NCBI RefSeq assembly: GCF_030812255.1
Contig: NZ_JAUSSH010000015.1
Coordinates: 1-64,000, forward strand
Length of the DNA stretch: 64,000 bases
Direction: 5' to 3'
DNA from: Paeniglutamicibacter psychrophenolicus
GTDB lineage: Bacteria > Actinomycetota > Actinomycetes > Actinomycetales > Micrococcaceae
In this document: positions 1 through 64,000 of the stretch, piece by piece
Position numbering within the stretch: the first letter of the stretch is position 1
Layout: every line of letters begins with the position of its first letter
The notes under the pieces: model-generated
Told to the model about the DNA's origin: nothing
The model's input: the letters and a program-made list of their open reading frames with translations, nothing else
Database searches by the model: none
Position numbers and translations under genes: made by a program

Positions 1-118
1 GGCGGGCGGCGCCCCCCCCCGGGGCCCCCCCCCCCCCCCCCTCTCATCGGGGGGGGGGGGGGGGTTTTTTGGGGGGGGGGGGGGGCCCCCCCTCCCCGCC
101 CCCCCCCCGCCACACCCG
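1..118. other. Low-complexity G/C homopolymer stretch, probable contig-end artefact
   Basis: The first ~118 bases are almost entirely runs of C and G with one T6 run and a short mixed island, unlike anything else in the window. Normal coding-quality sequence starts abruptly around 113-120. This fits a contig end or a polishing/sequencing artefact rather than biology. Any terminator of the crp gene, whose stop codon lies at 138, would fall here and cannot be read. Confidence 0.75.
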
Positions 119-137
119 TTGATGCACTGTTGCGTAT

Positions 138-815
138 CTAGCGTGAACGCTGGCGCAAACGCTGGATGTCCAGGATCACGACGGCGCGTGCCTCAAGACG
201 CAACCAACCACGCTGCACGAACTCGGCCAGGGCCTTGTTCACGGTTTCGCGCGAGGCGCCCACCAGCTGGGCCAGTTCTTCCTGCGTCAGTTCGTGGGCG
301 ACCAGGATGCCATCCGTTGCCGGACGGCCGAAGCGGTCCGCCAGATCCAGGAGCGCCTTGGCGACACGTCCCGGAACATCGGAGAAGACCAGATCGGCCA
401 GCGACTCGTTGGTGCGGCGCAGGCGCGAAGCCAGAGCCTGCAGCAACTGGACCGAAACCTCAGGGCTGGTCAGGATGACCTTGCGCAGGTTTTCGTGACG
501 CAGGCCGGCAAGACGAGTCTCAGAGACTGCCGTTGCCGTGGCGTTGCGCGGGCTCGGATCGAACAGTGCCATCTCGCCGAACAACTCGCCCGGGCCGAGG
601 ACCGCAATGAGGTTTTCACGTCCATCGGAAGAGGTGCGGCCCAGCTTGATCTTGCCCGAAACAATGAAGTAGAGCTGGTCGCCCTGGTCACCCTCGCGGA
701 ATACCGAAGCACCACGGGACAGATCCACTTCAGTTAGTTCTTCAGTCAATGCAGAGAACACCTCGTCGCCCAATGAAGCGAAGAGTGGTGCTCGGCGCAG
801 TACCTCGATGTCCAT
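138..815 (-). CDS. crp: Crp/Fnr-family cAMP-type global regulator
   Basis: Predicted 225-residue DNA-binding regulator, corresponding to M. tuberculosis Rv3676/GlxR. The N-terminal half is a cyclic-nucleotide-binding jelly roll with the phosphate-binding cassette at residues ~76-93 (GELFGEMALFDPSPR). A long helix follows, then a winged helix-turn-helix near residues 170-215 (LTQEELAQLVGASRETVNKAL). I chose the ATG at 815 because an AGGAG Shine-Dalgarno sits just upstream; an upstream in-frame TTG at 830 is less likely. It is divergent from marP, as in other actinobacteria, and a CRP-like palindrome lies between them, so autoregulation is plausible. The position after the cassette arginine is Asn91 where Thr is usual; the effect is unknown. 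Confidence 0.93.
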   Translation of the reverse strand: MDIEVLRRAPLFASLGDEVFSALTEELTEVDLSRGASVFREGDQGDQLYFIVSGKIKLGRTSSDGRENLIAVLGPGELFGEMALFDPSPRNATATAVSETRLAGLRHENLRKVILTSPEVSVQLLQALASRLRRTNESLADLVFSDVPGRVAKALLDLADRFGRPATDGILVAHELTQEELAQLVGASRETVNKALAEFVQRGWLRLEARAVVILDIQRLRQRSR

Positions 816-872
816 AAAATCTCCTGTCAACTGTCGTTAGCGCTCACCTAATTGTGCCGTACGGTTGGCCCA

Positions 873-888
873 TGTGACAGCTTCCACA
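873..888. promoter_or_regulatory. Candidate CRP/GlxR binding site between crp and marP
   Basis: The 16-mer TGTGACAGCTTCCACA matches the CRP/GlxR consensus TGTGA-N6-TCACA with one mismatch in the right arm. It lies 58 bp upstream of the crp start and 137 bp upstream of marP, where it could control either promoter. Binding itself is inferred. Confidence 0.5.
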
Positions 889-1024
889 CGCCAAATGGGG
901 CCAAATGTGGTTAGAATCGCGGGGAACGGAGGCCGCCCCGGACTAGACTCGGAGCAGCAGATAGTGTTTTGGGGCCTTGGTTTGGGCCGTGCAGCACGGT
1001 ATGAAGAGTGGGAGTCCAAACTGA

Positions 1025-2209
1025 ATGTTGGGATTGACATGGTTGGACCTGTTGCTCATCGTTTCCTTGATCAGCTTTTTGGCCTCTGGCCTGCGTAAAG
1101 GCTTCTTTGTCACGCTCGGCGCGATCATTGGTTTCCTTGCCGGCGGCATCGCGGCGTTCTACGGAATCCCGCTGGTTTCCACCTGGGTGGCCAACCCCGG
1201 ATGGCGAATCTTCTGGATTGTCGCCTCCGGACTGATCTTCATCCTGATCGGCCAGGGAATCGGCATGGCCATCGGGGCAAGAATCCGCTTATGGCTGAAC
1301 TTCCCGGTCCTGAAGTCCTTTGACCGGCTCCTTGGCGGCCTGGCCAACACCGTGATGGCCGCCTTGGTCATCTCCGCCATCGCCCTTTCGGCCGCCACCA
1401 TGGGCGTGCCGTGGGTGTCCCAGCAGGTCGCCGATTCGCGGGTGTTGACCGCGATCCAGACCTGGACCCCGAAGCCGATCACCAACTTCGTCACCCAGGC
1501 CCGCGCGCAGGTCATGGGCCAGACCATCCCCGAGCTCCTCGAGCCCTTCGCCCCGAAGGTGCCCATCGAGGTGCCCGAGGCCGAATCGCTGGGTGCCGGT
1601 GTCGACGCGGCCGCCGGGTCGGTGGTCAAGATCATTGGCACCGCCTACGCCTGCGGCGTGAACCAATCCGGATCCGGCTTCGTGTTCGCTTCGGACCGCG
1701 TGCTGACCAACGCGCACGTGGTGGCCGGAATCAGCGAACCGTCGGTGACCACGCAAGACGGGCGGGTGCTCTCGGGCAATGTCGTGTACTTCGACTCCGT
1801 GGCCGACATCGCCGTGCTTGCGGTGCCTGGGCTTGGGCTGGAATCGCTGGAGTTCGGCAAGGACCTGGGGCGCGGTGACACCGCGGCATTCCTAGGGTTC
1901 CCCGGTGGCGGTTCCTTCCGCGCCATGGGCGCGGTCGTCGAATCCCTGAGCACCATTTCGATCCAGAACATCTACGGGGCCGAACCCGCTCCGCTGCGCA
2001 TCTACCAGCTGGCCGGGGATGTCGAGCAGGGCAACTCCGGCGGGCCGCTGCTCGATTCCTCCGGCAGGGTCGTGGGCATGGTCTTCGCCAAGGCCAAGGG
2101 CGGTGCCGAGGTCGGTTACGCGTTGGCGCTTGACGAGATCAACGCGGCACTGGACAAGTCCGCTTCCTCCCGCGAGCCGGTGCCCACCGGGGCCTGCTCC
2201 CCGCACTAG
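1025..2209 (+). CDS. marP: MarP-family membrane-anchored periplasmic serine protease
   Basis: 394-residue protein with an N-terminal CvpA-like domain of four hydrophobic segments (about residues 5-125) and an extracytoplasmic chymotrypsin-like protease domain. The catalytic triad is visible: His231 (TNAHVV), Asp261 (ADIAVL) and Ser338 (GNSGGP). Cys210 and Cys391 correspond to the cysteines that form the regulatory disulfide in M. tuberculosis MarP. In mycobacteria MarP is needed to keep internal pH neutral in acid. Length and domain order match the family. The ATG is preceded by GGGAG at ~10 nt. It converges on the DUF2332 gene and lies near nth and a Nudix gene, as in other actinobacteria. 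Confidence 0.93.
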   Translation: MLGLTWLDLLLIVSLISFLASGLRKGFFVTLGAIIGFLAGGIAAFYGIPLVSTWVANPGWRIFWIVASGLIFILIGQGIGMAIGARIRLWLNFPVLKSFDRLLGGLANTVMAALVISAIALSAATMGVPWVSQQVADSRVLTAIQTWTPKPITNFVTQARAQVMGQTIPELLEPFAPKVPIEVPEAESLGAGVDAAAGSVVKIIGTAYACGVNQSGSGFVFASDRVLTNAHVVAGISEPSVTTQDGRVLSGNVVYFDSVADIAVLAVPGLGLESLEFGKDLGRGDTAAFLGFPGGGSFRAMGAVVESLSTISIQNIYGAEPAPLRIYQLAGDVEQGNSGGPLLDSSGRVVGMVFAKAKGGAEVGYALALDEINAALDKSASSREPVPTGACSPH

Positions 2210-2250
2210 GACCATGCCCCGCGGGTGCGGATCCTGGAAGCACCCGGGAC

Positions 2251-3246
2251 TCAGAGCCAGTGGAGCTCGGCCCCGTGCGGCCCGGTGCGGGCCAGCGGAA
2301 CCCGGTCCAGGGCGAGGGTGAAGTAGTTGGCGTCCGGGCCCTCCTGCGCGTGGTTTGCCGCGTCCATGAAGAACGCCTCATTGGAGATCCAACGGCAGCC
2401 CAGCGCTGCGACGGTGTCGGCAAAGCGGGCGCGTTGGGCCTCGTCGAGGTATGCCAGCACGGCCGAGTGCATGACCACCGGCACCGCGTGCTTGGGCGCG
2501 GCATCCACCAGGTCGGCGATGCGTTCGTTCAGGTCCCCGGTCAGCAGCAGCGGGGCGCCGGCGGAGGCCTGCAGCGCACCGGACTTCAATGCGGCCAACG
2601 TGCCCAGTGCCGCATCCAGCCGTTCCAGGCGATCTTCCTGCCCCGGCCAGACCAGGGCCCGCAGCCACGCCACGGTGTCCGGATCGGTCCCGTCGAGCGG
2701 GTTCAGGTCCACCCCGGCCAGCCAGGCGATTTCCGGCAAGTGATGCGGCAGCGGGGGATTGCCGGTGGTCGCGCAGCGCAGCAGCGGGGACCCGTCCCCG
2801 AGCGGCGCGGCCCCGTCGTAGGAATACGAGTACAGGTCCGGCAGCAGGCACAATCCGGCGGAGGGGCCGACCTCGATCAGCGCCAGAGGACGCTGCTCCT
2901 GGGCGGCGACCAATCCCAGGGCCGGAAGCAGCGTGGCGCATCGGGCGGCCTCGTTGGTCTGGGTCGCATGGGTCATGACGATCGTGCGGATCCCGGCCCA
3001 GTGCGCGGCGAGGTAGGCTTCCAGGACCCGGAAGGATTCGTCGGGGCATCCGTGGAAGCGGGCAGCGGCAAAGACCAGGTTCGGCTGGCGCTTGTGTTCT
3101 GGCAGCGCGGAAACCAGGGCCAGCAGCTCCGGGCTGGTGGCCAGGCCCATGGCCCACTGGACGTAGAGCTCGCTGTGGCCGGGGAACCAGCGGCGCGCGT
3201 AGTCACGGTAGAGGGAAGCTGTGCTTTCCGTTTCCTGGGTGCTCAC
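2251..3246 (-). CDS. DUF2332 domain-containing protein
   Basis: 331-residue soluble protein of the actinobacterial DUF2332 family. I recognise the family pattern: an N-terminal stretch with LYRDYARRWFPGHS, the central conserved EVGPSAGLCL and a C-terminal part ending near LHWL. The central segment resembles a Rossmann/SAM-binding loop, but no function is established and I assign none. A GTG start is supported by an AGGA motif a few bases upstream. It converges with marP and follows the mmcQ-like gene on the same strand with a 150-bp gap that shows nothing recognisable. Confidence 0.85.
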   Translation of the reverse strand: MSTQETESTASLYRDYARRWFPGHSELYVQWAMGLATSPELLALVSALPEHKRQPNLVFAAARFHGCPDESFRVLEAYLAAHWAGIRTIVMTHATQTNEAARCATLLPALGLVAAQEQRPLALIEVGPSAGLCLLPDLYSYSYDGAAPLGDGSPLLRCATTGNPPLPHHLPEIAWLAGVDLNPLDGTDPDTVAWLRALVWPGQEDRLERLDAALGTLAALKSGALQASAGAPLLLTGDLNERIADLVDAAPKHAVPVVMHSAVLAYLDEAQRARFADTVAALGCRWISNEAFFMDAANHAQEGPDANYFTLALDRVPLARTGPHGAELHWL

Positions 3247-3396
3247 GTTCCTGCCTCACGTCGCCGATCCAACGGGTGCCTGCGATGCTGCGTTCGTCTC
3301 CAGCTTCGCCCGGAACAGCCCCGTGGCACAAGGGGATGTTTTCCAACGACGGATGCCGGGCGGGGTCCTGGAGCGTGCCGGCCCTCCACCGGGGTC

Positions 3397-3705
3397 TCAG
3401 CGGCGGGTGCCGCCGGCCAGCCGGTGCGACTCGAGAAGCAGCTCGGCAAGTTCCACCGGGTCGACGCGTTCGAGCCGCAGCAGCACCAGCAACGGCGAGC
3501 GTTCATGGTGCGGCGTCCAGAAGTAGGTGGCGGGATCCATGGCCGCGAGCGCCTCGCGTTCGGTGGTCTTCACGGTGAGCACGCCGTCCTCCCAGATGCG
3601 GGCCATCAGCGTTGCGGCGAACCAGGCCGGCCGCTGCCAGCTCATCCTTTCGGTGACGCCGGGAAGGGCCAGGCACAGCCGGCGGACGTCGTCTTCGGTG
3701 CTCAT
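3397..3705 (-). CDS. MmcQ/YjbR-like protein
   Basis: 102-residue small protein of the MmcQ/YjbR (CyaY-like fold) family. It shows the usual start (DDVRRLCLALPGVTE), the W-x-R-P-A-W-F strand and the late LLLESHRLAG helix. The family is sometimes described as DNA-binding, but the function is unsettled. A GTG at 3711 would add two residues; I prefer the ATG at 3705 because a TAGTGT -10 element ends exactly 6 nt upstream, which predicts a leaderless start, and there is no usable Shine-Dalgarno. Confidence 0.82.
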   Translation of the reverse strand: MSTEDDVRRLCLALPGVTERMSWQRPAWFAATLMARIWEDGVLTVKTTEREALAAMDPATYFWTPHHERSPLLVLLRLERVDPVELAELLLESHRLAGGTRR

Positions 3706-3711
3706 CTCCAC

Positions 3712-3717
3712 ACACTA
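3712..3717 (-). promoter_or_regulatory. Leaderless -10 element of the mmcQ-like gene
   Basis: TAGTGT on the minus strand, followed by 6 nt and the ATG at 3705. One of 15 similar TANNNT-N6-8-start arrangements in this window. It decides the start codon. Confidence 0.55.
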
Positions 3718-3758
3718 CCCAGCCGGGCGGCACCTCGAACAGGGGCCGGGGGACCCTG

Positions 3759-4211
3759 CTACCGGGAGGCGAGGTGGATCAGTTGTTGCACGCCCAGGAC
3801 ATACCCGTTGACGCCCGCGCCCACGATGATGGAGGCGGCCACCGGGGAAATGTAGGAATGGTGGCGGAACGCCTCGCGGCGGTGCACGTTGGAGATGTGC
3901 ACCTCGATCACCGGCAGCTGGACGCCGGAAATGGCGTCGGCCAGGGCAATGGAGGTGTGGGTGAAGGCACCGGGGTTGACCACGATGCCGGCGACCTGCC
4001 CGCGGGCGGCGTGGATCGCGTCGATCAGCACGCCCTCGTGGTTCGACTGCAGGAACTCGATCTCGTAGCCGGCCTGCGCGGCGGCGGCCCGGCACAGCTC
4101 CTCGACGTCCTTCAGGGTCTCGTGCCCGTAGATCTCCGGTTCCCGGGTGCCCAGGAGGTTCAGGTTCGGGCCGTTGAGGACCAGGATGCGCGCGGGGGTG
4201 TTTTCACTCAT
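3759..4211 (-). CDS. aroQ: Type II 3-dehydroquinate dehydratase
   Basis: 150-residue enzyme of the shikimate pathway, converting 3-dehydroquinate to 3-dehydroshikimate by anti elimination. The type II signature is complete: [17 protein letters not shown] with catalytic Tyr28 and Arg23, VNPGAFTH with Asn79, and [17 protein letters not shown] with catalytic His105. Length is typical for the dodecameric type II enzymes. It stands alone, not in an aro operon. The ATG is 6 nt from a TAAGCT -10 element, so the mRNA is probably leaderless. Confidence 0.95.
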
Positions 4212-4217
4212 CCACCC

Positions 4218-4223
4218 AGCTTA
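4218..4223 (-). promoter_or_regulatory. Leaderless -10 element of aroQ
   Basis: TAAGCT on the minus strand, 6 nt before the aroQ ATG, with no Shine-Dalgarno between. Confidence 0.55.
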
Positions 4224-4331
4224 GGCACCCGGGGCGGGGCGGGCCGCGGCGGCAAGCCGGTTTTGCGTTAAATGACGCGGCGGGCGGGGGCGGCCCGTGG
4301 GCCTTCCCCCGCCCGCCGGCGGCCGGCGCGG

Positions 4332-6317
4332 TTACTTGCGCATCGAGTCGGCGATCTGCGTCATCACGGTGCTGTCCGCCAGCGTGGTGGAATCCCCGAC
4401 CTCGCGGCCCTCGGCGACGTCCTTGAGCAGCCGGCGCATGATCTTGCCCGAACGCGTCTTGGGCAGCTCCGGGACCACCAGGATGTGCCGCGGCTTGGCG
4501 ATCGGGCCGATGTCCTTGCCGACGTGGGCCCGCAGCGTGGCCACGACGTCCTCTCCCTCGGCCGGTTCGATCTGCAGGATCACGAATGCGACCACGGCCT
4601 CGCCGGTGGTCTCGTCCTTGGCCCCGACCACCGCGGCTTCGGCCACGTACGGGTGGGCGACCAGGGAGGATTCGATCTCGGTGGTGGACAGGCGGTGCCC
4701 GGAGACATTCATGACGTCATCCACGCGGCCCAGCAGCCAGATGTCCCCGTCCTCGTCCTTCTTGGCACCGTCCCCGGCGAAGTACATGCCCTCGAAGCGG
4801 GACCAGTAGGTCTCCTTGTAGCGGTCCATGTCGCCCCAGATGCCGCGCAGCATGCCCGGCCACGGGTCCCGGATGACCAGGAAGCCGCCCTCGCCGTTGC
4901 CCACCGAAACGCCTGCCTCGTCGACCACGTCCACGGTGATGCCCGGGACCGGGGTCTGCGCTGAGCCGGGCTTGGTGGCGGTGACGCCGGGCAGCGGGGC
5001 GATCATGTGCGCACCGGTCTCGGTCTGCCACCAGGTGTCCACGATCGGGGTCGGGTACTCCTTCTTTTCCCCGTTGGCGCCGTTGTTGGACCCGATGACC
5101 TCGCGGTACCACATCCAGGCCTCGGGGTTGATGGGTTCGCCCACCGAGCCGAGCAGGCGCAGCGAGGACAGGTCGTAGGAATCCGGGATCTGCCGGCCCC
5201 ACTTCATGAAGGTGCGGATGGCGGTCGGTGCGGTGTACAGGATGGTCACCCCGTACTTCTGCACGATTTCCCACCAGCGGCCCTGGTGCGGGGAATCCGG
5301 GGTGCCCTCGTACATGACCTGGGTGGCGCCGTTGATGAGCGGGGCGTAGGTGACGTAGGTGTGGCCGGTGACCCAGCCGATGTCGGCGGTGCACCAGAAC
5401 ACGTCCGACTCGGGATGCAGGTCGAAGGTGTCGCGGTGCGTGGCCGCGGCCTGGACCAGGTAGCCGCCGGTGGTGTGGATGATGCCCTTGGGCTTGCCGG
5501 TGGTCCCGGAGGTGTAGAGCACGAAGAGCGGGTGCTCGGCTTCATGTCCCACGGCGGTGTGCTCGGTTGACGCGGTGTCCACGACATCGGACCACCACTT
5601 GTCCAGCGCATCGTTCCAGGCGACGTCCTGCCCGTTGCGCTTGACCACCAGCACGTTCTGCACGGTGTGGCCGGGGGCCGCGAGGGCCTCGTCCACGGCC
5701 GGCTTCAGGGCCGAGGGCTTGCCGCGGCGCCAGGTGCCGTCGGCGGTGACCACGAGCTTGGCCTCGGCGTCGTCGACGCGGGAGCGCAGCGCATCGGCGG
5801 AGAAGCCGCCGAAGACCACCGAGTGGATCGCGCCGATGCGGGCGCAGGCCAGCATGGTGATCACGGCCTCGGGGATCATCGGCAGGTAGACGGCCACGCG
5901 GTCGCCCTTGGCCACGCCGAGGGACTCGAAGGCGTTGGCGGCCTGCTTCACGGCGGTGGTGAGCTGCGCGTAGGTGTAGCTGCGGGTGTCGCCCGGCTCG
6001 CCCTCGAAGTGGATGGCCACGCGGTCGCCCAGCCCGTTTTCGACGTGGCGGTCCAGCGCGTTGTAGGCGGCGTTGACCTTGCCGTCGGCAAACCACTTGG
6101 CCACCGGCGCCTCGGACCAGTCCAGGACCTGCGTGAAGTCGGTGTCCCAGGTCAAGACCTTGCGGGCCTGGTCGGCCCAGTAGCCCAGGCGGTCGGCGTT
6201 GGCCGCCTCGTACTGCTCCGGATTGCCGATGGCGTTGGCCACGAACTCGATGCTCGGGGCAAAGGCGCGTGTCTCATGCGAGAGGTTGTCCAGCGTGGGA
6301 GTGTGGGTGTCCGACAC
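4332..6317 (-). CDS. acs: Acetyl-CoA synthetase (AMP-forming)
   Basis: 661 residues, full length for AcsA. It activates acetate with ATP and CoA to acetyl-CoA through acetyl-AMP. Visible signatures are the AMP-binding loop ([11 protein letters not shown]), the core [10 protein letters not shown] motif and the C-terminal [11 protein letters not shown] motif, where Lys625 is the residue acetylated to silence the enzyme in other bacteria. The start is a GTG with AAGGA 8 nt upstream. A lysine-deacetylase family gene (acuC) lies ~29 kb away in this window and is a possible reactivator (inference). The upstream region carries a perfect TGTGAC/GTCACA dyad. Confidence 0.96.
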
Positions 6318-6737
6318 GGTTTTGGTCCTTCCAACAACTAAAGTGGGGTCTGGTGATTCAGGTTACAGCCGAAGGCCTTCATGGAGTGTGACCCGTCACA
6401 AGTATGACAGTGGAGGGGTGGTGATTGTGCGTTGAGCGGCAAATATTCACGATCAATGGTTGCCGGGGACCGGGCCTTCGGACCCCGGAATCCTCCCCGG
6501 GAACGGCGCCGCCGGGGCGTTGGGCCGAACCCGGAGGGGGCTTGGCGGAGGATGGCGTAACACGGCCGGTATTCGCGGTGCGCCGAATCGCGTCCGTTGG
6601 ACGGCGGCACGGATAAGGTTGTAGCTAGCCTTGGCCACAAGGCGCAACCGGTCGAAGCGCACGCCCAAGGGGTACGCACCGACCGGGCGCCGATGCAGGG
6701 CCAAGGAAGAAACACGAACAAGAAGCGGGGTCTTCAC
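6318..6737. other. Intergenic region between acs and the low-complexity membrane protein
   Basis: 420 bp without a convincing gene. It holds the divergent promoters of acs (leftwards) and the membrane protein (rightwards) and the dyad at 6387-6400. The short ORFs inside lack family features. Nothing else recognisable. Confidence 0.6.
6387..6400. promoter_or_regulatory. Candidate operator upstream of acs
   Basis: TGTGACCCGTCACA is a perfect inverted repeat (6-bp arms, 2-bp centre) 70 bp upstream of the acs start. The half-sites equal those of CRP/GlxR, but the spacer is 4 rather than 6 bp, so it may serve another regulator. Confidence 0.4.
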
Positions 6738-8525
6738 ATGGACAAGGTGCATACCAAGGCAGAGGGTTCGACGCCAGGGCGCACGCCCAAGGCTGTTCTG
6801 GGGCCGCTGACGAAGCGCGACGGGTTCGTCGTCCTCGGCGGGCTGCTGGTGCTGGTGGGTTCGCTGGTCCCCATCCCGTGGACCAAGACCGTCTCGGTGA
6901 ACATGTGGATCTTCCCGGGCCTGCCCTTCCACCTGCTGGTCTCGCTGTTGCTGCCGCTGCTGGTCGCCGCCGGGTTCACCTGGCGACGGCTCACCGGGCG
7001 CACCCGGGTGCGCATCGGGTCGCTGAGCCTTGACCAGGCCGGGTCGGTCGTGTCGCTGTTTGCCGCCGCCTACTTCTTCAACTCCTATGTGGCCTCCATG
7101 TCCCCGGCCTACCTGATCGGGCTCGTCGGGGCGCTGGCCATGATCGCCGGCACGACACTGGCCAGCTACCTCGGGGCCTTCCGCCGCGACTTCGTTTCCG
7201 GCGGCGATTCCGTGCTGGGTTCCGACGTCTTGGCTCCGGCCCCTCCGGCAGCGAAACCTTCCGCTGCCGCCGCGTCGACCGAGCCGGAAGGCTTCGGCGC
7301 CAGCAGCGCAGGCGCCCCGGCCACCCCGGCCGCCTCGATGGCCCATGCCGCGAACCGCCCGGGCATGCCTGTGACGGGCAAGGACGAGGCGCGCCGCGGG
7401 GCCGCACCCGCCGCGGTTCCGGCACAGGATGCCGGCGCGTCCGCAGCCGGTGCTGCTGCCTCGAGTGCAGCCGACTCGTCCGAAGCATCCGCCCCGGCTT
7501 CGGCATCGGCCAGCGGAGCAATGGCCGGCGCAACCGATGACGCAGCGAACAAGTCCGACCACGCGCCGTTCACGAAGGATGCCGGCCGGGTACCGGCCTC
7601 CGGATCCAACGCGTCCGACACCGACGCACCGGCCCCGGGCCAGGACACACCTTCGGCATCCGCCACGGAAGCCTCCATCCTCGAGGGCTCCCGGGCCGGG
7701 GCCTCGGCCAGCGAACCGGAACCGGGCACCGCCAAGTCCGCGGAAGCGGGCGAGGCTGCCGATGCCGCACAGGCCACGGAAACCGATTCCAAGCCATCGA
7801 CCGGCAGCAACGAGGACCCGGATGCCCAGGCGGCTCCCGGCACGGCTGACGGCAAGGCCGCCGAGGCGAAAGACCCGAAGCCCGGGGCCGGCACAGCCAA
7901 GCCGGGCACCGACACTGCCGAACCGGCATCGACCCGGAAGTCGGAACCGGCCGCCCCGGGCCCGAATGCCGGCGGCCAGGACGTCTGCGAACCCGGCCGG
8001 GGCCTCGCGGAGGCCGCGGGCGCGGACCCAGCAGGCCACCCGGAGACGGCAAACGAAGCCGCAGCCGAGGCAAAGCCCGCCAACGACTCCGCCCCCGTTG
8101 CCGCGGAGCCTGCCGCCCAAAAGCCCGCCGCCCGGGAATCGGCCGTCCCGGCGACCGGGAACCCGAACCCGGCCACCATGGCCGTCCCGCGGGCCGGCGA
8201 CATCAAGGCCACGGCCGCGATCTCGCGCACCGAGATCGACGCGCACCGTGCCGCCGCCGAGCGCGCCAAGGCCGAATCCGAGTCGTCCTTCGGGGCCCGG
8301 GCCGAGGTTGCCGCCACCGATCCGGAGCCCGCCAGCTTCTGGTTCGCGCTGAACCACTCACGCCCGGTCTTCCACCCGGTCAACGGCACCATGCTCGCGA
8401 CGCTGAACCCCGGCAAATGGATCCTGTGCCTGGAGGACCGCGGCACCGAGTACCTGATCAACCTCGCCGAGGGCCGCCCCGCGGTGCTGCGCGACCTCGA
8501 CGACCTGCAATTCCCGGACCAGTAG
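6738..8525 (+). CDS. Conserved actinobacterial membrane protein with long disordered region
   Basis: 595 residues from the ATG at 6738; longer in-frame starts exist but lack support. The first ~150 residues contain four hydrophobic segments (e.g. GFVVLGGLLVLVGSLVPI and AYLIGLVGALAMIAGTTLAS). About 380 residues of Ala/Pro/Ser/Glu/Asp/Lys-rich low complexity follow, predicted to be disordered. A compact C-terminal piece of ~60 residues (FWFALNHSRPVF...LEDRGTEYLINL...VLRDLDDL) resembles a conserved actinobacterial domain of unknown function. It is immediately upstream of nth with a 2-bp gap, so the two are probably co-transcribed. I do not assign a function. Confidence 0.75.
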   Translation: MDKVHTKAEGSTPGRTPKAVLGPLTKRDGFVVLGGLLVLVGSLVPIPWTKTVSVNMWIFPGLPFHLLVSLLLPLLVAAGFTWRRLTGRTRVRIGSLSLDQAGSVVSLFAAAYFFNSYVASMSPAYLIGLVGALAMIAGTTLASYLGAFRRDFVSGGDSVLGSDVLAPAPPAAKPSAAAASTEPEGFGASSAGAPATPAASMAHAANRPGMPVTGKDEARRGAAPAAVPAQDAGASAAGAAASSAADSSEASAPASASASGAMAGATDDAANKSDHAPFTKDAGRVPASGSNASDTDAPAPGQDTPSASATEASILEGSRAGASASEPEPGTAKSAEAGEAADAAQATETDSKPSTGSNEDPDAQAAPGTADGKAAEAKDPKPGAGTAKPGTDTAEPASTRKSEPAAPGPNAGGQDVCEPGRGLAEAAGADPAGHPETANEAAAEAKPANDSAPVAAEPAAQKPAARESAVPATGNPNPATMAVPRAGDIKATAAISRTEIDAHRAAAERAKAESESSFGARAEVAATDPEPASFWFALNHSRPVFHPVNGTMLATLNPGKWILCLEDRGTEYLINLAEGRPAVLRDLDDLQFPDQ

Positions 8526-8527
8526 GC

Positions 8528-9313
8528 ATGGCAGTGCAAGAGACGGCGCTGGGGCGCAAGCGCCGGGCGCGGAAGATCAACCGGATCCTGGCCGAGACCT
8601 ACCCGTATGCGGTCGCGGAACTGGACTTCACCAACGCCTTCGAGCTGCTGGTGGCCACGGTGCTCTCGGCCCAGACCACCGATGTGCGGGTCAACGCGAT
8701 CACTCCCGCGCTCTTTGCCGCCTACCCCGATCCGCTGGCCATGAGCCAGGCCGAGCCGGATGCGCTGCAGGAGCTGATCCGTCCCACCGGGTTCTTCCGC
8801 GCGAAGGCGACCTCGCTGCTGGCGCTGTCCACCCGGATCGTCGACGAATACGACGGTGTGGTCCCCGGGCGGCTCGAGGACCTCATCACGCTGGCCGGGG
8901 TGGGGCGCAAGACCGCCAATGTGGTGCTCGGCAACGCGTTCGGGGTCCCGGGGATCACCGTGGACACCCACTTCATCCGCCTTGCGCGGCGCTTTGGCTG
9001 GACCACGGAAACGGACCCGGTGAAGATCGAGCACGCCGTGGGGGAGCTGTTCGAGCCCAAGGACTGGACGATGCTCAGCCACCGGGTGGTGTTCCACGGC
9101 CGGCGCATCTGCCTGGCCCGCAAGCCCGCCTGCGGCGCCTGCCCGCTGACCACGCTCTGCCCCGCCTACGGGGAGGGCGAGACCGACGAGGCCAAGGCCG
9201 CCAAGCTGCTCAAGTACGAGCTGGCACCGGGGCGCGGGGACCTGCTGGAAAAGATGCGCGCCGGGGCGACCCGCCGGGAGCTGCGCGCGCAAGGGTACGG
9301 GCTGGAAGCATGA
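8528..9313 (+). CDS. nth: Endonuclease III
   Basis: 261-residue base-excision repair enzyme, a DNA glycosylase/AP lyase for oxidised pyrimidines. The helix-hairpin-helix contains LAGVGRKTANVVLG with catalytic Lys128; the catalytic aspartate is Asp146 (TVDTHF). The [4Fe-4S] ligands are Cys195, 202, 205 and 211 in the C-x6-C-x2-C-x5-C pattern. The ATG at 8528 directly follows the stop of the preceding gene; the longer in-frame extension overlaps that gene and is not credible. Its stop overlaps the next ATG (ATGA), so it is in an operon with the Nudix hydrolase, the same pairing as in mycobacteria. Confidence 0.95.
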   Translation: MAVQETALGRKRRARKINRILAETYPYAVAELDFTNAFELLVATVLSAQTTDVRVNAITPALFAAYPDPLAMSQAEPDALQELIRPTGFFRAKATSLLALSTRIVDEYDGVVPGRLEDLITLAGVGRKTANVVLGNAFGVPGITVDTHFIRLARRFGWTTETDPVKIEHAVGELFEPKDWTMLSHRVVFHGRRICLARKPACGACPLTTLCPAYGEGETDEAKAAKLLKYELAPGRGDLLEKMRAGATRRELRAQGYGLEA

Positions 9314-10026
9314 GCGTGCGCTCGGAACTGCTGGAGATGATCGCGGCCAAGTCGCACCTGGTGGGCAACGGAATCCAGGACGCGACGAAGATGCCAGAGA
9401 CCTGGGTGTTCAACCCGCTGGACCCCGAGACGGCCAGGCATGCGGCGGTGCTGATCCTCTTCGGGCGGCTCGACGACGTGCCGGCCGCCAGCGAGGTCAA
9501 GTCGGTGCACGAGGACCTGGACGTGCTCTTCGTGACCCGGGCTGACACGCTGCGCAAGCACGCCGGGCAGGTGGCCTTCCCCGGCGGCAAGGTCGATGAC
9601 GAGGACGCCGACGCGATCGCCGCGGCGCTGCGCGAGGCCCGCGAGGAGACCGGGCTGGACCCGGACGGCGTGGAGATCCTGGGCGTGCTGCCCGACGCGG
9701 AGCTGCCCATCACCAACTTCATCGTCACCCCGGTCATCGGTTGGTGGCACGCACCCTCGGAGGTGTTTGTGGTTGACACCGCCGAGTCCTCCACGGTCTT
9801 CCGCGCGCCGGTGGCCGACCTGCTGGACCCGGCCAACCGGGTCTCCTCGGTCGTGGAGCGCGACGGGCAGCGCTTTTCCGCACCTGCCTTCGACGTGGAC
9901 GGCGGCTTCATCTGGGGCTTCACCGGGATCCTGCTGGACCGGATCTTCAACGACCTGGGCTGGACCGTGCCCTGGGACGAGGGCCGCGAGGTGCCGATCC
10001 ACGTCGGCGACCGGCGCTCGAGCTGA
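9310..10026 (+). CDS. Nudix hydrolase, CoA pyrophosphatase type
   Basis: 238 residues. The Nudix box is visible as FPGGKVDDEDADAIAAAL continuing into REAREETGLD, preceded by a long N-terminal part and the HAGQVAFPGG motif typical of NudL-like CoA/acyl-CoA pyrophosphatases. It probably hydrolyses CoA derivatives in the cytoplasm (family inference). It overlaps nth by 4 nt, indicating translational coupling. M. tuberculosis has the equivalent gene (Rv3672c) next to marP and nth. Confidence 0.88.
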   Translation: MSVRSELLEMIAAKSHLVGNGIQDATKMPETWVFNPLDPETARHAAVLILFGRLDDVPAASEVKSVHEDLDVLFVTRADTLRKHAGQVAFPGGKVDDEDADAIAAALREAREETGLDPDGVEILGVLPDAELPITNFIVTPVIGWWHAPSEVFVVDTAESSTVFRAPVADLLDPANRVSSVVERDGQRFSAPAFDVDGGFIWGFTGILLDRIFNDLGWTVPWDEGREVPIHVGDRRSS

Positions 10027-10044
10027 CACCGCCCGGCCCGGCGG

Positions 10045-11760
10045 CTACTTGGCCTGGTCGTAGGAATCGACGACGACCGCGGTGAGGGGGAAGTCCACCG
10101 GGATCTTCCCGAAGAGCAGCTCGGAGGCCGACCTGGCCGACTCGTGCACCAGGTCCACCACGGTCTGGGCCTGCGCCGCCGGGACGTGCAACATGATTTC
10201 GTCGTGCAGGAAAAACACCAGTTCGCCGGTGTCCACCCCGGCCGCCCGGCCCGCGTTCATCCGGCGGCGCAGCTCGCCCATCCAGCACAGCGCCCACTCC
10301 GCGGCCGTGCCCTGGACGATGAAGTTGCGGGTGAACCGGCCGCGGGATCTTCCCTCGGCCTCCACCGCGCGCTGCTCGGCCTCCGTGGAGGCGCGCGACC
10401 TGGACCTCAGCCACCCCTCGGGCGCCTGGGGGGTTCCGCGGCCCAGGAAAGTCGCCACGCCCGCCCCGGCCTCGCCCTGCGCCGCGGCCCATTCGACCAG
10501 GCCCACCGCCTGGGGGTAGGTGGCCTTGAGCTGGGGCATCAGCCGGCCGGATTCGCCGCTGGTGGCCCCGTACATCGCCCCGAGCATCGCGACCTTGGCA
10601 TGCGCCCGGTCCCCGCCGAACCCGGCATCGGCAATCCCCTGGTACAGGTCCCGGGCCGTTGCCGCCGCCGCGAGCGCGGTGTCGCGCGAGAGTGCGGCCA
10701 GGATGCGCGGTTCCAGCTGCGCGGCATCGGCGACCACCAGCACCTTGCCGGGATCCGCGCGCACGGCCGAGCGGACCTGGTGCGGGATCTGCAGGGCCCC
10801 GCCGCCGTGGGACGCCCAGCGGCCGGTGACCACCCCGCCGACGATGTATTCGGGGCGGAAGCGCCCGTCATGCACCCAGCGGTCCACCCAGGCGTAGCCG
10901 TTGGCAGTGGCCAGCCTGGCGATTTTCTTGTACGCCAGCAGCGGCTCGATCACCGGGTGCTTGATTTCCGTCAGCTCCCAGGCGCGGGTGTTGGACACCG
11001 CGATGCCGGCCCGGTTCATGGCCTTGAGCAGCTCGGCCGGGGAATCGGGGTTCAGTCCCGGGGCATCGAGCAGGGTGCGCAGTTGTGCCGCCAGTTCCTC
11101 CATGCGCGGGGGCCGCACCCCGGCCGGAACGCGCCCACCCAGGGCCTGGTGCAGCAGCCGGTGGTGTTCATCCACGTTCCAGGGCACCCCGGCGTGGGTC
11201 ATTTCCGCGGCGATCAGCGCCCCGGCGGACTCGGCGGCCAGCAGCAGGCCCAGCTTCGCCCCGCGCTCGGTGTCCGGCACCGCGGCGCGCTGCGCCAGGA
11301 ACTCGGCGAGCACGTTTTCCAGCGCGCCGGACTGGTCCTTGGGCTCGGAGAACAGCTCGCCCTGGTTCTCCGGCACCCGTGCCGGCGGCAAGAGGTGCGC
11401 CGGGGCGGCGTTGGCCGGATCCGGCTCCCGGCCGAGGGCCGAGAGGTATTCGCCGGGCACCGCGTAGGGCGCGTTGCGCAGGATGGCGCGGACCAGTCCC
11501 ACGTCGTGGGCGCGTTCGATGCGCACGCCCGCGGCCAGCAGCCCCGGGTACCAGGCATGCACCGAGTCGAAGACCCAGCGCGGCCTGCGCGTGGCCTCCA
11601 GCTCCGCGACCACCGCGGGAAGCTGGTTGCCGTAGACCTGCACGGTCGGGACGAGCGCGGTGCCGCCCGCGTCGACCAATTGGACCACGGCGGTGGCGGA
11701 ACCGGCTTCGGGTTCGGGCTGGGAAATGGAGTGGGTGGCCACTACCGCAAATTGCTGCAC
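10045..11760 (-). CDS. Bifunctional 3'-5' exonuclease/DNA polymerase (family A-like)
   Basis: 571 residues. The C-terminal half matches the family-A DNA polymerase palm and fingers: motif A as VVADAAQLEPRILAAL, motif B around RAHAKVAMLGAMYGATSGESG and motif C as FFLHDEIMLHVP. The N-terminal half is a shortened 3'-5' exonuclease-like domain. Short actinobacterial PolA relatives of this type are annotated as bifunctional exonuclease/polymerase and lack the 5' nuclease; their role is unclear, possibly repair. The start is a GTG with a weak NANNNT element (GAGAAT) 5 nt upstream. It is divergent from the pilus operon. Confidence 0.82.
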   Translation of the reverse strand: MQQFAVVATHSISQPEPEAGSATAVVQLVDAGGTALVPTVQVYGNQLPAVVAELEATRRPRWVFDSVHAWYPGLLAAGVRIERAHDVGLVRAILRNAPYAVPGEYLSALGREPDPANAAPAHLLPPARVPENQGELFSEPKDQSGALENVLAEFLAQRAAVPDTERGAKLGLLLAAESAGALIAAEMTHAGVPWNVDEHHRLLHQALGGRVPAGVRPPRMEELAAQLRTLLDAPGLNPDSPAELLKAMNRAGIAVSNTRAWELTEIKHPVIEPLLAYKKIARLATANGYAWVDRWVHDGRFRPEYIVGGVVTGRWASHGGGALQIPHQVRSAVRADPGKVLVVADAAQLEPRILAALSRDTALAAAATARDLYQGIADAGFGGDRAHAKVAMLGAMYGATSGESGRLMPQLKATYPQAVGLVEWAAAQGEAGAGVATFLGRGTPQAPEGWLRSRSRASTEAEQRAVEAEGRSRGRFTRNFIVQGTAAEWALCWMGELRRRMNAGRAAGVDTGELVFFLHDEIMLHVPAAQAQTVVDLVHESARSASELLFGKIPVDFPLTAVVVDSYDQAK

Positions 11761-11922
11761 GCTTCATTCTCGCAGTTCCCTGCGTGCCCTTCCGGTCCGC
11801 CCCTCCGCCGTCGCGCCTTCCCGCTTTCCCGCACACCGCCGGCCGGTGCCCGAGGGGAGTTGTCCGTTCCCCGGCCGCCGGGGGCTTCACCGCGGCGGTG
11901 CCGTGCGACCACGCTGGAGGGC

Positions 11923-13182
11923 ATGAATGAACAGAGACGATTTGTGGCCCGGCTGCCCGGGCCAGAACCGCGAAGCCTGCAGCTTCCGGCACTGCGGGCG
12001 GCCCGGGCGCAGGCACGGCCCCCGGAGCCGGGTTTTGTCCGGGCGCCCGCCGTCGCGCCCGCAGCCATGCCCGCCGATTCCACCGTGCCGATGAGCCCGG
12101 CAAGGCCCCCGGACCCGGCCGGAAGCCAGCCGGCGGAACTGGCCCGCTGCATCCTGTTCAGCCGCGACGTGGAGCTGGCCCAGGTGCTGGCCACCGTCGC
12201 CGTGGGTGCCGGGGTGCAGCTGCTGCCGTGCCGGGACGCCGCCCAGGTGGCCGAACACCGCGACGAGGTGATCCTGGTGGGACAGGACTGCGTCGCGGAC
12301 ATCGATGCCCGCCTCGCCGCCTCCACGCTGGTGTTCACCGGCGGGGAGGAACACCAGGGCGTGCTGTGGCGTGCGGCCGCCACCTGTCCCGGGGCCCGGG
12401 TGGCGGTGCTGCCGCAGGCCGCCGCATGGCTGGGCGAATACCTCGGCGAGCTGGGCCTGCACGCGGGGCGCGCCCACACCACCATCGTTGCCGGGGCCGG
12501 CGGCGGGGCCGGCACCTCGACCTTCGCCGCCCTGCTGGCCGCGACGGCCACGCTGGACGGGCACCGGACGCTGCTGCTGGATGCCGACCCGCACTCGGCC
12601 GGGCTCTGGCCGGTGCTGCGGGCCAGGGAACCGGACGGCCTGGGCTGGGAGGACCTGCAGCATGCCCGCGGCCAGCTCTCACCGGGCCAGCTCGCCGAGA
12701 TCCTCCCGCTGTCCGCGGGCACAGCGGTGCTCTCCTGGGTGCGGAACCCGGGCTGCTTTGCGCCCTCCGAGGCCCTGCTCACCGAGGTGCTGGCCGCCTC
12801 CCGGCGCATCTACGAACGGATCGTGGTCGACGCCGGACACGTCACCGGGGTTCCCGCGTCCGTGGCCGCGCTGGCCAACACCCGGCTGCTGCTGCTATCC
12901 GCACGCCCCGGGAACGGTGCGGCGGGAACCTCGGCGCGGCTGGGGGAGCAGGCGGATAACTGGAGGCTGGTCCTCACCGGGAAGCTGGCCCCCGGCACGG
13001 ACACCCGCGCCCTGGCCCGGAGGACCGGAGTGGAGCTGGGCGGGTACTTCGCCCCGTCCCGCCGCATCGAACGCTGTGCCGCGGACGGGGCGCTGATGAA
13101 CGCGCTGGCGCACCGCCCGCTGCGCCGCACCGTCGCCCGGCTCGGGGACCACCCCGATCCGGCACCGGGGCTGGCGGCATGA
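11923..13182 (+). CDS. ssd: Ssd-like septum-site/CpaE-like ATPase-fold protein of the tad operon
   Basis: 419 residues, first gene of the tad operon. A receiver-like N-terminal region is followed by a MinD/ParA-type domain: AGAGGGAGTSTFAALLAA at the P-loop, LLLDADPHSAG and VVDAGHVTGV. The deviant Walker lysine is missing (GGAGTST instead of GGVGKTT), as in M. tuberculosis Ssd (Rv3660c), so ATP hydrolysis is doubtful. Ssd homologues influence septum placement, and CpaE proteins localise Tad pilus machinery; either role is possible here. The ATG at 11923 follows GGAGGG; the much longer in-frame extension upstream is antisense to the polymerase gene and is rejected. The last 4 nt overlap tadA. 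Confidence 0.85.
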   Translation: MNEQRRFVARLPGPEPRSLQLPALRAARAQARPPEPGFVRAPAVAPAAMPADSTVPMSPARPPDPAGSQPAELARCILFSRDVELAQVLATVAVGAGVQLLPCRDAAQVAEHRDEVILVGQDCVADIDARLAASTLVFTGGEEHQGVLWRAAATCPGARVAVLPQAAAWLGEYLGELGLHAGRAHTTIVAGAGGGAGTSTFAALLAATATLDGHRTLLLDADPHSAGLWPVLRAREPDGLGWEDLQHARGQLSPGQLAEILPLSAGTAVLSWVRNPGCFAPSEALLTEVLAASRRIYERIVVDAGHVTGVPASVAALANTRLLLLSARPGNGAAGTSARLGEQADNWRLVLTGKLAPGTDTRALARRTGVELGGYFAPSRRIERCAADGALMNALAHRPLRRTVARLGDHPDPAPGLAA

Positions 13183-14438
13183 GCACCGTGGAACCGTCCG
13201 GAGGCCCGGCACCCGGCGGCACGCCGGCGGGAACGGCAGGCCGTGGCCGGCGGCGCTGGGCGGCCGGCGCACCCGAGCGGGCCCCTGCCGCCGACCCGAG
13301 GGTGCTCGAGGAGATCCGCCGCCGCGCCATGGACACGGCCGGCGGCCTCACCGAGGTCGACCTGGCCTCCGCGGTGCGCACCTCGGGCAGCGTGATGGGG
13401 GCCGCCTCCAGCACCGAGATGCTGCGCAGCCTCAGCGACGACATCCACGGGCTCGGGGTCCTCGAACGACTCGCCCAGGTCCCGGGCACCACCGACATCC
13501 TCATCGACGCGACCGGCCGGGTGTGGGTCGACGGCAGCGCCGGGCTGCACGCCACCGAGCTGGCGTTCACCGATCCGGCGGCGATCCGCGCGCTGGCGGT
13601 GCGCCTGGCCGCGGCCGGGGGACGGCGGCTGGACGACGCCGCGCCCTTCGTCGACGTCTCACTGGGCAACTACCGCATCCACGCGGTGCTGCCCCCGATT
13701 TCCACCGGCGGCCCGCTGCTGTCCATCCGCATCAAGTCCAAGGGCAACCAGACGCTGGACACCCTGGTCGGCGACCCGGACTGGCTGGCCGCCCTGGAGG
13801 CCGTTGTCGCGGCGAAGCTGAACTTCCTGGTCTCCGGCGGCACCGGGGCCGGCAAGACCACCCTGCTGGCCGCGATGCTGGCCCGGGTGCCCGGAAACCA
13901 GCGGATCATCGTGGTGGAGGACTCCGCGGAGCTCGCCCCCTCGCACCCACACCTGATCGGTCTGCAGGCACGCGGCGGCAACGTCGAGGGCGCCGGGGAG
14001 ATCGGGTTGCAGGCCCTGGTGCGCCAGGCACTGCGCATGCGCCCGGACCGGCTGGTGGTCGGGGAATGCCGGGGAGCGGAGGTGCGCGAGTTCCTCGCTG
14101 CCATGAACACCGGGCACGAGGGGGCCGCCGGGACGCTGCACGCCAACTCCGTGGCCGCGGTTCCCGCACGGCTCGCGGCGATGGGCGCACTGGCATCCAT
14201 GGACTCCGCGGCCACCGCGCTGCAGGCGGCCAGCGCACTGGATGTGCTCATCCATGTGCGGCGCGACCCGGCCACCGGGGCCAGGGGGCCGGTCCAGCTC
14301 GGCCGGCCGGTCCTCACCGCGGCCGGGACGCTGGCGGTGCGCCTGGTCCACGAACGCGGCACCGACTCCCGCGACCCCGGGGCCCTGGCGTGGTTCCGCG
14401 CCCGTCTTGGGGCCGCCGGGGAAACGAGCCCGTGGTGA
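13179..14438 (+). CDS. tadA: TadA-family secretion/pilus assembly ATPase
   Basis: 419-residue type II/IV secretion ATPase (VirB11/CpaF class), the motor for pilus assembly at the cytoplasmic face of the membrane. Walker A is at residues 220-228 (GGTGAGKTT), Walker B at 290-299 (DRLVVGECRG) and the His box at 311-323 (TGHEGAAGTLHAN). The ATGA overlap with ssd and the GTGA overlap with tadB indicate tight coupling. Homologous to Rv3659c in the matching mycobacterial operon. Confidence 0.93.
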   Translation: MSTVEPSGGPAPGGTPAGTAGRGRRRWAAGAPERAPAADPRVLEEIRRRAMDTAGGLTEVDLASAVRTSGSVMGAASSTEMLRSLSDDIHGLGVLERLAQVPGTTDILIDATGRVWVDGSAGLHATELAFTDPAAIRALAVRLAAAGGRRLDDAAPFVDVSLGNYRIHAVLPPISTGGPLLSIRIKSKGNQTLDTLVGDPDWLAALEAVVAAKLNFLVSGGTGAGKTTLLAAMLARVPGNQRIIVVEDSAELAPSHPHLIGLQARGGNVEGAGEIGLQALVRQALRMRPDRLVVGECRGAEVREFLAAMNTGHEGAAGTLHANSVAAVPARLAAMGALASMDSAATALQAASALDVLIHVRRDPATGARGPVQLGRPVLTAAGTLAVRLVHERGTDSRDPGALAWFRARLGAAGETSPW

Positions 14439-15205
14439 GCGCGGCCCTCGCCGCCCTGGCCGTGTTGCTGGCGGGCGCCGCCGCCTGGCTGTGGCCCGGC
14501 GGCGGGAACGCCGGGGGCCGCCGGCTCCCGATGCCGCCCGGCCACCCGGGGAGCCGGCCACACGATGCCTCCGCCCTCCGGCCATCGCGCCGCACCCTGC
14601 GCATCCGCAGCGAACGCACCAACCACGCGGCCGACACCGAGGAATACGCGAAGTTCCTGCGCCAGCTCGCCGCGCTGCTGCGTGCCGGCACCGGCCCGGC
14701 CGCCGCCTTCGGGCTGCTGGCCGAGCTCTGGGCCCAGGGGTCCACCCGCACCGCCATCGACCTGTGCTCCGGGGCAAGCCGCGCCCTGGCCCAGGTGCAC
14801 ACCGGCGGAACGCTGCAGCAGGGCCTGGCGGCCCACGCCGCCACCCACCCGGGCAACCGGCGGCTGTGGACGCGGTTGGCCTGGTGCCTGGCGATCTGCG
14901 AGGAATCCGGCGCGGCCCTGGCCGAGCTGCTCGACACCCTGGCCGAGGACGCGGAAACCGCCGCCGACATGCACCGGGCCCTGGATTCCGCGCTCGCCGG
15001 ACCGCGTGCCACCGGCAGGCTGCTGACCTTCCTGCCCGGCATCGGGCTGGGCCTGGGCCAGCTGCTGGGCATCAACCCGCTGGCGGTCCTCACCACGCAT
15101 CCCGCCGGCCGCATCGCGCTGGTGGCAGGTGCCTGCCTGTGGCTGGGCAACCGCTTGTGGTGCGGCAGGATGCTGCGGGCCATCGCCAACAAGGTGCCCT
15201 CGTGA
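14435..15205 (+). CDS. tadB: TadB-like pilus assembly inner-membrane protein
   Basis: 256 residues from a GTG overlapping the tadA stop (GTGA); a second GTG 3 nt upstream is an equal alternative. Hydrophobic N-terminus (LAALAVLLAGAAAWLW), a T2SSF-type helical domain (residues ~70-190, FLRQLAALLRAGTGPAAAFGLL) and C-terminal membrane helices. It would form the membrane platform with TadC on which TadA acts. The long in-frame ORF upstream is a shadow of tadA. Corresponds to Rv3658c. Confidence 0.87.
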   Translation: MSAALAALAVLLAGAAAWLWPGGGNAGGRRLPMPPGHPGSRPHDASALRPSRRTLRIRSERTNHAADTEEYAKFLRQLAALLRAGTGPAAAFGLLAELWAQGSTRTAIDLCSGASRALAQVHTGGTLQQGLAAHAATHPGNRRLWTRLAWCLAICEESGAALAELLDTLAEDAETAADMHRALDSALAGPRATGRLLTFLPGIGLGLGQLLGINPLAVLTTHPAGRIALVAGACLWLGNRLWCGRMLRAIANKVPS

Positions 15206-15813
15206 TTCCCGCACTTCTCGCGGTGCTCCTGGCAGGTGCCGCAGTGTGGATCTTCACCGGCACCGGGTCCCTGCCGCAGGGCCCGTCCCGTGTCCGGTCA
15301 CCGTTCGCTTTCCTGCGGCGCAACGGCATGCCGGCCTCGGCCCGTGCCGCTGCCGGTCCCCATGCAGTTCCCGATGCCGGTCCCGGTGTCGGAGGCCCCG
15401 CGGAACCACTGCCGCTGGTGCTGGAGATGTGCGCCACGCTGCTCGAATCCGGGCTGCCGATCCGCTCGGTGCTGCGAATCATCGGCACCAACGTCCCGGG
15501 CTACGCCTCGCTGCTGTTGGTCTCCCGCGCCCTGGACCTGAATGTCGGTTGGGAGCGGGCCTGGGGCCAGGGTGCCGGGCCGGCGCGCGAGCTGGAACAG
15601 GCGCTGCGCCTGACCCGGCTCTCCGGCGCCCCGGCCGCTGCCCTGCTGCGTTCGGCCGCGGCCTCCGCCCGCAAGCGCGGGGTCCGGGAGGCCGAGGCCC
15701 GCGGCGCCGAGTTCGGCATCAAGCTGGTGATCCCGCTGGGGCTCTGCGCGCTTCCGGCCTTCATCTGCCTCGGCGTGGTGCCCGTGGTGATCTCCCTGCT
15801 CCCGCGCTTCTAG
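15202..15813 (+). CDS. tadC: TadC-like pilus assembly inner-membrane protein
   Basis: 203 residues from the GTG overlapping the tadB stop by 4 nt. One N-terminal membrane segment, a Pro/Ala-rich linker, a short T2SSF domain (LPLVLEMCATLLESGLPIRS) and a strongly hydrophobic C-terminus (KLVIPLGLCALPAFICLGVV). Second platform subunit of the Tad machine, the counterpart of Rv3657c. No terminator is visible before the pilin gene 218 bp downstream. Confidence 0.85.
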   Translation: MIPALLAVLLAGAAVWIFTGTGSLPQGPSRVRSPFAFLRRNGMPASARAAAGPHAVPDAGPGVGGPAEPLPLVLEMCATLLESGLPIRSVLRIIGTNVPGYASLLLVSRALDLNVGWERAWGQGAGPARELEQALRLTRLSGAPAAALLRSAAASARKRGVREAEARGAEFGIKLVIPLGLCALPAFICLGVVPVVISLLPRF

Positions 15814-16031
15814 CTTCCCCGCACCTTCCGGCGCCGGCCGGCGGACAGCGCACCTGCCACCCACGCCACCCGCCGCCGGTTATCCCCAGCCCGCACCCGC
15901 CCCGGCCAAGGGCCAGGGGGCAGGCGCCCACACTCGAAGTAGGGAGCCGCACGCCACGCCTTCGTGGCGGCACGCGGAGATACCCGCCGTTCCAGGAGCA
16001 ACCACACCACGACCGAACAAAGGACAACACC
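15814..16031 (+). promoter_or_regulatory. 218-bp spacer before the pilin gene, probable pilin promoter region
   Basis: The only sizeable gap inside an otherwise overlapping operon. It contains a small hairpin, GCCACG-CCTT-CGTGGC, near 15951-15966, and AAAGGA before the pilin ATG. A separate promoter, or processing that gives high pilin levels, is plausible but only inferred. Confidence 0.35.
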
Positions 16032-16256
16032 ATGGACAACCACCTGACCGAAGCCGCACCCGGACACATCGACCTGCATCGGGGCACCGAGCCGACCCCG
16101 CAGGCACTGGCCGACGAGGAAGGCAGCACCACCGCCGAATTCGCCATCGTCACCCTGGCCGCGGTGGCCTTCGCCGGGCTGCTGGTGAGCATCCTCTCCA
16201 GCGGGGACGTGCGCGGATTGCTGATGGGCCTGATCCGCCAGGCCCTGTCCTTCTAG
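16032..16256 (+). CDS. DUF4244 Flp-type pilin
   Basis: 74 residues, probably the major pilin. The class III prepilin pattern is visible: a short charged leader ending in EEG, then STTAEF (Glu at +5 after the putative cleavage glycine) and a hydrophobic helix, AIVTLAAVAFAGLLVSIL. The ATG is supported by AAAGGA 9 nt upstream. Equivalent to Rv3656c. No TadV/CpaA prepilin peptidase is encoded in the window, so processing must be supplied elsewhere. Confidence 0.85.
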   Translation: MDNHLTEAAPGHIDLHRGTEPTPQALADEEGSTTAEFAIVTLAAVAFAGLLVSILSSGDVRGLLMGLIRQALSF

Positions 16257-16273
16257 CCGGAGGCAGGCGCGCC

Positions 16274-16618
16274 ATGGCCAGGCATTCGCAAGCAGGTTCC
16301 GCCACCGCCGAGGTGGCGGTGCTGCTGCCCGCGGTGGCCATCTTGCTGGCCGTGGTCGCCGGGGCCGGTGCCGTGGGCGGCCAGCAGGTCCGCATCCAGC
16401 AGGCGGCAAGTGCCGCGGCCCGGGAACTGGCCCGCGGGACCTCGGCGTCCGAGGCCGTCGGCACCGCCCACCGCATTGCCGGGGAACGGATCAGCGTGAG
16501 CACCGGTGAATCCGGCGGTTACGGGCACGTGGTCATTCGGGCCGCGGTGGAGCTGCCGCTGCTCGGGGACATCGAATTGCGGGCCGAAGCCAACGCACGC
16601 ACGGAGCGGCAGCCATGA
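16274..16618 (+). CDS. TadE-family minor pilin/pseudopilin
   Basis: 114 residues with the N-terminal GSATAEVAVLLPAVAILLAVVAG motif of TadE-like pseudopilins (Glu at +5 of the mature hydrophobic helix) and a small extracytoplasmic domain. Lies 17 bp after the pilin, and its stop overlaps the next start (ATGA). Counterpart of Rv3655c. Probably a minor component of the fibre or its assembly complex. Confidence 0.85.
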   Translation: MARHSQAGSATAEVAVLLPAVAILLAVVAGAGAVGGQQVRIQQAASAAARELARGTSASEAVGTAHRIAGERISVSTGESGGYGHVVIRAAVELPLLGDIELRAEANARTERQP

Positions 16619-17082
16619 GCCCGCCCCCCGGCGCCCAGACGCGCCCGGCCACGGAACCGGCGATTGACATGCACCGGGCCACGTCCCCGGGCCAGTCCCC
16701 GGAGCGGCTCCAACGCGGCAGCGGCACCGTGCTGATGCTCGCGGTGGTGTGCGTGGCCGCGCTGGGGCTGGTGGTGGTGCTGATGTTCACCGCAGTCTCC
16801 AACGCCGGGGCCAAGGCGGGCACGGCGGCGGACCTGGCGGCACTGGCCGCCGCGGACGCCGCCCGCCGGCTGCTGCCCGGGGACCCGTGCGCCGTCGCCG
16901 CCGCAACCGCCACCGCGAACGATGCAACATTGGCAGGCTGCACGCGCCAGGGCCCGGGCGGCCAGGTCGTGACGGTGCGGGTCCAGGTCCCGGTGTCGCC
17001 GGTCGGCTGGCTGCCACCGCTGACCCGGGCGCAGTCGGTGGCCCGGGCCGGGCCACCGCCGCAACCCTGGCGCGGCGATTGA
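16615..17082 (+). CDS. Rv3654c-family TadE-like secreted/membrane protein
   Basis: 155 residues. An unusually long polar N-terminus (~35 residues) precedes a single membrane helix (GTVLMLAVVCVAALGLVVVLMFTAVSNA), followed by an Ala-rich extracytoplasmic region with a Cys pair (DPCAV, LAGCT) and a Pro-rich tail. This is the last gene of the tad operon and matches the Rv3654c family by position and pattern. An internal Met near residue 19 could be the true start. It converges on the helicase gene with a 34-bp gap. Confidence 0.75.
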   Translation: MSPPPGAQTRPATEPAIDMHRATSPGQSPERLQRGSGTVLMLAVVCVAALGLVVVLMFTAVSNAGAKAGTAADLAALAAADAARRLLPGDPCAVAAATATANDATLAGCTRQGPGGQVVTVRVQVPVSPVGWLPPLTRAQSVARAGPPPQPWRGD

Positions 17083-17116
17083 CCGGCGCTGCGGGGGCCT
17101 CGGGCGGCCGGGCCGG

Positions 17117-19462
17117 CTATTCCAGCGGGAGCGGCCCGGCCGCCCGTTGGGCTTCGGCCAGGATCGCGGAAAGCAGGCGCACGGCCCCGGACTTGTCCAG
17201 CGGGTTGTTCTTGTTCCCGCACTTGGGGGACTGCACGCAGGAGGGACAACCGCTGGCGCATTCGCAGGCGGCAATCGCGTCCCGGGTGGCACCCAGCCAG
17301 GTGCGCGCCGCCTCGAAGCCGCGCTCGGCGAAACCGGCACCGCCCGGGTGTCCGTCGTACACGAAAATCGTCGGCATCCCGGTGTCCATGTGCAGCGCCG
17401 TGGACACCCCGCCGATGTCCCACCTGTCGCTGGAGGCCACCAGCGGCAGCAGCCCGATGGCCGCGTGTTCGGCCGCATGCAGCGCCCCGGGGAATTCCTC
17501 CGGGGTGATCCCGGCGGCCAGCAGCCGGGTCTCGGGGATGGTGAACCACACGGACTTGGTGTGCAGGTCCCGGGCTTCGAGCGCCAGCGGCTCCTCGGAG
17601 AGGATCTCGTTGCTCATCACCGACTTGCGCTGGAAGGACACCACCTGGGTGGTCACCACCACGTCGCCGAAGTTCGCGGTGATCGGCCCCCACGCCACCG
17701 CGCGGTCGTTGGTGACGACCTCGACCGTGGTGATGTCCCGGGCCTGGGTGTAGAAGTCCGGGTTGGCGCGGGTGACCATGACGCAGTGGTCGGTTTCGTT
17801 CAGCTCGTCGACCACATAGGTGGCGCCCTGGTGCACGTAGATGGCCCCGTCGTGCGCCTGGTAGTGCGTTTGCGGGGAGTCCATGGTGCCCAGCAGCGCG
17901 CCGGTGTCGGATTCGATGATGCTCACCGGCCCGCCGCCGTCGCCGCGCAGCTTCACCATGGAGGCTGCGTGCTCGGGGTGCGTCCAGAACCAGCCGGCCG
18001 GGCGACGGCGCAGGAACCCGCGCTCCACCAGCGAGTCCAGCAACCCCTGGGCGCTGGGCCCAAAGGCCGCCAAGTCCTCGGTGCGCAGCGGGAGTTCCTC
18101 GGCTGCGGCGCAGAGGTGCCCGGAGAGCACATAGGGGTTTTCCGGGTCGAAGACGGTGGCTTCGACCCCGGCGTCGAAGATCGCCTCGGGGTGGTTGACC
18201 AGGTAGGTGTCCAGCGGGTCGTCGCTGGCAACCAGCACCGCCAGCGAATCCTGCCCGGCGCGCCCGGCCCGCCCGATCTGCTGGAAGAACGAGGCCCGGG
18301 TCCCGGGCCAGCCGGCGACCAGCACCGCGTCGAGCCCGGCCACGTCGATGCCCAGTTCCAGCGCCGAGGTGGATGCGACACCCAGCAGGGTTCCGTCGCG
18401 CAACGCATTCTCCAGCTCCCGGCGCTCGGCGGGAAGGTAACCGGAGCGGTAGGCGGCCACCCGATCGGGCAGCGAGGGATGGACCTGGTCGACCATCGAG
18501 CGGGTGATCGTGGCGATGGTTTCGGCCCCGCGCCGAGACTTGATGAACGCCAGGGTCCGCACGTGGGAGCAGACCAGATTGGCCAGCAGGTTCGAGGTCT
18601 CGGCGATCACGGTGCGCCGGGTCGGTGCGCCGTTCTCCCCGTGCAGCTCGGTCAGCGGCGGCTCCCACAGCGCAACGGTCACCGAGCCCTTGGGGGAGAA
18701 GTCGTTGGTGACCTGCGTGGCCGGGGCGCCGATGAGCCTGGAGAAGGAGGCTGCCGGGTCGGCGCTGGTGGCCGAGGCCCCGATGAACACCGGGTTGGCC
18801 CCGTAGTGCGCGCAGATCCGGCGCAGGCGCCGCAACAGGTTGGCGATGTTGGAGCCGAAGACCCCGCGGTAGGAGTGGGCTTCGTCGATGACCACAAATT
18901 TCAGCCGGCGCAGCACCCGCGCCCACCAGGTGTGGTTGGGCAGGATCCCGAAGTGCAGCATGTCGGGGTTGGAAAGGATGAAGTTCGAGTGGTCGCGGAT
19001 CCAGCGCCGGGCCGAGACTTCGGTGTCCCCGTCGTAGCCGGCAGCCCGCACGGTGGGCAGCCGGTAGCCCTCGATCGCCTTGAGCTGGTCGGCGGCCAGC
19101 GCCTTGGTGGGTGCCAGGTAGAGCACCGTGGCGTCGTTGGGAACCAGGCTGGCCTGGTTCTGCAGGGCCGAGGTGTGGATCGCGTTCAGGGCCGGAAGCT
19201 GGTAGGCCAGCGACTTGCCCGAAGCGGTGCCGGTGGCCACGATGGTGTTGCTGCCCTCGTGGGCGAGGTTGGCGGCCTGCACCTGGTGCAGCCACGGGGA
19301 GGTCACGCCCGTGCGTTCGAAGGCGGCTCGCACTTCGGGGTGCACCCAGTCGGGCCAGGGGCCGGGCAGTGCGTCCCTGGCCTCGATGATCCGGGAATGG
19401 AGCAGCGCCTGGGGAGTTGGCCCGTGGCCCAGCAAGGCGATCTGTTCCGAGTAAGCGTTCAC
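17117..19462 (-). CDS. DEAD/DEAH-box helicase with C-terminal DUF1998/Zn domain
   Basis: 781 residues, the Rv3649 type (MrfA-like superfamily 2 helicase). Motif I VATGTASGKSLAYQLP, motif II DEAH in VVIDEAHSYRG, motif III GASATSADP and motif VI QQIGRAGRAGQ are present. The C-terminal part carries a Cys cluster at residues 733-748 (C733, 735, 739, 742, 748). B. subtilis MrfA, of the same architecture, acts in mitomycin repair; a DNA repair role is likely by analogy. It starts at a GTG with CACAAT 6 nt upstream, a degenerate leaderless pattern. Confidence 0.9.
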   Translation of the reverse strand: MNAYSEQIALLGHGPTPQALLHSRIIEARDALPGPWPDWVHPEVRAAFERTGVTSPWLHQVQAANLAHEGSNTIVATGTASGKSLAYQLPALNAIHTSALQNQASLVPNDATVLYLAPTKALAADQLKAIEGYRLPTVRAAGYDGDTEVSARRWIRDHSNFILSNPDMLHFGILPNHTWWARVLRRLKFVVIDEAHSYRGVFGSNIANLLRRLRRICAHYGANPVFIGASATSADPAASFSRLIGAPATQVTNDFSPKGSVTVALWEPPLTELHGENGAPTRRTVIAETSNLLANLVCSHVRTLAFIKSRRGAETIATITRSMVDQVHPSLPDRVAAYRSGYLPAERRELENALRDGTLLGVASTSALELGIDVAGLDAVLVAGWPGTRASFFQQIGRAGRAGQDSLAVLVASDDPLDTYLVNHPEAIFDAGVEATVFDPENPYVLSGHLCAAAEELPLRTEDLAAFGPSAQGLLDSLVERGFLRRRPAGWFWTHPEHAASMVKLRGDGGGPVSIIESDTGALLGTMDSPQTHYQAHDGAIYVHQGATYVVDELNETDHCVMVTRANPDFYTQARDITTVEVVTNDRAVAWGPITANFGDVVVTTQVVSFQRKSVMSNEILSEEPLALEARDLHTKSVWFTIPETRLLAAGITPEEFPGALHAAEHAAIGLLPLVASSDRWDIGGVSTALHMDTGMPTIFVYDGHPGGAGFAERGFEAARTWLGATRDAIAACECASGCPSCVQSPKCGNKNNPLDKSGAVRLLSAILAEAQRAAGPLPLE

Positions 19463-19512
19463 CGCTTCATTGTGGCATCACCGGGCACAGGCCCGTGGCC
19501 ACGTGAATAAGA

Positions 19513-19548
19513 AAGTGGTGGGCCTCGCATTCGCGAGACCCACCACTT
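19513..19548 (-). terminator. Terminator of the GNAT gene
   Basis: Stem AAGTGGTGGG/CCCACCACTT continued by an inner CTCGC/GCGAG helix with one mismatch and an ATTC loop, just beyond the stop of the acetyltransferase gene and before the helicase. Confidence 0.75.
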
Positions 19549-19568
19549 CGAGGTGCCGGAGGCCGCTT

Positions 19569-20237
19569 TTAGGCTTCCTGCTTGCCTTCAAAAAGTACGA
19601 CGTTGCCCAGGTTGGTCCAGCCCAGGGACTGGTACAGCTGCTGCCCGTCGATGCTGGCGATCAGCAGGCCTTCCTCGACGTCGTGTTCCAGGGCCAGGGA
19701 GACGAGGGCGCGCATGGTCAGGCTGCCCAGGCCCCGGCGCCGGAATTCCGGGGCCGTGATGATGCGGTCGAAGATGGCGTAGCCGTTGACGGCGGAAACG
19801 TGGCCGCTGGCCGCAACGACCTCCGGGTCATCGGCCGGGTGGACGGATACGTAGGCGTGCGTCTGGTCGCGTTCGATCTGGAAGGCGAAGCCATCGGTCG
19901 GACGCGGTTCCTCGACATCGTGGCCGCCCATCGCCGTGACCATCAGGACCTCGTCGGAATTAAGGACATTGAGCCCTGCCGCCCGGGCGGCCTCGATCAG
20001 GGTCGAAGTCTCGTCGGCAAACGCCGTCAGGCGACGCTTGGGATGCTTGTGCAGCGTCTCCGCGACGGCCACCAATTCCTCGTTGGAAGGCTCGTAAATG
20101 ACATATTCCCAGTCACCCGACGTGTCATGGCGCAGGGCTGCATGGACGCGACCCTCGTGCCTGCTCTCGTAGCCCCGTGCACCGGCCCAGCCAGATACCC
20201 ATGTACCGATTAATTCATCGCTTGCAGTAGATCCCAT
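19569..20237 (-). CDS. GNAT-family N-acetyltransferase
   Basis: 222 residues. The C-terminal GNAT fold is recognisable, with the acetyl-CoA pyrophosphate loop EFRRRGLGSLTMRALVSLA near residues 165-183 and the terminal YQSLGWTNLGNVVLF strand. The substrate is unknown. It starts at an ATG 6 nt from TAGGGT, so it is probably leaderless, and is divergent from trhO, whose promoter has the same layout. Confidence 0.85.
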   Translation of the reverse strand: MGSTASDELIGTWVSGWAGARGYESRHEGRVHAALRHDTSGDWEYVIYEPSNEELVAVAETLHKHPKRRLTAFADETSTLIEAARAAGLNVLNSDEVLMVTAMGGHDVEEPRPTDGFAFQIERDQTHAYVSVHPADDPEVVAASGHVSAVNGYAIFDRIITAPEFRRRGLGSLTMRALVSLALEHDVEEGLLIASIDGQQLYQSLGWTNLGNVVLFEGKQEA

Positions 20238-20243
20238 GTTCCG

Positions 20244-20249
20244 ACCCTA
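20244..20249 (-). promoter_or_regulatory. Leaderless -10 element of the GNAT gene
   Basis: TAGGGT on the minus strand, 6 nt before the ATG at 20237, no Shine-Dalgarno. Confidence 0.55.
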
Positions 20250-20361
20250 CCCCGTGTCCTGCCTACCTGGCGTCCATTTGGGGGAACTGTTGCAAGCTTG
20301 AAACACTGCGTTAACCAGGTGATCACTGCCACCTCACGTGCGCCGAACGGGTTTTAGGCCA

Positions 20362-20367
20362 TACCCT
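20362..20367 (+). promoter_or_regulatory. Leaderless -10 element of trhO
   Basis: TACCCT, 7 nt before the GTG at 20375. Supports the GTG start. Confidence 0.5.
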
Positions 20368-20374
20368 TAAGAGT

Positions 20375-21289
20375 GTGTCGCAGAACCGAATTGTCTTGTA
20401 TTACGCCTTTGTCCCGCTGGCCGATCCCGAGGCCGTGCGCCTCTGGCAGCGTGCCCTTCTGGAGAGGTGGGGTCTGCGTGGCCGCATCATCATTTCCAAG
20501 GACGGCATCAACGGAACGGTCGGGGGTGGCATCAAGGAAGTCAAGAAGTATGTGAAGGCCACCCGGGAGTATCCGGCGTTCAAGAAAATGGACATCAAGT
20601 GGTCGGAAGGCTCTGCCGAGGACTTCCCCCGGATCTCGGTCAAGGTCCGTGACGAGGTGGTTTCCTTTGGGGCCCCCGGCGAGCTGGAAGTCGATGAAAA
20701 CGGCGTGGTGGGCGGCGGTGTCCATCTCAAGCCCGAGGCCCTGCACGAGCTGGTGGAGTCGAAGAAGGCCGCGGGCCAGGAGGTCTTGTTCTTCGACGGC
20801 CGCAACGCCTTTGAGGCGCAGATCGGCAAGTTCAAGAACGCGATCGTGCCGGAGGTCGAAACCACCCACGATTTCATCGCAGAGATCGAATCGGGCAAGT
20901 ACGACGGGATGAAGGACCAGCCGATCGTCACCTATTGCACGGGCGGCATCCGCTGCGAGGTGCTCTCGGCGCTCATGGTCAAGCGCGGTTTCACCGAGGT
21001 CTACCAGATGCAGGGCGGCATCGTCCGCTACGGGGAAACCTACGGCGACAAGGGACTGTGGGAAGGATCACTGTATGTCTTCGACAAGCGCATGCACATG
21101 GAGTTCAGCGAAGACGCAGTGACCATCGGAAAATGCGTGTGCTGCGAGGCCCCGACGAACAAGTTCGAGAACTGCTCGAACCTCTCCTGCCGGAACCTGC
21201 GGCTCTTCTGCGCCGAATGCGCCGCGACCGACGAACTGCGCCAGTGCCCCGACTGCGTCGCGGAAGCCACTGACCTCCTTAACGCCTAG
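20375..21289 (+). CDS. trhO: tRNA uridine(34) hydroxylase TrhO (rhodanese-like)
   Basis: 304 residues, YceA/TrhO family, which performs O2-dependent hydroxylation of U34 in tRNA. An N-terminal acylphosphatase-like part is followed by a rhodanese domain with the active-site loop CTGGIRCE (about residues 189-196) and a C-terminal Cys-rich region (CVCCEAP...CSNLSCRN...CAEC...CPDC) that probably binds zinc. The GTG start is set by a -10 element 7 nt upstream. Single gene, convergent with the HNH gene. Confidence 0.92.
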
Positions 21290-21404
21290 GCCGGCATTCC
21301 CCCTGGGATAGGGGATCGCAATGCCCCGGGACGCAATTTTCTTGAAGATCGGGACTGGGCGGTTCTCTTCCGGCCACGCGCCGGAGGCGGACCGCCTTTT
21401 CGTA

Positions 21405-21431
21405 CCCGCCCGCCGGCCGTCGGCGGGCGGG
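21405..21431. terminator. Bidirectional hairpin between trhO and the HNH gene
   Basis: Perfect 11-bp stem CCCGCCCGCCG/CGGCGGGCGGG with a GCCGT loop between two convergent genes. It has no T tract, so its terminator role rests on position and stem strength. Confidence 0.55.
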
Positions 21432-21471
21432 CGATTGATCCGCGGCTCGATGCCCGGCCCGGCAGCAGGGC

Positions 21472-23304
21472 TCAGAACAGGCGTGGTTCGGGGGTGCGCC
21501 AGTAGGTGTTGCGCCGCGGTTTTTGCTCGGGATCCATGAACTTGGGCAGGATGACGGAGAAGAGACCGTCGTCGTCGCGGATGACCTTGAAGAGCCCGGC
21601 ATGGAAGCCGTGGTGTGCGTCGGGGCAGCAGGGGGCTCCGAGGTGGATCGCGGTCCTGCCGCCGTCGGCGTAGAAATCAAAGTGGTGGATCTCGAGGTGC
21701 TCGGGTGGCACCGTGCAGCCGGGCATGATGCATCCTCCATAGAGGGCAATGATGGCCTCGCGCATGTAGTCGGGGAAAAAACGTTCCTCCTGACCGAGGT
21801 CCAGGATCCGGGACTTTCCGTTGAGGGTCATGGGCACGGCTCCGCCGTTGCACAAAGCCTGGCGCAGTTCCGCCGGTGTCAGTTTTTGGCCATGGCTGGT
21901 GATGCCGTGGGTGTCGGCCAATCCGCGCAGTTCGTCCAGGGTCGCGATGATGAAGGTCGTCGGGGAGGGGATGCCGATGGTTTTCTTCCCGGTGCGTGAT
22001 TGGCCCGCCACCCTGATGAGGTTGACCAGTCCCTGCAGGTGTCGTTGGGGCGGGGTGAGTCCGTCGCCTCCATAGGCGGTGGAGTTCATGGTTCCCGGGT
22101 CGAATAGCCTATTCCGGGTGCCGGCGTCGCTGCCGGTGCCGTTTGCGCCGAACAGGTTGCCGATGATGCCCGGACCCTCGGGGTCCAGTGAGAGCTTCCG
22201 GATGGCGGCCGGGTCGGTGAGAGGGGCGCCGGTGGCGGGGTCGGTGAGGAAAACCGGGAATCCGGAGTCGGTGCCGGCCTGGTCGGGTGTGCCCGGCTGG
22301 CCCTTGGAACCCTTGGTTCCGGCCTTACTTGCCGTGGCGGGCGCGCCTTCACCCGTTGTCGAAGTGGAGGCCAGGGCCTGGGCGAGCAGCCCGTCGCGGT
22401 CGCCGGCCTTGGTCTTCGGGTTGTCGGTGCTGGCGCACAGGGCCAGCAGGGCCTCGGTGTCCCGTGGCATGGTGCGCAGCAGGAACTCGCCGATACCGCC
22501 GGTGGTCCCGCGGTAGAACAGCCCGGTCTTGGCCCGCAGGATTTCCTCCGGAACCTCGGCGATGTCCTGCTCGAGGGTGGCTTGGATCCCGGCCAGCAGC
22601 TTCGCGGTGGTGCGGGGGTCCTCCCGGCGGACGGACTCGGCGACCTGGCGCTCGAGCTCCCCGGCCAAGCGGGACGGTTCGGGGCGCTGGCTAATGTGCG
22701 GGGCGAGTTCCTCCAGTTTTCGCGCCGCGGCCCCGATCTGGCCGGGGTCGGCGCTCCCGTCGGCCAGGTCCCCTGCCAGCACCGGGTACTTCGGCGGGGT
22801 CGTATCCCCGTTGAGGTCTGTGCCCGGCAGCAGCCGATCGATCGACCGCATCCGTTCGCGGGCCGCGAAGAAGCTGATGTGCAGCAAACCGGTGAGCATC
22901 GCGGTGGTGTCCTTGAAGACCGGCCGCCCGGTCGGGACCGTGGCCGGGTCCGCCGGCAAGAGCACCGACCCCTCCACGTAGGGAACCGGGTCGTCGTGGA
23001 TCTCGGTGATCTTGGTGAAGGCTTCTTGGGGGAGTTCGTGGGCCAGGGTGCGGCGTGCGGTGTCGGCGGCCAGCAGCTGGGTGTGGACTGCGGTGCGGTG
23101 CGCATCCTCGGCCAGCTGGGCGAACAGCACTGCCTGCACGGGGGACTTGGTGCGCGCGGCAATGCTGCGGCCCAGGTCCCTGACCAGCGCCTGGGCCTCG
23201 AGCAGGGCGCGCAGTTCATCGTCCGGGGACACGTGGTGTCCCGGGGCGCCGCGGGTGCCCGCGGTGAGTTCGATGAACCGGGTTGCTTCCATGTCCACCA
23301 GCAT
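21472..23304 (-). CDS. DUF222/13E12-type HNH endonuclease family protein
   Basis: 610 residues. A long N-terminal DUF222-type region is followed by a low-complexity linker and a C-terminal HNH domain: GGCIMPGCTVPPEHLEIHHFDFYADGG then CCPDAHHGFHAG, with Cys pairs likely binding zinc and the HH pair forming the active site. These proteins are multicopy and patchily distributed in Micrococcaceae and other actinobacteria; the biological role is unknown. Two alternative ATGs (23304, 23292) exist. The lower conservation of the spot and the decayed neighbour suggest a variable site. Confidence 0.85.
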   Translation of the reverse strand: MLVDMEATRFIELTAGTRGAPGHHVSPDDELRALLEAQALVRDLGRSIAARTKSPVQAVLFAQLAEDAHRTAVHTQLLAADTARRTLAHELPQEAFTKITEIHDDPVPYVEGSVLLPADPATVPTGRPVFKDTTAMLTGLLHISFFAARERMRSIDRLLPGTDLNGDTTPPKYPVLAGDLADGSADPGQIGAAARKLEELAPHISQRPEPSRLAGELERQVAESVRREDPRTTAKLLAGIQATLEQDIAEVPEEILRAKTGLFYRGTTGGIGEFLLRTMPRDTEALLALCASTDNPKTKAGDRDGLLAQALASTSTTGEGAPATASKAGTKGSKGQPGTPDQAGTDSGFPVFLTDPATGAPLTDPAAIRKLSLDPEGPGIIGNLFGANGTGSDAGTRNRLFDPGTMNSTAYGGDGLTPPQRHLQGLVNLIRVAGQSRTGKKTIGIPSPTTFIIATLDELRGLADTHGITSHGQKLTPAELRQALCNGGAVPMTLNGKSRILDLGQEERFFPDYMREAIIALYGGCIMPGCTVPPEHLEIHHFDFYADGGRTAIHLGAPCCPDAHHGFHAGLFKVIRDDDGLFSVILPKFMDPEQKPRRNTYWRTPEPRLF

Positions 23305-23361
23305 GCGCCGAACAGGGGAGCCGCGGGGGCGGGTCCGGGAATCTGTGGATAACTATTTTTT

Positions 23362-23908
23362 CTAATGGACTGGTTTCGGGGAAGACCGGCACCGGAAGGC
23401 ACAAGGCGGGGGTAGCCCTTTCCAGCCAGCACGATCAGGGCGACGCCGACGCCGACCACGGCCAGCCCCAGCCGAACAGGCGACGATGGTGAACCTGCCG
23501 GCCGGCGTCAGCGACACCACCCCCGGGCGTTCCAGCGGTCCAATGAGCCGGCCGCCGTGCAGGCCAGGAAGGGGTCGGGTGGCTTCGGCGCGCACCGTGC
23601 GCGGGTGCATGGTCCCCGGGTGCAGGGCGCTGCGCACCACGATGTTGGCGCTTTCAACCAGGAAAAGGCCCACGGCAAACACCATGGCCAGCGGCTCCGG
23701 GGATAGTCGCGGATCCACGCGGGCGCGGTGGTGGTCAGCCATTGCGCGGCAGGGGTTTCGTAACAGGGTGTACCTGCTTCGGTGAACAGGAAGACAGCGG
23801 TTGCCACCAGGAGTCCCGTTGCGGGCCACGGCCACTGCACCGCCGGGGCATTCTTGCGGCCGGCGGTGCAGGCCAGCCAGAACCAATATCGTCCAAAAAA
23901 TAAGTATT
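23362..23908 (-). pseudogene. Decayed membrane-protein gene with at least two frameshifts
   Basis: Three consecutive pieces of one likely membrane protein lie in alternating frames. From ~23900 to ~23715 one frame reads RYWFWLACTAGR...ATGLLVATAVFLF. From ~23710 to ~23480 a second reads LAMVFAVGLFLVESANIVVR...GGRLIGPLER. From ~23475 to ~23400 the first frame resumes with VVGVGVALIVLAGKG. The GGRLIGPLER and AGKG blocks are, in my recollection, conserved in an uncharacterised actinobacterial membrane family. No start codon follows the in-frame TAG near 23914, so the 5' end is also damaged. Sequencing indels are the alternative explanation. Confidence 0.55.
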
Positions 23909-23924
23909 TAACCTATATTTTGGG
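23893..23924. promoter_or_regulatory. AT-rich imperfect dyad at the 5' end of the pseudogene
   Basis: CCAAAAAATAAG and CTATATTTTGG face each other across ~8 bp in a locally very AT-rich stretch, unlike the surrounding sequence. It could be a relic operator or promoter of the decayed gene. No regulator is identified. Confidence 0.3.
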
Positions 23925-23926
23925 GA

Positions 23927-24511
23927 TCATGAGGTGGCGGATTCGGCCGGCCACATGCCGACGGCACCGTCCCCGGGGGAGATCATTTCGTGTTCCGTGT
24001 GGAAAACCCGCAGGCCGCGGGCCTCGTAGTTGGCGATGGCCGCCGGGCCGTCCAGGGTGCAGGTGTGCACCCAGACCCGGGACACCGGGCCGAAGCCCTC
24101 GAAACGTGTATCCAGGTCCCACGCCCGGGAAATTCCCTCGGTCAGCAACGCGCCGCCCAGGCCCCGGCCGATGCAATGGGGGAACAGGCCGAAGTACATG
24201 ATCTCGACCTCCGTCGCCGCACCCTCGGAGCGTCCCACCAGCTCGATGTATCCGCCCGGTGCCCCGTCAACGTAAAGCACATGGGTTTCGGTGCCCGGGG
24301 CCAACAACAGCGATTCCCACTCTGTGCGGGTCAGGGCCAGGCGGTCGGCCCAGTTCCATCCGCTGCCCACTCCCCGGTAGAGGAACTTGCTGAACTCCGG
24401 GGTGATGGCCTCGACCCGTTCGATCCTCGCCCCGGCAGGCAGGGCCCGCCCGGAGGGGATCAGCTCGTCGGGGGAAAGCTGCTGCAGGTGCGTGGTGGTG
24501 ACTTCAATCAT
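23927..24511 (-). CDS. GNAT-family N-acetyltransferase
   Basis: 194 residues from the ATG at 24511. The GNAT core is visible: YGGV-type strands (GGYIELVGRSEG), VEIMYFGLFPHCIGRGLGGALLTEGI as the acetyl-CoA loop, and the final IANYEARGLRVFHTE. The substrate is unknown. I choose this ATG over those at 24520 and 24523 because TATGAT, a perfect TANNNT element, ends 7 nt upstream. It is divergent from the methyltransferase gene, whose start has the same architecture. Confidence 0.85.
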   Translation of the reverse strand: MIEVTTTHLQQLSPDELIPSGRALPAGARIERVEAITPEFSKFLYRGVGSGWNWADRLALTRTEWESLLLAPGTETHVLYVDGAPGGYIELVGRSEGAATEVEIMYFGLFPHCIGRGLGGALLTEGISRAWDLDTRFEGFGPVSRVWVHTCTLDGPAAIANYEARGLRVFHTEHEMISPGDGAVGMWPAESATS

Positions 24512-24518
24512 GGCTTCC

Positions 24519-24524
24519 ATCATA
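24519..24524 (-). promoter_or_regulatory. Leaderless -10 element of the second GNAT gene
   Basis: TATGAT on the minus strand, 7 nt before the ATG at 24511. It would place the two upstream ATGs inside the promoter. Confidence 0.5.
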
Positions 24525-24556
24525 GGCAAGGCGGTGCCCGGTTTGAGCGACGTCGA

Positions 24557-24562
24557 TAGACT
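24557..24562 (+). promoter_or_regulatory. Leaderless -10 element of the methyltransferase gene
   Basis: TAGACT, 7 nt before the GTG at 24570, with no Shine-Dalgarno. Confidence 0.55.
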
Positions 24563-24569
24563 GTGAAGC

Positions 24570-26183
24570 GTGACTTCCACCATTGATTTTGCCCAGGTTC
24601 CCGATGCCCCCCGCAGCGACGATGTCGCGCTCCTGGACCGGTTTGCCGCCGACCTGCGGGCGGCCGGATACGGGCACGAGTCAATCACCGGATTCCTGGG
24701 CGATGTCGCCCACGAGGCGCTGATGCGCGATGCGCTCGTCCCGGCACTGCGCCGCATCTCCTCGGAGCCGGAGCCCGGCGCGCTGGGGACCATGCTCGGG
24801 CTGTTCATGCTGGGCGCCGATGCCGGACACGACGAGGTCGCCGCCGCATTCGAAGCCACGGGCATCGACGGGCTGCTGCGGCTCGATGCCATCGAACCGT
24901 CCGACGGAGGCCAGGGACGGTGGCGGGCGAAAATCGACCTGCGCCCGCACGCCTCGGATGCCGACGCAGAGCTCTGGGTCGCCAGCGACCTCGGGGCCCA
25001 CCAGCGCCCGGGAGTGCTGCGCCACGACCACGTGCTGGGCATCGGCCAGGCGTCGCTGACCCTGGCCCAGACCACCATCCGCCCGCAGGTCGACACCGCC
25101 CTGGACCTGGGCACCGGCTGCGGGATACAGGCGTTCCACCTGCTGTCCCACGCCCGCAAGGTCGTCGCCACCGACATCTCGGCCCGCGCCCTGGGATTCA
25201 CCCGCTTCAACCTGCTGCTGAACCACGCGGCCCTGGACCTGGACCCGGGGAACCTGGCCGCACGCATCGAGCTGCGCCAGGGCTCCCTGCTTGAGCCGGT
25301 GGCGGGCGAGCGCTTCGACCTGGTGGTTTCCAACCCGCCGTTCGTCATCACCCCGCGCCTCGATGGCCAAGACGACGCCGAGCGCTTCACCTACCGCGAC
25401 GGCGGGATGCCCGGGGACACTCTGGTGGAGACCCTGGTGCGTTCGATCCCCGGGGTCCTTAACCCCGGAGGAAGCGCGCAGATGCTCGCCAACTGGGAAA
25501 TCACCGCCGCGGCATCCGAGGGGGAGGGCCCGGAATGGAGCGACGGCCCACGCTCCTGGCTCACCGGGGACACCGAGGCCTGGTTCATCCAGCGCGAAGC
25601 GGTCAGCCCCACGCAGTACGCCGAGACCTGGCTGCGCGACGCCTCGCAGGGGCGGGACGCACAGGAGTTCGCCCTGCAGTACGGCGCGTACCTGAATGAC
25701 TTCGCCTCGCGCAACGTCGCAGCCATCGGCTTCGGCATGGTGTGGCTGCGCCGCCCGGGGACCGGGAGCTCCGGATTCGGGAGGCTCTTCGAGTCCATCG
25801 GCTACCCCATTGAGCAGCCCGTCGGCCCGTACCTGGCCCGCGACATCGCCGTGGCGGACGAACTGGAGCCACGGGACGTGGGCGCGCTGCACCTGGTGGT
25901 GGCCGAGGACGTCACCGAGGAACGCCACCAGCGTCCGGGCGCCGAGCATCCCGGGGTGATCTTGTTACGCCAAGGTGCCGGATTGCGGCGGACCGAAATA
26001 CTTGACACCGCCCTGGCCGGCTTCGTTTCCGCCTGCGACGGGGACCTGGACGTATCGTCCCTAGTCGGTGCGTTGGAGTCGCTGATTTCCCCAGGCGATT
26101 CGGAGTTTTCCGCAAGGCTTTATGAAGGGGTTGTCCGGCTCATTAAGCGTGGCTTCCTTTTGGAGATGCGAAACAACCGCTAA
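24570..26183 (+). CDS. PrmC/HemK-like class I methyltransferase with DUF7059-type N-terminus
   Basis: 537 residues. An N-terminal helical domain (~170 residues) precedes a SAM-dependent methyltransferase core: ALDLGTGCGIQAFHLL (motif I), VATDISARALGFTRFN (motif II) and VVSNPPFV (the NPPF catalytic motif of N-methyltransferases acting on amides or aromatic amines), with a further C-terminal domain. The substrate is not known; the NPPF motif suggests a protein glutamine, DNA base or RNA base. It is followed 11 bp later by an ArsR-like regulator with its own -10 element. Confidence 0.83.
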   Translation: MTSTIDFAQVPDAPRSDDVALLDRFAADLRAAGYGHESITGFLGDVAHEALMRDALVPALRRISSEPEPGALGTMLGLFMLGADAGHDEVAAAFEATGIDGLLRLDAIEPSDGGQGRWRAKIDLRPHASDADAELWVASDLGAHQRPGVLRHDHVLGIGQASLTLAQTTIRPQVDTALDLGTGCGIQAFHLLSHARKVVATDISARALGFTRFNLLLNHAALDLDPGNLAARIELRQGSLLEPVAGERFDLVVSNPPFVITPRLDGQDDAERFTYRDGGMPGDTLVETLVRSIPGVLNPGGSAQMLANWEITAAASEGEGPEWSDGPRSWLTGDTEAWFIQREAVSPTQYAETWLRDASQGRDAQEFALQYGAYLNDFASRNVAAIGFGMVWLRRPGTGSSGFGRLFESIGYPIEQPVGPYLARDIAVADELEPRDVGALHLVVAEDVTEERHQRPGAEHPGVILLRQGAGLRRTEILDTALAGFVSACDGDLDVSSLVGALESLISPGDSEFSARLYEGVVRLIKRGFLLEMRNNR

Positions 26184-26186
26184 AGT
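26181..26186 (+). promoter_or_regulatory. Leaderless -10 element of the ArsR-like gene
   Basis: TAAAGT, 8 nt before the ATG at 26195, the intervening bases being mostly T. It overlaps the stop codon of the methyltransferase gene. Confidence 0.45.
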
Positions 26187-26194
26187 TTTTTTAT

Positions 26195-26839
26195 ATGAGC
26201 CAGAACACTTCCCCGGGACCGGGTGCCAGCAGCCCTGGCCTGTCACCGTCGGTGCCCCAGCCGGTGTCCATCAGCGACCCGCAAGCCATCCGGGCACTCG
26301 CCCACGAGGCGCGGTTGACGGTGCTCGAGGAACTCTTCGCCTCGCAGTCAACCCGCACCGCCACCGAGCTGGCCACGCGCTGCGAACTCACCCCCAGCGC
26401 CATGAGCTACCACCTGCGCGCCCTGGAGAAATACGGCTACGTGGTCCGCGCCGCCAGCGAGGGCGACGGACGTGAACGCCGCTGGAAAGCGGCCGGCAGC
26501 CAGCTCGTGCTCGGATCGCTCTCGGATTCGACCTCCGCGAAGAACGCCTACCTGAATGTGCAGCTCAACGCGTTCCGCGAACGGCTCTCCGCGGAGATCG
26601 CCCGTCGTGACAAAGAACGCAAGGAAGGCAAGGCGCCGGAGCCGGACCGCGCCCCGGTGCTGACCACCGGGGTGGTCTTTCTCTCGGAGTCCCAGCGCAA
26701 GGATTTCATCGCCAAGGTCTACGACCTGCTCTACGAATACGAGGCCCTGGCCGAACCGGAGGCCCGCGGCGTGGACGGGGAACGGCTCTACTACATGCTT
26801 TCCTTCCTGCCCGAAATCCGCGACGGCCAGGTCCGCTGA
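26195..26839 (+). CDS. ArsR-like winged-helix transcriptional regulator
   Basis: 214 residues. After a ~25-residue Pro/Ser-rich start, a winged helix spans residues ~28-105 (IRALAHEARLTVLEELFASQ...TATELATRCELTPSAMSYHLRALEKYGYV). A helical C-terminal half of unknown function follows, with charged residues (AEIARRDKERKEG). No metal-binding Cys motif is visible. Ligand and targets are unknown. It sits between the methyltransferase and topA. Confidence 0.82.
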   Translation: MSQNTSPGPGASSPGLSPSVPQPVSISDPQAIRALAHEARLTVLEELFASQSTRTATELATRCELTPSAMSYHLRALEKYGYVVRAASEGDGRERRWKAAGSQLVLGSLSDSTSAKNAYLNVQLNAFRERLSAEIARRDKERKEGKAPEPDRAPVLTTGVVFLSESQRKDFIAKVYDLLYEYEALAEPEARGVDGERLYYMLSFLPEIRDGQVR

Positions 26840-26974
26840 CACCACGCGGCCCGGGCGGGAAAACGGGGTCCCGTGGTCGCTGCTTGCCGTGGGGCGCAAA
26901 AATACGGCTAACCTAGAGCAGGGAATGTGCTGTGCGCCCACTTTGGTGCACCACTGGTTGCTAATAGGAGTGCT

Positions 26975-29773
26975 GTGCCCGCCAAGGCCAAGGAAAAGAC
27001 CGGAATGAAACTCGTGATCGTGGAGTCCCCGGCTAAAAGCAAGTCGATCGCCAAGTACCTGGGCGACGGCTTTGAAGTCGACGCCTCGGTGGGGCACATC
27101 CGCGATCTGGCGCAACCCGCCGATCTGCCCGCGGAGATGAAGAAGGGGCCCTACGGCAAGTTCGCCGTGGACGTCGAGAACGACTTCGACCCCTACTACG
27201 TCGTGTACCCGGACAAGAAAAAGCGCGTTGCCGAACTGAAGGCCAAGCTCAAGGGCGCCGACGCGCTCTATCTGGCAACAGATGCGGACCGCGAAGGCGA
27301 AGCCATCGCGTGGCACCTGCTCGAGGTGCTCAAGCCCAAGGTCCCGGTCTACCGCATGGCGTTCACCGAGATCACGCAAGAAGGCATCAACCGTGCCATG
27401 GAGAACATCCGGGAGCTGGACACCGACCTGGTCAACGCCCAGGAAACCCGCCGCGTGCTCGACCGCCTCTACGGCTACGAGATTTCCCCGGTGCTCTGGC
27501 GCAAGGTGGCCCGCGGCCTGTCCGCCGGACGCGTGCAGTCGGTGGCAACCCGCCTCGTTGTCGAGCGCGAACGCGAACGCATGGCCTTCCGCAGCGCCTC
27601 CTACTGGGACTTGACCGGCACCTTTGCCACCGCCAACGGCGAATCCTTCGGCGCGAAGCTCTCCTCCGTCGACGGGGCACGGGTGGCCACCGGCCGCGAC
27701 TTCACCGACCGCGGCGAGCTGAAGGCGCCCAAGACCGGCTCCGTCGCGCACCTGGACGAGGCCAAGGCACAGGCCCTGGCCGCCGGCCTGGCCGAGGCGG
27801 ACTTCGCCGTCACCAACGTCGACGAGAAGCCCTACACCCGCCGCCCGGCCGCACCGTTCACCACCTCGACGCTGCAGCAGGAAGCAAGCCGCAAGCTGCG
27901 CTGGAGCTCGAAGTCCACCATGCAGGTCGCCCAGCGCCTGTATGAAAACGGTTACATCACCTACATGCGTACCGACTCGGTGTTCCTGTCCAACGAGGCC
28001 GTCAACGCCGCCCGCAAGCAGGCCGCCGAACTCTACGGATCCGAATCCGTGCCGGCCTCCCCGCGGCTCTACAAGGCCAAGTCCGGCGCCGCGCAGGAGG
28101 CCCACGAGGCCATCCGCCCGGCCGGCGACTCCTTCCGCCGCCCCGCCACCGTGCGTGCCCAGCTTTCGGGCGACGAGTTCAAGCTCTACGAGCTGATCTG
28201 GAAGCGGACCGTCGCCTCGCAGATGGCCGACGCCAAGGGCTTCACCGCCACCATCAAGCTGGCCGGGGAATCCACCACCGGGCAGGTCGCGGAGTTCTCC
28301 GCCTCCGGCACCGTGATCACCTTCCGCGGGTTCATGGCAGCCTACGAGGAGGGCCGCGACGCCGCCCGCGAGGCCGAGGCCGCGGAGGCCGCCGAGGAGG
28401 CGCGCCTGCCGCAGCTGAAGGTCTCCGACGCGCTGGCCGGAACCGGCATCGACGCCATCGGGCACACCACTTCCCCGCCGGCACGCTACACCGAGGCCTC
28501 GATCGTCGCGGAGCTCGAGGCCCGGGAGATCGGGCGCCCCTCGACCTTCGCGCCGACCATCTCCACCATCATGGACCGCGGCTACGTCACCAAGCGCGGC
28601 GGTGCCCTGGTGCCCAGCTGGATCGCGTTCTCGGTGATCCGCCTGCTGGAGGAACACTTCGGCAAGTACGTCGACTACGACTTCACCGCGCGCCTCGAAG
28701 ACGACCTGGACGAGATCGCCCACGGCCAGAAGGGCCGCACCGCCTGGCTCAAGGACTTCTACTTCGGCTCGCCCGAGACCGGGCAGGTGGGCCTGGAGTC
28801 GGTGGTCAACAACCTCGGCGACATCGACGCGCGGGCCATCAACTCCATCGAGATCGCCCCGGGCATCGTGCTGCGCGTGGGCAAGTTCGGGCCGTACCTG
28901 GAAAAGCCGCTGCCGGCCGACGCCCCCGAGGGCACCGACCCGCAGCGGGCCAACGTGCCCGAGGACCTGGCCCCGGACGAGCTCACCGCCGAGAAGGCCA
29001 TCGAGCTGATGGAGACCCAGGGCCCTTCCGAGCGCGTGCTGGGCACCGACCCGGAGACCGGGCGCACCATCGTGGCCAAGGACGGGCGCTACGGCGCCTA
29101 CGTCACCGAGGTCATCGTGGAGCCCACGGCCGAGGAACTGGCTGCGATGCCGGTGGAGTACTACAAGAACGGCAAGCCCAAGCCGCCGAAGAAGCCGGTC
29201 AAGGCCAAGCCGCGCACCGGTTCGCTGTTCAAGTCGATGACCGTGGAAACCGTCACGCTCGAGGAGGCGCTGCGGCTGATCTCGCTGCCGCGCGTGCTGG
29301 GCGTCGACGCCGAGGACGTGGAGATCACCGTGCAGAACGGCCGCTTCGGGCCCTACCTGAAGAAGGGCACCGATTCGCGGTCCATCGGCTCCGAGGAGGA
29401 GATCTTCACGATCACCCTCGAGGAGGCGCTGGGGATCTACTCGCAGCCCAAGGTCCGCGGCGCCCGTGCCGCGGTGCCGCCGCTGGCCGAGTTCGGGCTG
29501 GACCCGGTCTCGGAGAAGAACATCGTGGTCAAGGAGGGACGCTTCGGTGCCTACATCACCGACGGGGTCACCAACATCACGATCCCGCGCGACACCACCC
29601 TGGAGGAGCTGACCCGGGAGAAGGCCATCGAGCTGCTCGCGGACAAGCGTGCCCGCGGTCCGGTCAAGCGGACCTCCGCGGCCAAGGCCCCGGCGAAGAA
29701 GGCACCGGCCAAGAAGGCGCCGGCGAAAAAGGCCGCGGCCAAAAAGCCGGCGGCCAAGAAGACCGGCAACTAG
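26975..29773 (+). CDS. topA: DNA topoisomerase I
   Basis: 932 residues from the GTG preceded by AGGAG. Type IA topoisomerase that relaxes negative supercoils. The TOPRIM domain starts at LVIVESPAKSKSIAKYL and holds the acidic DADREGE motif (D103, D105, E107). The active-site tyrosine is Tyr330 in GYITYMRTDS. Instead of zinc fingers there are repeated C-terminal topoisomerase domains (FGPYLEK, YGAYVTE, FGPYLKK, FGAYITD) and a Lys/Ala-rich tail (KKAPAKKAPAKK), as in actinobacterial TopA, where the tail supports processivity. Position next to the helicase/tad block matches Rv3646c. Confidence 0.96.
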   Translation: MPAKAKEKTGMKLVIVESPAKSKSIAKYLGDGFEVDASVGHIRDLAQPADLPAEMKKGPYGKFAVDVENDFDPYYVVYPDKKKRVAELKAKLKGADALYLATDADREGEAIAWHLLEVLKPKVPVYRMAFTEITQEGINRAMENIRELDTDLVNAQETRRVLDRLYGYEISPVLWRKVARGLSAGRVQSVATRLVVERERERMAFRSASYWDLTGTFATANGESFGAKLSSVDGARVATGRDFTDRGELKAPKTGSVAHLDEAKAQALAAGLAEADFAVTNVDEKPYTRRPAAPFTTSTLQQEASRKLRWSSKSTMQVAQRLYENGYITYMRTDSVFLSNEAVNAARKQAAELYGSESVPASPRLYKAKSGAAQEAHEAIRPAGDSFRRPATVRAQLSGDEFKLYELIWKRTVASQMADAKGFTATIKLAGESTTGQVAEFSASGTVITFRGFMAAYEEGRDAAREAEAAEAAEEARLPQLKVSDALAGTGIDAIGHTTSPPARYTEASIVAELEAREIGRPSTFAPTISTIMDRGYVTKRGGALVPSWIAFSVIRLLEEHFGKYVDYDFTARLEDDLDEIAHGQKGRTAWLKDFYFGSPETGQVGLESVVNNLGDIDARAINSIEIAPGIVLRVGKFGPYLEKPLPADAPEGTDPQRANVPEDLAPDELTAEKAIELMETQGPSERVLGTDPETGRTIVAKDGRYGAYVTEVIVEPTAEELAAMPVEYYKNGKPKPPKKPVKAKPRTGSLFKSMTVETVTLEEALRLISLPRVLGVDAEDVEITVQNGRFGPYLKKGTDSRSIGSEEEIFTITLEEALGIYSQPKVRGARAAVPPLAEFGLDPVSEKNIVVKEGRFGAYITDGVTNITIPRDTTLEELTREKAIELLADKRARGPVKRTSAAKAPAKKAPAKKAPAKKAAAKKPAAKKTGN

Positions 29774-29812
29774 CCGCACGCGGCAAGGGGCCACACACAT
29801 GAGGATGACACC

Positions 29813-30838
29813 ATGAGGCTGGGCGTACTGGATATCGGGTCGAACACGGTTCACCTGTTGCTGGTCGACGCATATCCGGGCGCCCGGCCGGTGCCCTTCG
29901 CCTCGCACAAGCGCCCGCTCTCGCTGGTCGCCTACCTGGACGAGCACGGGGCCATCACGCAGGCCGGCCAGGACGAGCTGCTGGATTTCGTGCACGAGGC
30001 CGCGCAATTCGCGATCAACCACCACGCGGAGGACCTGTTGGCCTTCTGCACCTCGGCGATCCGCGAATCGGCCAACGGCGAGCAGGTCCTGGCCCGGGTC
30101 GTGGCCGAGACCGGGGTGAAGCTGACCGAACTGACCGGCGAGCAGGAGGCCGGGATGACGTACTACGCGGTGCGCCGCTGGTTCGGCTGGAGCTCGGATT
30201 TGCTGCTGAACCTGGACATGGGCGGCGGTTCCTTCGAGCTGGCCATGGGCCAGGACGAGTTCCCCACCGTGGCCCACTCGGTGCCGCTGGGGGCCGGACG
30301 GCTGACCCGCGACTGGCTGGAGGCCGACCCGCCCTCGATCAAGGACGTCAAGGCGCTGCGCCACCACGTGCGCGAGGTGCTCGCCGAGCCGGTGGCCGAG
30401 CTGCGACAGTTCGGCAAGCCGACGATGGTCACCGGGACCTCGAAGACCTTCAGGTCGCTGGCCCGGATCACCGGGGCCGCGCCGTCCGCGGAGGGCCCCT
30501 ACGTCAAGCGGGTGCTGCGCGCCGAGTCGCTGAAGGTCTGGACCAACCGGCTCACTGCGATGAACTGGGAGGAACGCGCCGAGCTTCCGGGGGTCTCGGC
30601 GATCCGCGCCCCGCAGCTGCTCGCAGGTGCCATCGTCGCCCTCGAGGCGATGAACGCGCTGAAGGTCAAGAGCCTGCGGATCTGCCCGTGGGCGCTGCGC
30701 GAGGGGTTGATGCTGCGCAGGTTCGACCACGTCCTGTTTGACTCCACCGCTCCGCTCAGTAGTAGCGTGGGTGTCGGAGAGGTTGCACTGGGACAATCCT
30801 CGGTATTGTCGATGTCCCAGGGCAGCAACGTTCTGTAG
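29813..30838 (+). CDS. Ppx/GppA-family phosphatase
   Basis: 341 residues of the exopolyphosphatase/pppGpp phosphatase superfamily with actin-like fold: [17 protein letters not shown] at the N-terminus, [19 protein letters not shown] (catalytic Glu region) and [12 protein letters not shown]. It resembles short actinobacterial Ppx1/Rv0496-type proteins without the extra C-terminal domain. Polyphosphate is the probable substrate. GAGGA precedes the ATG. First of a likely operon with the isomerase gene. Confidence 0.9.
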
Positions 30839-30877
30839 CGAAAGACTCCGTAGCGAAAGACAAGGGGCACAGGATCC

Positions 30878-31717
30878 ATGGTCGAGTCAGGCACGGGCGC
30901 CAAGGCCCCGATCCCGGTGGCGCTTTCCAGCGCCTCGGTATACCCGCTGAACGTCCACGACGCCTTCGCGGTGTCCCACGACCTGGGCTACGACGGGGTC
31001 GAGGTGCTGGTCACCGGCAACCAGGTGTCGCAGGACGCGGTGGCGCTGAACCGGCTGGCCGAGCGCTACGAGCAGCCGGTGATGGCCATCCACGCACCCA
31101 CGCTGCTGCTGACCCAGCAGGTCTGGGGCACCGCGTGGAACAAGATCGAATCCGCCGCCGCGATGGCCGTGCAGGTCGGCTGCGACGTCGTGGTCGCCCA
31201 CCCGCCGTTCCGCTGGCAGGGCACCTACGCCACCGAGTTCGCCACCGGCATCCGCCGCATCATGGAGGAGTACGGGGTGCGGATCGCGGTGGAGAACATG
31301 TACCCGTGGCGGGCCCGGGGCCGCGAGGCGAAGATGTACCTGCCGCACTGGAACCCGGTCCCCGAACCCTACGAGTTCGTCACCTGGGACTTCTCGCACT
31401 CGGCGATCGCCGACATGGACTCGGCGGTGGCCATGCGTGATTTGGGGCAGCGGCTGACCCACGTGCACCTGTGCGACGGGCTGAACAACGGCAAGGACGA
31501 GCACCTGGTGCCCGGCCGCGGCACCCAGCCGGTCATCGAGGCCATCGAGTACCTGCGCGACTCGGCCTGGGACGGGGTGGTGGCCGTGGAGGTTTCCACG
31601 CGCAAGGCCAAGGGCGCCGGGGAGCGCGAGGCCTGGCTGGGCGAGACCCTCGAGTTCGCCCGGCGGCACCTAGCCCCGGCCAACGAGGGCGCCGCCTCGG
31701 GGACCCACTCGATCTAG
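30878..31717 (+). CDS. Sugar phosphate isomerase/epimerase (AP endonuclease 2-type TIM barrel)
   Basis: 279 residues of the xylose-isomerase-like TIM barrel superfamily. Conserved metal and substrate patches are recognisable: AIHAPTLLL, VVVAHPPFRW, IAVENMYPW, FVTWDFSHSA, HVHLCDG and VEVSTRK. The actual substrate is unknown. It lies 39 bp after ppx and 56 bp before proC, the same order as Rv0496-Rv0498-Rv0500. Confidence 0.87.
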   Translation: MVESGTGAKAPIPVALSSASVYPLNVHDAFAVSHDLGYDGVEVLVTGNQVSQDAVALNRLAERYEQPVMAIHAPTLLLTQQVWGTAWNKIESAAAMAVQVGCDVVVAHPPFRWQGTYATEFATGIRRIMEEYGVRIAVENMYPWRARGREAKMYLPHWNPVPEPYEFVTWDFSHSAIADMDSAVAMRDLGQRLTHVHLCDGLNNGKDEHLVPGRGTQPVIEAIEYLRDSAWDGVVAVEVSTRKAKGAGEREAWLGETLEFARRHLAPANEGAASGTHSI

Positions 31718-31773
31718 CCGCCGCACGCCGGCAAACCGGCCGGTCCGGCCGCCGGGCGTGGAACAATGGGCAC

Positions 31774-32634
31774 ATGACTTCCGTGCTTTCGACTTCCGCC
31801 CTGGCCGCCAACAGAATTGCCTTTCTGGGCACCGGATCCATGAACGGGGCGGTGCTGCGCGGCATCATCGCCACCGGCTACGACCCCCGGGCGATCGTCG
31901 CGACGCTGCGCAGCAATGCCAAGGCCCACGACCTGCACGCCGAAACCGGCGTCACGGTCCTGGTCGGGGAGCACGACCCGGAAGCCAACGGCAAGGCCGC
32001 CAGGGATGCCGACATCGTCTTCCTGGGCGTCAAGCCCGTGGGCATCGCCGCCCTGTGCGACGAGATCCGGGACGTGCTCAAGCCCACCGCCGTGGTGGTC
32101 TCGGTGGCCGCGGCCATCACCATCGAGATGATCGCCGCGCACCTGGCCCCGGGCCAGCCGGTGGTGCGCTCCATGCCCAACACCCCGCTGAAGGTGGGCG
32201 TCGGCGCCGTCGGGCTCAGCACCGGGGAGACCGTCTCCGAGGCGGCGCTGGCTGCGGTCGTGGACCTGTTCGCCGGTTCCGGGGTGGTCCACGTGGTCCC
32301 CGAATCCCAGCAGGACGCGGTTTCGGCGATCAGCGGCTCCGGACCGGCCTATGCGTTCTATCTGGCCGAGGCCATGGCCGCGGCCGGGGTCAAGCTGGGC
32401 CTGGATCCGGCGCTGGCCACCGACCTGGCCCGCGCCACCGTCGCCGGGGCCGGGAAGATGCTTGCCGACCCGCAGGCCGACCCCTCCGCCCTGCGCCGGG
32501 GCGTGTCCAGCCCCAACGGCACCACCGTGGAGGCCCTCGCCGTCTTCGACGCGGAGGATTTGGCGGGGATCGTTGCCCGCGGGGCCGCGGCCGCCGCCGC
32601 ACGCGCCGCGGCGATCACCCGGGAACTGGCCTAG
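31774..32634 (+). CDS. proC: Pyrroline-5-carboxylate reductase
   Basis: 286 residues, last enzyme of proline synthesis (NAD(P)H-dependent reduction of 1-pyrroline-5-carboxylate). Rossmann motif FLGTGSMNGAVLRG, middle VRSMPNTPLKVGVG, and the C-terminal signatures AISGSGPAYAFYLAEAM and LRRGVSSPNGTTVEAL. The ATG is preceded by AACAAT-N6, a degenerate version of the leaderless pattern. A strong hairpin follows the stop. Confidence 0.95.
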   Translation: MTSVLSTSALAANRIAFLGTGSMNGAVLRGIIATGYDPRAIVATLRSNAKAHDLHAETGVTVLVGEHDPEANGKAARDADIVFLGVKPVGIAALCDEIRDVLKPTAVVVSVAAAITIEMIAAHLAPGQPVVRSMPNTPLKVGVGAVGLSTGETVSEAALAAVVDLFAGSGVVHVVPESQQDAVSAISGSGPAYAFYLAEAMAAAGVKLGLDPALATDLARATVAGAGKMLADPQADPSALRRGVSSPNGTTVEALAVFDAEDLAGIVARGAAAAAARAAAITRELA

Positions 32635-32642
32635 CAAACACA

Positions 32643-32690
32643 AAAGTTCCCCCTTCCGCGGCGTCTTCACGCGGCGGAAGGGGGAACTTT
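32643..32690. terminator. Bidirectional terminator between proC and ktrA
   Basis: 17-bp perfect stem (AAAGTTCCCCCTTCCGC with its complement), extended inwards past one mismatch to a CTTC loop. A-rich on one flank and T-rich on the other, it suits termination from both converging genes. Confidence 0.85.
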
Positions 32691-32706
32691 CCGTTGTCCG
32701 GGCGGC

Positions 32707-33378
32707 CTAGGGCCGGGCGGCGAAGCGCTCGAGCAGGTCCACGTGCCCGGAGACGATCAGCACGTCGCGCCGGGTGACCTTGGTGTCGGGCTGGGCATAG
32801 GTGAAGTCCTCGCCGGGGGACTTCACGCCCACCACGGTGATCCCGTACTTGGAACGCACCTGGGACTCGGCCAGCGTGAAGCCCTGGGTCTCCTTGGGCG
32901 GGAACATCTTCACGATCGCGAAGCCGTCGTCGAACTCGATGAAGTCCAGCATCCGCCCGCCGACCAGGTGCGCGGCGCGGACCCCGGCGTCGGCCTCCGG
33001 GTAGATCACGTGGTTGGCGCCGATGCGGGTGAGGATCTTGCCGTGCGAGGGCGTGATGGCCTTGACCCACAGGTGCTCGATGCCCAGGTCCACCAGGTTC
33101 ACGGTGATCAGCACGGAGGACTCGATGGAGGTGCCCACGCCCACGACGGCGGAGGTGAACTCCTGGGCGCCGAGCTGGCGCAGCGCGTCGATGTTGGTCG
33201 CGTCGGCCTCGACCACGTGGGTGAGCACCGAGGCCCACTTCTGCACGAGTTCCTGGTTGCGTTCGATGGCCAGGACCTCGCGGCCCTGCTTGACCAGTTG
33301 CTCGGCCACGGAGGCGCCAAAACGGCCCAGCCCGATGACCAGCACCGGGGCGTTGTGGTCCGTGTTCTTCTCAGCCAA
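32707..33378 (-). CDS. ktrA: K+ uptake regulatory subunit (KtrA/TrkA RCK protein)
   Basis: 223 residues with one RCK unit: nucleotide-binding VIGLGRFGASVAEQLVKQG (residues ~13-31) and the C-terminal RCK_C lobe. It gates the K+ channel-like partner encoded immediately upstream on the same strand. The single RCK and size match KtrA/CeoB types rather than the double-length E. coli TrkA. The start codon is a TTG overlapping the end of ktrB by 8 nt, so translation is probably coupled. Confidence 0.92.
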   Translation of the reverse strand: MAEKNTDHNAPVLVIGLGRFGASVAEQLVKQGREVLAIERNQELVQKWASVLTHVVEADATNIDALRQLGAQEFTSAVVGVGTSIESSVLITVNLVDLGIEHLWVKAITPSHGKILTRIGANHVIYPEADAGVRAAHLVGGRMLDFIEFDDGFAIVKMFPPKETQGFTLAESQVRSKYGITVVGVKSPGEDFTYAQPDTKVTRRDVLIVSGHVDLLERFAARP

Positions 33379-34810
33379 TGATGGGCCTCTCTTCGGGGAA
33401 GTGGTAGAGCTGGTTGCGCTGGCGCAGGGTCAGCGCCGCCGCCAGGGTAATCGTACCGATTCGGCCGGCAAACATCAGTGCGGAGAGCACGTACTTGCCC
33501 GCCGGCGGCAGCTCGGCGGACAGATTGGTGCTCAGCCCCACGGTCGCGAAGGCCGAGATCGACTCGAACAGCGCCCGGGAGAGCGAGGTGCCGCTGATCG
33601 CCAGCAGCGAGGCGGTCGCCAGCATCACCAGCGTGGCGCCCAGCACGATGACCGAGATCGCCACGCGCATGGTGCCCTCGGGGATGCGCCGGCCGAAGGC
33701 GCGCACGTCGGTGTCGCCGCGGGCCTCGGCGAAGATCGCCAGGAACATCACCGCGATGGTGGTGACCTTGATGCCGCCGGCCGTGGAGGCCGAGCCGCCG
33801 CCGGCGAACATCAGGGCGTTGGACAGCAGCATCGTCACCTGGTGCATCTCGCCCTGGTCGACCAGGTTGAACCCGCCCGAGCGGGTCATCACGGAGGCGA
33901 AGACCGAGTGGATGACCTTGTCCCCGTTGGACATGTAGCCGATGGTGTCGGGGTTGGTCCATTCGGCCGCGGCCCACAGCAGCGCGCCGCCCACCAGCAG
34001 CATCCCGGTGACCACCAGGGTGAGCTTGGCATGCAGCGACCACTTGCGGGTGTTGAAGCGGTGGGCCAGCAGCACCATCAGCACCGGGAAGCCCAGCGAG
34101 CCCAGGAACACCCCGAGCATCAGCGGCACCAGGATCCACAGGTCGGTTTCGTAGGGGACCAGCCCGTCGGAGTGCGGGGTGAACCCGGCGTTGTTGAAGG
34201 AGGAGATGGAGTAGAAGATCCCGTGCCAGACGGCCTCGCCCACCGGCTCGCCCAGGATGAGGAAGCGCGGGATGAGCATCAGGGCCAGCGCGACCTCGAT
34301 GGCCACCGAGGTGGTGATCACGATGCGCAGCAGCGAACCGACCTCGCCCAGGGTGGAGGCGGCGGAGGTGTTCATGGAGTTCTGCGCCATCAGCTTCCCG
34401 CGCACGCCCAGCCGCTTGGACACCGCCAGGGAGAGCACCGAGGCCAGGGTCAGGATGCCCAACCCGCCGACGAACACCGCGATGATCATCACCAGCTGGC
34501 CGAAGAAGGACCAGTGGGTTGCGGTGGAGACGACGGTCAGCCCGGTGACGCAGACCGCGGAGACCGCGGTGAACAGGGCATCGTAGAAGGCAGTGGGTTC
34601 GCCGGTCGCCGAGGACACCGGCAGGGCCAGCACGGAGGTGAACAGGGAGATGACGATGACGAAGGTGAACAGGGCCAGGCGCGCGGGGGAGCGGACGGTG
34701 AAGTCCGAGACAATCCGGCGCCACTGGCCCACGCGCGTGCGCCATCTGGCCGGCGCGCCGGATTCGGCGCCGGCCCGTCGTGCTGGTTCGGAAAAGGGAG
34801 GCGTTCCCAT
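33371..34810 (-). CDS. ktrB: K+ uptake transmembrane subunit (KtrB/TrkH family)
   Basis: 479 residues from the ATG at 34810; the start is uncertain because no clear Shine-Dalgarno is present and the frame stays open further upstream. The four pore-loop repeats of the SKT superfamily are visible: SAVCVTGLTVV, SISSFNNAGFTP, VMTRSGGFNLVD and ISAFATVGLSTNLS, with the selectivity glycines. It forms the channel with the cytosolic RCK ring encoded by the overlapping downstream gene. Confidence 0.9.
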   Translation of the reverse strand: MGTPPFSEPARRAGAESGAPARWRTRVGQWRRIVSDFTVRSPARLALFTFVIVISLFTSVLALPVSSATGEPTAFYDALFTAVSAVCVTGLTVVSTATHWSFFGQLVMIIAVFVGGLGILTLASVLSLAVSKRLGVRGKLMAQNSMNTSAASTLGEVGSLLRIVITTSVAIEVALALMLIPRFLILGEPVGEAVWHGIFYSISSFNNAGFTPHSDGLVPYETDLWILVPLMLGVFLGSLGFPVLMVLLAHRFNTRKWSLHAKLTLVVTGMLLVGGALLWAAAEWTNPDTIGYMSNGDKVIHSVFASVMTRSGGFNLVDQGEMHQVTMLLSNALMFAGGGSASTAGGIKVTTIAVMFLAIFAEARGDTDVRAFGRRIPEGTMRVAISVIVLGATLVMLATASLLAISGTSLSRALFESISAFATVGLSTNLSAELPPAGKYVLSALMFAGRIGTITLAAALTLRQRNQLYHFPEERPIIG

Positions 34811-34984
34811 GTGTATAGCTCGGCTCCAAGACGTGGACATCTTCGGTGCGGAAGCCCTGCCCCGCAAGCTCCCACAATAAACCATGCCGCCACGGGTTTC
34901 GCCGGGGCACGGTGCGACGCGCGGCCCCGGGGCGCGAAGGGGGCGCCCCTGGTGTCTTGGCGCACACCCGTGCGGTGAATCGCG

Positions 34985-34990
34985 TAGCCT
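34985..34990 (+). promoter_or_regulatory. Leaderless -10 element of acuC
   Basis: TAGCCT, 6 nt before the GTG at 34997, no Shine-Dalgarno. Confidence 0.55.
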
Positions 34991-34996
34991 GAATAT

Positions 34997-36199
34997 GTGT
35001 TTGCCGTAAATGCGCCCGTGCCCCCGACCCAGGTGATCTGGAGCGAGCAGATGATGGCCTACCGCTTCAGCGAGACCCATCCGATGCACCCGATCCGGCT
35101 CGAACTCACCGCCCGCCTCTGTGAGGACCTGGGCCTTTTCGCGCGTGCCAACCTCGCTCTGGTCCGGCCCGAGGTCGCCACCGACGAGCAGCTGGCCGCG
35201 GTGCACGATGCCGACTACATCGCCGCCGTCCACCGGGTCAGCGCCAATCCCCAGGTGCCCGACGAGGCCCGCGGGCTGGGCACCGAGGACAACCCCGCCT
35301 ACGCCGGGATCCACGAGGCCAGCGCCCGGTTGGCCGGCGGATCCCTGGCCGGGGCCGAAGCGATCCTGGCCGAAGAGGCGCTGCACGTGGTGAACTTCGG
35401 CGGCGGCATGCACCACGCCGCCGCGGGCAAGGCCAGCGGCTTCTGCATCTACAACGACGCCGCCCTGGCGATCCAGCGGCTGCTGGACGGCGGGGTGAAG
35501 AAGGTCCTGTACATCGACGTGGACGCGCACCACGGGGACGGGACCCAGGCCATTTTCTGGAACGACCCGCGGGTCATGACCATTTCCATCCACGAATCCG
35601 GGATGACGCTGTTCCCGGGCACCGGGTATGCCAACGAGATCGGCGGGCCCGACGCGCAGGGCACCGCGGTGAACGTGGCGGTGCCCGCGCGCACCACCGA
35701 TGCCGCCTGGCTGCGCGCCTTCCACGCGGTGGTCCCGCAGCTGGCCGCGGCCTTCGCCCCGGAGATCATCGTCTCGCAGCACGGCTGCGACGGACACCGC
35801 GACGACGACCTGTCCAACCTGCGCCTGACCATCGACGCCCAGCGGCAAAACGCGCTGGACATCGCCGAGCTGGCGGCCCGGCACTGCGAGGGCCGCTGGA
35901 TTGCCACCGGCGGCGGGGGCTACAACACCGCCTCGGTGGTGCCGCGGGCCTGGAGCCACCTGGTGGCCGTTGCCTCGGGGAAGCCGGTGCCGCTGGCCAC
36001 CCCCATGCCGCGACAGTGGCGCGACTACGTGCTGGGGCGCTACGGGGTCCGCACGCCCGAGTCCATGGGTGACAATGCGGAGCTGTGGTGGCGTTCCTGG
36101 GAGGTCGGCTACGACCCGGCGGATCCGGTGGACCGCACCATCATGGCCACCCGGAAGGAGATCTTCCCGCTTTTCGGGCTGGACCCCTGGTTCGATTAG
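34997..36199 (+). CDS. acuC: AcuC-type histone deacetylase family protein
   Basis: 400 residues, class I-like zinc deacetylase fold. Zinc and charge-relay motifs are present: GGGMHHAAAGKASGFCIYNDAAL, DVDAHHGDGTQAIF and ATGGGGYNTASVVPRAW. B. subtilis AcuC deacetylates acetyl-CoA synthetase, and the acs gene with its modifiable Lys625 is in this window, so the same pairing is plausible (inference). The gene starts at a GTG 6 nt after a -10 element and is divergent from ktrB. Confidence 0.9.
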   Translation: MFAVNAPVPPTQVIWSEQMMAYRFSETHPMHPIRLELTARLCEDLGLFARANLALVRPEVATDEQLAAVHDADYIAAVHRVSANPQVPDEARGLGTEDNPAYAGIHEASARLAGGSLAGAEAILAEEALHVVNFGGGMHHAAAGKASGFCIYNDAALAIQRLLDGGVKKVLYIDVDAHHGDGTQAIFWNDPRVMTISIHESGMTLFPGTGYANEIGGPDAQGTAVNVAVPARTTDAAWLRAFHAVVPQLAAAFAPEIIVSQHGCDGHRDDDLSNLRLTIDAQRQNALDIAELAARHCEGRWIATGGGGYNTASVVPRAWSHLVAVASGKPVPLATPMPRQWRDYVLGRYGVRTPESMGDNAELWWRSWEVGYDPADPVDRTIMATRKEIFPLFGLDPWFD

Positions 36200-36233
36200 G
36201 GCAGCCCAAGATGCCAACACGCGTATATGCGGA

Positions 36234-36239
36234 TAGGGT
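36234..36239 (+). promoter_or_regulatory. Leaderless -10 element of the ArsR gene
   Basis: TAGGGT, 6 nt before the GTG at 36246. Confidence 0.55.
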
Positions 36240-36245
36240 TATGCG

Positions 36246-36698
36246 GTGGCTCATGATGATATTTTCTCCGCGCTGGCAGACCCCACCCGGCGCCGGTTGC
36301 TCGAGGCCCTGCGCGAGGATTCGTGCTCGGTCGGTTCCCTGGTCGAGGCGCTGGGTGTTTCCCAGCCGACCGTATCCAAGCATCTGAAGGTGTTGCGCGA
36401 AGCCGGGTTGGTCTCGATGCGCGCCGACGGGCAGCGCCGCTACTATGCCCTGGAGCCAGCGACGTTCCTGGAGCTGGAGACCTGGCTGCACCGCTACCTG
36501 CCCCCGGCGCCGGCCTTGGCCCTGGTTCCGGAGCACTACCCGGAGCTGGCTGCCGGATCCCAGGAGGTCGCCAGCCAGGCGACGGTGGCGGCCGCGCAGC
36601 TGGGCCGCACCGTCGGCCGCGGCCTGGAACAGGTCACTGGCCGCGCCCAGGATTTCCTCGAACGGTTCCCCAAGCCGAAGTTCGGCAGAAAGCGGTAG
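36246..36698 (+). CDS. ArsR-family helix-turn-helix regulator
   Basis: 150 residues. Compact winged helix in residues 1-85 (IFSALADPTRRRLLEALRED...VSQPTVSKHLKVLREAGLV...GQRRYYAL) and a basic, Arg/Lys-rich C-terminus (FPKPKFGRKR). No cysteine metal site is visible. It lies 46 bp after acuC but with its own -10 element. Targets are unknown. Confidence 0.87.
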   Translation: MAHDDIFSALADPTRRRLLEALREDSCSVGSLVEALGVSQPTVSKHLKVLREAGLVSMRADGQRRYYALEPATFLELETWLHRYLPPAPALALVPEHYPELAAGSQEVASQATVAAAQLGRTVGRGLEQVTGRAQDFLERFPKPKFGRKR

Positions 36699-36882
36699 CC
36701 AGCCCCCGCATGGTGGTGCGGCATCGTACTTCGAAAGGCAAAAACGTTACGCGGGCGTGGTTCCATGATTACGCCCGGGTTGTGCCCGCGGGCGCTGCGC
36801 GTGTCATTCTCTAAGGCGGGGCAGCGTCGCCAGTCATGGCGGTAGCGTGCCCTCGTGCCTGCCCCAAGTGATGAGGAGATAA

Positions 36883-38229
<1,347 letters not shown>

Positions 38230-38260
38230 CAAGCACCGCAGCAGCCGTCGCACGAGACAC

Positions 38261-38318
38261 CAAGGCCGGGGACGGCAAGCATGAACCCAAGGGTTTCTGC
38301 TTGCCGACCCCGGCCTTG
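38261..38318 (+). terminator. gdhA terminator
   Basis: CAAGGCCGGGG pairs with CCCCGGCCTTG, then past an A-A mismatch CGGCAAGC pairs with GCTTGCCG. Located 31 bp after the gdhA stop. Confidence 0.75.
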
Positions 38319-38385
38319 GCGTGTTTGAGACGTTTTGTTTCGCCGGGTCCCGGCGCCCGGTTTGTGGTTTTCGACGGGCCGGGGG

Positions 38386-38391
38386 TACATT
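38386..38391 (+). promoter_or_regulatory. -10 element for the aromatic leader ORF
   Basis: TACATT, 6 nt before the ATG at 38398; a TTGTGG at 38362-38367 could serve as -35 with an 18-bp spacer. Predicts a transcript that starts at or next to the leader ATG. Confidence 0.55.
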
Positions 38392-38397
38392 TCCATC

Positions 38398-38457
38398 ATG
38401 ACTAATCGTTGGTATGCGTATTTTGTGTCGGCTCTGGAGGGGCCTAAGACGCGATAA
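38398..38457 (+). CDS. Putative aromatic amino-acid leader peptide of the DAHP synthase gene
   Basis: A 19-codon ORF reading MTNRWYAYFVSALEGPKTR, with Trp, Tyr, Tyr and Phe clustered at codons 5-9. It lies between the gdhA terminator and the first enzyme of aromatic biosynthesis. Its ATG is 6 nt from a TANNNT -10 element, so it can be translated as a leaderless message. The aromatic codons pair with a downstream segment (38411-38418 with 38461-38468), and a terminator-like hairpin follows. All this fits a ribosome-mediated attenuation leader. Function is inferred; the ORF is too short for homology to prove it. Confidence 0.65.
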   Translation: MTNRWYAYFVSALEGPKTR

Positions 38458-38515
38458 TTTCGCATACCCACCTTCAGAGCCGACAAGGGCCGCAAGCTAT
38501 TGCTTGCCGGCCCTT
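38411..38515 (+). promoter_or_regulatory. Candidate transcription attenuator upstream of DAHP synthase
   Basis: Interleaved complementary segments are visible: GGTATGCG (38411-38418) with CGCATACC (38461-38468), and GTCGGCTCTG (38427-38436) with CAGAGCCGAC (38475-38484). Because they interlock (A-B-A'-B'), the two helices compete or form a pseudoknot. The second abuts a terminator-like hairpin at 38485-38515. The first segment overlaps the Trp-Tyr-Ala codons of the leader ORF, so ribosome position could choose between folds. A strong classical antiterminator was not found by eye. Confidence 0.6.
38485..38515 (+). terminator. Terminator hairpin of the candidate attenuator
   Basis: AAGGGCC-GCAAGC pairs with GCTTGC-C-GGCCCTT (13 bp, one bulged C, TATT loop). 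The downstream sequence is only moderately T-rich (CGCTATTTCC). It lies ~115 bp before the DAHP synthase start. Confidence 0.6.
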
Positions 38516-38630
38516 CGCTATTTCCAAGATAGCGGCCCTGGAGGACTACGGAGACGTGTCAGCGGGGGCCGCATTGAAACCAATGGGCCCCGCCAAGACG
38601 CGCGGGGCAGAAACCGAAAGGCCCCCAGCC

Positions 38631-39737
38631 ATGAGCATCGCAGCCGCCACCGAGACACAGCAGCGCGCCAACACCAATGAACGCGTGCTGGGCATCACCG
38701 AACTTCCCACCCCCGCCGAGCTGCTCGCCGAACTTCCCGCGGGCGACGCCCAGGGATACCGGATCATGCGGGCCCGGCAGGAAGTCCGCGCAGTGCTCTC
38801 CGGGCTCGATGAGCGCCTGCTGGTCATCATCGGCCCCTGCTCGATCCACGACCCGGTTGCGGGGCTTGAATACGCCACCAGGCTCGCCACGGCGGCCAAG
38901 GAGCACCAGGGCGAGCTGCTGGTGGTGATGCGCAGCTACTTCGAAAAGCCGCGGACCACCGTGGGTTGGAAGGGCTTGGTCAACGACCCTCACCTGGATG
39001 GCAGCCACGACATGGCCGCCGGACTGCGTGCCGCGCGCGAGTTCATGCTGGCAGCCAGCAACCTGGGGCTGCCGCTGGCCACCGAATTCCTGGAACCGCT
39101 CAGCGCCCAGTACCTCGCCGACGTGATCAGTTGGGGAGCCATCGGTGCCCGCACCACCGAAAGCCAGACCCACCGCCAACTGGTTTCGGGTCTGTCGATG
39201 CCCGTGGGCTTCAAGAACGGCACCGACGGATCGGTGAAGGTCGCGATCGACGCCTGCCAGGCCGCCGGTGCGCCGCAGTCGTTCATGGGAATCAGTGACG
39301 AGGGACGCACTGCCATCGTGCAGACCGCGGGAAACCAAGACGTCCACCTGATCCTGCGTGGCGGCGCGGACGGACCCAACTTCGCCGCGGAACCGGTGTC
39401 CAAGGCCTCGGCAGCCATGGCAAGCGCCGGCATGAATCCGCGGGTGATCGTCGATGCATCCCACGCGAACTCGGGAAAGTCCCACGTGCGCCAGGGCGAG
39501 GTCATTGCGGAACTGGCCGCCCGGATTGCCTCGGGTGACCAACAGATTGCCGGAATCATGGCCGAAAGCTTTCTGGTCCCCGGCGCCCAGAAGCACGATC
39601 CGGACACCGTTGCGGAGGGAGCCAACGTGCTCGCGGGGCTGACCTACGGCCAGTCCGTCACCGATGCCTGCATGAGTTGGGACACCAGCGCGGAACTGCT
39701 CGAGTCCTTGGCCGCTGCGGTGCGTGCGGCACGCTAG
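38631..39737 (+). CDS. aroF: 3-deoxy-7-phosphoheptulonate (DAHP) synthase, class I
   Basis: 368 residues from the ATG at 38631. Condenses phosphoenolpyruvate and erythrose 4-phosphate, the committed step of the shikimate pathway. Class I (AroF/G/H-like) signatures: LLVIIGPCSIHDP, VVMRSYFEKPRTTVGWKGL, SWGAIGARTTESQTHRQL, GFKNGTDGSVKVAIDA and VIVDASHANSGKSH. A GTG at 38556 would add 25 residues; the ATG gives the usual length and has GAAAGG 9 nt upstream. The putative Trp/Tyr/Phe leader peptide and hairpin immediately upstream suggest attenuation control by aromatic amino acids. Confidence 0.93.
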   Translation: MSIAAATETQQRANTNERVLGITELPTPAELLAELPAGDAQGYRIMRARQEVRAVLSGLDERLLVIIGPCSIHDPVAGLEYATRLATAAKEHQGELLVVMRSYFEKPRTTVGWKGLVNDPHLDGSHDMAAGLRAAREFMLAASNLGLPLATEFLEPLSAQYLADVISWGAIGARTTESQTHRQLVSGLSMPVGFKNGTDGSVKVAIDACQAAGAPQSFMGISDEGRTAIVQTAGNQDVHLILRGGADGPNFAAEPVSKASAAMASAGMNPRVIVDASHANSGKSHVRQGEVIAELAARIASGDQQIAGIMAESFLVPGAQKHDPDTVAEGANVLAGLTYGQSVTDACMSWDTSAELLESLAAAVRAAR

Positions 39738-39939
39738 GGATTGGGCACTGTCGTTCGACCCATCACGGAACCATGGCCTACGCATTGTTAGACGTTGCGC
39801 AGTTCACATTGGCCCCGCGAGCCACTAAAGTGTGACATACGAACATAGGGTATCTTGGGGTGTTGGCGTGTGCAAGGAACACTCCCTAGTTGGCGCCAAT
39901 GCATGACTGCTATGTGAATATTGTCAGGAGAATCAGGGA

Positions 39940-40152
39940 ATGGTCGAATCGCAAAACTTTGCCAACGCGCGTTTCATGACGGTGGCCGAGGTTGCCGAGG
40001 TGATGCGCGTGTCAAAGATGACCGTTTACCGCCTCGTTCACGCCGGTGAATTGCCGGCCGTTCGATTCGGTCGTTCCTACCGGGTACCCGAGAATGCGGT
40101 GCAGGAATACCTGCGGGCGGCCGGGTTCGGGCGGGACTCCAGCACCGGCTAG
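39940..40152 (+). CDS. Excisionase-family helix-turn-helix protein (BldC/Rv0500A-like)
   Basis: 70 residues with a MerR/excisionase-type winged helix: FMTVAEVAEVMRVSKMTVYRLVHAGELPAVRFGRSYRVPENAVQEYL. The family includes the Streptomyces developmental regulator BldC and mycobacterial Rv0500A; it is chromosomal and not evidence of a phage here. AGGAG lies ~14 nt upstream of the ATG. It directly precedes the bS22 gene, a neighbourhood conserved in actinobacteria. Confidence 0.9.
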   Translation: MVESQNFANARFMTVAEVAEVMRVSKMTVYRLVHAGELPAVRFGRSYRVPENAVQEYLRAAGFGRDSSTG

Positions 40153-40296
40153 CGCCGACGGTTTTCACGAGTGGTCAGAATCCGCTCTGGAAGCAGGTAA
40201 TCTGTTAAGGAACGTTTAACGTCCCGTTGGCTATTCTGGTGCTTTGGTGCCGAAGAAGTAGTAGTCGGCAATCGAATCAGTTTGTGAGGAACCATT

Positions 40297-40395
40297 ATGG
40301 GCTCTGTTATTAAGAAGCGCCGCAAGCGTATGGCCAAGAAGAAGCACCGTAAATTGCTTCGTAAGACCCGCCACCAGCGTCGTAATAAGAAGTAA
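40297..40395 (+). CDS. Small basic ribosomal protein bS22 (AURKAIP1/COX24 domain)
   Basis: A 32-residue ORF reading MGSVIKKRRKRMAKKKHRKL followed by LRKTRHQRRNKK, almost identical in pattern to mycobacterial Rv0500B/bS22 found near the 16S decoding region. GAGGA lies 4-8 nt upstream of the ATG. More than half of the residues are Lys/Arg. It sits right after the excisionase-like gene, as in M. tuberculosis, and is followed by an excellent terminator. Confidence 0.93.
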   Translation: MGSVIKKRRKRMAKKKHRKLLRKTRHQRRNKK

Positions 40396-40431
40396 ATGCC
40401 GGCTCCGGGCTTGCCCGGAATCGAGCATGTG

Positions 40432-40471
40432 AAAAGGTGCGTTTCCCCTTGAGCGGGAAACGCACCTTTTT
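40432..40471. terminator. Rho-independent terminator after bS22
   Basis: Perfect 16-bp stem AAAAGGTGCGTTTCCC/GGGAAACGCACCTTTT with a 7-nt loop and T5 tail. The A-run on the other side also lets it serve the convergent HAD gene. Confidence 0.92.
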
Positions 40472-40511
40472 GCATGCAACGGAAGTCGCCACGGACGCGG
40501 CGGATGATCGC

Positions 40512-41327
40512 CTAGGGGCGGCGGCGAAGTGCTCCAACGCTGCGCCACAAGCCCCAGAGCGCGCCCGAGACCCCGGCCGCCTTCAGCCCAAAGGTCGCGG
40601 CCTTGCGCCCGGTCCGGAAATCGTAGACGGGCCAGTTTCGCTCCTTGGCGTGGCGGCGAAGCCTGCGGTCCGGATTGATCGCCACGGGGTGGCCGACCGC
40701 CTCGAGCAGGGGGATGTCGTTGTGGGAGTCGCTGTACCCCCAGCATTCTGAAAGATCCAGGCCCATTTCCCGGGCCAGGTCCTGGACCGCGATGGCCTTC
40801 GCCGCCCCGTGCAGGATCTCGCCGACCAGACGGCCGGTGTAGACGCCCTCGACATGTTCCACGCTGGTTCCAAGCGCGCCGCTGAGACCCAGCCGCCGGG
40901 CCATGATCGTGGCAACCTCCAGCGGCGTGGCGGTGACAAGCCAGACCTGGCGCCCGGCGTGCATGTGCTGGTCGGCGATGGCCCGGGTGCCGGGCCAGAT
41001 TTTCGACTCAATGAACTCGTCATAAATTTCATCCCCGAGCGCAACCATGTCTGCCACGGAGAACCCGGAAGCCAGCAAAAGCGCGCGGTCGCGGATGGCA
41101 TGGATGTCACCGAGGTTTTCTCCCCGGGTCACGAACCGCAGCTGGTGAAGGGCAAACCACGCTACCTCGCGCAAGGTAAAAGCCCGGTGTTGGTACATTT
41201 TCCGGGCAACCGCATACAGCGATGCGCCACGCATCATGGTGTTGTCGACATCAAAGAAGGCGGCCGAGGTGCTGGAGAGCACCGGCTCCTGCCCAAGGTG
41301 GGACACGGGAAAAGGGTTGGAGGGCAT
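40512..41327 (-). CDS. HAD-IB family phosphatase (SerB1-like)
   Basis: 271 residues. HAD motifs: AFFDVDNTMMRG (Asp26/Asp28 nucleophile pair), VTATPLEVATIMARRLG, and GYSDSHNDIPLLEAVGHPVAINPD as motif IV. It resembles phosphoserine phosphatase-like Rv0505c, though the true substrate may be another phosphomonoester. The ATG at 41327 is 6 nt from TACACT, which argues against the longer open frame that would overlap the divergent glutaredoxin gene. Confidence 0.88.
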   Translation of the reverse strand: MPSNPFPVSHLGQEPVLSSTSAAFFDVDNTMMRGASLYAVARKMYQHRAFTLREVAWFALHQLRFVTRGENLGDIHAIRDRALLLASGFSVADMVALGDEIYDEFIESKIWPGTRAIADQHMHAGRQVWLVTATPLEVATIMARRLGLSGALGTSVEHVEGVYTGRLVGEILHGAAKAIAVQDLAREMGLDLSECWGYSDSHNDIPLLEAVGHPVAINPDRRLRRHAKERNWPVYDFRTGRKAATFGLKAAGVSGALWGLWRSVGALRRRP

Positions 41328-41333
41328 CCGCCC

Positions 41334-41339
41334 AGTGTA
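41334..41339 (-). promoter_or_regulatory. Leaderless -10 element of the HAD gene
   Basis: TACACT on the minus strand, 6 nt before the ATG. Mirror arrangement to the glutaredoxin promoter 26 bp away. Confidence 0.55.
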
Positions 41340-41364
41340 TTGCAATCTTTTTTCACCGGAGCTG

Positions 41365-41370
41365 TAGCGT
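41365..41370 (+). promoter_or_regulatory. Leaderless -10 element of the glutaredoxin gene
   Basis: TAGCGT, 6 nt before the ATG at 41377. Confidence 0.55.
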
Positions 41371-41376
41371 TGGATC

Positions 41377-41631
41377 ATGAGCAGTGTGCAGACCCCGCGA
41401 GAGATCAAGTTGTTGGTTCGTTCAGGATGCCATTTGTGCCTTGCCGCGGCAAAGACCCTCGATGAGGTCACCAGCAGGCTGGGATACACGTGGCAGAGCG
41501 TTGATATCGACGAAGACCCGGAACTGCTCGCGCAGCATTCGGAAGAAGTCCCGGTGCTGTTGGTGGACGGACGGGTGCGGGACTTCTGGGTGATCGACGC
41601 CCAGCGACTTGAGTCCTTGCTGGCAGGATAG
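41377..41631 (+). CDS. Glutaredoxin family protein
   Basis: 84 residues, thioredoxin fold with the redox motif CHLC (RSGCHLCLAA) and the cis-Pro region EEVPVLLVDG. Similar to Rv0508 and to B. subtilis YtnI-like glutaredoxins that lack a glutathione requirement. Probably a cytosolic thiol reductant. It lies ~110 bp before rex, another redox gene. Confidence 0.88.
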   Translation: MSSVQTPREIKLLVRSGCHLCLAAAKTLDEVTSRLGYTWQSVDIDEDPELLAQHSEEVPVLLVDGRVRDFWVIDAQRLESLLAG

Positions 41632-41739
41632 CGTCAAGGCCATCGGCAGGCCGCCCAGGTGAAACCCGGTGGCAGCGCGGCGGCCCGGAAGAACCGGTTG
41701 GTACGTCATGAAGTCATCCAAGGAATTGAGTCAGAACCC

Positions 41740-42483
41740 ATGCACACTGAGCACCACCCCGCAGGCAGCGACGTGGACGCTTCCGCCGCAGGCTACCGGA
41801 TCGCCGAGGACCGCGATCCCGGCATGGAACAGGTGCGTCCGCAAACCGGATCGCTGGGCCGGATCCTTCCGGAAGCGACCCTGGCTCGATTGACGCAGTA
41901 CCTGCGGGCGCTGAACGCGATGCAGGCCCGCGGGGCGGAACGCACTTCCTCGGGCGTGCTGGCCGCAGAGGCGGGGGTCAACCCCGCCATCCTCCGCAAG
42001 GACTTGTCCCTGCTGGGGTCATACGGGACCCGCGGGGTGGGCTACGTGGTGACCGAATTGACCGAGCACATTTCCAAGGCCATGGGCCTGATGCAGCATT
42101 GGCGTGTTGCCATTATCGGCGCCGGAAACCTGGGCAGGGCGCTGTCGGGATATGGCGGGTTCAGAAGCCGAGGATTTGAAATCGTCGCGCTGCTGGATGC
42201 CTCACCCGAGGTCATAGGCACCGCGGTGGGGGACCTGCAGGTCCAAGACATTGCCGACCTGGACCAGATCCTGGAAGCCACCGATGCCAACATCGCGGTG
42301 CTCTCCGTTCCGGGAGCCGCCGCCCAAGACCTGTGCGACAAGCTGGTGGGCCGTGGCGTGCGCAGCATCCTGAGTTTTGCCCCCGTGGTCCTGCAGGTGC
42401 CGTCCGGCGTCAACCTCCGCAAGGTCGATCTGGCCACCGAACTCCAGATCCTGGCCTACCACGCACAAAACCTGGGTTCCTAG
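41740..42483 (+). CDS. rex: Redox-sensing transcriptional repressor Rex
   Basis: 247 residues from the ATG at 41740; a GTG at 41659 would add 27 residues and cannot be excluded. N-terminal winged helix (RLTQYLRALNAMQARGAERTSSGVLA...NPAILRKDLSLLGSYGTRGVGY) and a Rossmann domain with AIIGAGNLGRALSGYGGF that binds NADH. Rex releases DNA when NADH/NAD+ rises. In Streptomyces rex leads a rex-hemACD operon; here a terminator follows directly and no hem genes are seen. Confidence 0.93.
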   Translation: MHTEHHPAGSDVDASAAGYRIAEDRDPGMEQVRPQTGSLGRILPEATLARLTQYLRALNAMQARGAERTSSGVLAAEAGVNPAILRKDLSLLGSYGTRGVGYVVTELTEHISKAMGLMQHWRVAIIGAGNLGRALSGYGGFRSRGFEIVALLDASPEVIGTAVGDLQVQDIADLDQILEATDANIAVLSVPGAAAQDLCDKLVGRGVRSILSFAPVVLQVPSGVNLRKVDLATELQILAYHAQNLGS

Positions 42484-42525
42484 AGACCACAGGCCAGACG
42501 CCGGACGGCACCGGTGCCAACAAAA

Positions 42526-42571
42526 ATGGTCCGCGGGGGCCAGCCGCAACCGGCTGGTTCCCACGGACCAT
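42526..42571. terminator. Bidirectional terminator after rex
   Basis: ATGGTCCG pairs with CGGACCAT, and past a mismatch an inner helix built on CCAGCCG/CGGCTGG closes a CAAC loop. Located between the convergent rex and membrane-protein genes; A5 on the left flank. Confidence 0.8.
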
Positions 42572-42592
42572 CCACAATGAATGGGCGGTTTT

Positions 42593-43366
42593 TTAGCGGT
42601 ATCCCGCTGCCCGTGCCGCACGGCGGGCGGCAATGTACTGGCTCGCCGGGCGCAACCAGGCGAAGACAACGCCAACGACGCCGAGCACGACCGAGAGCAG
42701 GATCAGTATTCCGCTTCCGAGGCTCAAGAGCGAGAGCGCTGCAAGGATCGTGGCGAAGATGCGTGCCACGTTGCTTCCCCTGCGGACCATGAACGCAATC
42801 AACACATAGACGCCCAGGAAGATCAAGGCAAAGACCACCGCGGTCGACTGGATTGCCGGAAGCATCCCCACGACGTCGTCCAGGGTCAGGCCGGAAGCCT
42901 CAAGCTGCTCCGTCATGCCCGGCATGGCGCCGAGTTCGCTGCTCAGCGTTGCCGAGTTCAGGCTAAAGACCGAGGTGACCACCGCGATGGCAGAGACCAC
43001 ACCGGCTGCCAGAATGGCCCAGAACGAAGTGTCCAGTTCCTTGGGGCGGTGCGTTGGCATCTGGGGTGCCGCAAAGTTGCCCTGCGGAGGCACCGGGAAG
43101 CCGCCAGGGTATGGCTGCTGGCCGTAGGGCGACGGCGCCTGCGGAGGCTGCTGGCCGTAGGGATTGTTGGCGGGCGGCTGCTGGCCGTACGGGTTGGCGT
43201 TCTGCCCGTAGGGGTTGGGCTGCTGGACGCCATGCTGAGGCGGCTGGCCGTAGGGCGGCTGGCCGGCGGCGTTCGGATCCTGCGGCGTGCGCTGCCCGTA
43301 CTGCGGAGGGTTCGGTTCGCCGGACGGCGGCTTCGGGTTCTGGGGATCATTTTCAGGGGTAGACAT
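42593..43366 (-). CDS. Membrane protein with N-terminal PYGQQ repeats
   Basis: 257 residues. The first ~105 are Pro/Gln/Gly/Tyr-rich with repeated NPYGQ, SPYGQQ and QPPYGQ units, a cytoplasmic low-complexity tail common in actinobacterial membrane proteins. Hydrophobic segments follow: FWAILAAGVVSAIAVVTSVF, STAVVFALIFLGVYVLIAFMV and two later ones near IFATILAALSLLSLGSGILILLS. A GGAG motif precedes the ATG. I cannot assign a function. Confidence 0.78.
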   Translation of the reverse strand: MSTPENDPQNPKPPSGEPNPPQYGQRTPQDPNAAGQPPYGQPPQHGVQQPNPYGQNANPYGQQPPANNPYGQQPPQAPSPYGQQPYPGGFPVPPQGNFAAPQMPTHRPKELDTSFWAILAAGVVSAIAVVTSVFSLNSATLSSELGAMPGMTEQLEASGLTLDDVVGMLPAIQSTAVVFALIFLGVYVLIAFMVRRGSNVARIFATILAALSLLSLGSGILILLSVVLGVVGVVFAWLRPASQYIAARRAARAAGYR

Positions 43367-43523
43367 AACCTGCTCCTATTGGTGGAAACTACGGCTTACC
43401 CCTCACGATATAGGGTGCGGTTTCCATTTTGACCCTCCCTAAGGATGGTTTTTCGTAGTGTTTGGACGATTTGTCCAACGAGGTGGCAAAGCCCGGGGCA
43501 CTTGCGGCGCCGAATACGGCCAC

Positions 43524-43535
43524 ACTTGTACAAGT
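43524..43535. promoter_or_regulatory. Perfect palindrome upstream of the histidine phosphatase/ccs operon
   Basis: ACTTGTACAAGT is a perfect 12-bp palindrome ~100 bp before the start at 43637, in a 270-bp intergenic region. A candidate operator for the operon that includes the cytochrome c maturation genes. No regulator is known. Confidence 0.3.
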
Positions 43536-43636
43536 TGTAGAAATTGAAGCCGATTCCTCGCGATTTCCGGTCGGTGCAAGGGCAAAGTCACGTTTCCGGT
43601 TTAGGTATCGGAACAAAGTTTTGAGACACTTAACCC

Positions 43637-44299
43637 ATGTCGACTGCTACCGTTCACCTTCTGCGTCATGGCGAAGTGTATAACCCGGACAGGGTTCTCT
43701 ACGGTCGGCTACCGGAGTTCCACCTTTCCGATCTTGGCCAGGAAATGGCCGTTCGTGCTGCGGAGTACTTCACCGCGCAGCGAAATGCGGGAGCCAACAT
43801 CACGCATTTGGTCTCCTCCCCGCTCGTTCGGGCGCAGGAAACGGCCGAACCGACTTCCAAGGCGCTGGGCCTGGAAATCGTGACCGATGATCGGATCATC
43901 GAAGCCGCGAACCGCTTCGAGGGACTCTCGCAGATCAAGAACCGGCTGAAGGAACCAAAATACTGGTCCTACGTCGTTAACCCTTTTCGTCCATCCTGGG
44001 GGGAGCCCTACCGGGACCAGGTGGCACGAATGATGACCGCCATTGTCGAACACCGCGACCGAGCGGTTGAGCTTGGCGGCCGTGGAGCCGAAGCCATATT
44101 GGTCAGCCACCAGCTGCCGATCTGGGTCACGCGCCGCTCTGCCGAGGGCCGAGCCCTGTGGCATGACCCGCGGAAACGCGAGTGCACTCTCACCTCCGTG
44201 ACTAGCCTGGACTTTGAAGGTGAAAGTCTGGTCGCAGTCCGTTATGCAGAACCTAGCGTGGACCTCCTGGCCAACGCTGCGAACATCCCTGGAGCTTGA
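43637..44299 (+). CDS. Histidine phosphatase family protein
   Basis: 220 residues of the phosphoglycerate mutase-like superfamily. Catalytic LLRHGE at residues ~8-13, SSPLVRAQETA with the second conserved Arg, Glu in the middle, and VSHQLPI with the second catalytic His. Equivalent to Rv0525, which likewise precedes the ccs operon. The substrate is unknown. The start has GACACT 6 nt upstream, a weak leaderless pattern. It ends 4 bp before resA. Confidence 0.88.
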   Translation: MSTATVHLLRHGEVYNPDRVLYGRLPEFHLSDLGQEMAVRAAEYFTAQRNAGANITHLVSSPLVRAQETAEPTSKALGLEIVTDDRIIEAANRFEGLSQIKNRLKEPKYWSYVVNPFRPSWGEPYRDQVARMMTAIVEHRDRAVELGGRGAEAILVSHQLPIWVTRRSAEGRALWHDPRKRECTLTSVTSLDFEGESLVAVRYAEPSVDLLANAANIPGA

Positions 44300-44303
44300 G
44301 ATC

Positions 44304-44930
44304 ATGACCGATCCCATCTCGGCCCAAGCACAGCGCTTGGGCCGACGTACATTCTTGCGCGCAGCCCTGATTGGGGCTGCCGTCCTGCCTCTGGCTGCAT
44401 GCGTCGGTGACGAAGACCCCCTGGCCAAGCAGGCCCGCGAGGGCAACAACAAGAATTACATCGCCGGTGACGGATCCGTGCAGGAATACGGTCCCGACTC
44501 GCGTACGGCCCCGGTGGAGATCCAGGCCGTTTCCTACGATGGAACCAAGATCGACTCTGCCGACTGGGCCGACCAGGCCACCGTCCTGAACTTCTGGTAC
44601 GCGGCTTGTGCCCCGTGCCGCATCGAGGCACCGCACATGGTTGAACTCAGCAAGGAGTTCAAGGGCAAGGTCGAATTCATTGGAATCAACGTGCGCGACG
44701 AGAAGGAAGCCGCCGAGGCATTCGAGCGCACCTTCGGGATCAAGTACCCCTCGATCCAAGACACCCAGGGCGCAATCCAGCTGGCAATGACCAAATACGT
44801 CCCGCTCAAGGCCGTGCCCACCACACTGGTGCTGGACAAACGGGGCCGGGTCTCGGCACGCATCCTCGGTGTCGCCGAAAAGCCGACGCTCAAGGCCCTG
44901 ATCAATACGGCTCTGACCGAGTCGTTGTGA
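44304..44930 (+). CDS. resA: ResA/TlpA-like thiol-disulfide lipoprotein
   Basis: 208 residues. A twin-arginine-like signal (RR at 14-15, GRRTFLRAAL) runs into a lipobox LAAC with the lipidated Cys33, so the protein is anchored outside the membrane. The thioredoxin fold has the redox motif CAPC (102-105) and VPTTLVLDKRGR. It reduces apocytochrome c cysteines before haem attachment. The ATG lies just after the preceding stop; a longer in-frame start inside the phosphatase gene is rejected. The stop overlaps ccdA (GTGA). Confidence 0.93.
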   Translation: MTDPISAQAQRLGRRTFLRAALIGAAVLPLAACVGDEDPLAKQAREGNNKNYIAGDGSVQEYGPDSRTAPVEIQAVSYDGTKIDSADWADQATVLNFWYAACAPCRIEAPHMVELSKEFKGKVEFIGINVRDEKEAAEAFERTFGIKYPSIQDTQGAIQLAMTKYVPLKAVPTTLVLDKRGRVSARILGVAEKPTLKALINTALTESL

Positions 44931-45721
44931 TCAACCCCGTGCTGGCCGGCGCCTTGATGCTGCCGGCCCAAGGCAACCAGTTTGCCGAGATCGTGCAGGA
45001 CGGGTCGCTGATTCTCGCTGTCCCCGTGGCCATCCTGGCGGGCCTCGTTTCTTTCTTGTCGCCTTGCGTGCTGCCACTGGTACCGGGGTACCTGGGTTAC
45101 GTCACCGGCCTTTCCGGCGCCGATCTCGCCGAGCAGAAACGTGGACGGATGGTCGCCGGAATCGGCCTGTTCATCCTCGGATTCACGGTTATCTTCATGC
45201 TCGCCGGCGTGCTCTTTTCACAGATCGCCGGATGGATGATCTACAAGGGTGCGTGGGTTACGCAGCTTTTGGGTCTGGTGGTGATCTTCATGGGCATCGT
45301 CTTCATGGGGAAGTTCTCCTTCATGCAGCGAGAGGCCAAGATACACCGCAAGCCACCGGCGGGTCTTTGGGGGGCTCCGGTCCTGGGTCTGACCTTCGGC
45401 TTGGGATGGGCGCCGTGCATCGGCCCGACGCTGGCCGCTGTGTTGGCGATGAGCTCCGGCGTGGATCCGAATCCGGGCAAGGGCGCCCTGCTGACTTTCT
45501 TCTACTGCATGGGATTGGGACTGCCGTTCCTCTTCATCGCCATGGCAATACGCCGCGGCATGGGAGCCATGCAATTTTTCCGTCGACACCAGTTGGCGAT
45601 CATGCGCTTCGGCGGCGGCATGTTGATTCTTCTGGGAATCCTGATGGCCACTGGCCTGTGGGGTACCTGGGTTACGCAATTGCAGGATTGGTTCACCAAT
45701 GAGATCAGGTTGCCCATCTAA
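44927..45721 (+). CDS. ccdA: Cytochrome c biogenesis protein CcdA
   Basis: 264 residues, six-helix membrane protein passing electrons from cytoplasmic thioredoxin to ResA. The paired transmembrane cysteines are Cys47 (SFLSPCVLPLVPGY) and Cys164 (GLGWAPCIGPTLAA). Begins at a GTG overlapping the resA stop, and its stop overlaps the resB ATG (TAATG). Same order as Rv0526-Rv0529. Confidence 0.95.
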   Translation: MINPVLAGALMLPAQGNQFAEIVQDGSLILAVPVAILAGLVSFLSPCVLPLVPGYLGYVTGLSGADLAEQKRGRMVAGIGLFILGFTVIFMLAGVLFSQIAGWMIYKGAWVTQLLGLVVIFMGIVFMGKFSFMQREAKIHRKPPAGLWGAPVLGLTFGLGWAPCIGPTLAAVLAMSSGVDPNPGKGALLTFFYCMGLGLPFLFIAMAIRRGMGAMQFFRRHQLAIMRFGGGMLILLGILMATGLWGTWVTQLQDWFTNEIRLPI

Positions 45722-47340
45722 TGGCGAAAAATGACATGAAAAAAGACGTAGCGGTCCCGGCCCTGGGACTCGTTGGCATGCTGCGTTGGGCCTGGACCCA
45801 GCTCACCAGCATGAAAACGGCGCTTTTCCTGCTGCTGCTGCTTGCAGTGGCCGCGGTGCCCGGGTCGCTCTTTCCCCAGCGCTCGGTGAATCCGGAGCAG
45901 GTGACCATCTACCTGACCAACAAGCCAACCGCCGGGGAGTGGCTGGACCGCTTCCAGCTTTTCGACGTGTACTCCTCGGTGTGGTTCTCGGCGATCTACA
46001 TGCTGTTGTTCATCTCGCTGATCGGTTGCATCCTGCCGCGCGTGAAAAAGCATGCCAAGGCCCTGCGCACTCCGCCGCCGCGCACCCCCTCAAGACTGAA
46101 CCGGTTGCCGCAAAACGGCACCATCGAGATCCAGTCCGCGTCGGAGTCCGGCCTCAGCGACGCGGAAATCGCCCGGCAGGCCGCCGCGCTCTTGAAGAAG
46201 CGCGGTTATCGTTCCGAAGCCCGTACCGAGGGCCCGACCCCGTCGGCGGGTGCCGAGCGCGGATACATCCGTGAAATCGGCAACCTGCTCTTCCACATTT
46301 CCCTGGTGGGACTCCTGGCCTCGGTGGGCATCGGCGGAGCCTTCGGGTACAACGGGCAACGCGTCCTGGTCGAGGGCGAGACGTTCGTGAACTCGCTGGT
46401 TTCCTACGATTCGTTCAAGCCCGGCACCTGGTTCAAGGAAGACTCCCTGGACCCGTATTCGGTGAAGCTCGACAAGTTCAACATCACCTTCGACCGCGAA
46501 TCGACGACCCACTTCGGCCAGCCGATCGACTTCACTGCCGAGGTCGAAACCCGCCGCAGCCCGGATGCCGAACCCCAGAAGGAAACGATCCGGGTGAACC
46601 ATCCGCTGCGCATCGATGGCGCGGACATGTATCTGGTCGGCAACGGCTATGCACCGGTGGTCACCGTCCGTGACGGCGCCGGAAACGTTGCGTTCAGCGG
46701 ACCGGTGGTGTCGGTGCCCCAGGATGGCATGTACACCTCGCTGATGGTGATCAAGGCCCCCGACGCCAAGCCGGATCAGCTGGGCTTCCAGGGTTTCCTG
46801 CTCCCCACCGCGATGACGGACGAGACGGGGTTCGCGATTTCCGGAGACCCCAACGCCATCAACCCGCAATTGCAGCTGAACTCGTACTACGGAAACCTGG
46901 GACTGGACGACGGCAATCCGCAAAACGTCTACGTTCTTGAAACCGACAACCTGAAAGAACTGAACAACCGAAACCTCGACGCCGGGGGCATCGTGTTGTC
47001 GGCAGGACAGACCTACAAGCTGCCGGACGGCAAGGGGAGCATTTCCTTTGACGGACTCAAGCGCTTTATCGGCGTGGATATCGCCTACGACCCGAGCAAG
47101 CGCCCCGTGGCGATCTTTGCAGCGCTTTCGCTGTTGGGACTGGGCATCTCACTGTTCACTGCCCGACGCCGTGCCTGGGTGAAGGTCAAGACCTCGGTTG
47201 ACGGATCGGGCCGTGAAGAGCGGATAATCGAATACGGATTGCTGGCCCGCGGTGAAGACCACGGACTTGAATCCGAAGCCAAGGAGCTGCGCAAGCTACT
47301 TGAGCAGCAGTGGCCCGCCGTTGAGCGAGCCGGAGTCTAG
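45721..47340 (+). CDS. resB: Cytochrome c biogenesis protein ResB
   Basis: 539 residues. N-terminal membrane helices (SMKTALFLLLLLAVAAVPGSLFPQ with the conserved LxxLA/PGS and QRSVNP stretch), a large extracytoplasmic domain with the ESTTHFGQPIDF strand, and a final helix near PVAIFAALSLLGLGISLF. With CcsB it forms the system II haem-lyase complex. It starts 1 nt inside the ccdA stop. Confidence 0.95.
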   Translation: MAKNDMKKDVAVPALGLVGMLRWAWTQLTSMKTALFLLLLLAVAAVPGSLFPQRSVNPEQVTIYLTNKPTAGEWLDRFQLFDVYSSVWFSAIYMLLFISLIGCILPRVKKHAKALRTPPPRTPSRLNRLPQNGTIEIQSASESGLSDAEIARQAAALLKKRGYRSEARTEGPTPSAGAERGYIREIGNLLFHISLVGLLASVGIGGAFGYNGQRVLVEGETFVNSLVSYDSFKPGTWFKEDSLDPYSVKLDKFNITFDRESTTHFGQPIDFTAEVETRRSPDAEPQKETIRVNHPLRIDGADMYLVGNGYAPVVTVRDGAGNVAFSGPVVSVPQDGMYTSLMVIKAPDAKPDQLGFQGFLLPTAMTDETGFAISGDPNAINPQLQLNSYYGNLGLDDGNPQNVYVLETDNLKELNNRNLDAGGIVLSAGQTYKLPDGKGSISFDGLKRFIGVDIAYDPSKRPVAIFAALSLLGLGISLFTARRRAWVKVKTSVDGSGREERIIEYGLLARGEDHGLESEAKELRKLLEQQWPAVERAGV

Positions 47341-47348
47341 GAGACCGA

Positions 47349-48377
47349 ATGGAAAACAACATGCCCACGATCAACGTGGCCTTGGGTCAGTACAGCGACC
47401 TGTTCATGTTGCTTGCCGCAATTGTCTATGCATCGGCCTTCGTGGCCTTCGCGTGGGATCTTGCGAAGTCAAGCAAGCTCATCCAGGAGATCGACGCCGC
47501 GACGCTTGCATCGGAAAAGAAGGTCCTCGTCGCGGCCGGCGCCGTGGGAACACCGCCCTCAAGTGGCGCGGAAGACGAGCTGGTCAACGACTCCATGAGC
47601 TACACGGCCAGCTCCGCCAAGCGCATGGCGGCCAAGATTGCTGTCTCCCTGACCTGGCTTGGCGTGCTGTTGCAGGGCTTTGCCGTGGTCGCCCGCGGCA
47701 TTGCTGCCGGCCGCGTGCCGTGGGGCAACATGTACGAGTTCCTGTCCACCGGTTCCTTCCTGGTGGCCCTCGTGTTCTCGCTCGTGTTGCTGAAGAAGGA
47801 CCTGCGCTTCATGGGCACCTTCGTCATCGGCCTTGTCACCGTGATGCTGTGTGGAGCCACCATGGGCTTCCCGACACCGGTCGCACACCTGGTGCCCGCC
47901 CTGCAGAGCTACTGGCTGATCATTCATGTGTCCATTGCCGTGCTGGCCTCGTCGTTGTTCACCATCACCTTCGCGATGAACGTGCTCCAGCTGGTCCAGC
48001 ACTCGCGAATGGATTCCCTGGCCGCGGGCAAGCCGGACAAGATGCCGTTCATGAGGCTGGTCCCCGGTGCCGCTCCCTTGGAAAACTTCGCCTACCGCAT
48101 CAACGCGGTGGCCTTCGTGATGTGGACCTTCACCGTGATGGCCGGAGCGATCTGGGCCGAAGCCGCCTGGGGCCGTTACTGGGGCTGGGACACCAAGGAA
48201 GTGTGGAGCTTCGTGATCTGGGTTGTCTACGCCGGTTACCTGCATGCCCGCGCCACCGGCGGCTGGACAGGTGCCCGCTCGGCCTGGCTGAGCATCATCG
48301 GCTACCTGTGCATCGTCTTCAACTTCACAGTCGTGAACATCTACTTCAACGGACTGCACTCCTACGCGGGCCTGTAA
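47349..48377 (+). CDS. ccsB: c-type cytochrome biogenesis protein CcsB
   Basis: 342 residues, multipass haem-handling protein of system II. The tryptophan-rich WWD signature lies at residues ~274-291 (WGRYWGWDTKEVWSFVIW) flanked by conserved histidines (His193, His299). GGAG precedes the ATG. Last gene of the operon, followed by a hairpin terminator. Confidence 0.95.
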   Translation: MENNMPTINVALGQYSDLFMLLAAIVYASAFVAFAWDLAKSSKLIQEIDAATLASEKKVLVAAGAVGTPPSSGAEDELVNDSMSYTASSAKRMAAKIAVSLTWLGVLLQGFAVVARGIAAGRVPWGNMYEFLSTGSFLVALVFSLVLLKKDLRFMGTFVIGLVTVMLCGATMGFPTPVAHLVPALQSYWLIIHVSIAVLASSLFTITFAMNVLQLVQHSRMDSLAAGKPDKMPFMRLVPGAAPLENFAYRINAVAFVMWTFTVMAGAIWAEAAWGRYWGWDTKEVWSFVIWVVYAGYLHARATGGWTGARSAWLSIIGYLCIVFNFTVVNIYFNGLHSYAGL

Positions 48378-48396
48378 AGACCCCACGCTGCACCTG

Positions 48397-48432
48397 GTGG
48401 CCCCATTCCCGCATTTGCGGGCGCGGGGCCAC
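48397..48432 (+). terminator. Terminator of the ccs operon
   Basis: GTGGCCCC/GGGGCCAC outer stem with an inner CCCGC-ATTT-GCGGG hairpin, 20 bp after the ccsB stop. Confidence 0.7.
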
Positions 48433-49181
48433 TGCCGCGTTAACAGGTCCCTCGAGGGTCCGTTGGCGGCCTTGGGCCGAACGGAAACAGCCGCCTTCCG
48501 CCGGAACCGGGCGGCGAAGGCCAGACCTGTCTGCAGGGGAACGGGTGCGGCCGCATGCGTTCGGGCGGCCTTCCCGGCTAGGTCCATTCCCAGGTTGCGG
48601 TCCGCTTTGGTCTATTTGAGTGCCGGTCAGAACCACGAAGCCACCGACGATGCGGCGCCTGAGTGGACTACTTGAATTTGCCAAGCCGGGACCACGGCAG
48701 TATCTGCGAGGGGTCCAAGGCTAAACGGCCGCGGATGCCGTCCTTTCTGCCGAGTCGAACAACGGCGAGGGCTTCGACGGGCAAGGCAACGAGCATGACG
48801 GCAGTTCGGTGCGCTGGGAAGGCATTATCGTCACGTCCCCCAACTTGACCGGCGTGCCAAGGGCACACGAACCGATCTGGGACGCAGCATTGGAGGAAGC
48901 CGGCTGTTCGATATCAGTGCCCCTTGGCCCCCCTATGGCAATGACCACCTCGGAAGGAAGCCAGTTTGCCTCCGGCGTCCGTGCGAATCGCAAGAAGGCA
49001 GCGGCATTCAATGGTGATCGACCTCACAACCAAAAGTGCATGAATATCGTGCGTTTCGACTCAAATAACAGGAATGATCCATCGATTTCTGCCGAAAACT
49101 GCCGTGATTCCGATGAAACTCGCTGGATTCACCACCCGATTAGGTCGACGGGCAAAGCGCTGTTATTGTTGTATCTACCGA
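48433..49181. other. Gene-poor region upstream of the initiator tRNA
   Basis: About 750 bp without a recognisable gene on either strand. Short ORFs of up to 131 codons exist on both strands, but they have no family features, repeats or convincing starts. The last 200 bp are noticeably less GC-rich and should contain the tRNA promoter. It could be remnant DNA. Confidence 0.6.
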
Positions 49182-49255
<74 letters not shown>

Positions 49256-49261
49256 CAAAGA

Positions 49262-49299
49262 AAGAAGCTCTTGTCCCAGACCCGGGGCAAGGGCTTCTT
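49262..49299 (+). terminator. Terminator after tRNA-fMet
   Basis: AAGAAGCTCTTGTCCC pairs with GGGGCAAGGGCTTCTT (16 bp, two G-T pairs), followed by a weak T-rich stretch. Confidence 0.75.
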
Positions 49300-49790
49300 G
49301 CATTTCCGGGGCAAACGGGGCCACCCGCCTGATGCCTCGGACTCCGGCGCCTGCCGAGCGAGCGCGGCCATACACTTCCGTATCCGCCTCGCGGCCCGAC
49401 GGCACAGCGGAAGCCGGGATGGCGACCCCAGGAAACGGAGCGGCGCTCCGGGACAAATCAAGAACATCTTGCTCAAAATCAATTCTCGATGTTAGGCTCG
49501 GCATTTGTCGGTCATTGACTGTGATCGACTCAATCTAGATCCCGATCCATGGAAAACGTCCTGAACTGAAGGGAAAGATCCGTGCTGAATCCGCAAATGA
49601 CTCACACAAGCGCTCTTTCCCTGCGCGTATTCAATCGCCAGTGCAAGCAAGAACCAGGCCGTCGGTTGCCCCGCGCATAGACTTCTGCACGCCAGCAGCA
49701 AGCCAAGCCCCGCAACCACACAATGGTTCGGGGTTACTTTTTTGGATCCGATCGTTTCCCCGAACCTTTCTAGCTTTGCCGTGAATTTCC
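49300..49790. other. Intergenic region between tRNA-fMet and rtcB
   Basis: 490 bp without a recognised protein gene. It ends in a hairpin with a T tract (49707-49743) that faces the plus strand just before rtcB, which suggests either an unrecognised small transcript or leader attenuation. Short minus-strand ORFs lack family features. Confidence 0.5.
49707..49743 (+). terminator. Hairpin plus T-tract just upstream of rtcB
   Basis: CCCCG-c-AACCA pairs with TGGTT-CGGGG (one bulged C, CACAA loop), followed within 4 nt by T6. It ends 47 bp before the rtcB ATG. It could end an unidentified transcript from 49300-49700 or attenuate rtcB. Confidence 0.6.
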
Positions 49791-50990
49791 ATGGCAAGGA
49801 AAACAACACCAGAAAGTGAAATCGTGGAGACCATCAATAGCCGGCTCAAGAACTGGGCTTCCATCCTGGATGAGAAAACCCGTGAGCAGGCCATCACCGC
49901 CTCGAAGATGGCATTCATCTTCCCCCACCTCGCCTTGATGCCCGATGCCCACCTTGGCAAGGGAGCAACCGTAGGATCCGTCATCCCCACCCTGGGAGCC
50001 ATCATTCCCGCGGCGGTCGGGGTGGACATCGGGTGCGGCATGATTGCCGTGAAGACCCAGTACACCGCACGCCAGCTGCCCAAGGACCGCAAGGCGCTGC
50101 GTGAGGACATCGAGCGCGCCATTCCGCTCTCGGCTGGCAAGTACAACCGAAAGGTCGTCGCCACCGCGGTGCCACGCATCGCCGAGCTCAAGGACCTCGC
50201 GCAGCGTGCAGGCTTCGATCCGGGAAACTACGCGGGAAACTGGGAACTGCAGCTGGGGTCGCTGGGCTCGGGAAACCACTTCATTGAGGTCTCACTGGAC
50301 GAGGACGACAACGTGTGGCTGTTCCTGCACTCGGGCTCCCGCGGGGTCGGGAACCGGATCGCCACCAAACACATCAAGGTGGCCCAGCAGGTTGCCAAGA
50401 AGTATTGGATCGAACTTCCCGACCCCGACCTTGCCTACTTGGTGGAGGGCACCGAGGAGTTCGATGCATACATCCGGGAGCTGAAGTGGGCGCAGCATTT
50501 CGCCCTGCTCAACCGCGAGGAAATGATGGACCGGGTCATTCGCCAGTTCAGCGAATGGGTTGGGGGAGAAGTGCGGGAAATCGAGCGGATCAACTGCCAC
50601 CACAACTTCACCGAGAAGGAAACGCACTTCGGCAAGTCGGTGTGGCTCTCGCGCAAGGGGGCCATCCGGGCCCGCGAGGGGGATCCGGGTCTGATCCCCG
50701 GGTCCATGGGCACCGCATCCTACGTGGTCGTCGGCAAGGGCAACAAAGTGGCGCTGGATTCCTCGCCGCACGGTGCCGGCCGGGAATACTCGCGATCGGC
50801 AGCCCGCAAGACCTTCAGCGTCGATCAGCTGCGGGAAGCGATGAAGGGGATCGAATACCGCGACACCGACGCCTTCATCGATGAGATCCCCGGTGCCTAC
50901 AAGCCGATTGACCGGGTCATGGAGGATGCTGCCGGCCTGGTGGAGGTGAGGCACAAGCTGCGCCAGATCATCAACGTCAAGGGGGATTAA
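49791..50990 (+). CDS. rtcB: RtcB-family RNA ligase/tRNA-splicing ligase
   Basis: 399 residues. Joins RNA 2',3'-cyclic phosphate (or 3'-phosphate) to 5'-OH using GTP and Mn2+; in bacteria it is tied to RNA repair. Metal and nucleotide motifs: PDAHLGKG (52-59), VDIGCGM with Cys82, LGSLGSGNHFIE with His163, LHSGSRG with His180, INCHHNF, and the guanylylated His327 in SPHGAGREYSR. The C-terminus ends INVKGD as usual. No RtcA or RtcR is encoded nearby. The ATG follows a T-tract hairpin by ~50 bp. Confidence 0.94.
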   Translation: MARKTTPESEIVETINSRLKNWASILDEKTREQAITASKMAFIFPHLALMPDAHLGKGATVGSVIPTLGAIIPAAVGVDIGCGMIAVKTQYTARQLPKDRKALREDIERAIPLSAGKYNRKVVATAVPRIAELKDLAQRAGFDPGNYAGNWELQLGSLGSGNHFIEVSLDEDDNVWLFLHSGSRGVGNRIATKHIKVAQQVAKKYWIELPDPDLAYLVEGTEEFDAYIRELKWAQHFALLNREEMMDRVIRQFSEWVGGEVREIERINCHHNFTEKETHFGKSVWLSRKGAIRAREGDPGLIPGSMGTASYVVVGKGNKVALDSSPHGAGREYSRSAARKTFSVDQLREAMKGIEYRDTDAFIDEIPGAYKPIDRVMEDAAGLVEVRHKLRQIINVKGD

Positions 50991-50993
50991 GCA

Positions 50994-51034
50994 GATGGGT
51001 GGTGGCCCAAGGAAGACTTGGTCCACCACCCATC
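50994..51034. terminator. Terminator after rtcB
   Basis: GATGGGTGGTGG/CCACCACCCATC with an inner CCAAG/CTTGG past one mismatch, directly after the rtcB stop and before the convergent PLDc_N gene. Confidence 0.8.
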
Positions 51035-51059
51035 CGGCGTTTCGAGGTCGAGGAAGTGA

Positions 51060-51476
51060 CTACGGCGTGTGCCGCGGGGTTTCCTCGGTGGGGTTTCCGC
51101 CTTCATCCCGCGGTTTGCCCTCTTCGCGTAGCTTGCGTTCGCGGGCTTCGAGTTCGGCCTCCTTGCGGCGCAGTTCGTCCTCGCGGGCCTTGTTGCGGCG
51201 CTGCGTTTCCAGGTTGCGGAGGAATTCCGGGTCGTCGTCCGGTGCACCGGTGGCAGACCTGTTGGCCTGGGTGGGCTGCGCGTAGGTGCTGGAGGACGGG
51301 CGGCCCAACCAGAACCACAATCCTGCTCCGATCAGTGGAAGCAGGACGATTGCCGCCACCCAACCTGCCTTGGGCAGCGAACGCACATCACTCGGACGCG
51401 TACGCACGCATTCGATCAAGGCATAGATGGTTACTGCGAGTGCAACCAACGCCATAAAAATAAAGTTCCTGACCAT
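51060..51476 (-). CDS. PLDc_N-domain membrane protein
   Basis: 138 residues. Two N-terminal membrane helices (FIFMALVALAVTIYALIECV and GWVAAIVLLPLIGAGLWFWLG) form the phospholipase D N-terminal-like domain. A charged coiled-coil-like tail follows (FLRNLETQRRNKAREDELRRKEAELEARERKL). Function unknown; common in actinobacteria near DUF4229 and men genes. The ATG is 6 nt from TAGACT. Confidence 0.85.
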   Translation of the reverse strand: MVRNFIFMALVALAVTIYALIECVRTRPSDVRSLPKAGWVAAIVLLPLIGAGLWFWLGRPSSSTYAQPTQANRSATGAPDDDPEFLRNLETQRRNKAREDELRRKEAELEARERKLREEGKPRDEGGNPTEETPRHTP

Positions 51477-51482
51477 GCCTAC

Positions 51483-51488
51483 AGTCTA
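51483..51488 (-). promoter_or_regulatory. Leaderless -10 element of the PLDc_N gene
   Basis: TAGACT on the minus strand, 6 nt before the ATG at 51476. The identical hexamer serves the divergent DUF4229 gene. Confidence 0.55.
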
Positions 51489-51516
51489 GTGAATTTATCT
51501 GTGTTCTGGCTGCGTC

Positions 51517-51522
51517 TAGACT
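51517..51522 (+). promoter_or_regulatory. -10 element of the DUF4229 gene
   Basis: TAGACT, 6 nt before the GTG at 51529. The 6 nt read GGAGGG, so a Shine-Dalgarno reading is possible if transcription starts further upstream. Confidence 0.45.
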
Positions 51523-51528
51523 GGAGGG

Positions 51529-51798
51529 GTGCAGTTCTTCAAGTACACCGTGATCCGGTTAGCCCTTTTCTTCGTAGTTTTCCTTCCACTGGTCTTCCTT
51601 TTGCAGTGGCCGTTGTACACGGCCGGCCTCATCGCACTGGTGATCGCCTTTGCGCTGAGCTACCTGTTCCTGAACAAGATGCGCCTGGCGGCAAACGCCG
51701 ATGTGCAGAAAATGTTCAACGCACGGGGACCCAAGAAGACCAGGCACGACCTGGAAGACGAGGAAGCCGAAGACCGCTTCCTTGACAACGGACAGTAA
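51529..51798 (+). CDS. DUF4229 domain-containing small membrane protein
   Basis: 89 residues with two membrane helices (VIRLALFFVVFLPLVFLLQWPLY and LIALVIAFALSYLFLN) and an acidic/basic cytoplasmic tail. Recognised as DUF4229, an actinobacterial family usually found next to menaquinone genes. GTG start. Here it is separated from menA by a lactate-utilisation block. Confidence 0.85.
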   Translation: MQFFKYTVIRLALFFVVFLPLVFLLQWPLYTAGLIALVIAFALSYLFLNKMRLAANADVQKMFNARGPKKTRHDLEDEEAEDRFLDNGQ

Positions 51799-51814
51799 AC
51801 TTCGCATCCATGCG

Positions 51815-51867
51815 GCCGAGGGGCTGCGCAATGTACGCAAGGGCGTGCAGGGCGCAGCCCCTCTGGC
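51815..51867. terminator. Bidirectional terminator between DUF4229 and gntR
   Basis: GAGGGGCTGCGC pairs with GCGCAGCCCCTC (12 bp perfect), with a small inner hairpin in the loop, between convergent genes. Confidence 0.75.
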
Positions 51868-51890
51868 TTTAAGCGGAGATGGGCCGTTGG

Positions 51891-52556
51891 TCAGGAACGG
51901 TGTCCCGCGTTCCCTTCGAGTTCGGCCGCCAGCAATTCCCTGGCGTGGGCCAGGTGCCCATCGAGTGCCCCGGCCGCGCCTTCCGGGTCCCCGGCCGCAA
52001 TCCGTTCCAGGATGGTGGCGTGCTCGCTGGCGATCTGGGCGGAATCGAGCAATTCCAGCGACTGCACACGAGTCATGCAGAGCCGGACTTCGCCCAGCAG
52101 CGAGCGATACATTGCGCTGGTCCGCTGGTTGCCCATCGCGTCAACCAAGGCCGTGTGGAAGTCCATGTCCGGGTCGATGATTGCCGTCGCCGCCTGCGAA
52201 AGCCGGGCCTCGATTTCGGTGTTCGCCCTGCGCGCGGCTTCCGGGACGGTGGCAGTCCTGGCCAGGCGCCGGACCACCTCGGATTCCAGGAACGCCCGCG
52301 CGAAATAGATGTCCCGGACCGATTCGGCCCCCAGTGTTTTCACCCTTGCCGTCTTGTGGGCTCCGCGCTCCAGCAGGGAATCCGCCACCAGTCGTTCGAT
52401 GGCGGCCTTGGCCGTTGGGCGGGCGACGTCATAGGATGCCGCCAGCTCCGCCTCGGTCAATGGCGTTCCCTGCACGAGGTCGCCAGCGTAGATTCGTCGG
52501 CGCAGATCCCCGGCGATGGCATCAATGATGGAAAGCGCGGAGACGCGTTGGCTCAT
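51891..52556 (-). CDS. GntR-family FCD-domain regulator, LldR-like
   Basis: 221 residues from the ATG at 52556. N-terminal winged helix (DLRRRIYAGDLVQGTPLTEAELAASYDVARPTAKAAIERLVADSLL) and an all-helical FCD ligand-binding domain with the metal-site pattern DMDFHTALVDAMGN...EHATILERIAAGD...GHLAHAREL. It is divergent from the FAD/Fe-S dehydrogenase, and a TNGTNNNACNA operator lies between them, so it probably represses that gene and responds to lactate or a related acid. A longer in-frame start at 52634 would run into the operator. Confidence 0.88.
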   Translation of the reverse strand: MSQRVSALSIIDAIAGDLRRRIYAGDLVQGTPLTEAELAASYDVARPTAKAAIERLVADSLLERGAHKTARVKTLGAESVRDIYFARAFLESEVVRRLARTATVPEAARRANTEIEARLSQAATAIIDPDMDFHTALVDAMGNQRTSAMYRSLLGEVRLCMTRVQSLELLDSAQIASEHATILERIAAGDPEGAAGALDGHLAHARELLAAELEGNAGHRS

Positions 52557-52630
52557 GAAGACGGGATCCTTTGACTGGCGGGCAACAGGGACAACAATCG
52601 TGACAGATTTTGCCGGAGAGAGCTTGATGC

Positions 52631-52651
52631 ACAAGTGTACTTGTTAGACAA
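52631..52651. promoter_or_regulatory. Candidate LldR/FadR-type operator
   Basis: TTGTTAGACAA (52641-52651) matches the FCD-type GntR consensus TNGT-N3-ACNA exactly and is overlapped by a second dyad, ACAAGTGTACTTGT (52631-52644). Lies between the divergent gntR and dehydrogenase genes. Confidence 0.6.
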
Positions 52652-52702
52652 TCGTAGGGTTGGTGGCTTGGACACTCAAGACCCCTTGCACGCCCGACGG
52701 AG

Positions 52703-52708
52703 TATTCT
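52703..52708 (+). promoter_or_regulatory. Leaderless -10 element of the dehydrogenase gene
   Basis: TATTCT, 6 nt before the ATG at 52715 and ~50 bp downstream of the operator candidate. Confidence 0.55.
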
Positions 52709-52714
52709 CACCTG

Positions 52715-55540
52715 ATGGAACGGAAAAGCCACACCTTGATTCCCACACTGCGCAATGCGCTGGGCAACGACGACCAGCTCACCGAACGCGCCATCGACCT
52801 GCATGCCTACGCGAACGATGCCTCCCACTTCCTGCTGACACCGCAAGCCGTGGCGATCCCAAACAATGCGGCCGAGGTCGGCGCCCTGCTCAAAGCCAGT
52901 GCCGCGCTCAAGCTGCCGCTGACGTTCCGCTCGGGCGGGACCTCGCTCTCGGGGCAGGGAGTCACCGACTCGCTGCTGGTCGACGTGCGGAAGAACTTCA
53001 AGGACATCGAGGTCCTGGACAACGGCATGCGCGTGCGGGTCCAGCCCGGAGTCACGGTGCGTGCCCTGAACGCACGGCTGGCGCTCTACGGACGCAAGTT
53101 CGGTCCGGATCCAGCCTCCGAGGTGGCCTGCACCATCGGCGGCGTGGTGGCCAACAACTCCTCCGGGATGCACTGCGGAACCGTGGACAACGTATATCGC
53201 ACCCTCGAATCCCTGGTCATCGTGCTCACCAGCGGAACCGTCATCGACACCGGTGCCCCCGATGCCAACGAGAAACTCCGGGCTCTTGAACCGGTTCTCT
53301 TTGATGGCCTCGAACGCCTCGCGAAGCGGGTGCGGTCCAACCCCGACTCCGTGGCGAGAATCAAGCACCAGTTCTCCATGAAGAACACCATGGGATACGG
53401 ACTGAACTCGTTCCTCGACTACGAGGATCCCGCCCAGGTACTGGCCCACCTGATCGTCGGTTCCGAGGGAACGCTCGGGTTCGTGGCCGAGGCGACGTTC
53501 AGGACCGTGCCCACCTACAGGCACGTGACCACGTCCCTGCTGGTCTTCGACGACCTCTTTACCGCCAACGAGTCCCTCGAGGCGCTGGTGGGCTCCGGGG
53601 CCGCAACCGTGGAACTCATGGATTCGCTCTCGCTGAAGGTCGGCCAGGCGCTGCCCGGGTCACCGGCGATCGTCACCGACCTGAACGTGCAGTCGCATGC
53701 CGCGTTCCTGGTCGAATACACCGCCACGAGTGCCGGGGAACTGGCCGAACGCCAAGCCGCGGGCACGGCGCTGGCGAACTCGCTCGAGCTCAGCACCCCG
53801 GCCAGGTTCAGCCCGGACACGAAGGCCCGCGCCGAATTGTGGCAGCTGCGCAAGGGCCTCTATGCCTCCGTGGCGGGGGCCCGCACCCAGGGAACCACCG
53901 CGCTGCTGGAGGACGTGGTCGTGCCGGTTCCGGCCCTGGCCAGGACCTGCGCCGAGCTGTCGGTGCTCTTCGCGCGATACGGCTACGAAAACTCGGTCAT
54001 CTTCGGCCACGCCAAGGACGGCAACGTCCACTTCATGCTCACCGACGGTTTCCACACGAAGGACCAAATCGAGCGCTACTCGGCATTCACCGAGGACATG
54101 GTCGACCTCGTGCTCGGCGAGGGCGGCTCGCTCAAGGCCGAACACGGCACCGGCCGGATGATGGCACCCTATGTGCGCCGCCAATACGGCGACGAACTCT
54201 ACTCGGTCATGCGCGAGCTCAAGACCTTGCTCGACCCGGCGGGCCTGCTGAACCCGGGGGTCATCCTTGACGAGGACCCGCAGGCACACCTGCGCCACAT
54301 CAAGGTCACCCCCGCAGTGGATGAGGAGGTCGACCGGTGCGTGGCCTGCGGCTACTGCGAACCCGTCTGCCCCTCTCGGAACCTCACGCTGACCCCGCGC
54401 CAGCGCATTGTCACGCTGCGCGCCATCGAGACTGCCCGGCAGGCCGGCGACGAAAAGCTGGTGGCAGAGCTCGAGAAGGACTACACCTACGAATCGGTGG
54501 AGACCTGCGCGGTCGACGGCATGTGCCAGACCGCCTGCCCGGTGGACATCAACACCGGCACCCTGGTGAAGAAACTGCGCGCCAAGGAGGCAGGCAGGCT
54601 CGAGGGCGCTGTTTGGGACGCCGCGGCGAAGCATTGGTCGGCCGTGACCCGGGGTGCCGGCACGGCGCTGACCATGGCCGACAAGCTCCCGGTTCCGCTG
54701 GTGCTTGGCGCCAACAGGGTTGGCCGCGCGGTGCTGGGGGACGACACGCTGCCGCTGTATTCCGCCGAGCTGCCCGCCGGCGGCACCAAGCGGGCACGCC
54801 CGGCACCGACCGGCGCACCGGTGGCGATCTACTTCCCGGCCTGCGTGAACACCATGTTCGGGCCCGCGGACCCCGTGCAAGCCGGGATCCAGGAAAGCTT
54901 CGGCGCCCTGGCCGAACGCACGGGCCTTGAACTGCTCGTGCCCGAGGGCATCGACTCGCTGTGCTGCGGCACCCCGTGGTCATCCAAGGGGATGGAAAAG
55001 GGACATGCGTCCATGGGGGAGCGCACCGTCGCGGCACTGCGCGCCGCCAGCCGCAACGGCGAGCTTCCGATCCTCTGCGATGCCTCCTCGTGCACCGAGG
55101 GCCTGCGCCACAGCATCGAAGCCGAAGAGATCCCGGCAGGCGGCAAGCCGCTGCGGATCATCGACGTGGTGGACTACACCGCCGAACACATCCTGCCGCA
55201 GCTGCCCGAGGGGCGGAAGGTGGCCTCCCTGACGTTGCACCCGACATGTTCCTCCACGCGCATGGGGCTGAACCCGGCGCTGCACACCGTCGCCGAGGCC
55301 GTGGCCGAGACCGTGCAGGTCCCGGAGAGTTGGGGGTGCTGCGCGTTCGCCGGGGACCGCGGGATGCTGCACCCAGAGCTCACCGCCTCGGCCACCGAGG
55401 CGCAGGCCGCCGAGGTCCGTGGCTTCGGCGCGGCCGCGCATGCCTCGTGCAACCGGACCTGCGAGCTGGGCATGACCCGGGCGACGGAACAGCCCTACGA
55501 ACACGTGCTGGAATTGCTGGAGCGCGCCACCCGGCCCTAG
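52715..55540 (+). CDS. FAD-binding and (Fe-S)-binding oxidoreductase, D-lactate dehydrogenase type
   Basis: 941 residues, a fusion of a GlcD-like FAD oxidase (residues ~1-530; FRSGGTSLSGQG, GGVVANNSSGMHCG, HFMLTDG, EHGTGRMM) and a GlpC-like Fe-S module. The latter has two 4Fe-4S clusters (CVACGYCEPVCPS and CAVDGMCQTACPV) and two CCG-type domains (LCCGTPWSSKG, WGCCAFAGDRGM). Such proteins oxidise D-lactate or 2-hydroxyacids and pass electrons to membrane quinone, here menaquinone. Controlled by the divergent LldR-like regulator (inference from operator and context). The exact substrate is not provable from sequence. Confidence 0.9.
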   Translation: MERKSHTLIPTLRNALGNDDQLTERAIDLHAYANDASHFLLTPQAVAIPNNAAEVGALLKASAALKLPLTFRSGGTSLSGQGVTDSLLVDVRKNFKDIEVLDNGMRVRVQPGVTVRALNARLALYGRKFGPDPASEVACTIGGVVANNSSGMHCGTVDNVYRTLESLVIVLTSGTVIDTGAPDANEKLRALEPVLFDGLERLAKRVRSNPDSVARIKHQFSMKNTMGYGLNSFLDYEDPAQVLAHLIVGSEGTLGFVAEATFRTVPTYRHVTTSLLVFDDLFTANESLEALVGSGAATVELMDSLSLKVGQALPGSPAIVTDLNVQSHAAFLVEYTATSAGELAERQAAGTALANSLELSTPARFSPDTKARAELWQLRKGLYASVAGARTQGTTALLEDVVVPVPALARTCAELSVLFARYGYENSVIFGHAKDGNVHFMLTDGFHTKDQIERYSAFTEDMVDLVLGEGGSLKAEHGTGRMMAPYVRRQYGDELYSVMRELKTLLDPAGLLNPGVILDEDPQAHLRHIKVTPAVDEEVDRCVACGYCEPVCPSRNLTLTPRQRIVTLRAIETARQAGDEKLVAELEKDYTYESVETCAVDGMCQTACPVDINTGTLVKKLRAKEAGRLEGAVWDAAAKHWSAVTRGAGTALTMADKLPVPLVLGANRVGRAVLGDDTLPLYSAELPAGGTKRARPAPTGAPVAIYFPACVNTMFGPADPVQAGIQESFGALAERTGLELLVPEGIDSLCCGTPWSSKGMEKGHASMGERTVAALRAASRNGELPILCDASSCTEGLRHSIEAEEIPAGGKPLRIIDVVDYTAEHILPQLPEGRKVASLTLHPTCSSTRMGLNPALHTVAEAVAETVQVPESWGCCAFAGDRGMLHPELTASATEAQAAEVRGFGAAAHASCNRTCELGMTRATEQPYEHVLELLERATRP

Positions 55541-55759
55541 TGCGGTTCCGACACGGCGTCCGGTCCACCGGCGTCGAGCCGAATGGGGAGAACCGCGCCG
55601 GACCCGTCAGCGCCATGGCCAAGCATGCTTCTGCGGTTGCCCGGCCCCGTTGCCATGCTCCGGAGACAAGCGAGGATAGTGAGGCCAACGCCAGGCGGGA
55701 AGCCCCGCGACACCGGCGCGGGTACTGCGCCCCCGGGTATTTCGAAGGGCAGGACCTTG

Positions 55760-56226
55760 ATGGACACCGGGCAACGAGGGCACCGGGAAACCTCGGCGGC
55801 GCGCGCCCTCGACGGGTTCGCGATCGTCAAGGGCTGGCTCACGACGCTCGGGTTGTGGCTGGGCATCACGCTCGTGCTCGCGGTGTTTGCCGAGGCGGGA
55901 TGGGTGGAAGAGTCCCCGCCGCCTACGACGGCCACTTTTGGGAGGGGTCGATTTTTGCCGGCATCAGTATCCTCGTGCCGAAATTCGTCGGGCTTCCACT
56001 GGTCTTGCTGCTGGACCTGGTCCTGCGCAGGGTGCAAGTGCCATGGGTGCACGTCGTGGCATTCCTGGTTGTCTTCGGGCTGCTTCCGGGCATCGGGCTG
56101 TGGTCTGCCGTGGGATCGATGGCGCTGTTCTGGTTCTGCACACTGCTGGGCGCCTGTGCGGCAGCGGGCCGTGCCTTGGCCTTCAGGCCGCGTGGAAGAT
56201 ACCGCCGGCCAACGACCCGGGAGTGA
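55760..56226 (+). pseudogene. Small membrane protein split by a single-base frameshift
   Basis: The ATG at 55760 (AGGA upstream) opens a frame with a first membrane helix (GWLTTLGLWLGITLVLAVFAEAGW). The natural continuation is in the next frame from ~55920: AYDGHFWEGSIFAGI, then helices VGLPLVLLLDLVL, VVAFLVVFGLLPGIGLW and ALFWFCTLLGACAAAG, ending at 56226. Adding one C to the run CCCC at 55914-55917 restores an uninterrupted ~155-residue protein. Either a sequencing error in a short homopolymer or a recent inactivation. The family is not recognised. Confidence 0.7.
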
Positions 56227-56301
56227 AGGCCAAAGGCCGGCCAAGGCCAAACCACGCGTTCGAAGTCACGGTTGAGGCCCGGGTGAAGCACCCTCGGGTT
56301 G

Positions 56302-57192
56302 TCAGGACAGGGCCTTGTCCATCACGATCGCCAGGGTGAACAACGCGGCGTAGGCAAGGTTGATGATGCCTGTCTGCTTGAGCACCGGGATCAGGGCGCC
56401 GGGCTCGTGCCGGCGCAGCACGGTCCAGCTCGGCATGCCGCCCAGCAACGCGGTGAGCAGGATCAGCCACATCCACGGATGGGTCGACACCAGCACCAGC
56501 GGCAGCAGGATGGCCACGGCCAGCATCATCACGTAGCTGATGCGTGCGGCCTCGTCGCCCAGCCGCACGGCCAGGGTCATCTTGCCGACGTCCTTGTCGG
56601 TGGGGATGTCGCGGATGTTGTTGGCCATCAGCAGGGCGGTGGCGATGAGTCCGGTGCCCACGGCACCGATGTAGGCCGGCAGGGTGAGCTGGTGGGCCTG
56701 GGTGTAGGTGGTGCCCAAGGTGGCCACGAGGCCGAAGAAGATGAAGACGAACACCTCGCCGAGACCACGGTAGCCGTAGGGGTTCTTGCCGCCGGTGTAG
56801 CCCCACGCCGCGATGATGGCCGCGACGCCAACCAGCAGCAGCGGCCAGGATCCGGTGTACACCACGAGGAAGGCGCCGACGATACCGGCCGCACCGAAGC
56901 AGGCGAAGGCTGCGTTGCGGACCGTGGCCGGTGCGGCCAGCCCCGAGCCGGTCAGCCGCAGCGGGCCCACACGCACGTCATCGGTGCCGCGGATCCCGTC
57001 GGAGTAGTCGTTGGAGTAGTTCACCCCGACCTGCAGCAACAGTCCCACCACCAGGGCCAGGACGGCTTCGAACCAAGCCAGCTTCCCCGTGGTGTCCACG
57101 GCGGCCGCGGTTCCGATGACCACCGGGGCAATCACAATGGGCAGGGTACGCAGGCGTGCCCCCGCCACCCACTGGGCAATCGTAGCCACCAT
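56302..57192 (-). CDS. menA: 1,4-dihydroxy-2-naphthoate polyprenyltransferase
   Basis: 296 residues from the ATG at 57192 with AGAGGA upstream. UbiA-type membrane prenyltransferase that attaches the isoprenoid tail in menaquinone synthesis. The two Asp-rich motifs are visible, NYSNDYSDGIRGTDD and NNIRDIPTDKDVGK, with eight or nine hydrophobic helices. Adjacent men genes (menE, menB) lie upstream on the same strand beyond a fatty-acid transporter. Confidence 0.95.
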   Translation of the reverse strand: MVATIAQWVAGARLRTLPIVIAPVVIGTAAAVDTTGKLAWFEAVLALVVGLLLQVGVNYSNDYSDGIRGTDDVRVGPLRLTGSGLAAPATVRNAAFACFGAAGIVGAFLVVYTGSWPLLLVGVAAIIAAWGYTGGKNPYGYRGLGEVFVFIFFGLVATLGTTYTQAHQLTLPAYIGAVGTGLIATALLMANNIRDIPTDKDVGKMTLAVRLGDEAARISYVMMLAVAILLPLVLVSTHPWMWLILLTALLGGMPSWTVLRRHEPGALIPVLKQTGIINLAYAALFTLAIVMDKALS

Positions 57193-57230
57193 CAATCCTC
57201 TCGCTGCTTGGACAAGACATGCAGCCCTCA

Positions 57231-57258
57231 TTCTCCCTTGCCCGCGGGCAAGGGAGAA
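57231..57258 (-). terminator. Terminator between the transporter gene and menA
   Basis: Perfect 12-bp stem TTCTCCCTTGCC/GGCAAGGGAGAA with a CGCG loop, 26 bp beyond the transporter stop. It implies that menA has its own promoter. Confidence 0.7.
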
Positions 57259-57283
57259 ATTCCGGACCCGCCGCCGCGGGTGC

Positions 57284-58651
57284 CTAGAGCGAAACGATCA
57301 GCAGCGTAGCGGCAAAGACAACGCCCGAGGCGATCAGCACGATCGTGGTGTAGCCCAGGATGTCACGCATCTTCAATCCTGCGATCGCCAGCAGCGGCAG
57401 GGCCCAGAAGGGCTGGATCATGTTGGTCCACTGGTCGCCGTAGGCAACGGCCATGATCGGGATGGAAGGGTCCACTCCCAGTTCCGCGGCGGCCGTGAGC
57501 ATGATCGGCGCTTGCACGGCGAACTGCCCGCCGCCGGAGGGGACGAAGAAGTTCACCAGCCCAGCCGAGAGGAATGCCAGCACGCCGAAGGTCTGCGGCG
57601 TGGAGATCGACACGAACACGTCCGAGAGCACCTGGATCAGGCCGCTGCCGGTCATGATGCCCAGGATCCCGGCGTAGAGCGGGAACTGCAGCAGGATCTC
57701 GCCGACGTTCGACGCCGCGTGCTTGGTCAGCGCCATCAGCTCGAAGGGGCTGCGCACCAGCAAGAGGATCAGGGCCAGGAATGACCAGTTCACGATGTCC
57801 AGGGTCAGTGTGCCGCCGGTGGAGAAGTGGATGACCAGATAGGCCAGCAACATCACGCCCAGCAGCAACGTGGGCAGCCGGCTCGCATCCAGGCGGTCGG
57901 CGGGGGTGCTGACCTCGTCGTCAACGGCCACGAGTTCCTCGCGGGCGTCCTGGGCCAATTCCACGATCTTGTCGTTCCCGCGCGGGGCCACCAGGTACAG
58001 CGAAGCTGCGACCAGGATGATGGTGGCCACCGTGGCGATCATGTTCCAGGAGGAGAAGGTGGTCTCCGAGATCGAGAGCGGCCCGCCGAGCTGCTTGGCG
58101 ATGAACGAGTCGGGAGTGGCGGCGGTCAGCGGCCCGGAGCCGGAGTAGCCCATGTGCCAGACCACGAACCCGGCGAATCCCGCGGCCACGAGCATCGGGA
58201 AGTGGAAGCGGATGCCGCGTTCGCGTCCCTGGGCGGCGACTTCCCTGGCCAGCAGGCCGCCGACCACAAGTCCCAGGCCCCACGTGATCAGGGAGGCCAC
58301 GGCGGCCACGAGGAACACGAACACGTAGCCCTGGAGCGGGGTCTTGGGGATGCGCCCCAGGAACCGCAGGAGCCTTCGCACGGGGCGGGTGTTGGCCAGG
58401 ATGAATCCGAGCATCAGCACCAGGGCCATTTGGGTGATGAAGGCCAGCAGCCCGGCCAGCCCGTCGCCCCAGCTTTGCACGATGAGCAGCGGGCTGGACC
58501 CGGTGACCAGCAGCGCGAGGATGGCGACGATGAAGGTCAGGACGATGGCGAAGACCAAGGCCGAGGGGATGAATCGTTCAACAAGGTTGTTGATGGGCCG
58601 CATGGCCCGTGAGATCGCTGTTCCACCTTGCGGTGTGGCGGTTTTGCTCAT
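57284..58651 (-). CDS. atoE: Short-chain fatty acid transporter, AtoE family
   Basis: 455 residues with about 12 hydrophobic segments; AtoE (TIGR00366-type) features include PINNLVERFIPSALVFAI, WGDGLAGLLAFITQMALVL, WHMGYSGSGPLTAAT and VPSGGGQFAVQAPIM. Predicted uptake of butyrate/acetoacetate-like acids. AGAGGT precedes the ATG by 8 nt. It interrupts the men cluster and has no evident role in menaquinone synthesis. Confidence 0.85.
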   Translation of the reverse strand: MSKTATPQGGTAISRAMRPINNLVERFIPSALVFAIVLTFIVAILALLVTGSSPLLIVQSWGDGLAGLLAFITQMALVLMLGFILANTRPVRRLLRFLGRIPKTPLQGYVFVFLVAAVASLITWGLGLVVGGLLAREVAAQGRERGIRFHFPMLVAAGFAGFVVWHMGYSGSGPLTAATPDSFIAKQLGGPLSISETTFSSWNMIATVATIILVAASLYLVAPRGNDKIVELAQDAREELVAVDDEVSTPADRLDASRLPTLLLGVMLLAYLVIHFSTGGTLTLDIVNWSFLALILLLVRSPFELMALTKHAASNVGEILLQFPLYAGILGIMTGSGLIQVLSDVFVSISTPQTFGVLAFLSAGLVNFFVPSGGGQFAVQAPIMLTAAAELGVDPSIPIMAVAYGDQWTNMIQPFWALPLLAIAGLKMRDILGYTTIVLIASGVVFAATLLIVSL

Positions 58652-58821
58652 GAACTGACACCTCTTTGTGCAGGTCCGACAGGGGGGGGCTTGGCCAGGA
58701 AATACGTGCTGACCAGTGATGATGCCCACATTACGCCAGGGGGTGTTGGTTTGGGTGCCGGCAGCCGGCCGGGCGGGGATCGTGTCGTCCGAGCAGAGTC
58801 CGGGCAGGGCCCGGGTGGCGG

Positions 58822-59949
58822 TCAGTCCGAGGAAGCGGCCAGGTCGGAGGCGAGCAGCATCCGGTCGACCTTGCCGTTGGGCAGCAGCGGCAACGCCGGC
58901 AGGTTGAGCATCCGCCGGGGCACTGCCGCGGCTCCGAGCGCTTGGCGCACCGCGGAGGCCAAGGATTCCGGGGCGGCGTTGCCCGCGTAGGCGGCACCGA
59001 TCTGCTGGCCCCACTGGGCATCGGGCACCGGCACCACGGCCACCGCCGAAACGCCGGGCACGGATTCCAGGACGTGCTGGACCTCGGCGGCGGAGACCTT
59101 CACCCCGCCGGTGATGATCACGTCGTCCGCGCGTCCGGTCACCGACAGCACGCCGTCGGTGTAGCTGCCCAGGTCTTCAGTCGTGTACCAGCGCACGCCG
59201 GAACCATCGACGCTGAAGTGCCTGGCCGTCAATTCCGGGTTCCCGAGGTAGCCGGAGGCAATGGTGGCCCCGCCCAGCCAGATCCGTCCGTCGACGGTCT
59301 TCACCTCGACCCCGGGCAGGGCGCGGGCGTCGTAGACGCAGCCGCCGGCGGTCTCGCTGGACCCGTAGGTGAGGTGGAGCTTCAGCGAGTGCTTGGCCGC
59401 CGCGTCCAGGACGGCCCGCGGCGCGCGCGCCCCGCCGAGCAGGATCGCGTCGAAGCGCCGCAGCGTAGCCACGGTTTCATCCGTCGGCTCGGTGAGCAGG
59501 CGCTGCAGCTGCGTGGGTACCAGGGAAACAAGCCGCCTGGCGTCGGTCAGGGCGGAAGCCGCCTCGTTGAATCCGGCGGCGTCGAAGCTGGTGTCCAGGT
59601 CCATGGCCCAGGGGCGGGTTCCGGCGTAGAGGCTGCGGGTGAGCACCGCGAGCCCGGCAACGTAGTGCAGCGGCAGGGCCAGGAGCCACTGGCCCTCGAA
59701 CCCCAGGTATTCGGCCGTGGCCATGGATGAGGTGGCCAGGGCCTGGACCGACAGCGCGGTGCGCTTCGGTGTTCCGGTGGAACCGGAGGTGCGCACCACC
59801 GCCGCGATGTCTTGCAGGCCTTCCAGTTCGGCCTCGTCCACGGGGTTCACCAGGTATTCGTTGTTCGTGGTGCCGGGCAGGATTTCCACCGCGGGACCGT
59901 CCTCGTTGAGCGAGGCGGACAAGGCAGCGAGCGCGGAATCTGGATTCAT
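58822..59949 (-). CDS. menE: o-Succinylbenzoate--CoA ligase
   Basis: 375 residues, a short acyl-CoA synthetase activating o-succinylbenzoate for menaquinone synthesis. Phosphate loop VRTSGSTGTPKRTALS, LTYGSSETAGGCVYDA at the adenylate site, YTTEDLGS and the C-terminal GKVDRMLL containing the catalytic lysine. Shorter than typical AMP ligases but normal for actinobacterial MenE. It lies 21 bp downstream of menB on the same strand, clearly an operon. Confidence 0.93.
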   Translation of the reverse strand: MNPDSALAALSASLNEDGPAVEILPGTTNNEYLVNPVDEAELEGLQDIAAVVRTSGSTGTPKRTALSVQALATSSMATAEYLGFEGQWLLALPLHYVAGLAVLTRSLYAGTRPWAMDLDTSFDAAGFNEAASALTDARRLVSLVPTQLQRLLTEPTDETVATLRRFDAILLGGARAPRAVLDAAAKHSLKLHLTYGSSETAGGCVYDARALPGVEVKTVDGRIWLGGATIASGYLGNPELTARHFSVDGSGVRWYTTEDLGSYTDGVLSVTGRADDVIITGGVKVSAAEVQHVLESVPGVSAVAVVPVPDAQWGQQIGAAYAGNAAPESLASAVRQALGAAAVPRRMLNLPALPLLPNGKVDRMLLASDLAASSD

Positions 59950-59970
59950 GGGTGGTTGGAGTCCTTGGCC

Positions 59971-60942
59971 TTAGAAGTAGTACGGGTGGCCGGACCAGTC
60001 GGGGTCGCGCTTTTGCAGGAAGGCGTCCCGTCCCTCGACGGCCTCGTCGGTCATATAGGCCATGCGGGTGGCCTCGCCGGCGAAGACCTGCTGGCCGGCC
60101 AGCCCGTCGTCGGCCAGGTTGAAGGCGAACTTGAGCATGCGGATCGCTTGCGGGGACTGGCGTGCGATGTCGGCCGCGTATTCCAGGGCGACTTCCTCGA
60201 GGCGTTCGTGGTCCACGGCCTCGTTGACCGCTCCCATGGCCACCATGTCCTCCGCGGAGTGCTCGCGGGCCAGGAAGAAGATCGATCGGGCGTTTTTCTG
60301 GCCGACCTGGCGGGCCAGCAATGCCGAGCCGTAGCCGGCGTCGAAGGAACCGACGGTGGCGTCGGTCTGCTTGAACTTGCCGTGCTGCCGGGAGGCAATG
60401 GTCAGGTCCGAGACGACGTGAAGCGAGTGCCCGCCGCCGGCGGCCCAGCCGTTGACCACGGCGATGACCACCTTGGGCATGGTGCGCATCAGGCGCTGGA
60501 CCTCGAGGATGTGCAGGCGCCCGGCGCGTGCCGGGTCGATCGAGTCGGCCGTCTCGCCCTCGGCGTAGCGGTAGCCGTCGCGGCCGCGGATGCGCTGGTC
60601 GCCGCCGGAGCAGAACGAATGCCCGCCGTCCTTGGGGGAGGGGCCGTTGCCGGTCAGCAGCACCGTTGCCACATCAGAGCTCATGCGGGCGTGGTCCATG
60701 ATGCGGTAGAGCTCGTCGACCGTGCCGGGGCGGAACGCGTTGCGGACCTCCGGGCGGTTGAAGGCGATGCGCACGGTCGGCAGGTCGCGGACGATGGTGC
60801 CCTCGGCGTCGCGTTCGACCTGCCGGTGGTAGGTCATGTCTTCAAGGTCGAAGCCCTCGACAACGCGCCAGCGCACGGGGTCGAAGATGTCGGAAACCTT
60901 GGCTGGAAACGGGGGGGTGGATTCAACGGTGCTCACAACCAT
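59971..60942 (-). CDS. menB: 1,4-dihydroxy-2-naphthoyl-CoA synthase
   Basis: 323 residues from the ATG at 60942. Crotonase-fold enzyme closing the second ring of the naphthoquinone. Signatures: VRIAFNRPEVRNAFRPGTVDEL, CSGGDQRIRGRDGYRY (oxyanion hole), VNGWAAGGGHSLHVVSDLTIASR and the C-terminal KRDPDWSGHPYYF typical of MenB. The ORF can extend upstream to 61113, but that part has no MenB similarity. Confidence 0.95.
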   Translation of the reverse strand: MVVSTVESTPPFPAKVSDIFDPVRWRVVEGFDLEDMTYHRQVERDAEGTIVRDLPTVRIAFNRPEVRNAFRPGTVDELYRIMDHARMSSDVATVLLTGNGPSPKDGGHSFCSGGDQRIRGRDGYRYAEGETADSIDPARAGRLHILEVQRLMRTMPKVVIAVVNGWAAGGGHSLHVVSDLTIASRQHGKFKQTDATVGSFDAGYGSALLARQVGQKNARSIFFLAREHSAEDMVAMGAVNEAVDHERLEEVALEYAADIARQSPQAIRMLKFAFNLADDGLAGQQVFAGEATRMAYMTDEAVEGRDAFLQKRDPDWSGHPYYF

Positions 60943-61337
60943 GAATGCTATCCGCTGGGCAGCCCCGGGGCGAAAGGGCGGTGATGGGCGTGGCTTTGGG
61001 GTGTCGGGTGCACCCCGGCAATGCCGTCGCGGCAAGGTACCGGCCGCGGAGGTGCGGCAATACTGTTCAACAATTAATATTGGTGTTTTCCTTGACAGCG
61101 CGGCCTTCATCAAAGTGTGCTCCCACTTGCATGCTTGTGTTAATCGGGATGGTGTGCATCACGTTGCGCCGTTGTGCTCCACTCCACATTCGACTTCATG
61201 TTGTGATGAAAAATACGGTAAGTTTGCCATTTGCACCCCCGCTTAAGTGTGTGATTGGGCGCCCTGAAACGGGTCTCACCGGGTGTACTCCCCGTGTTGC
61301 CCATGCGGGTTGATTGAGTCACCAAAGGAGTTACACG
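60943..61337. other. Intergenic region between menB and the amino-acid permease
   Basis: ~395 bp with no gene I can support. It is less GC-rich than its surroundings and must hold the divergent promoters; a TTGACA at 61092-61097 lacks a well-spaced -10. No riboswitch or clear operator was recognised. Confidence 0.6.
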
Positions 61338-62789
61338 TTGGAACCACACAACGTACGAGAGCACCAGCACCCCGTGTCCACCAAGGTCGCGGAACTGTCT
61401 TCCGAAGGCTACAAGAAGACGCTGACCCGTCGCCACGTCCAGATGATCGCCATGGGCGGCGCCATTGGCGTGGGCCTGTTCATGGGTGCCGGTGGCCGTC
61501 TGGCCTCGACCGGCCCGGCCCTGATCTTCTCCTACGCGCTGGCCGGCCTGATCGCCTACTTCCTGATGCGTGCCCTGGGCGAGCTGATCATGTACCGCCA
61601 GTCCTCGGGTTCCTTCGTTTCCTACGCCGGTGAGCTGTTCGGCGCCAAGGGTGCCTTCCTCGCGGGTTGGATGTACGTGCTGAACTGGGTCATGACCGGC
61701 ATTGCAGAGCTGATCGCCATTGGCCTGTACTTCACCTACTTCTTCCCCGGCGTCCCGGTGGAAGCCGCGGCGCTGTGCGCCCTTGGCCTGCTGGTGGCCG
61801 TGAACCTCTTCAGCGCCAAGGCCTTTGCCGAGTTCGAATTCTGGGCGTCCTTCCTGAAGGTTGCCGCGATCGTGCTCTTCCTGCTGATCGGCATCTACCT
61901 GGTGGTCACCAATGCACAGGTCGGCGACGGACACGCAGCGGTGGGCAACCTCTTCGCCTCCGAGGGCGGCATGTTCCCGCGTGGCGTGCTGATCTCCATC
62001 CTGGTCCTGAACGCAGTGATCTTTGCCTACAACGGCATCGAGCTGGTGGGCATCACCGCCGGCGAAATGGAGGATCCCGAAAAGGAAGTCCCCGCGGCCA
62101 TCCGCGCCGTGGTGGTGCGCATCGTGGTCTTCTACGTCGGCTCGGTCACCCTGCTGGCGATGATCCTTCCGTGGAACCACTACAAGGCAGGCGAGAGCCC
62201 GTTCGTGACGGTCTTCGACCAGCTGGGCTGGGGCTGGATCGGCAGCGTCATGAACTTCATCGTCATCACCGCCGCGCTGAGCTCCTGCAACTCGGGCATC
62301 TACTCGATCGGCCGCGTCTTCCGCGCGATGGCCAACAACGGCCATGCGCCGCAGTGGCTGACCAAGATGAACAAGCGCTATGTTCCCTACGCCGCCATTT
62401 GGGCGATTGCCGCTGTCTACTTCGTTGGCGTGATGCTGAACATCTGGCTCGGTGGATCCTACGCGTTCGACCTCGCCTTGAACACCGCCTCGATCGGCGT
62501 GCTGTTCACCTGGGCCTCGATCTTTGCCTGCCAGATCATGCTGCGCAGGAAGAAGGGCAAGGTCTCCAAGCTCCCGATGTCCGGTTCCCCGTACACCAGC
62601 TGGGCAGGATTGGTGGCGCTTGCCATCATCACGGTGCTGATCGGCTTTGACACCATGGTCGGCAAGGACGGCGAGGTCTTCCACCTGGGCCGCTATACCA
62701 TCGGCTGCATCCCGCTGATCGCGGTCGGTCTGTGGATCGGTTGGCGCAAGGTGCGCCACAACAAGCCCAAGAGCGAGCTCTATTCGTAG
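61338..62789 (+). CDS. Amino acid permease (APC superfamily, AroP/GabP type)
   Basis: 483 residues with about 12 membrane helices. The first helix contains the substrate-binding MIAMGGAIGVGLFMGAG; the consensus amphipathic region EFEFWASFLKVAAI and the GIELVGITAGEMEDPEKEVPAAIR loop are typical. The exact amino acid is not predictable. The start is a TTG at 61338, placed by AAAGGAG 8 nt upstream; an earlier in-frame TTG at 61314 has no such signal. Confidence 0.9.
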   Translation: MEPHNVREHQHPVSTKVAELSSEGYKKTLTRRHVQMIAMGGAIGVGLFMGAGGRLASTGPALIFSYALAGLIAYFLMRALGELIMYRQSSGSFVSYAGELFGAKGAFLAGWMYVLNWVMTGIAELIAIGLYFTYFFPGVPVEAAALCALGLLVAVNLFSAKAFAEFEFWASFLKVAAIVLFLLIGIYLVVTNAQVGDGHAAVGNLFASEGGMFPRGVLISILVLNAVIFAYNGIELVGITAGEMEDPEKEVPAAIRAVVVRIVVFYVGSVTLLAMILPWNHYKAGESPFVTVFDQLGWGWIGSVMNFIVITAALSSCNSGIYSIGRVFRAMANNGHAPQWLTKMNKRYVPYAAIWAIAAVYFVGVMLNIWLGGSYAFDLALNTASIGVLFTWASIFACQIMLRRKKGKVSKLPMSGSPYTSWAGLVALAIITVLIGFDTMVGKDGEVFHLGRYTIGCIPLIAVGLWIGWRKVRHNKPKSELYS

Positions 62790-62822
62790 GGAATCGTCCG
62801 CGCCGGAGCGCGCAAGCGGCGA

Positions 62823-62879
62823 AACGGTGGGTGGGTGGTTCCCAGGGAAATCTTGGGAACCACCCACCCACCGTTGTTT
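62823..62879. terminator. Bidirectional terminator after the permease
   Basis: Perfect 22-bp stem from 62823-62844 to 62854-62875 (core GGTGGGTGGGTGGTTCCCA), then GTTGTTT. Lies between the convergent permease and MFS genes. Confidence 0.9.
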
Positions 62880-62916
62880 CCGGCGCCGTTGCCCCGGGGG
62901 AAAGGGCCGGGCCAGG

Positions 62917-64000
62917 CTAGGACCGGGGAGCGAGGGCCTCCGCGTCCGTGTCGGCCAGGATGCCCGTCTGGTGGGCATCCGGAAGCTCGGTTCCGCGCAG
63001 CGAGGCACCGGCGGTCTCGGGCAGGTACCGCGTGGCGACCAGGCCGATGGCGCAGGCCGCCATCATGTAGACGGCCGGGAACAGCAGGAAGTCGGTCTCG
63101 TTGATGACTGCCTCGTTGACTATGGCCGCGGTGCCGCCGAAGATCGCGGTTGCCACGTTGTAGGTCACGGCAAAGCCGGCAAACCTGACATGGGACGGGA
63201 ACATGGCGGGGAAGGTGGCCGTGATGGTGGCCAGTTGCGGGATGTAGAGCAGGCCCAGGATGGCGAAGCCGAGGATCGCGAGCGGAAAACTCCTGCCCAT
63301 CAGCCAGAACAGCGGCAGGGCCAGCACAAAGAGGCCGATCAGCGACGCAAACCACAGGGGTTTTCGACCCACCTTGTCCGAGAGTGATCCGGCAAAGGGG
63401 ATGACGGCCATCATTGCAACCTCGCCGACCAGGATCACCATCAGGGACGCCTTCGGATCCAGGCCCAGCTGGCCCTCGAGATAGGTCGGCATGTAGCTCA
63501 ACAACGTGTAGTTCACGACGTTCAGGGCGATGACCAGGCCGCTCATGATGAGCATCGGGCGCCAGTAGCCGCGGATGAGCGTGCGCAGGGAGCTTGATTC
63601 CTGGACCTCGCCGCGCTCCTCGAGTTCCTGGAAGACCGGGGTGTCTTCCAGCTTGTTTCGCAGGTAGAGGCCGATCAGGCCCATGGGCAGGGCCATCATG
63701 AACGGTACGCGCCAGCCCCAGTCCATCATGGCCTCGTCGCCCAGCGCGACCTGGAAGCCCAGCATCACGGCCGTACCCAGGGCGAAGCCGCCGAGGGTGC
63801 CGAACTCCAGGAACGACCCGAAGAAGCCGCGCTTCTTGTCGGGGGAGTATTCGGCCATGAATGTTGCGGCGCCGCCGTATTCCCCGCCGGTGGAGAAGCC
63901 CTGGATCATGCGCAGGAGCACCAGCAGAACCGGTGCCAGGATGCCGACCTGTTCAAAGGTCGGCAGGATGCCGATGAAGAAGGTTGCCAGGGACATCATC
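62917..64000 (-). CDS. MFS transporter, metabolite:H+ symporter (ProP-like) family, 5'-truncated by the window
   Basis: At least 360 residues; the frame is open to the window edge, so the N-terminus (usually ~80-100 more residues with the first helices) is missing. The family pattern is clear: MIQGFSTGGEYGGAATFMAEYSPDKKRGFFGSFLEFG, RIPF-type WGWRVPFMMALPMGLIGLYLR and LSDKVGRKPLWF in the second half. Probable substrates are compatible solutes, dicarboxylates or shikimate-like acids; none can be chosen from sequence. Confidence 0.88.
   Translation of the reverse strand, partial: MMSLATFFIGILPTFEQVGILAPVLLVLLRMIQGFSTGGEYGGAATFMAEYSPDKKRGFFGSFLEFGTLGGFALGTAVMLGFQVALGDEAMMDWGWRVPFMMALPMGLIGLYLRNKLEDTPVFQELEERGEVQESSSLRTLIRGYWRPMLIMSGLVIALNVVNYTLLSYMPTYLEGQLGLDPKASLMVILVGEVAMMAVIPFAGSLSDKVGRKPLWFASLIGLFVLALPLFWLMGRSFPLAILGFAILGLLYIPQLATITATFPAMFPSHVRFAGFAVTYNVATAIFGGTAAIVNEAVINETDFLLFPAVYMMAACAIGLVATRYLPETAGASLRGTELPDAHQTGILADTDAEALAPRS

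Follow-up and report, generated by a model that had tools for sequence, protein, structure and literature searches.

DAHP synthase controls entry to the synthesis of all aromatic amino acids, and it is an engineering target in actinobacterial producers. In the 64,000-nt stretch of DNA analysed here (the window), a class I DAHP synthase gene (38631..39737, + strand) matches the profiles PF00793 and TIGR00034, the latter with 459.8 bits at a cut-off of 173.2, and is preceded by a short ORF with clustered aromatic codons. The locus raises the question of whether this ORF senses aromatic amino acids and, if so, how the position of a ribosome on it could reach the enzyme. We propose that the region is probably a leaderless mixed aromatic leader-peptide attenuator of the AroR kind, which would relay ribosome position via mutually exclusive helices to the ribosome-binding site of the enzyme. 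Support for the sensor part of this proposal is good; for the relay it comes from co-variation and, in part, from folding. The hairpin that a first-pass annotation had likened to a terminator is probably not what does the work.

The same genome carries a class II DAHP synthase on another contig (G000:C13:74315-75607). A scan found no aromatic leader ahead of the class II gene, so it may be the class I isoenzyme that is regulated. A GTG at 38556 was considered as the start of the class I enzyme and rejected: locus L002 has no matching GTG, and the Shine-Dalgarno sequence and ATG of 38616-38633 are common by eye.

The aromatic leader and its start

The ORF reported by the first-pass annotation, with four aromatic codons within five positions, can be read directly in the sequence. 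It comprises 19 codons (MTNRWYAYFVSALEGPKTR; 38398..38457, + strand, with the ATG at 38398 and TAA at 38455-38457), and its putative sensor codons TGG TAT GCG TAT TTT (38410-38424, + strand; W5, Y6, A7, Y8 and F9) lie inside the block R-W-Y-A-Y-F. As expected of an attenuator, the ORF directly upstream of the biosynthetic gene is short and has many codons for the amino acids that the pathway makes. Its ATG lies 6 nt after the putative -10 hexamer TACATT (38386..38391, + strand), again as first described. The -35 element suggested at the same time fared less well: TTGTGG (38362..38367, + strand), with an 18-nt spacer to TACATT, is present, and by eye TTG(C/T)G occurs near this place in several aligned relatives, but a scan of the window for the sigma-70 consensus returned no promoter at the leader.

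The distance between the -10 box and the start codon is fixed across relatives. In a Micrococcaceae-type set of 86 rows (L012 and L152, from outside the family, among them), all 86 unique upstream sequences have TANNNT with its first base 12-14 nt before the leader start codon; elsewhere between -30 and -6 it occurs at -24 only, in two cases, and a Shine-Dalgarno-like 4-mer precedes the ORF in 4 of the 86. A second set, made up of mycobacteria, Dietzia and kin, has the -10 box at the same distance in 28 of 43 rows, a count in which several leader starts, above all those of Dietzia, were placed too far upstream by the script; a Shine-Dalgarno-like 4-mer was found in 3 of the 43. Given the fixed -10 distance and the lack of a Shine-Dalgarno sequence, the leader looks leaderless, as had been suggested: transcription would be expected to start at or within 1-2 bases of the ATG, and ribosomes would load there.

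The codons themselves are also conserved. Each codon of CGT TGG TAT GCG TAT TTT occurs in 85 or 86 of the 86 rows, with 85 for each of the sensor codons TAT, TAT and TTT, and in the second set TAT and TTT are used in 42 of 43 rows; these rows have a common ancestry and are therefore not independent events. Across 33 long ORFs of the window, TAT accounts for 50 of 325 Tyr codons and TTT for 81 of 534 Phe codons. In the first set, part of this preference may come from pairing of the sensor codons within the leader RNA (R1:R3a, see below). By eye, other leaders make the same choice, which suggests a separate cause, perhaps slower wobble decoding. If the relay proposed below is right, the leader offers a defined and widely conserved target for mutational tests, including of why rare wobble-read sensor codons persist.

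Conservation in relatives had been set beforehand as the test of the proposal, and the leader passed it. A family pattern, defined as R-W-Y-A-Y-F plus the start of the next segment, was found in 170 of 395 genomes of the family and in 14 of its 32 genera. Within a 120-genome family sample, 48 genomes carry a class I DAHP synthase and 46 of these have the pattern; all 46 pattern-positive genomes of the sample are among the 48 with the enzyme. Coordinates were available for 40 of the 46 genomes among the matches listed, and in all 40 the pattern lies directly upstream of the gene. One of the two remaining enzyme-bearing genomes, G072, has a variant leader (NSQWYAYFTSALEGP; L237). At the order level, 14 of 297 genomes match the pattern, one of them outside the family. 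At the class level, 27 of 158 genomes encode a class I enzyme. Of these 27, 22 have an aromatic leader ahead of the gene: the scan identified 21, not counting a spurious match at L173, and L185 was recognised by eye. The five class I genes that lack an aromatic leader by scan all belong to family f35 (L166-L169 and L173) and form a natural control group. A pattern search in family f38 matched 0 of 22, with a spacer range too long for f38 sequences.

Alternative helices between leader and enzyme gene

The leader RNA holds two interleaved complementarities. In the first, R1 (GGTATGCG, 38411..38418, + strand), an arm made of sensor codons, pairs with R3a (CGCATACC, 38461..38468, + strand) in a perfect 8-bp helix over the Trp-Tyr-Ala codons, exactly as previously read. 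The second exists and interleaves with the first as described, with a length of 15 bp including one G-U pair rather than 10 bp: R2 (TGTCGGCTCTGGAGG, 38426..38440, + strand), inside the ORF, pairs with the switch segment R3b (CCTTCAGAGCCGACA, 38471..38485, + strand) in what would be the ON branch. Before R3b is transcribed, the leader was predicted to fold on itself in all 27 representatives of the first set, with R1 paired to R3a and R2 in the tip. The fold of 38398-38469 has -28.0 kcal/mol (z -4.4; none of 200 shuffles was as good), and comparable folds were obtained for L006 (z -6.2) and the mycobacterial L016 (-50.5 kcal/mol, z -4.6), with L007 reaching only z -1.8. When R3a was shuffled, 5% or fewer of the shuffles were equally stable in 26 of 27 representatives and in 6 of 19 representatives of the second set. 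Once R3b is present, R2:R3b usually outcompetes R1:R3a at equilibrium. A hairpin internal to R2 was rejected as an independent conserved element; its cells are paired in 95.3% of cases, yet without covariation.

According to the first-pass annotation there was no strong antiterminator. By eye, no upstream segment that competes for the arms of the downstream hairpin was seen here either; R3b instead has a choice between two partners, which opens a chain of helices reaching the Shine-Dalgarno sequence. Relatives read side by side contain a copy of R2 downstream of the GC-rich hairpin H3 (38485..38515), with GGCTCTGGAGG in the ORF and GGCCCTGGAGG at 38534-38544. As this segment, R2' (CGGCCCTGGAGG, 38533..38544, + strand), copies R2, R3b can pair either with R2 upstream or, through 38471-38482, with R2' downstream (11 of 12 positions). 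R1:R3a, R2:R3b and R3b:R2' are thus mutually exclusive helices that overlap the ORF, a further attenuator feature. R2' is overlapped by a small hairpin, H4 (38516..38534, + strand), whose arms CGCTAT/ATAGCG are read directly and which appears as GCC..GGC in the RNAalifold consensus. Further downstream, R5 (38564..38572, + strand) can pair in two ways: through GGGGCCGC (38565-38572) with 38532-38539, that is with R2', or through GGGGGCC (38564-38570) with GGCCCCC (38620-38626) of the Shine-Dalgarno region (GAAAGGCCCCC, 38616..38626, + strand) over 7 bp. The best duplex of the two regions that contain R5 and the Shine-Dalgarno sequence has -22.0 kcal/mol. The first-pass annotation contains neither R2' nor R5, nor the helix between R5 and the Shine-Dalgarno region. 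Between R5 and the Shine-Dalgarno sequence (38586-38608) lies an extra GC-rich hairpin that could compete for R5; similar hairpins are visible by eye in some relatives of the window's genus.

The four helices of the proposed chain were evaluated by an alignment-free swap test, in which partners are exchanged between species (27 representatives of the 86 rows; 10,000 permutations). All four beat the swaps, with z scores of -5.4 for R2:R3b, -5.3 for R3b:R2', -4.7 for R2':R5 and -4.3 for R5:Shine-Dalgarno, and none of the 10,000 permutations matched them. After removal of the six representatives of the window's own genus, the 21 that were left still gave p ≤0.0004 for the four helices. The control pairings R2':Shine-Dalgarno, R2:Shine-Dalgarno, R3b:Shine-Dalgarno and R2:R5 did not beat swaps (p 0.19 to 0.94), and the control R3b:R5 reached a weak p of 0.025. 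The second set (19 representatives of 43 rows) gave p values of 0.0019, 0.013, 0.0072 and 0.022 in the same helix order; minus Dietzia (17 representatives), R2:R3b (0.011) and R3b:R2' (0.0044) held, and R2':R5 (0.14) and R5:Shine-Dalgarno (0.29) were not significant. A direct pairing of R2' with the Shine-Dalgarno sequence, which the first consensus fold had contained, was dropped as the swaps were unsupportive (p 0.33 and p 0.45).

Against shuffled sequences at the 5% level, R2:R3b stood out in 27 of 27 representatives, R3b:R2' in 20 and R2':R5 in 22. R5:Shine-Dalgarno, the conserved pairing of an upstream segment with the Shine-Dalgarno region according to the swaps, did so in 10 of the 27, and L005, L147 and L150 show little of it. 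The corresponding counts for the second set were 19, 14, 5 and 2 of 19.

Alignment A1 comprises 38 of 46 sequences; L131 and seven sequences of the window's genus were left out, all eight for their long spacer between R5 and the Shine-Dalgarno sequence. The cells of the alignment are paired in 97.5% of cases for R2:R3b, 91.4% for R3b:R2', 89.8% for R2':R5 and 95.8% for H3. Two-sided changes affect 2 pairs in 4 cells for R2:R3b, again 2 in 4 for R3b:R2', 4 in 6 for R2':R5 and 5 in 28 for H3, so that covariation is strong for H3 and modest for the other helices, which vary little. In L012, a propionibacterial bin, one position changes jointly in R2, R3b and R2'. This locus and L152 had been missed by the regular expressions and were added with hand anchors, and the start codons of L127, L131, L044 and L180 were also set by hand. 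Together with the swaps, these changes provide the covariation that had been named beforehand as part of the test.

By eye, the same order of elements in other letters recurs in Mycobacterium, Dietzia, f38, Occultella (L070) and Pseudonocardia (L030), all of which keep R2, R3b, R2' and R5 together with a masked Shine-Dalgarno sequence or start. Also by eye, Mycobacterium has GGCTCCGGG as R2 and CCCGGAGCC as R3b, with R5 and the Shine-Dalgarno region pairing for example as CAGGTGCC/GGCACCTG in L020; in Dietzia L015, R5 (TCACGGCA) pairs with TGCCGTGA over the start codon; and in f38 the pairing is ACGTC/GACGT in L170 and GCGTC/GACGC in L185. L184 and L187 have no H3 between R3b and R2'. Their R3b:R2' hairpin is followed by a tail that is T-rich in L184 and less so in L187, which by eye is a classical attenuator layout with the same polarity.

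Predicted response to a ribosome on the leader

From these elements we propose the following working model. Transcription would start at the leader ATG, where ribosomes would load. In an RNA left alone, R1 would pair with R3a and R2 would be buried, a state supported by folding and conservation. When charged Trp or Tyr tRNA, and perhaps Phe tRNA, runs short, a ribosome stalled on TGG TAT GCG TAT TTT would cover R1 and free R2. R2 would then pair with R3b, leaving R2' free to pair with R5, so that the Shine-Dalgarno sequence would be open and the enzyme made. With plentiful tRNAs, the ribosome would reach the stop codon between R2 and R3b, R3b would pair with R2', and R5 would mask the Shine-Dalgarno sequence. 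The spacings suit the latter branch: R3b starts 15-22 nt (median 16) past the first base of the stop codon and R2 ends 8-23 nt before it, so a ribosome at the stop would sit between the two segments and aid the OFF branch. In the model for M. tuberculosis ilvB1, as described, about 26 nt are masked by a ribosome at the stop codon (PMC13236596). The steps of our model through R2':R5 are supported by conservation, covariation and modelled folding; translation of the leader, stalling and the polarity are what we infer.

Folding of transcripts cut before the Shine-Dalgarno sequence agreed with the first part of the relay. With a ribosome on W, the 27 representatives formed on average 13.3 pairs of R2:R3b and 9.1 of R2':R5; with R2 masked, they formed 6.4 pairs of R3b:R2' and 2.7 of R2':R5. 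Between these two states, 25 of 27 representatives had more R2':R5 with the W stall and one had less. A gain of more than 2 pairs was seen in 23 of 27 native sequences versus 115 of 270 shuffled ones, a background that is not negligible. The window is an exception, with 8.3 pairs of R2':R5 at the W stall versus 8.4 with R2 masked.

The predicted response to each amino acid depends on the footprint. We modelled ribosomes that cover 9, 12 or 15 nt from the A-site codon and counted R2:R3b as kept when at least 5 pairs formed. At these three lengths the helix was kept in 27, 27 and 27 of 27 representatives for the W stall, in 27, 27 and 26 for the first Tyr, in 26, 24 and 13 for the second Tyr and in 24, 13 and 0 for Phe. 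These counts predict that Trp and Tyr stalls turn the switch ON. A Phe stall is predicted to do so if the footprint is short, whereas the longest footprint would lead it to the OFF branch. An earlier footprint model likewise lost R2:R3b for most Phe stalls and made Shine-Dalgarno switching no cleaner. The claim that Trp, Tyr and Phe are sensed together is therefore upheld by the modelled polarity for Trp and Tyr and hinges for Phe on the assumed footprint, which makes the Phe response the least certain of the three.

Clean Shine-Dalgarno switching at equilibrium was expected and was not found among the 27 representatives. In full-length RNAs, the Shine-Dalgarno sequence was freer at the W stall than with masked R2 in 10 of 27, less free in 4 and unchanged in 13; its exposure in the window was 0.54 for W, 0.53 for the first Tyr, 0.23 for the second Tyr, 0.23 for Phe and 0.41 with R2 masked. 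It is thus only co-variation that supports the Shine-Dalgarno step, and since equilibrium folding fails to show it, this last step of the relay would depend on the order of transcription.

A fuller version of the model is tentative, and we would give it less than an even chance: one leader would report the scarcest of Trp, Tyr and Phe through five exclusive helices and an internal copy of a segment, ending in masking of the Shine-Dalgarno sequence rather than in termination; the sensor would have been re-wired between outputs along the Actinomycetes, and the wobble-read TAT and TTT would sharpen the response. Reading several end products with one leader would amount to an OR-type sensor that needs nothing but the order of codons. 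Were the relay correct, it would show how an attenuator that copies its switch segment can turn from a stop on transcription to a block on translation.

Termination, other explanations and related systems

The hairpin that had been proposed as a terminator, H3, lies on the + strand between R3b and R2'. It has 13 bp with one bulge and, as first read, ends 115 bp ahead of the DAHP synthase ATG; its energy is -22.8 kcal/mol (z -5.0), and it is followed by CGCTATTTCC. As no T run follows H3 in the window and no competing upstream segment was seen by eye, its reading as a switched terminator was not supported. The best upstream competitor for its arms, three G-U pairs past a mismatch, was discarded since by eye it is not kept between groups. 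A strong hairpin at about 38260-38319, between gdhA (NADP glutamate dehydrogenase, ending at 38229) and the leader, is followed by CGTGTTTGAG, also without a T run, and hairpins of this type may therefore be normal gene ends in this genome. Termination at H3 is possible, and the hairpin could serve for pausing or as a weak terminator.

Transcription attenuation, with H3 as an intrinsic terminator, the abutting R2:R3b as antiterminator and the downstream helices secondary, is in our view unlikely. H3 is the best covarying helix, and a review describes control by AroR in C. glutamicum as transcriptional (PMC11802643). The tails past H3 are moderately T-rich (4-7 T in 10), and T runs occur in L237 (TTTTTTATG) and L221/L222 (TTTTTTCTTTG) as well as in L164/L165 (TTTTCTCATT). 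L237, L164 and L165, all of genus g21 of the same family, are more T-rich than most. However, in the 8-base windows tested after H3, 83 of 86 rows, that of our locus included, stay below 5 T and 3 reach 5, and H3 is absent from the terminator-like sites of the window scan. A T-run terminator before the gene, as in classical attenuators, is present in L237 and L221 and absent from the window. Nor does an antiterminator overlap a terminator arm: R2:R3b ends at most one base into H3, and although the two have one base in common in the window (38485), this overlap lets both coexist. Termination at H3 would also leave R2', R5 and R5:Shine-Dalgarno unexplained.

It is rather improbable that both outputs operate, with partial termination or pausing at H3 added to the translational relay and control split between RNA level and translation. 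The T content past H3 ranges from weak to strong across the family, R2, R3b and R2' persist, and the R3b:R2' hairpin of L184 with its T-rich tail gives by eye a classical 2:3/3:4 layout of the same polarity; against this, neither hairpin in the window is followed by a T run.

We regard as very improbable a conserved structured RNA, either a riboswitch or a protein site, that contains the short ORF only by accident. The nucleotides are more conserved than the peptide needs and the leader hairpin is long, but the aromatic cluster persists as the peptide changes (WYAYF, YWRF, RRYPYF, WRFYF, YFWF) and the distance from -10 to start codon is fixed. At the gathering score, Rfam matched only a tRNA in the 64-kb window and nothing in 12 loci; at E up to 10 it gave weak matches to unrelated families, all below the gathering score. 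Peptide-sequence dependent arrest of the tnaC type, sensing amino acids, is scarcely credible: the residues past the cluster (ALEGP / APGGA) are conserved, but their codons form R2, which is paired with R3b, and these residues differ between groups where the helix is kept. The conserved leader and its exclusive helices instead favour, as first annotated, an aromatic leader-peptide attenuator of class I DAHP synthase with mixed Trp, Tyr and Phe codons.

E. coli trp and pheA are classical ribosome-mediated attenuators. Our proposed attenuator shares with them and with ilvB1 (PMC13236596) the sensor codons, stalling, exclusive helices and a ribosome at the stop codon that separates segments; their output is an intrinsic terminator, whereas here no T run follows the output hairpin and the chain has two further segments. 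An aromatic leader ahead of a class I enzyme is also the mark of AroR, taken here from its published descriptions, in which the C. glutamicum aroF leader has a Phe-Tyr-Phe cluster (PMC4046766, PMC11802643). AroR is reported to respond to limitation of Phe, which fits our reading, and not to Tyr, which sets it apart (PMC11802643). Two relatives, L242 and L243 (probably Corynebacterium), have the leaders MRNWRFYF and MRMWRFYF, whose W-R-F-Y-F points to AroR given that description; 2 of the 14 genomes asked carry the class I enzyme. By eye, R2, R3b and H3 follow in the same order as in the window, and L243 lacks the R2' copy. Mixed aromatic sensing by one leader, considered unusual in the first-pass annotation, may be less so in view of these two. 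What our analysis suggests in addition to the known AroR kind is the relay to the Shine-Dalgarno sequence.

The LEU element of leuA is similar in that an actinobacterial leader peptide is joined to RNA that reaches the Shine-Dalgarno sequence of the enzyme, and it differs in that the leucine codons themselves pair with the Shine-Dalgarno sequence, in a pseudoknot, whereas further helices intervene here (PMC1262725). The same survey of Actinobacteria (Seliverstov 2005) argues against classical attenuation for leuA; ahead of phenylalanine or tyrosine operons it reports no RNA structures that are conserved (PMC1262725). The leaderless polycysteine uORFs of mycobacteria (Canestrari 2020, as cited in PMC13236596) resemble our leader as short ORFs at the mRNA start before an amino-acid operon, a hypothesis put forward in PMC4633059, and differ in the amino acid, cysteine, and the operon. 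The uORFC-13-1 motif of Acholeplasma aroF likewise has a leader ORF with a Phe codon before a DAHP synthase gene; as described, it is confined to Acholeplasma and environmental sequences, has a ribosome-binding site before the ORF, reads Phe only and ends in a terminator (PMC8632094). In a literature search that covered mainly papers outside subscription, and so gives no proof of absence, we found no description of aromatic leaders in Micrococcaceae or mycobacteria or of the R2' relay.

Aromatic leaders also precede class I DAHP synthase genes in Rubrobacter (L053), another actinobacterial bin (L047), a Polyangiaceae bin (L055) and Dehalococcoidia (L079), with the clusters ERFYYRF, FYERFYYR, FFWFGYW and YYGYWYFF, respectively. 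L053, L055 and L079 have T-run terminators by eye and are apparently classical attenuators.
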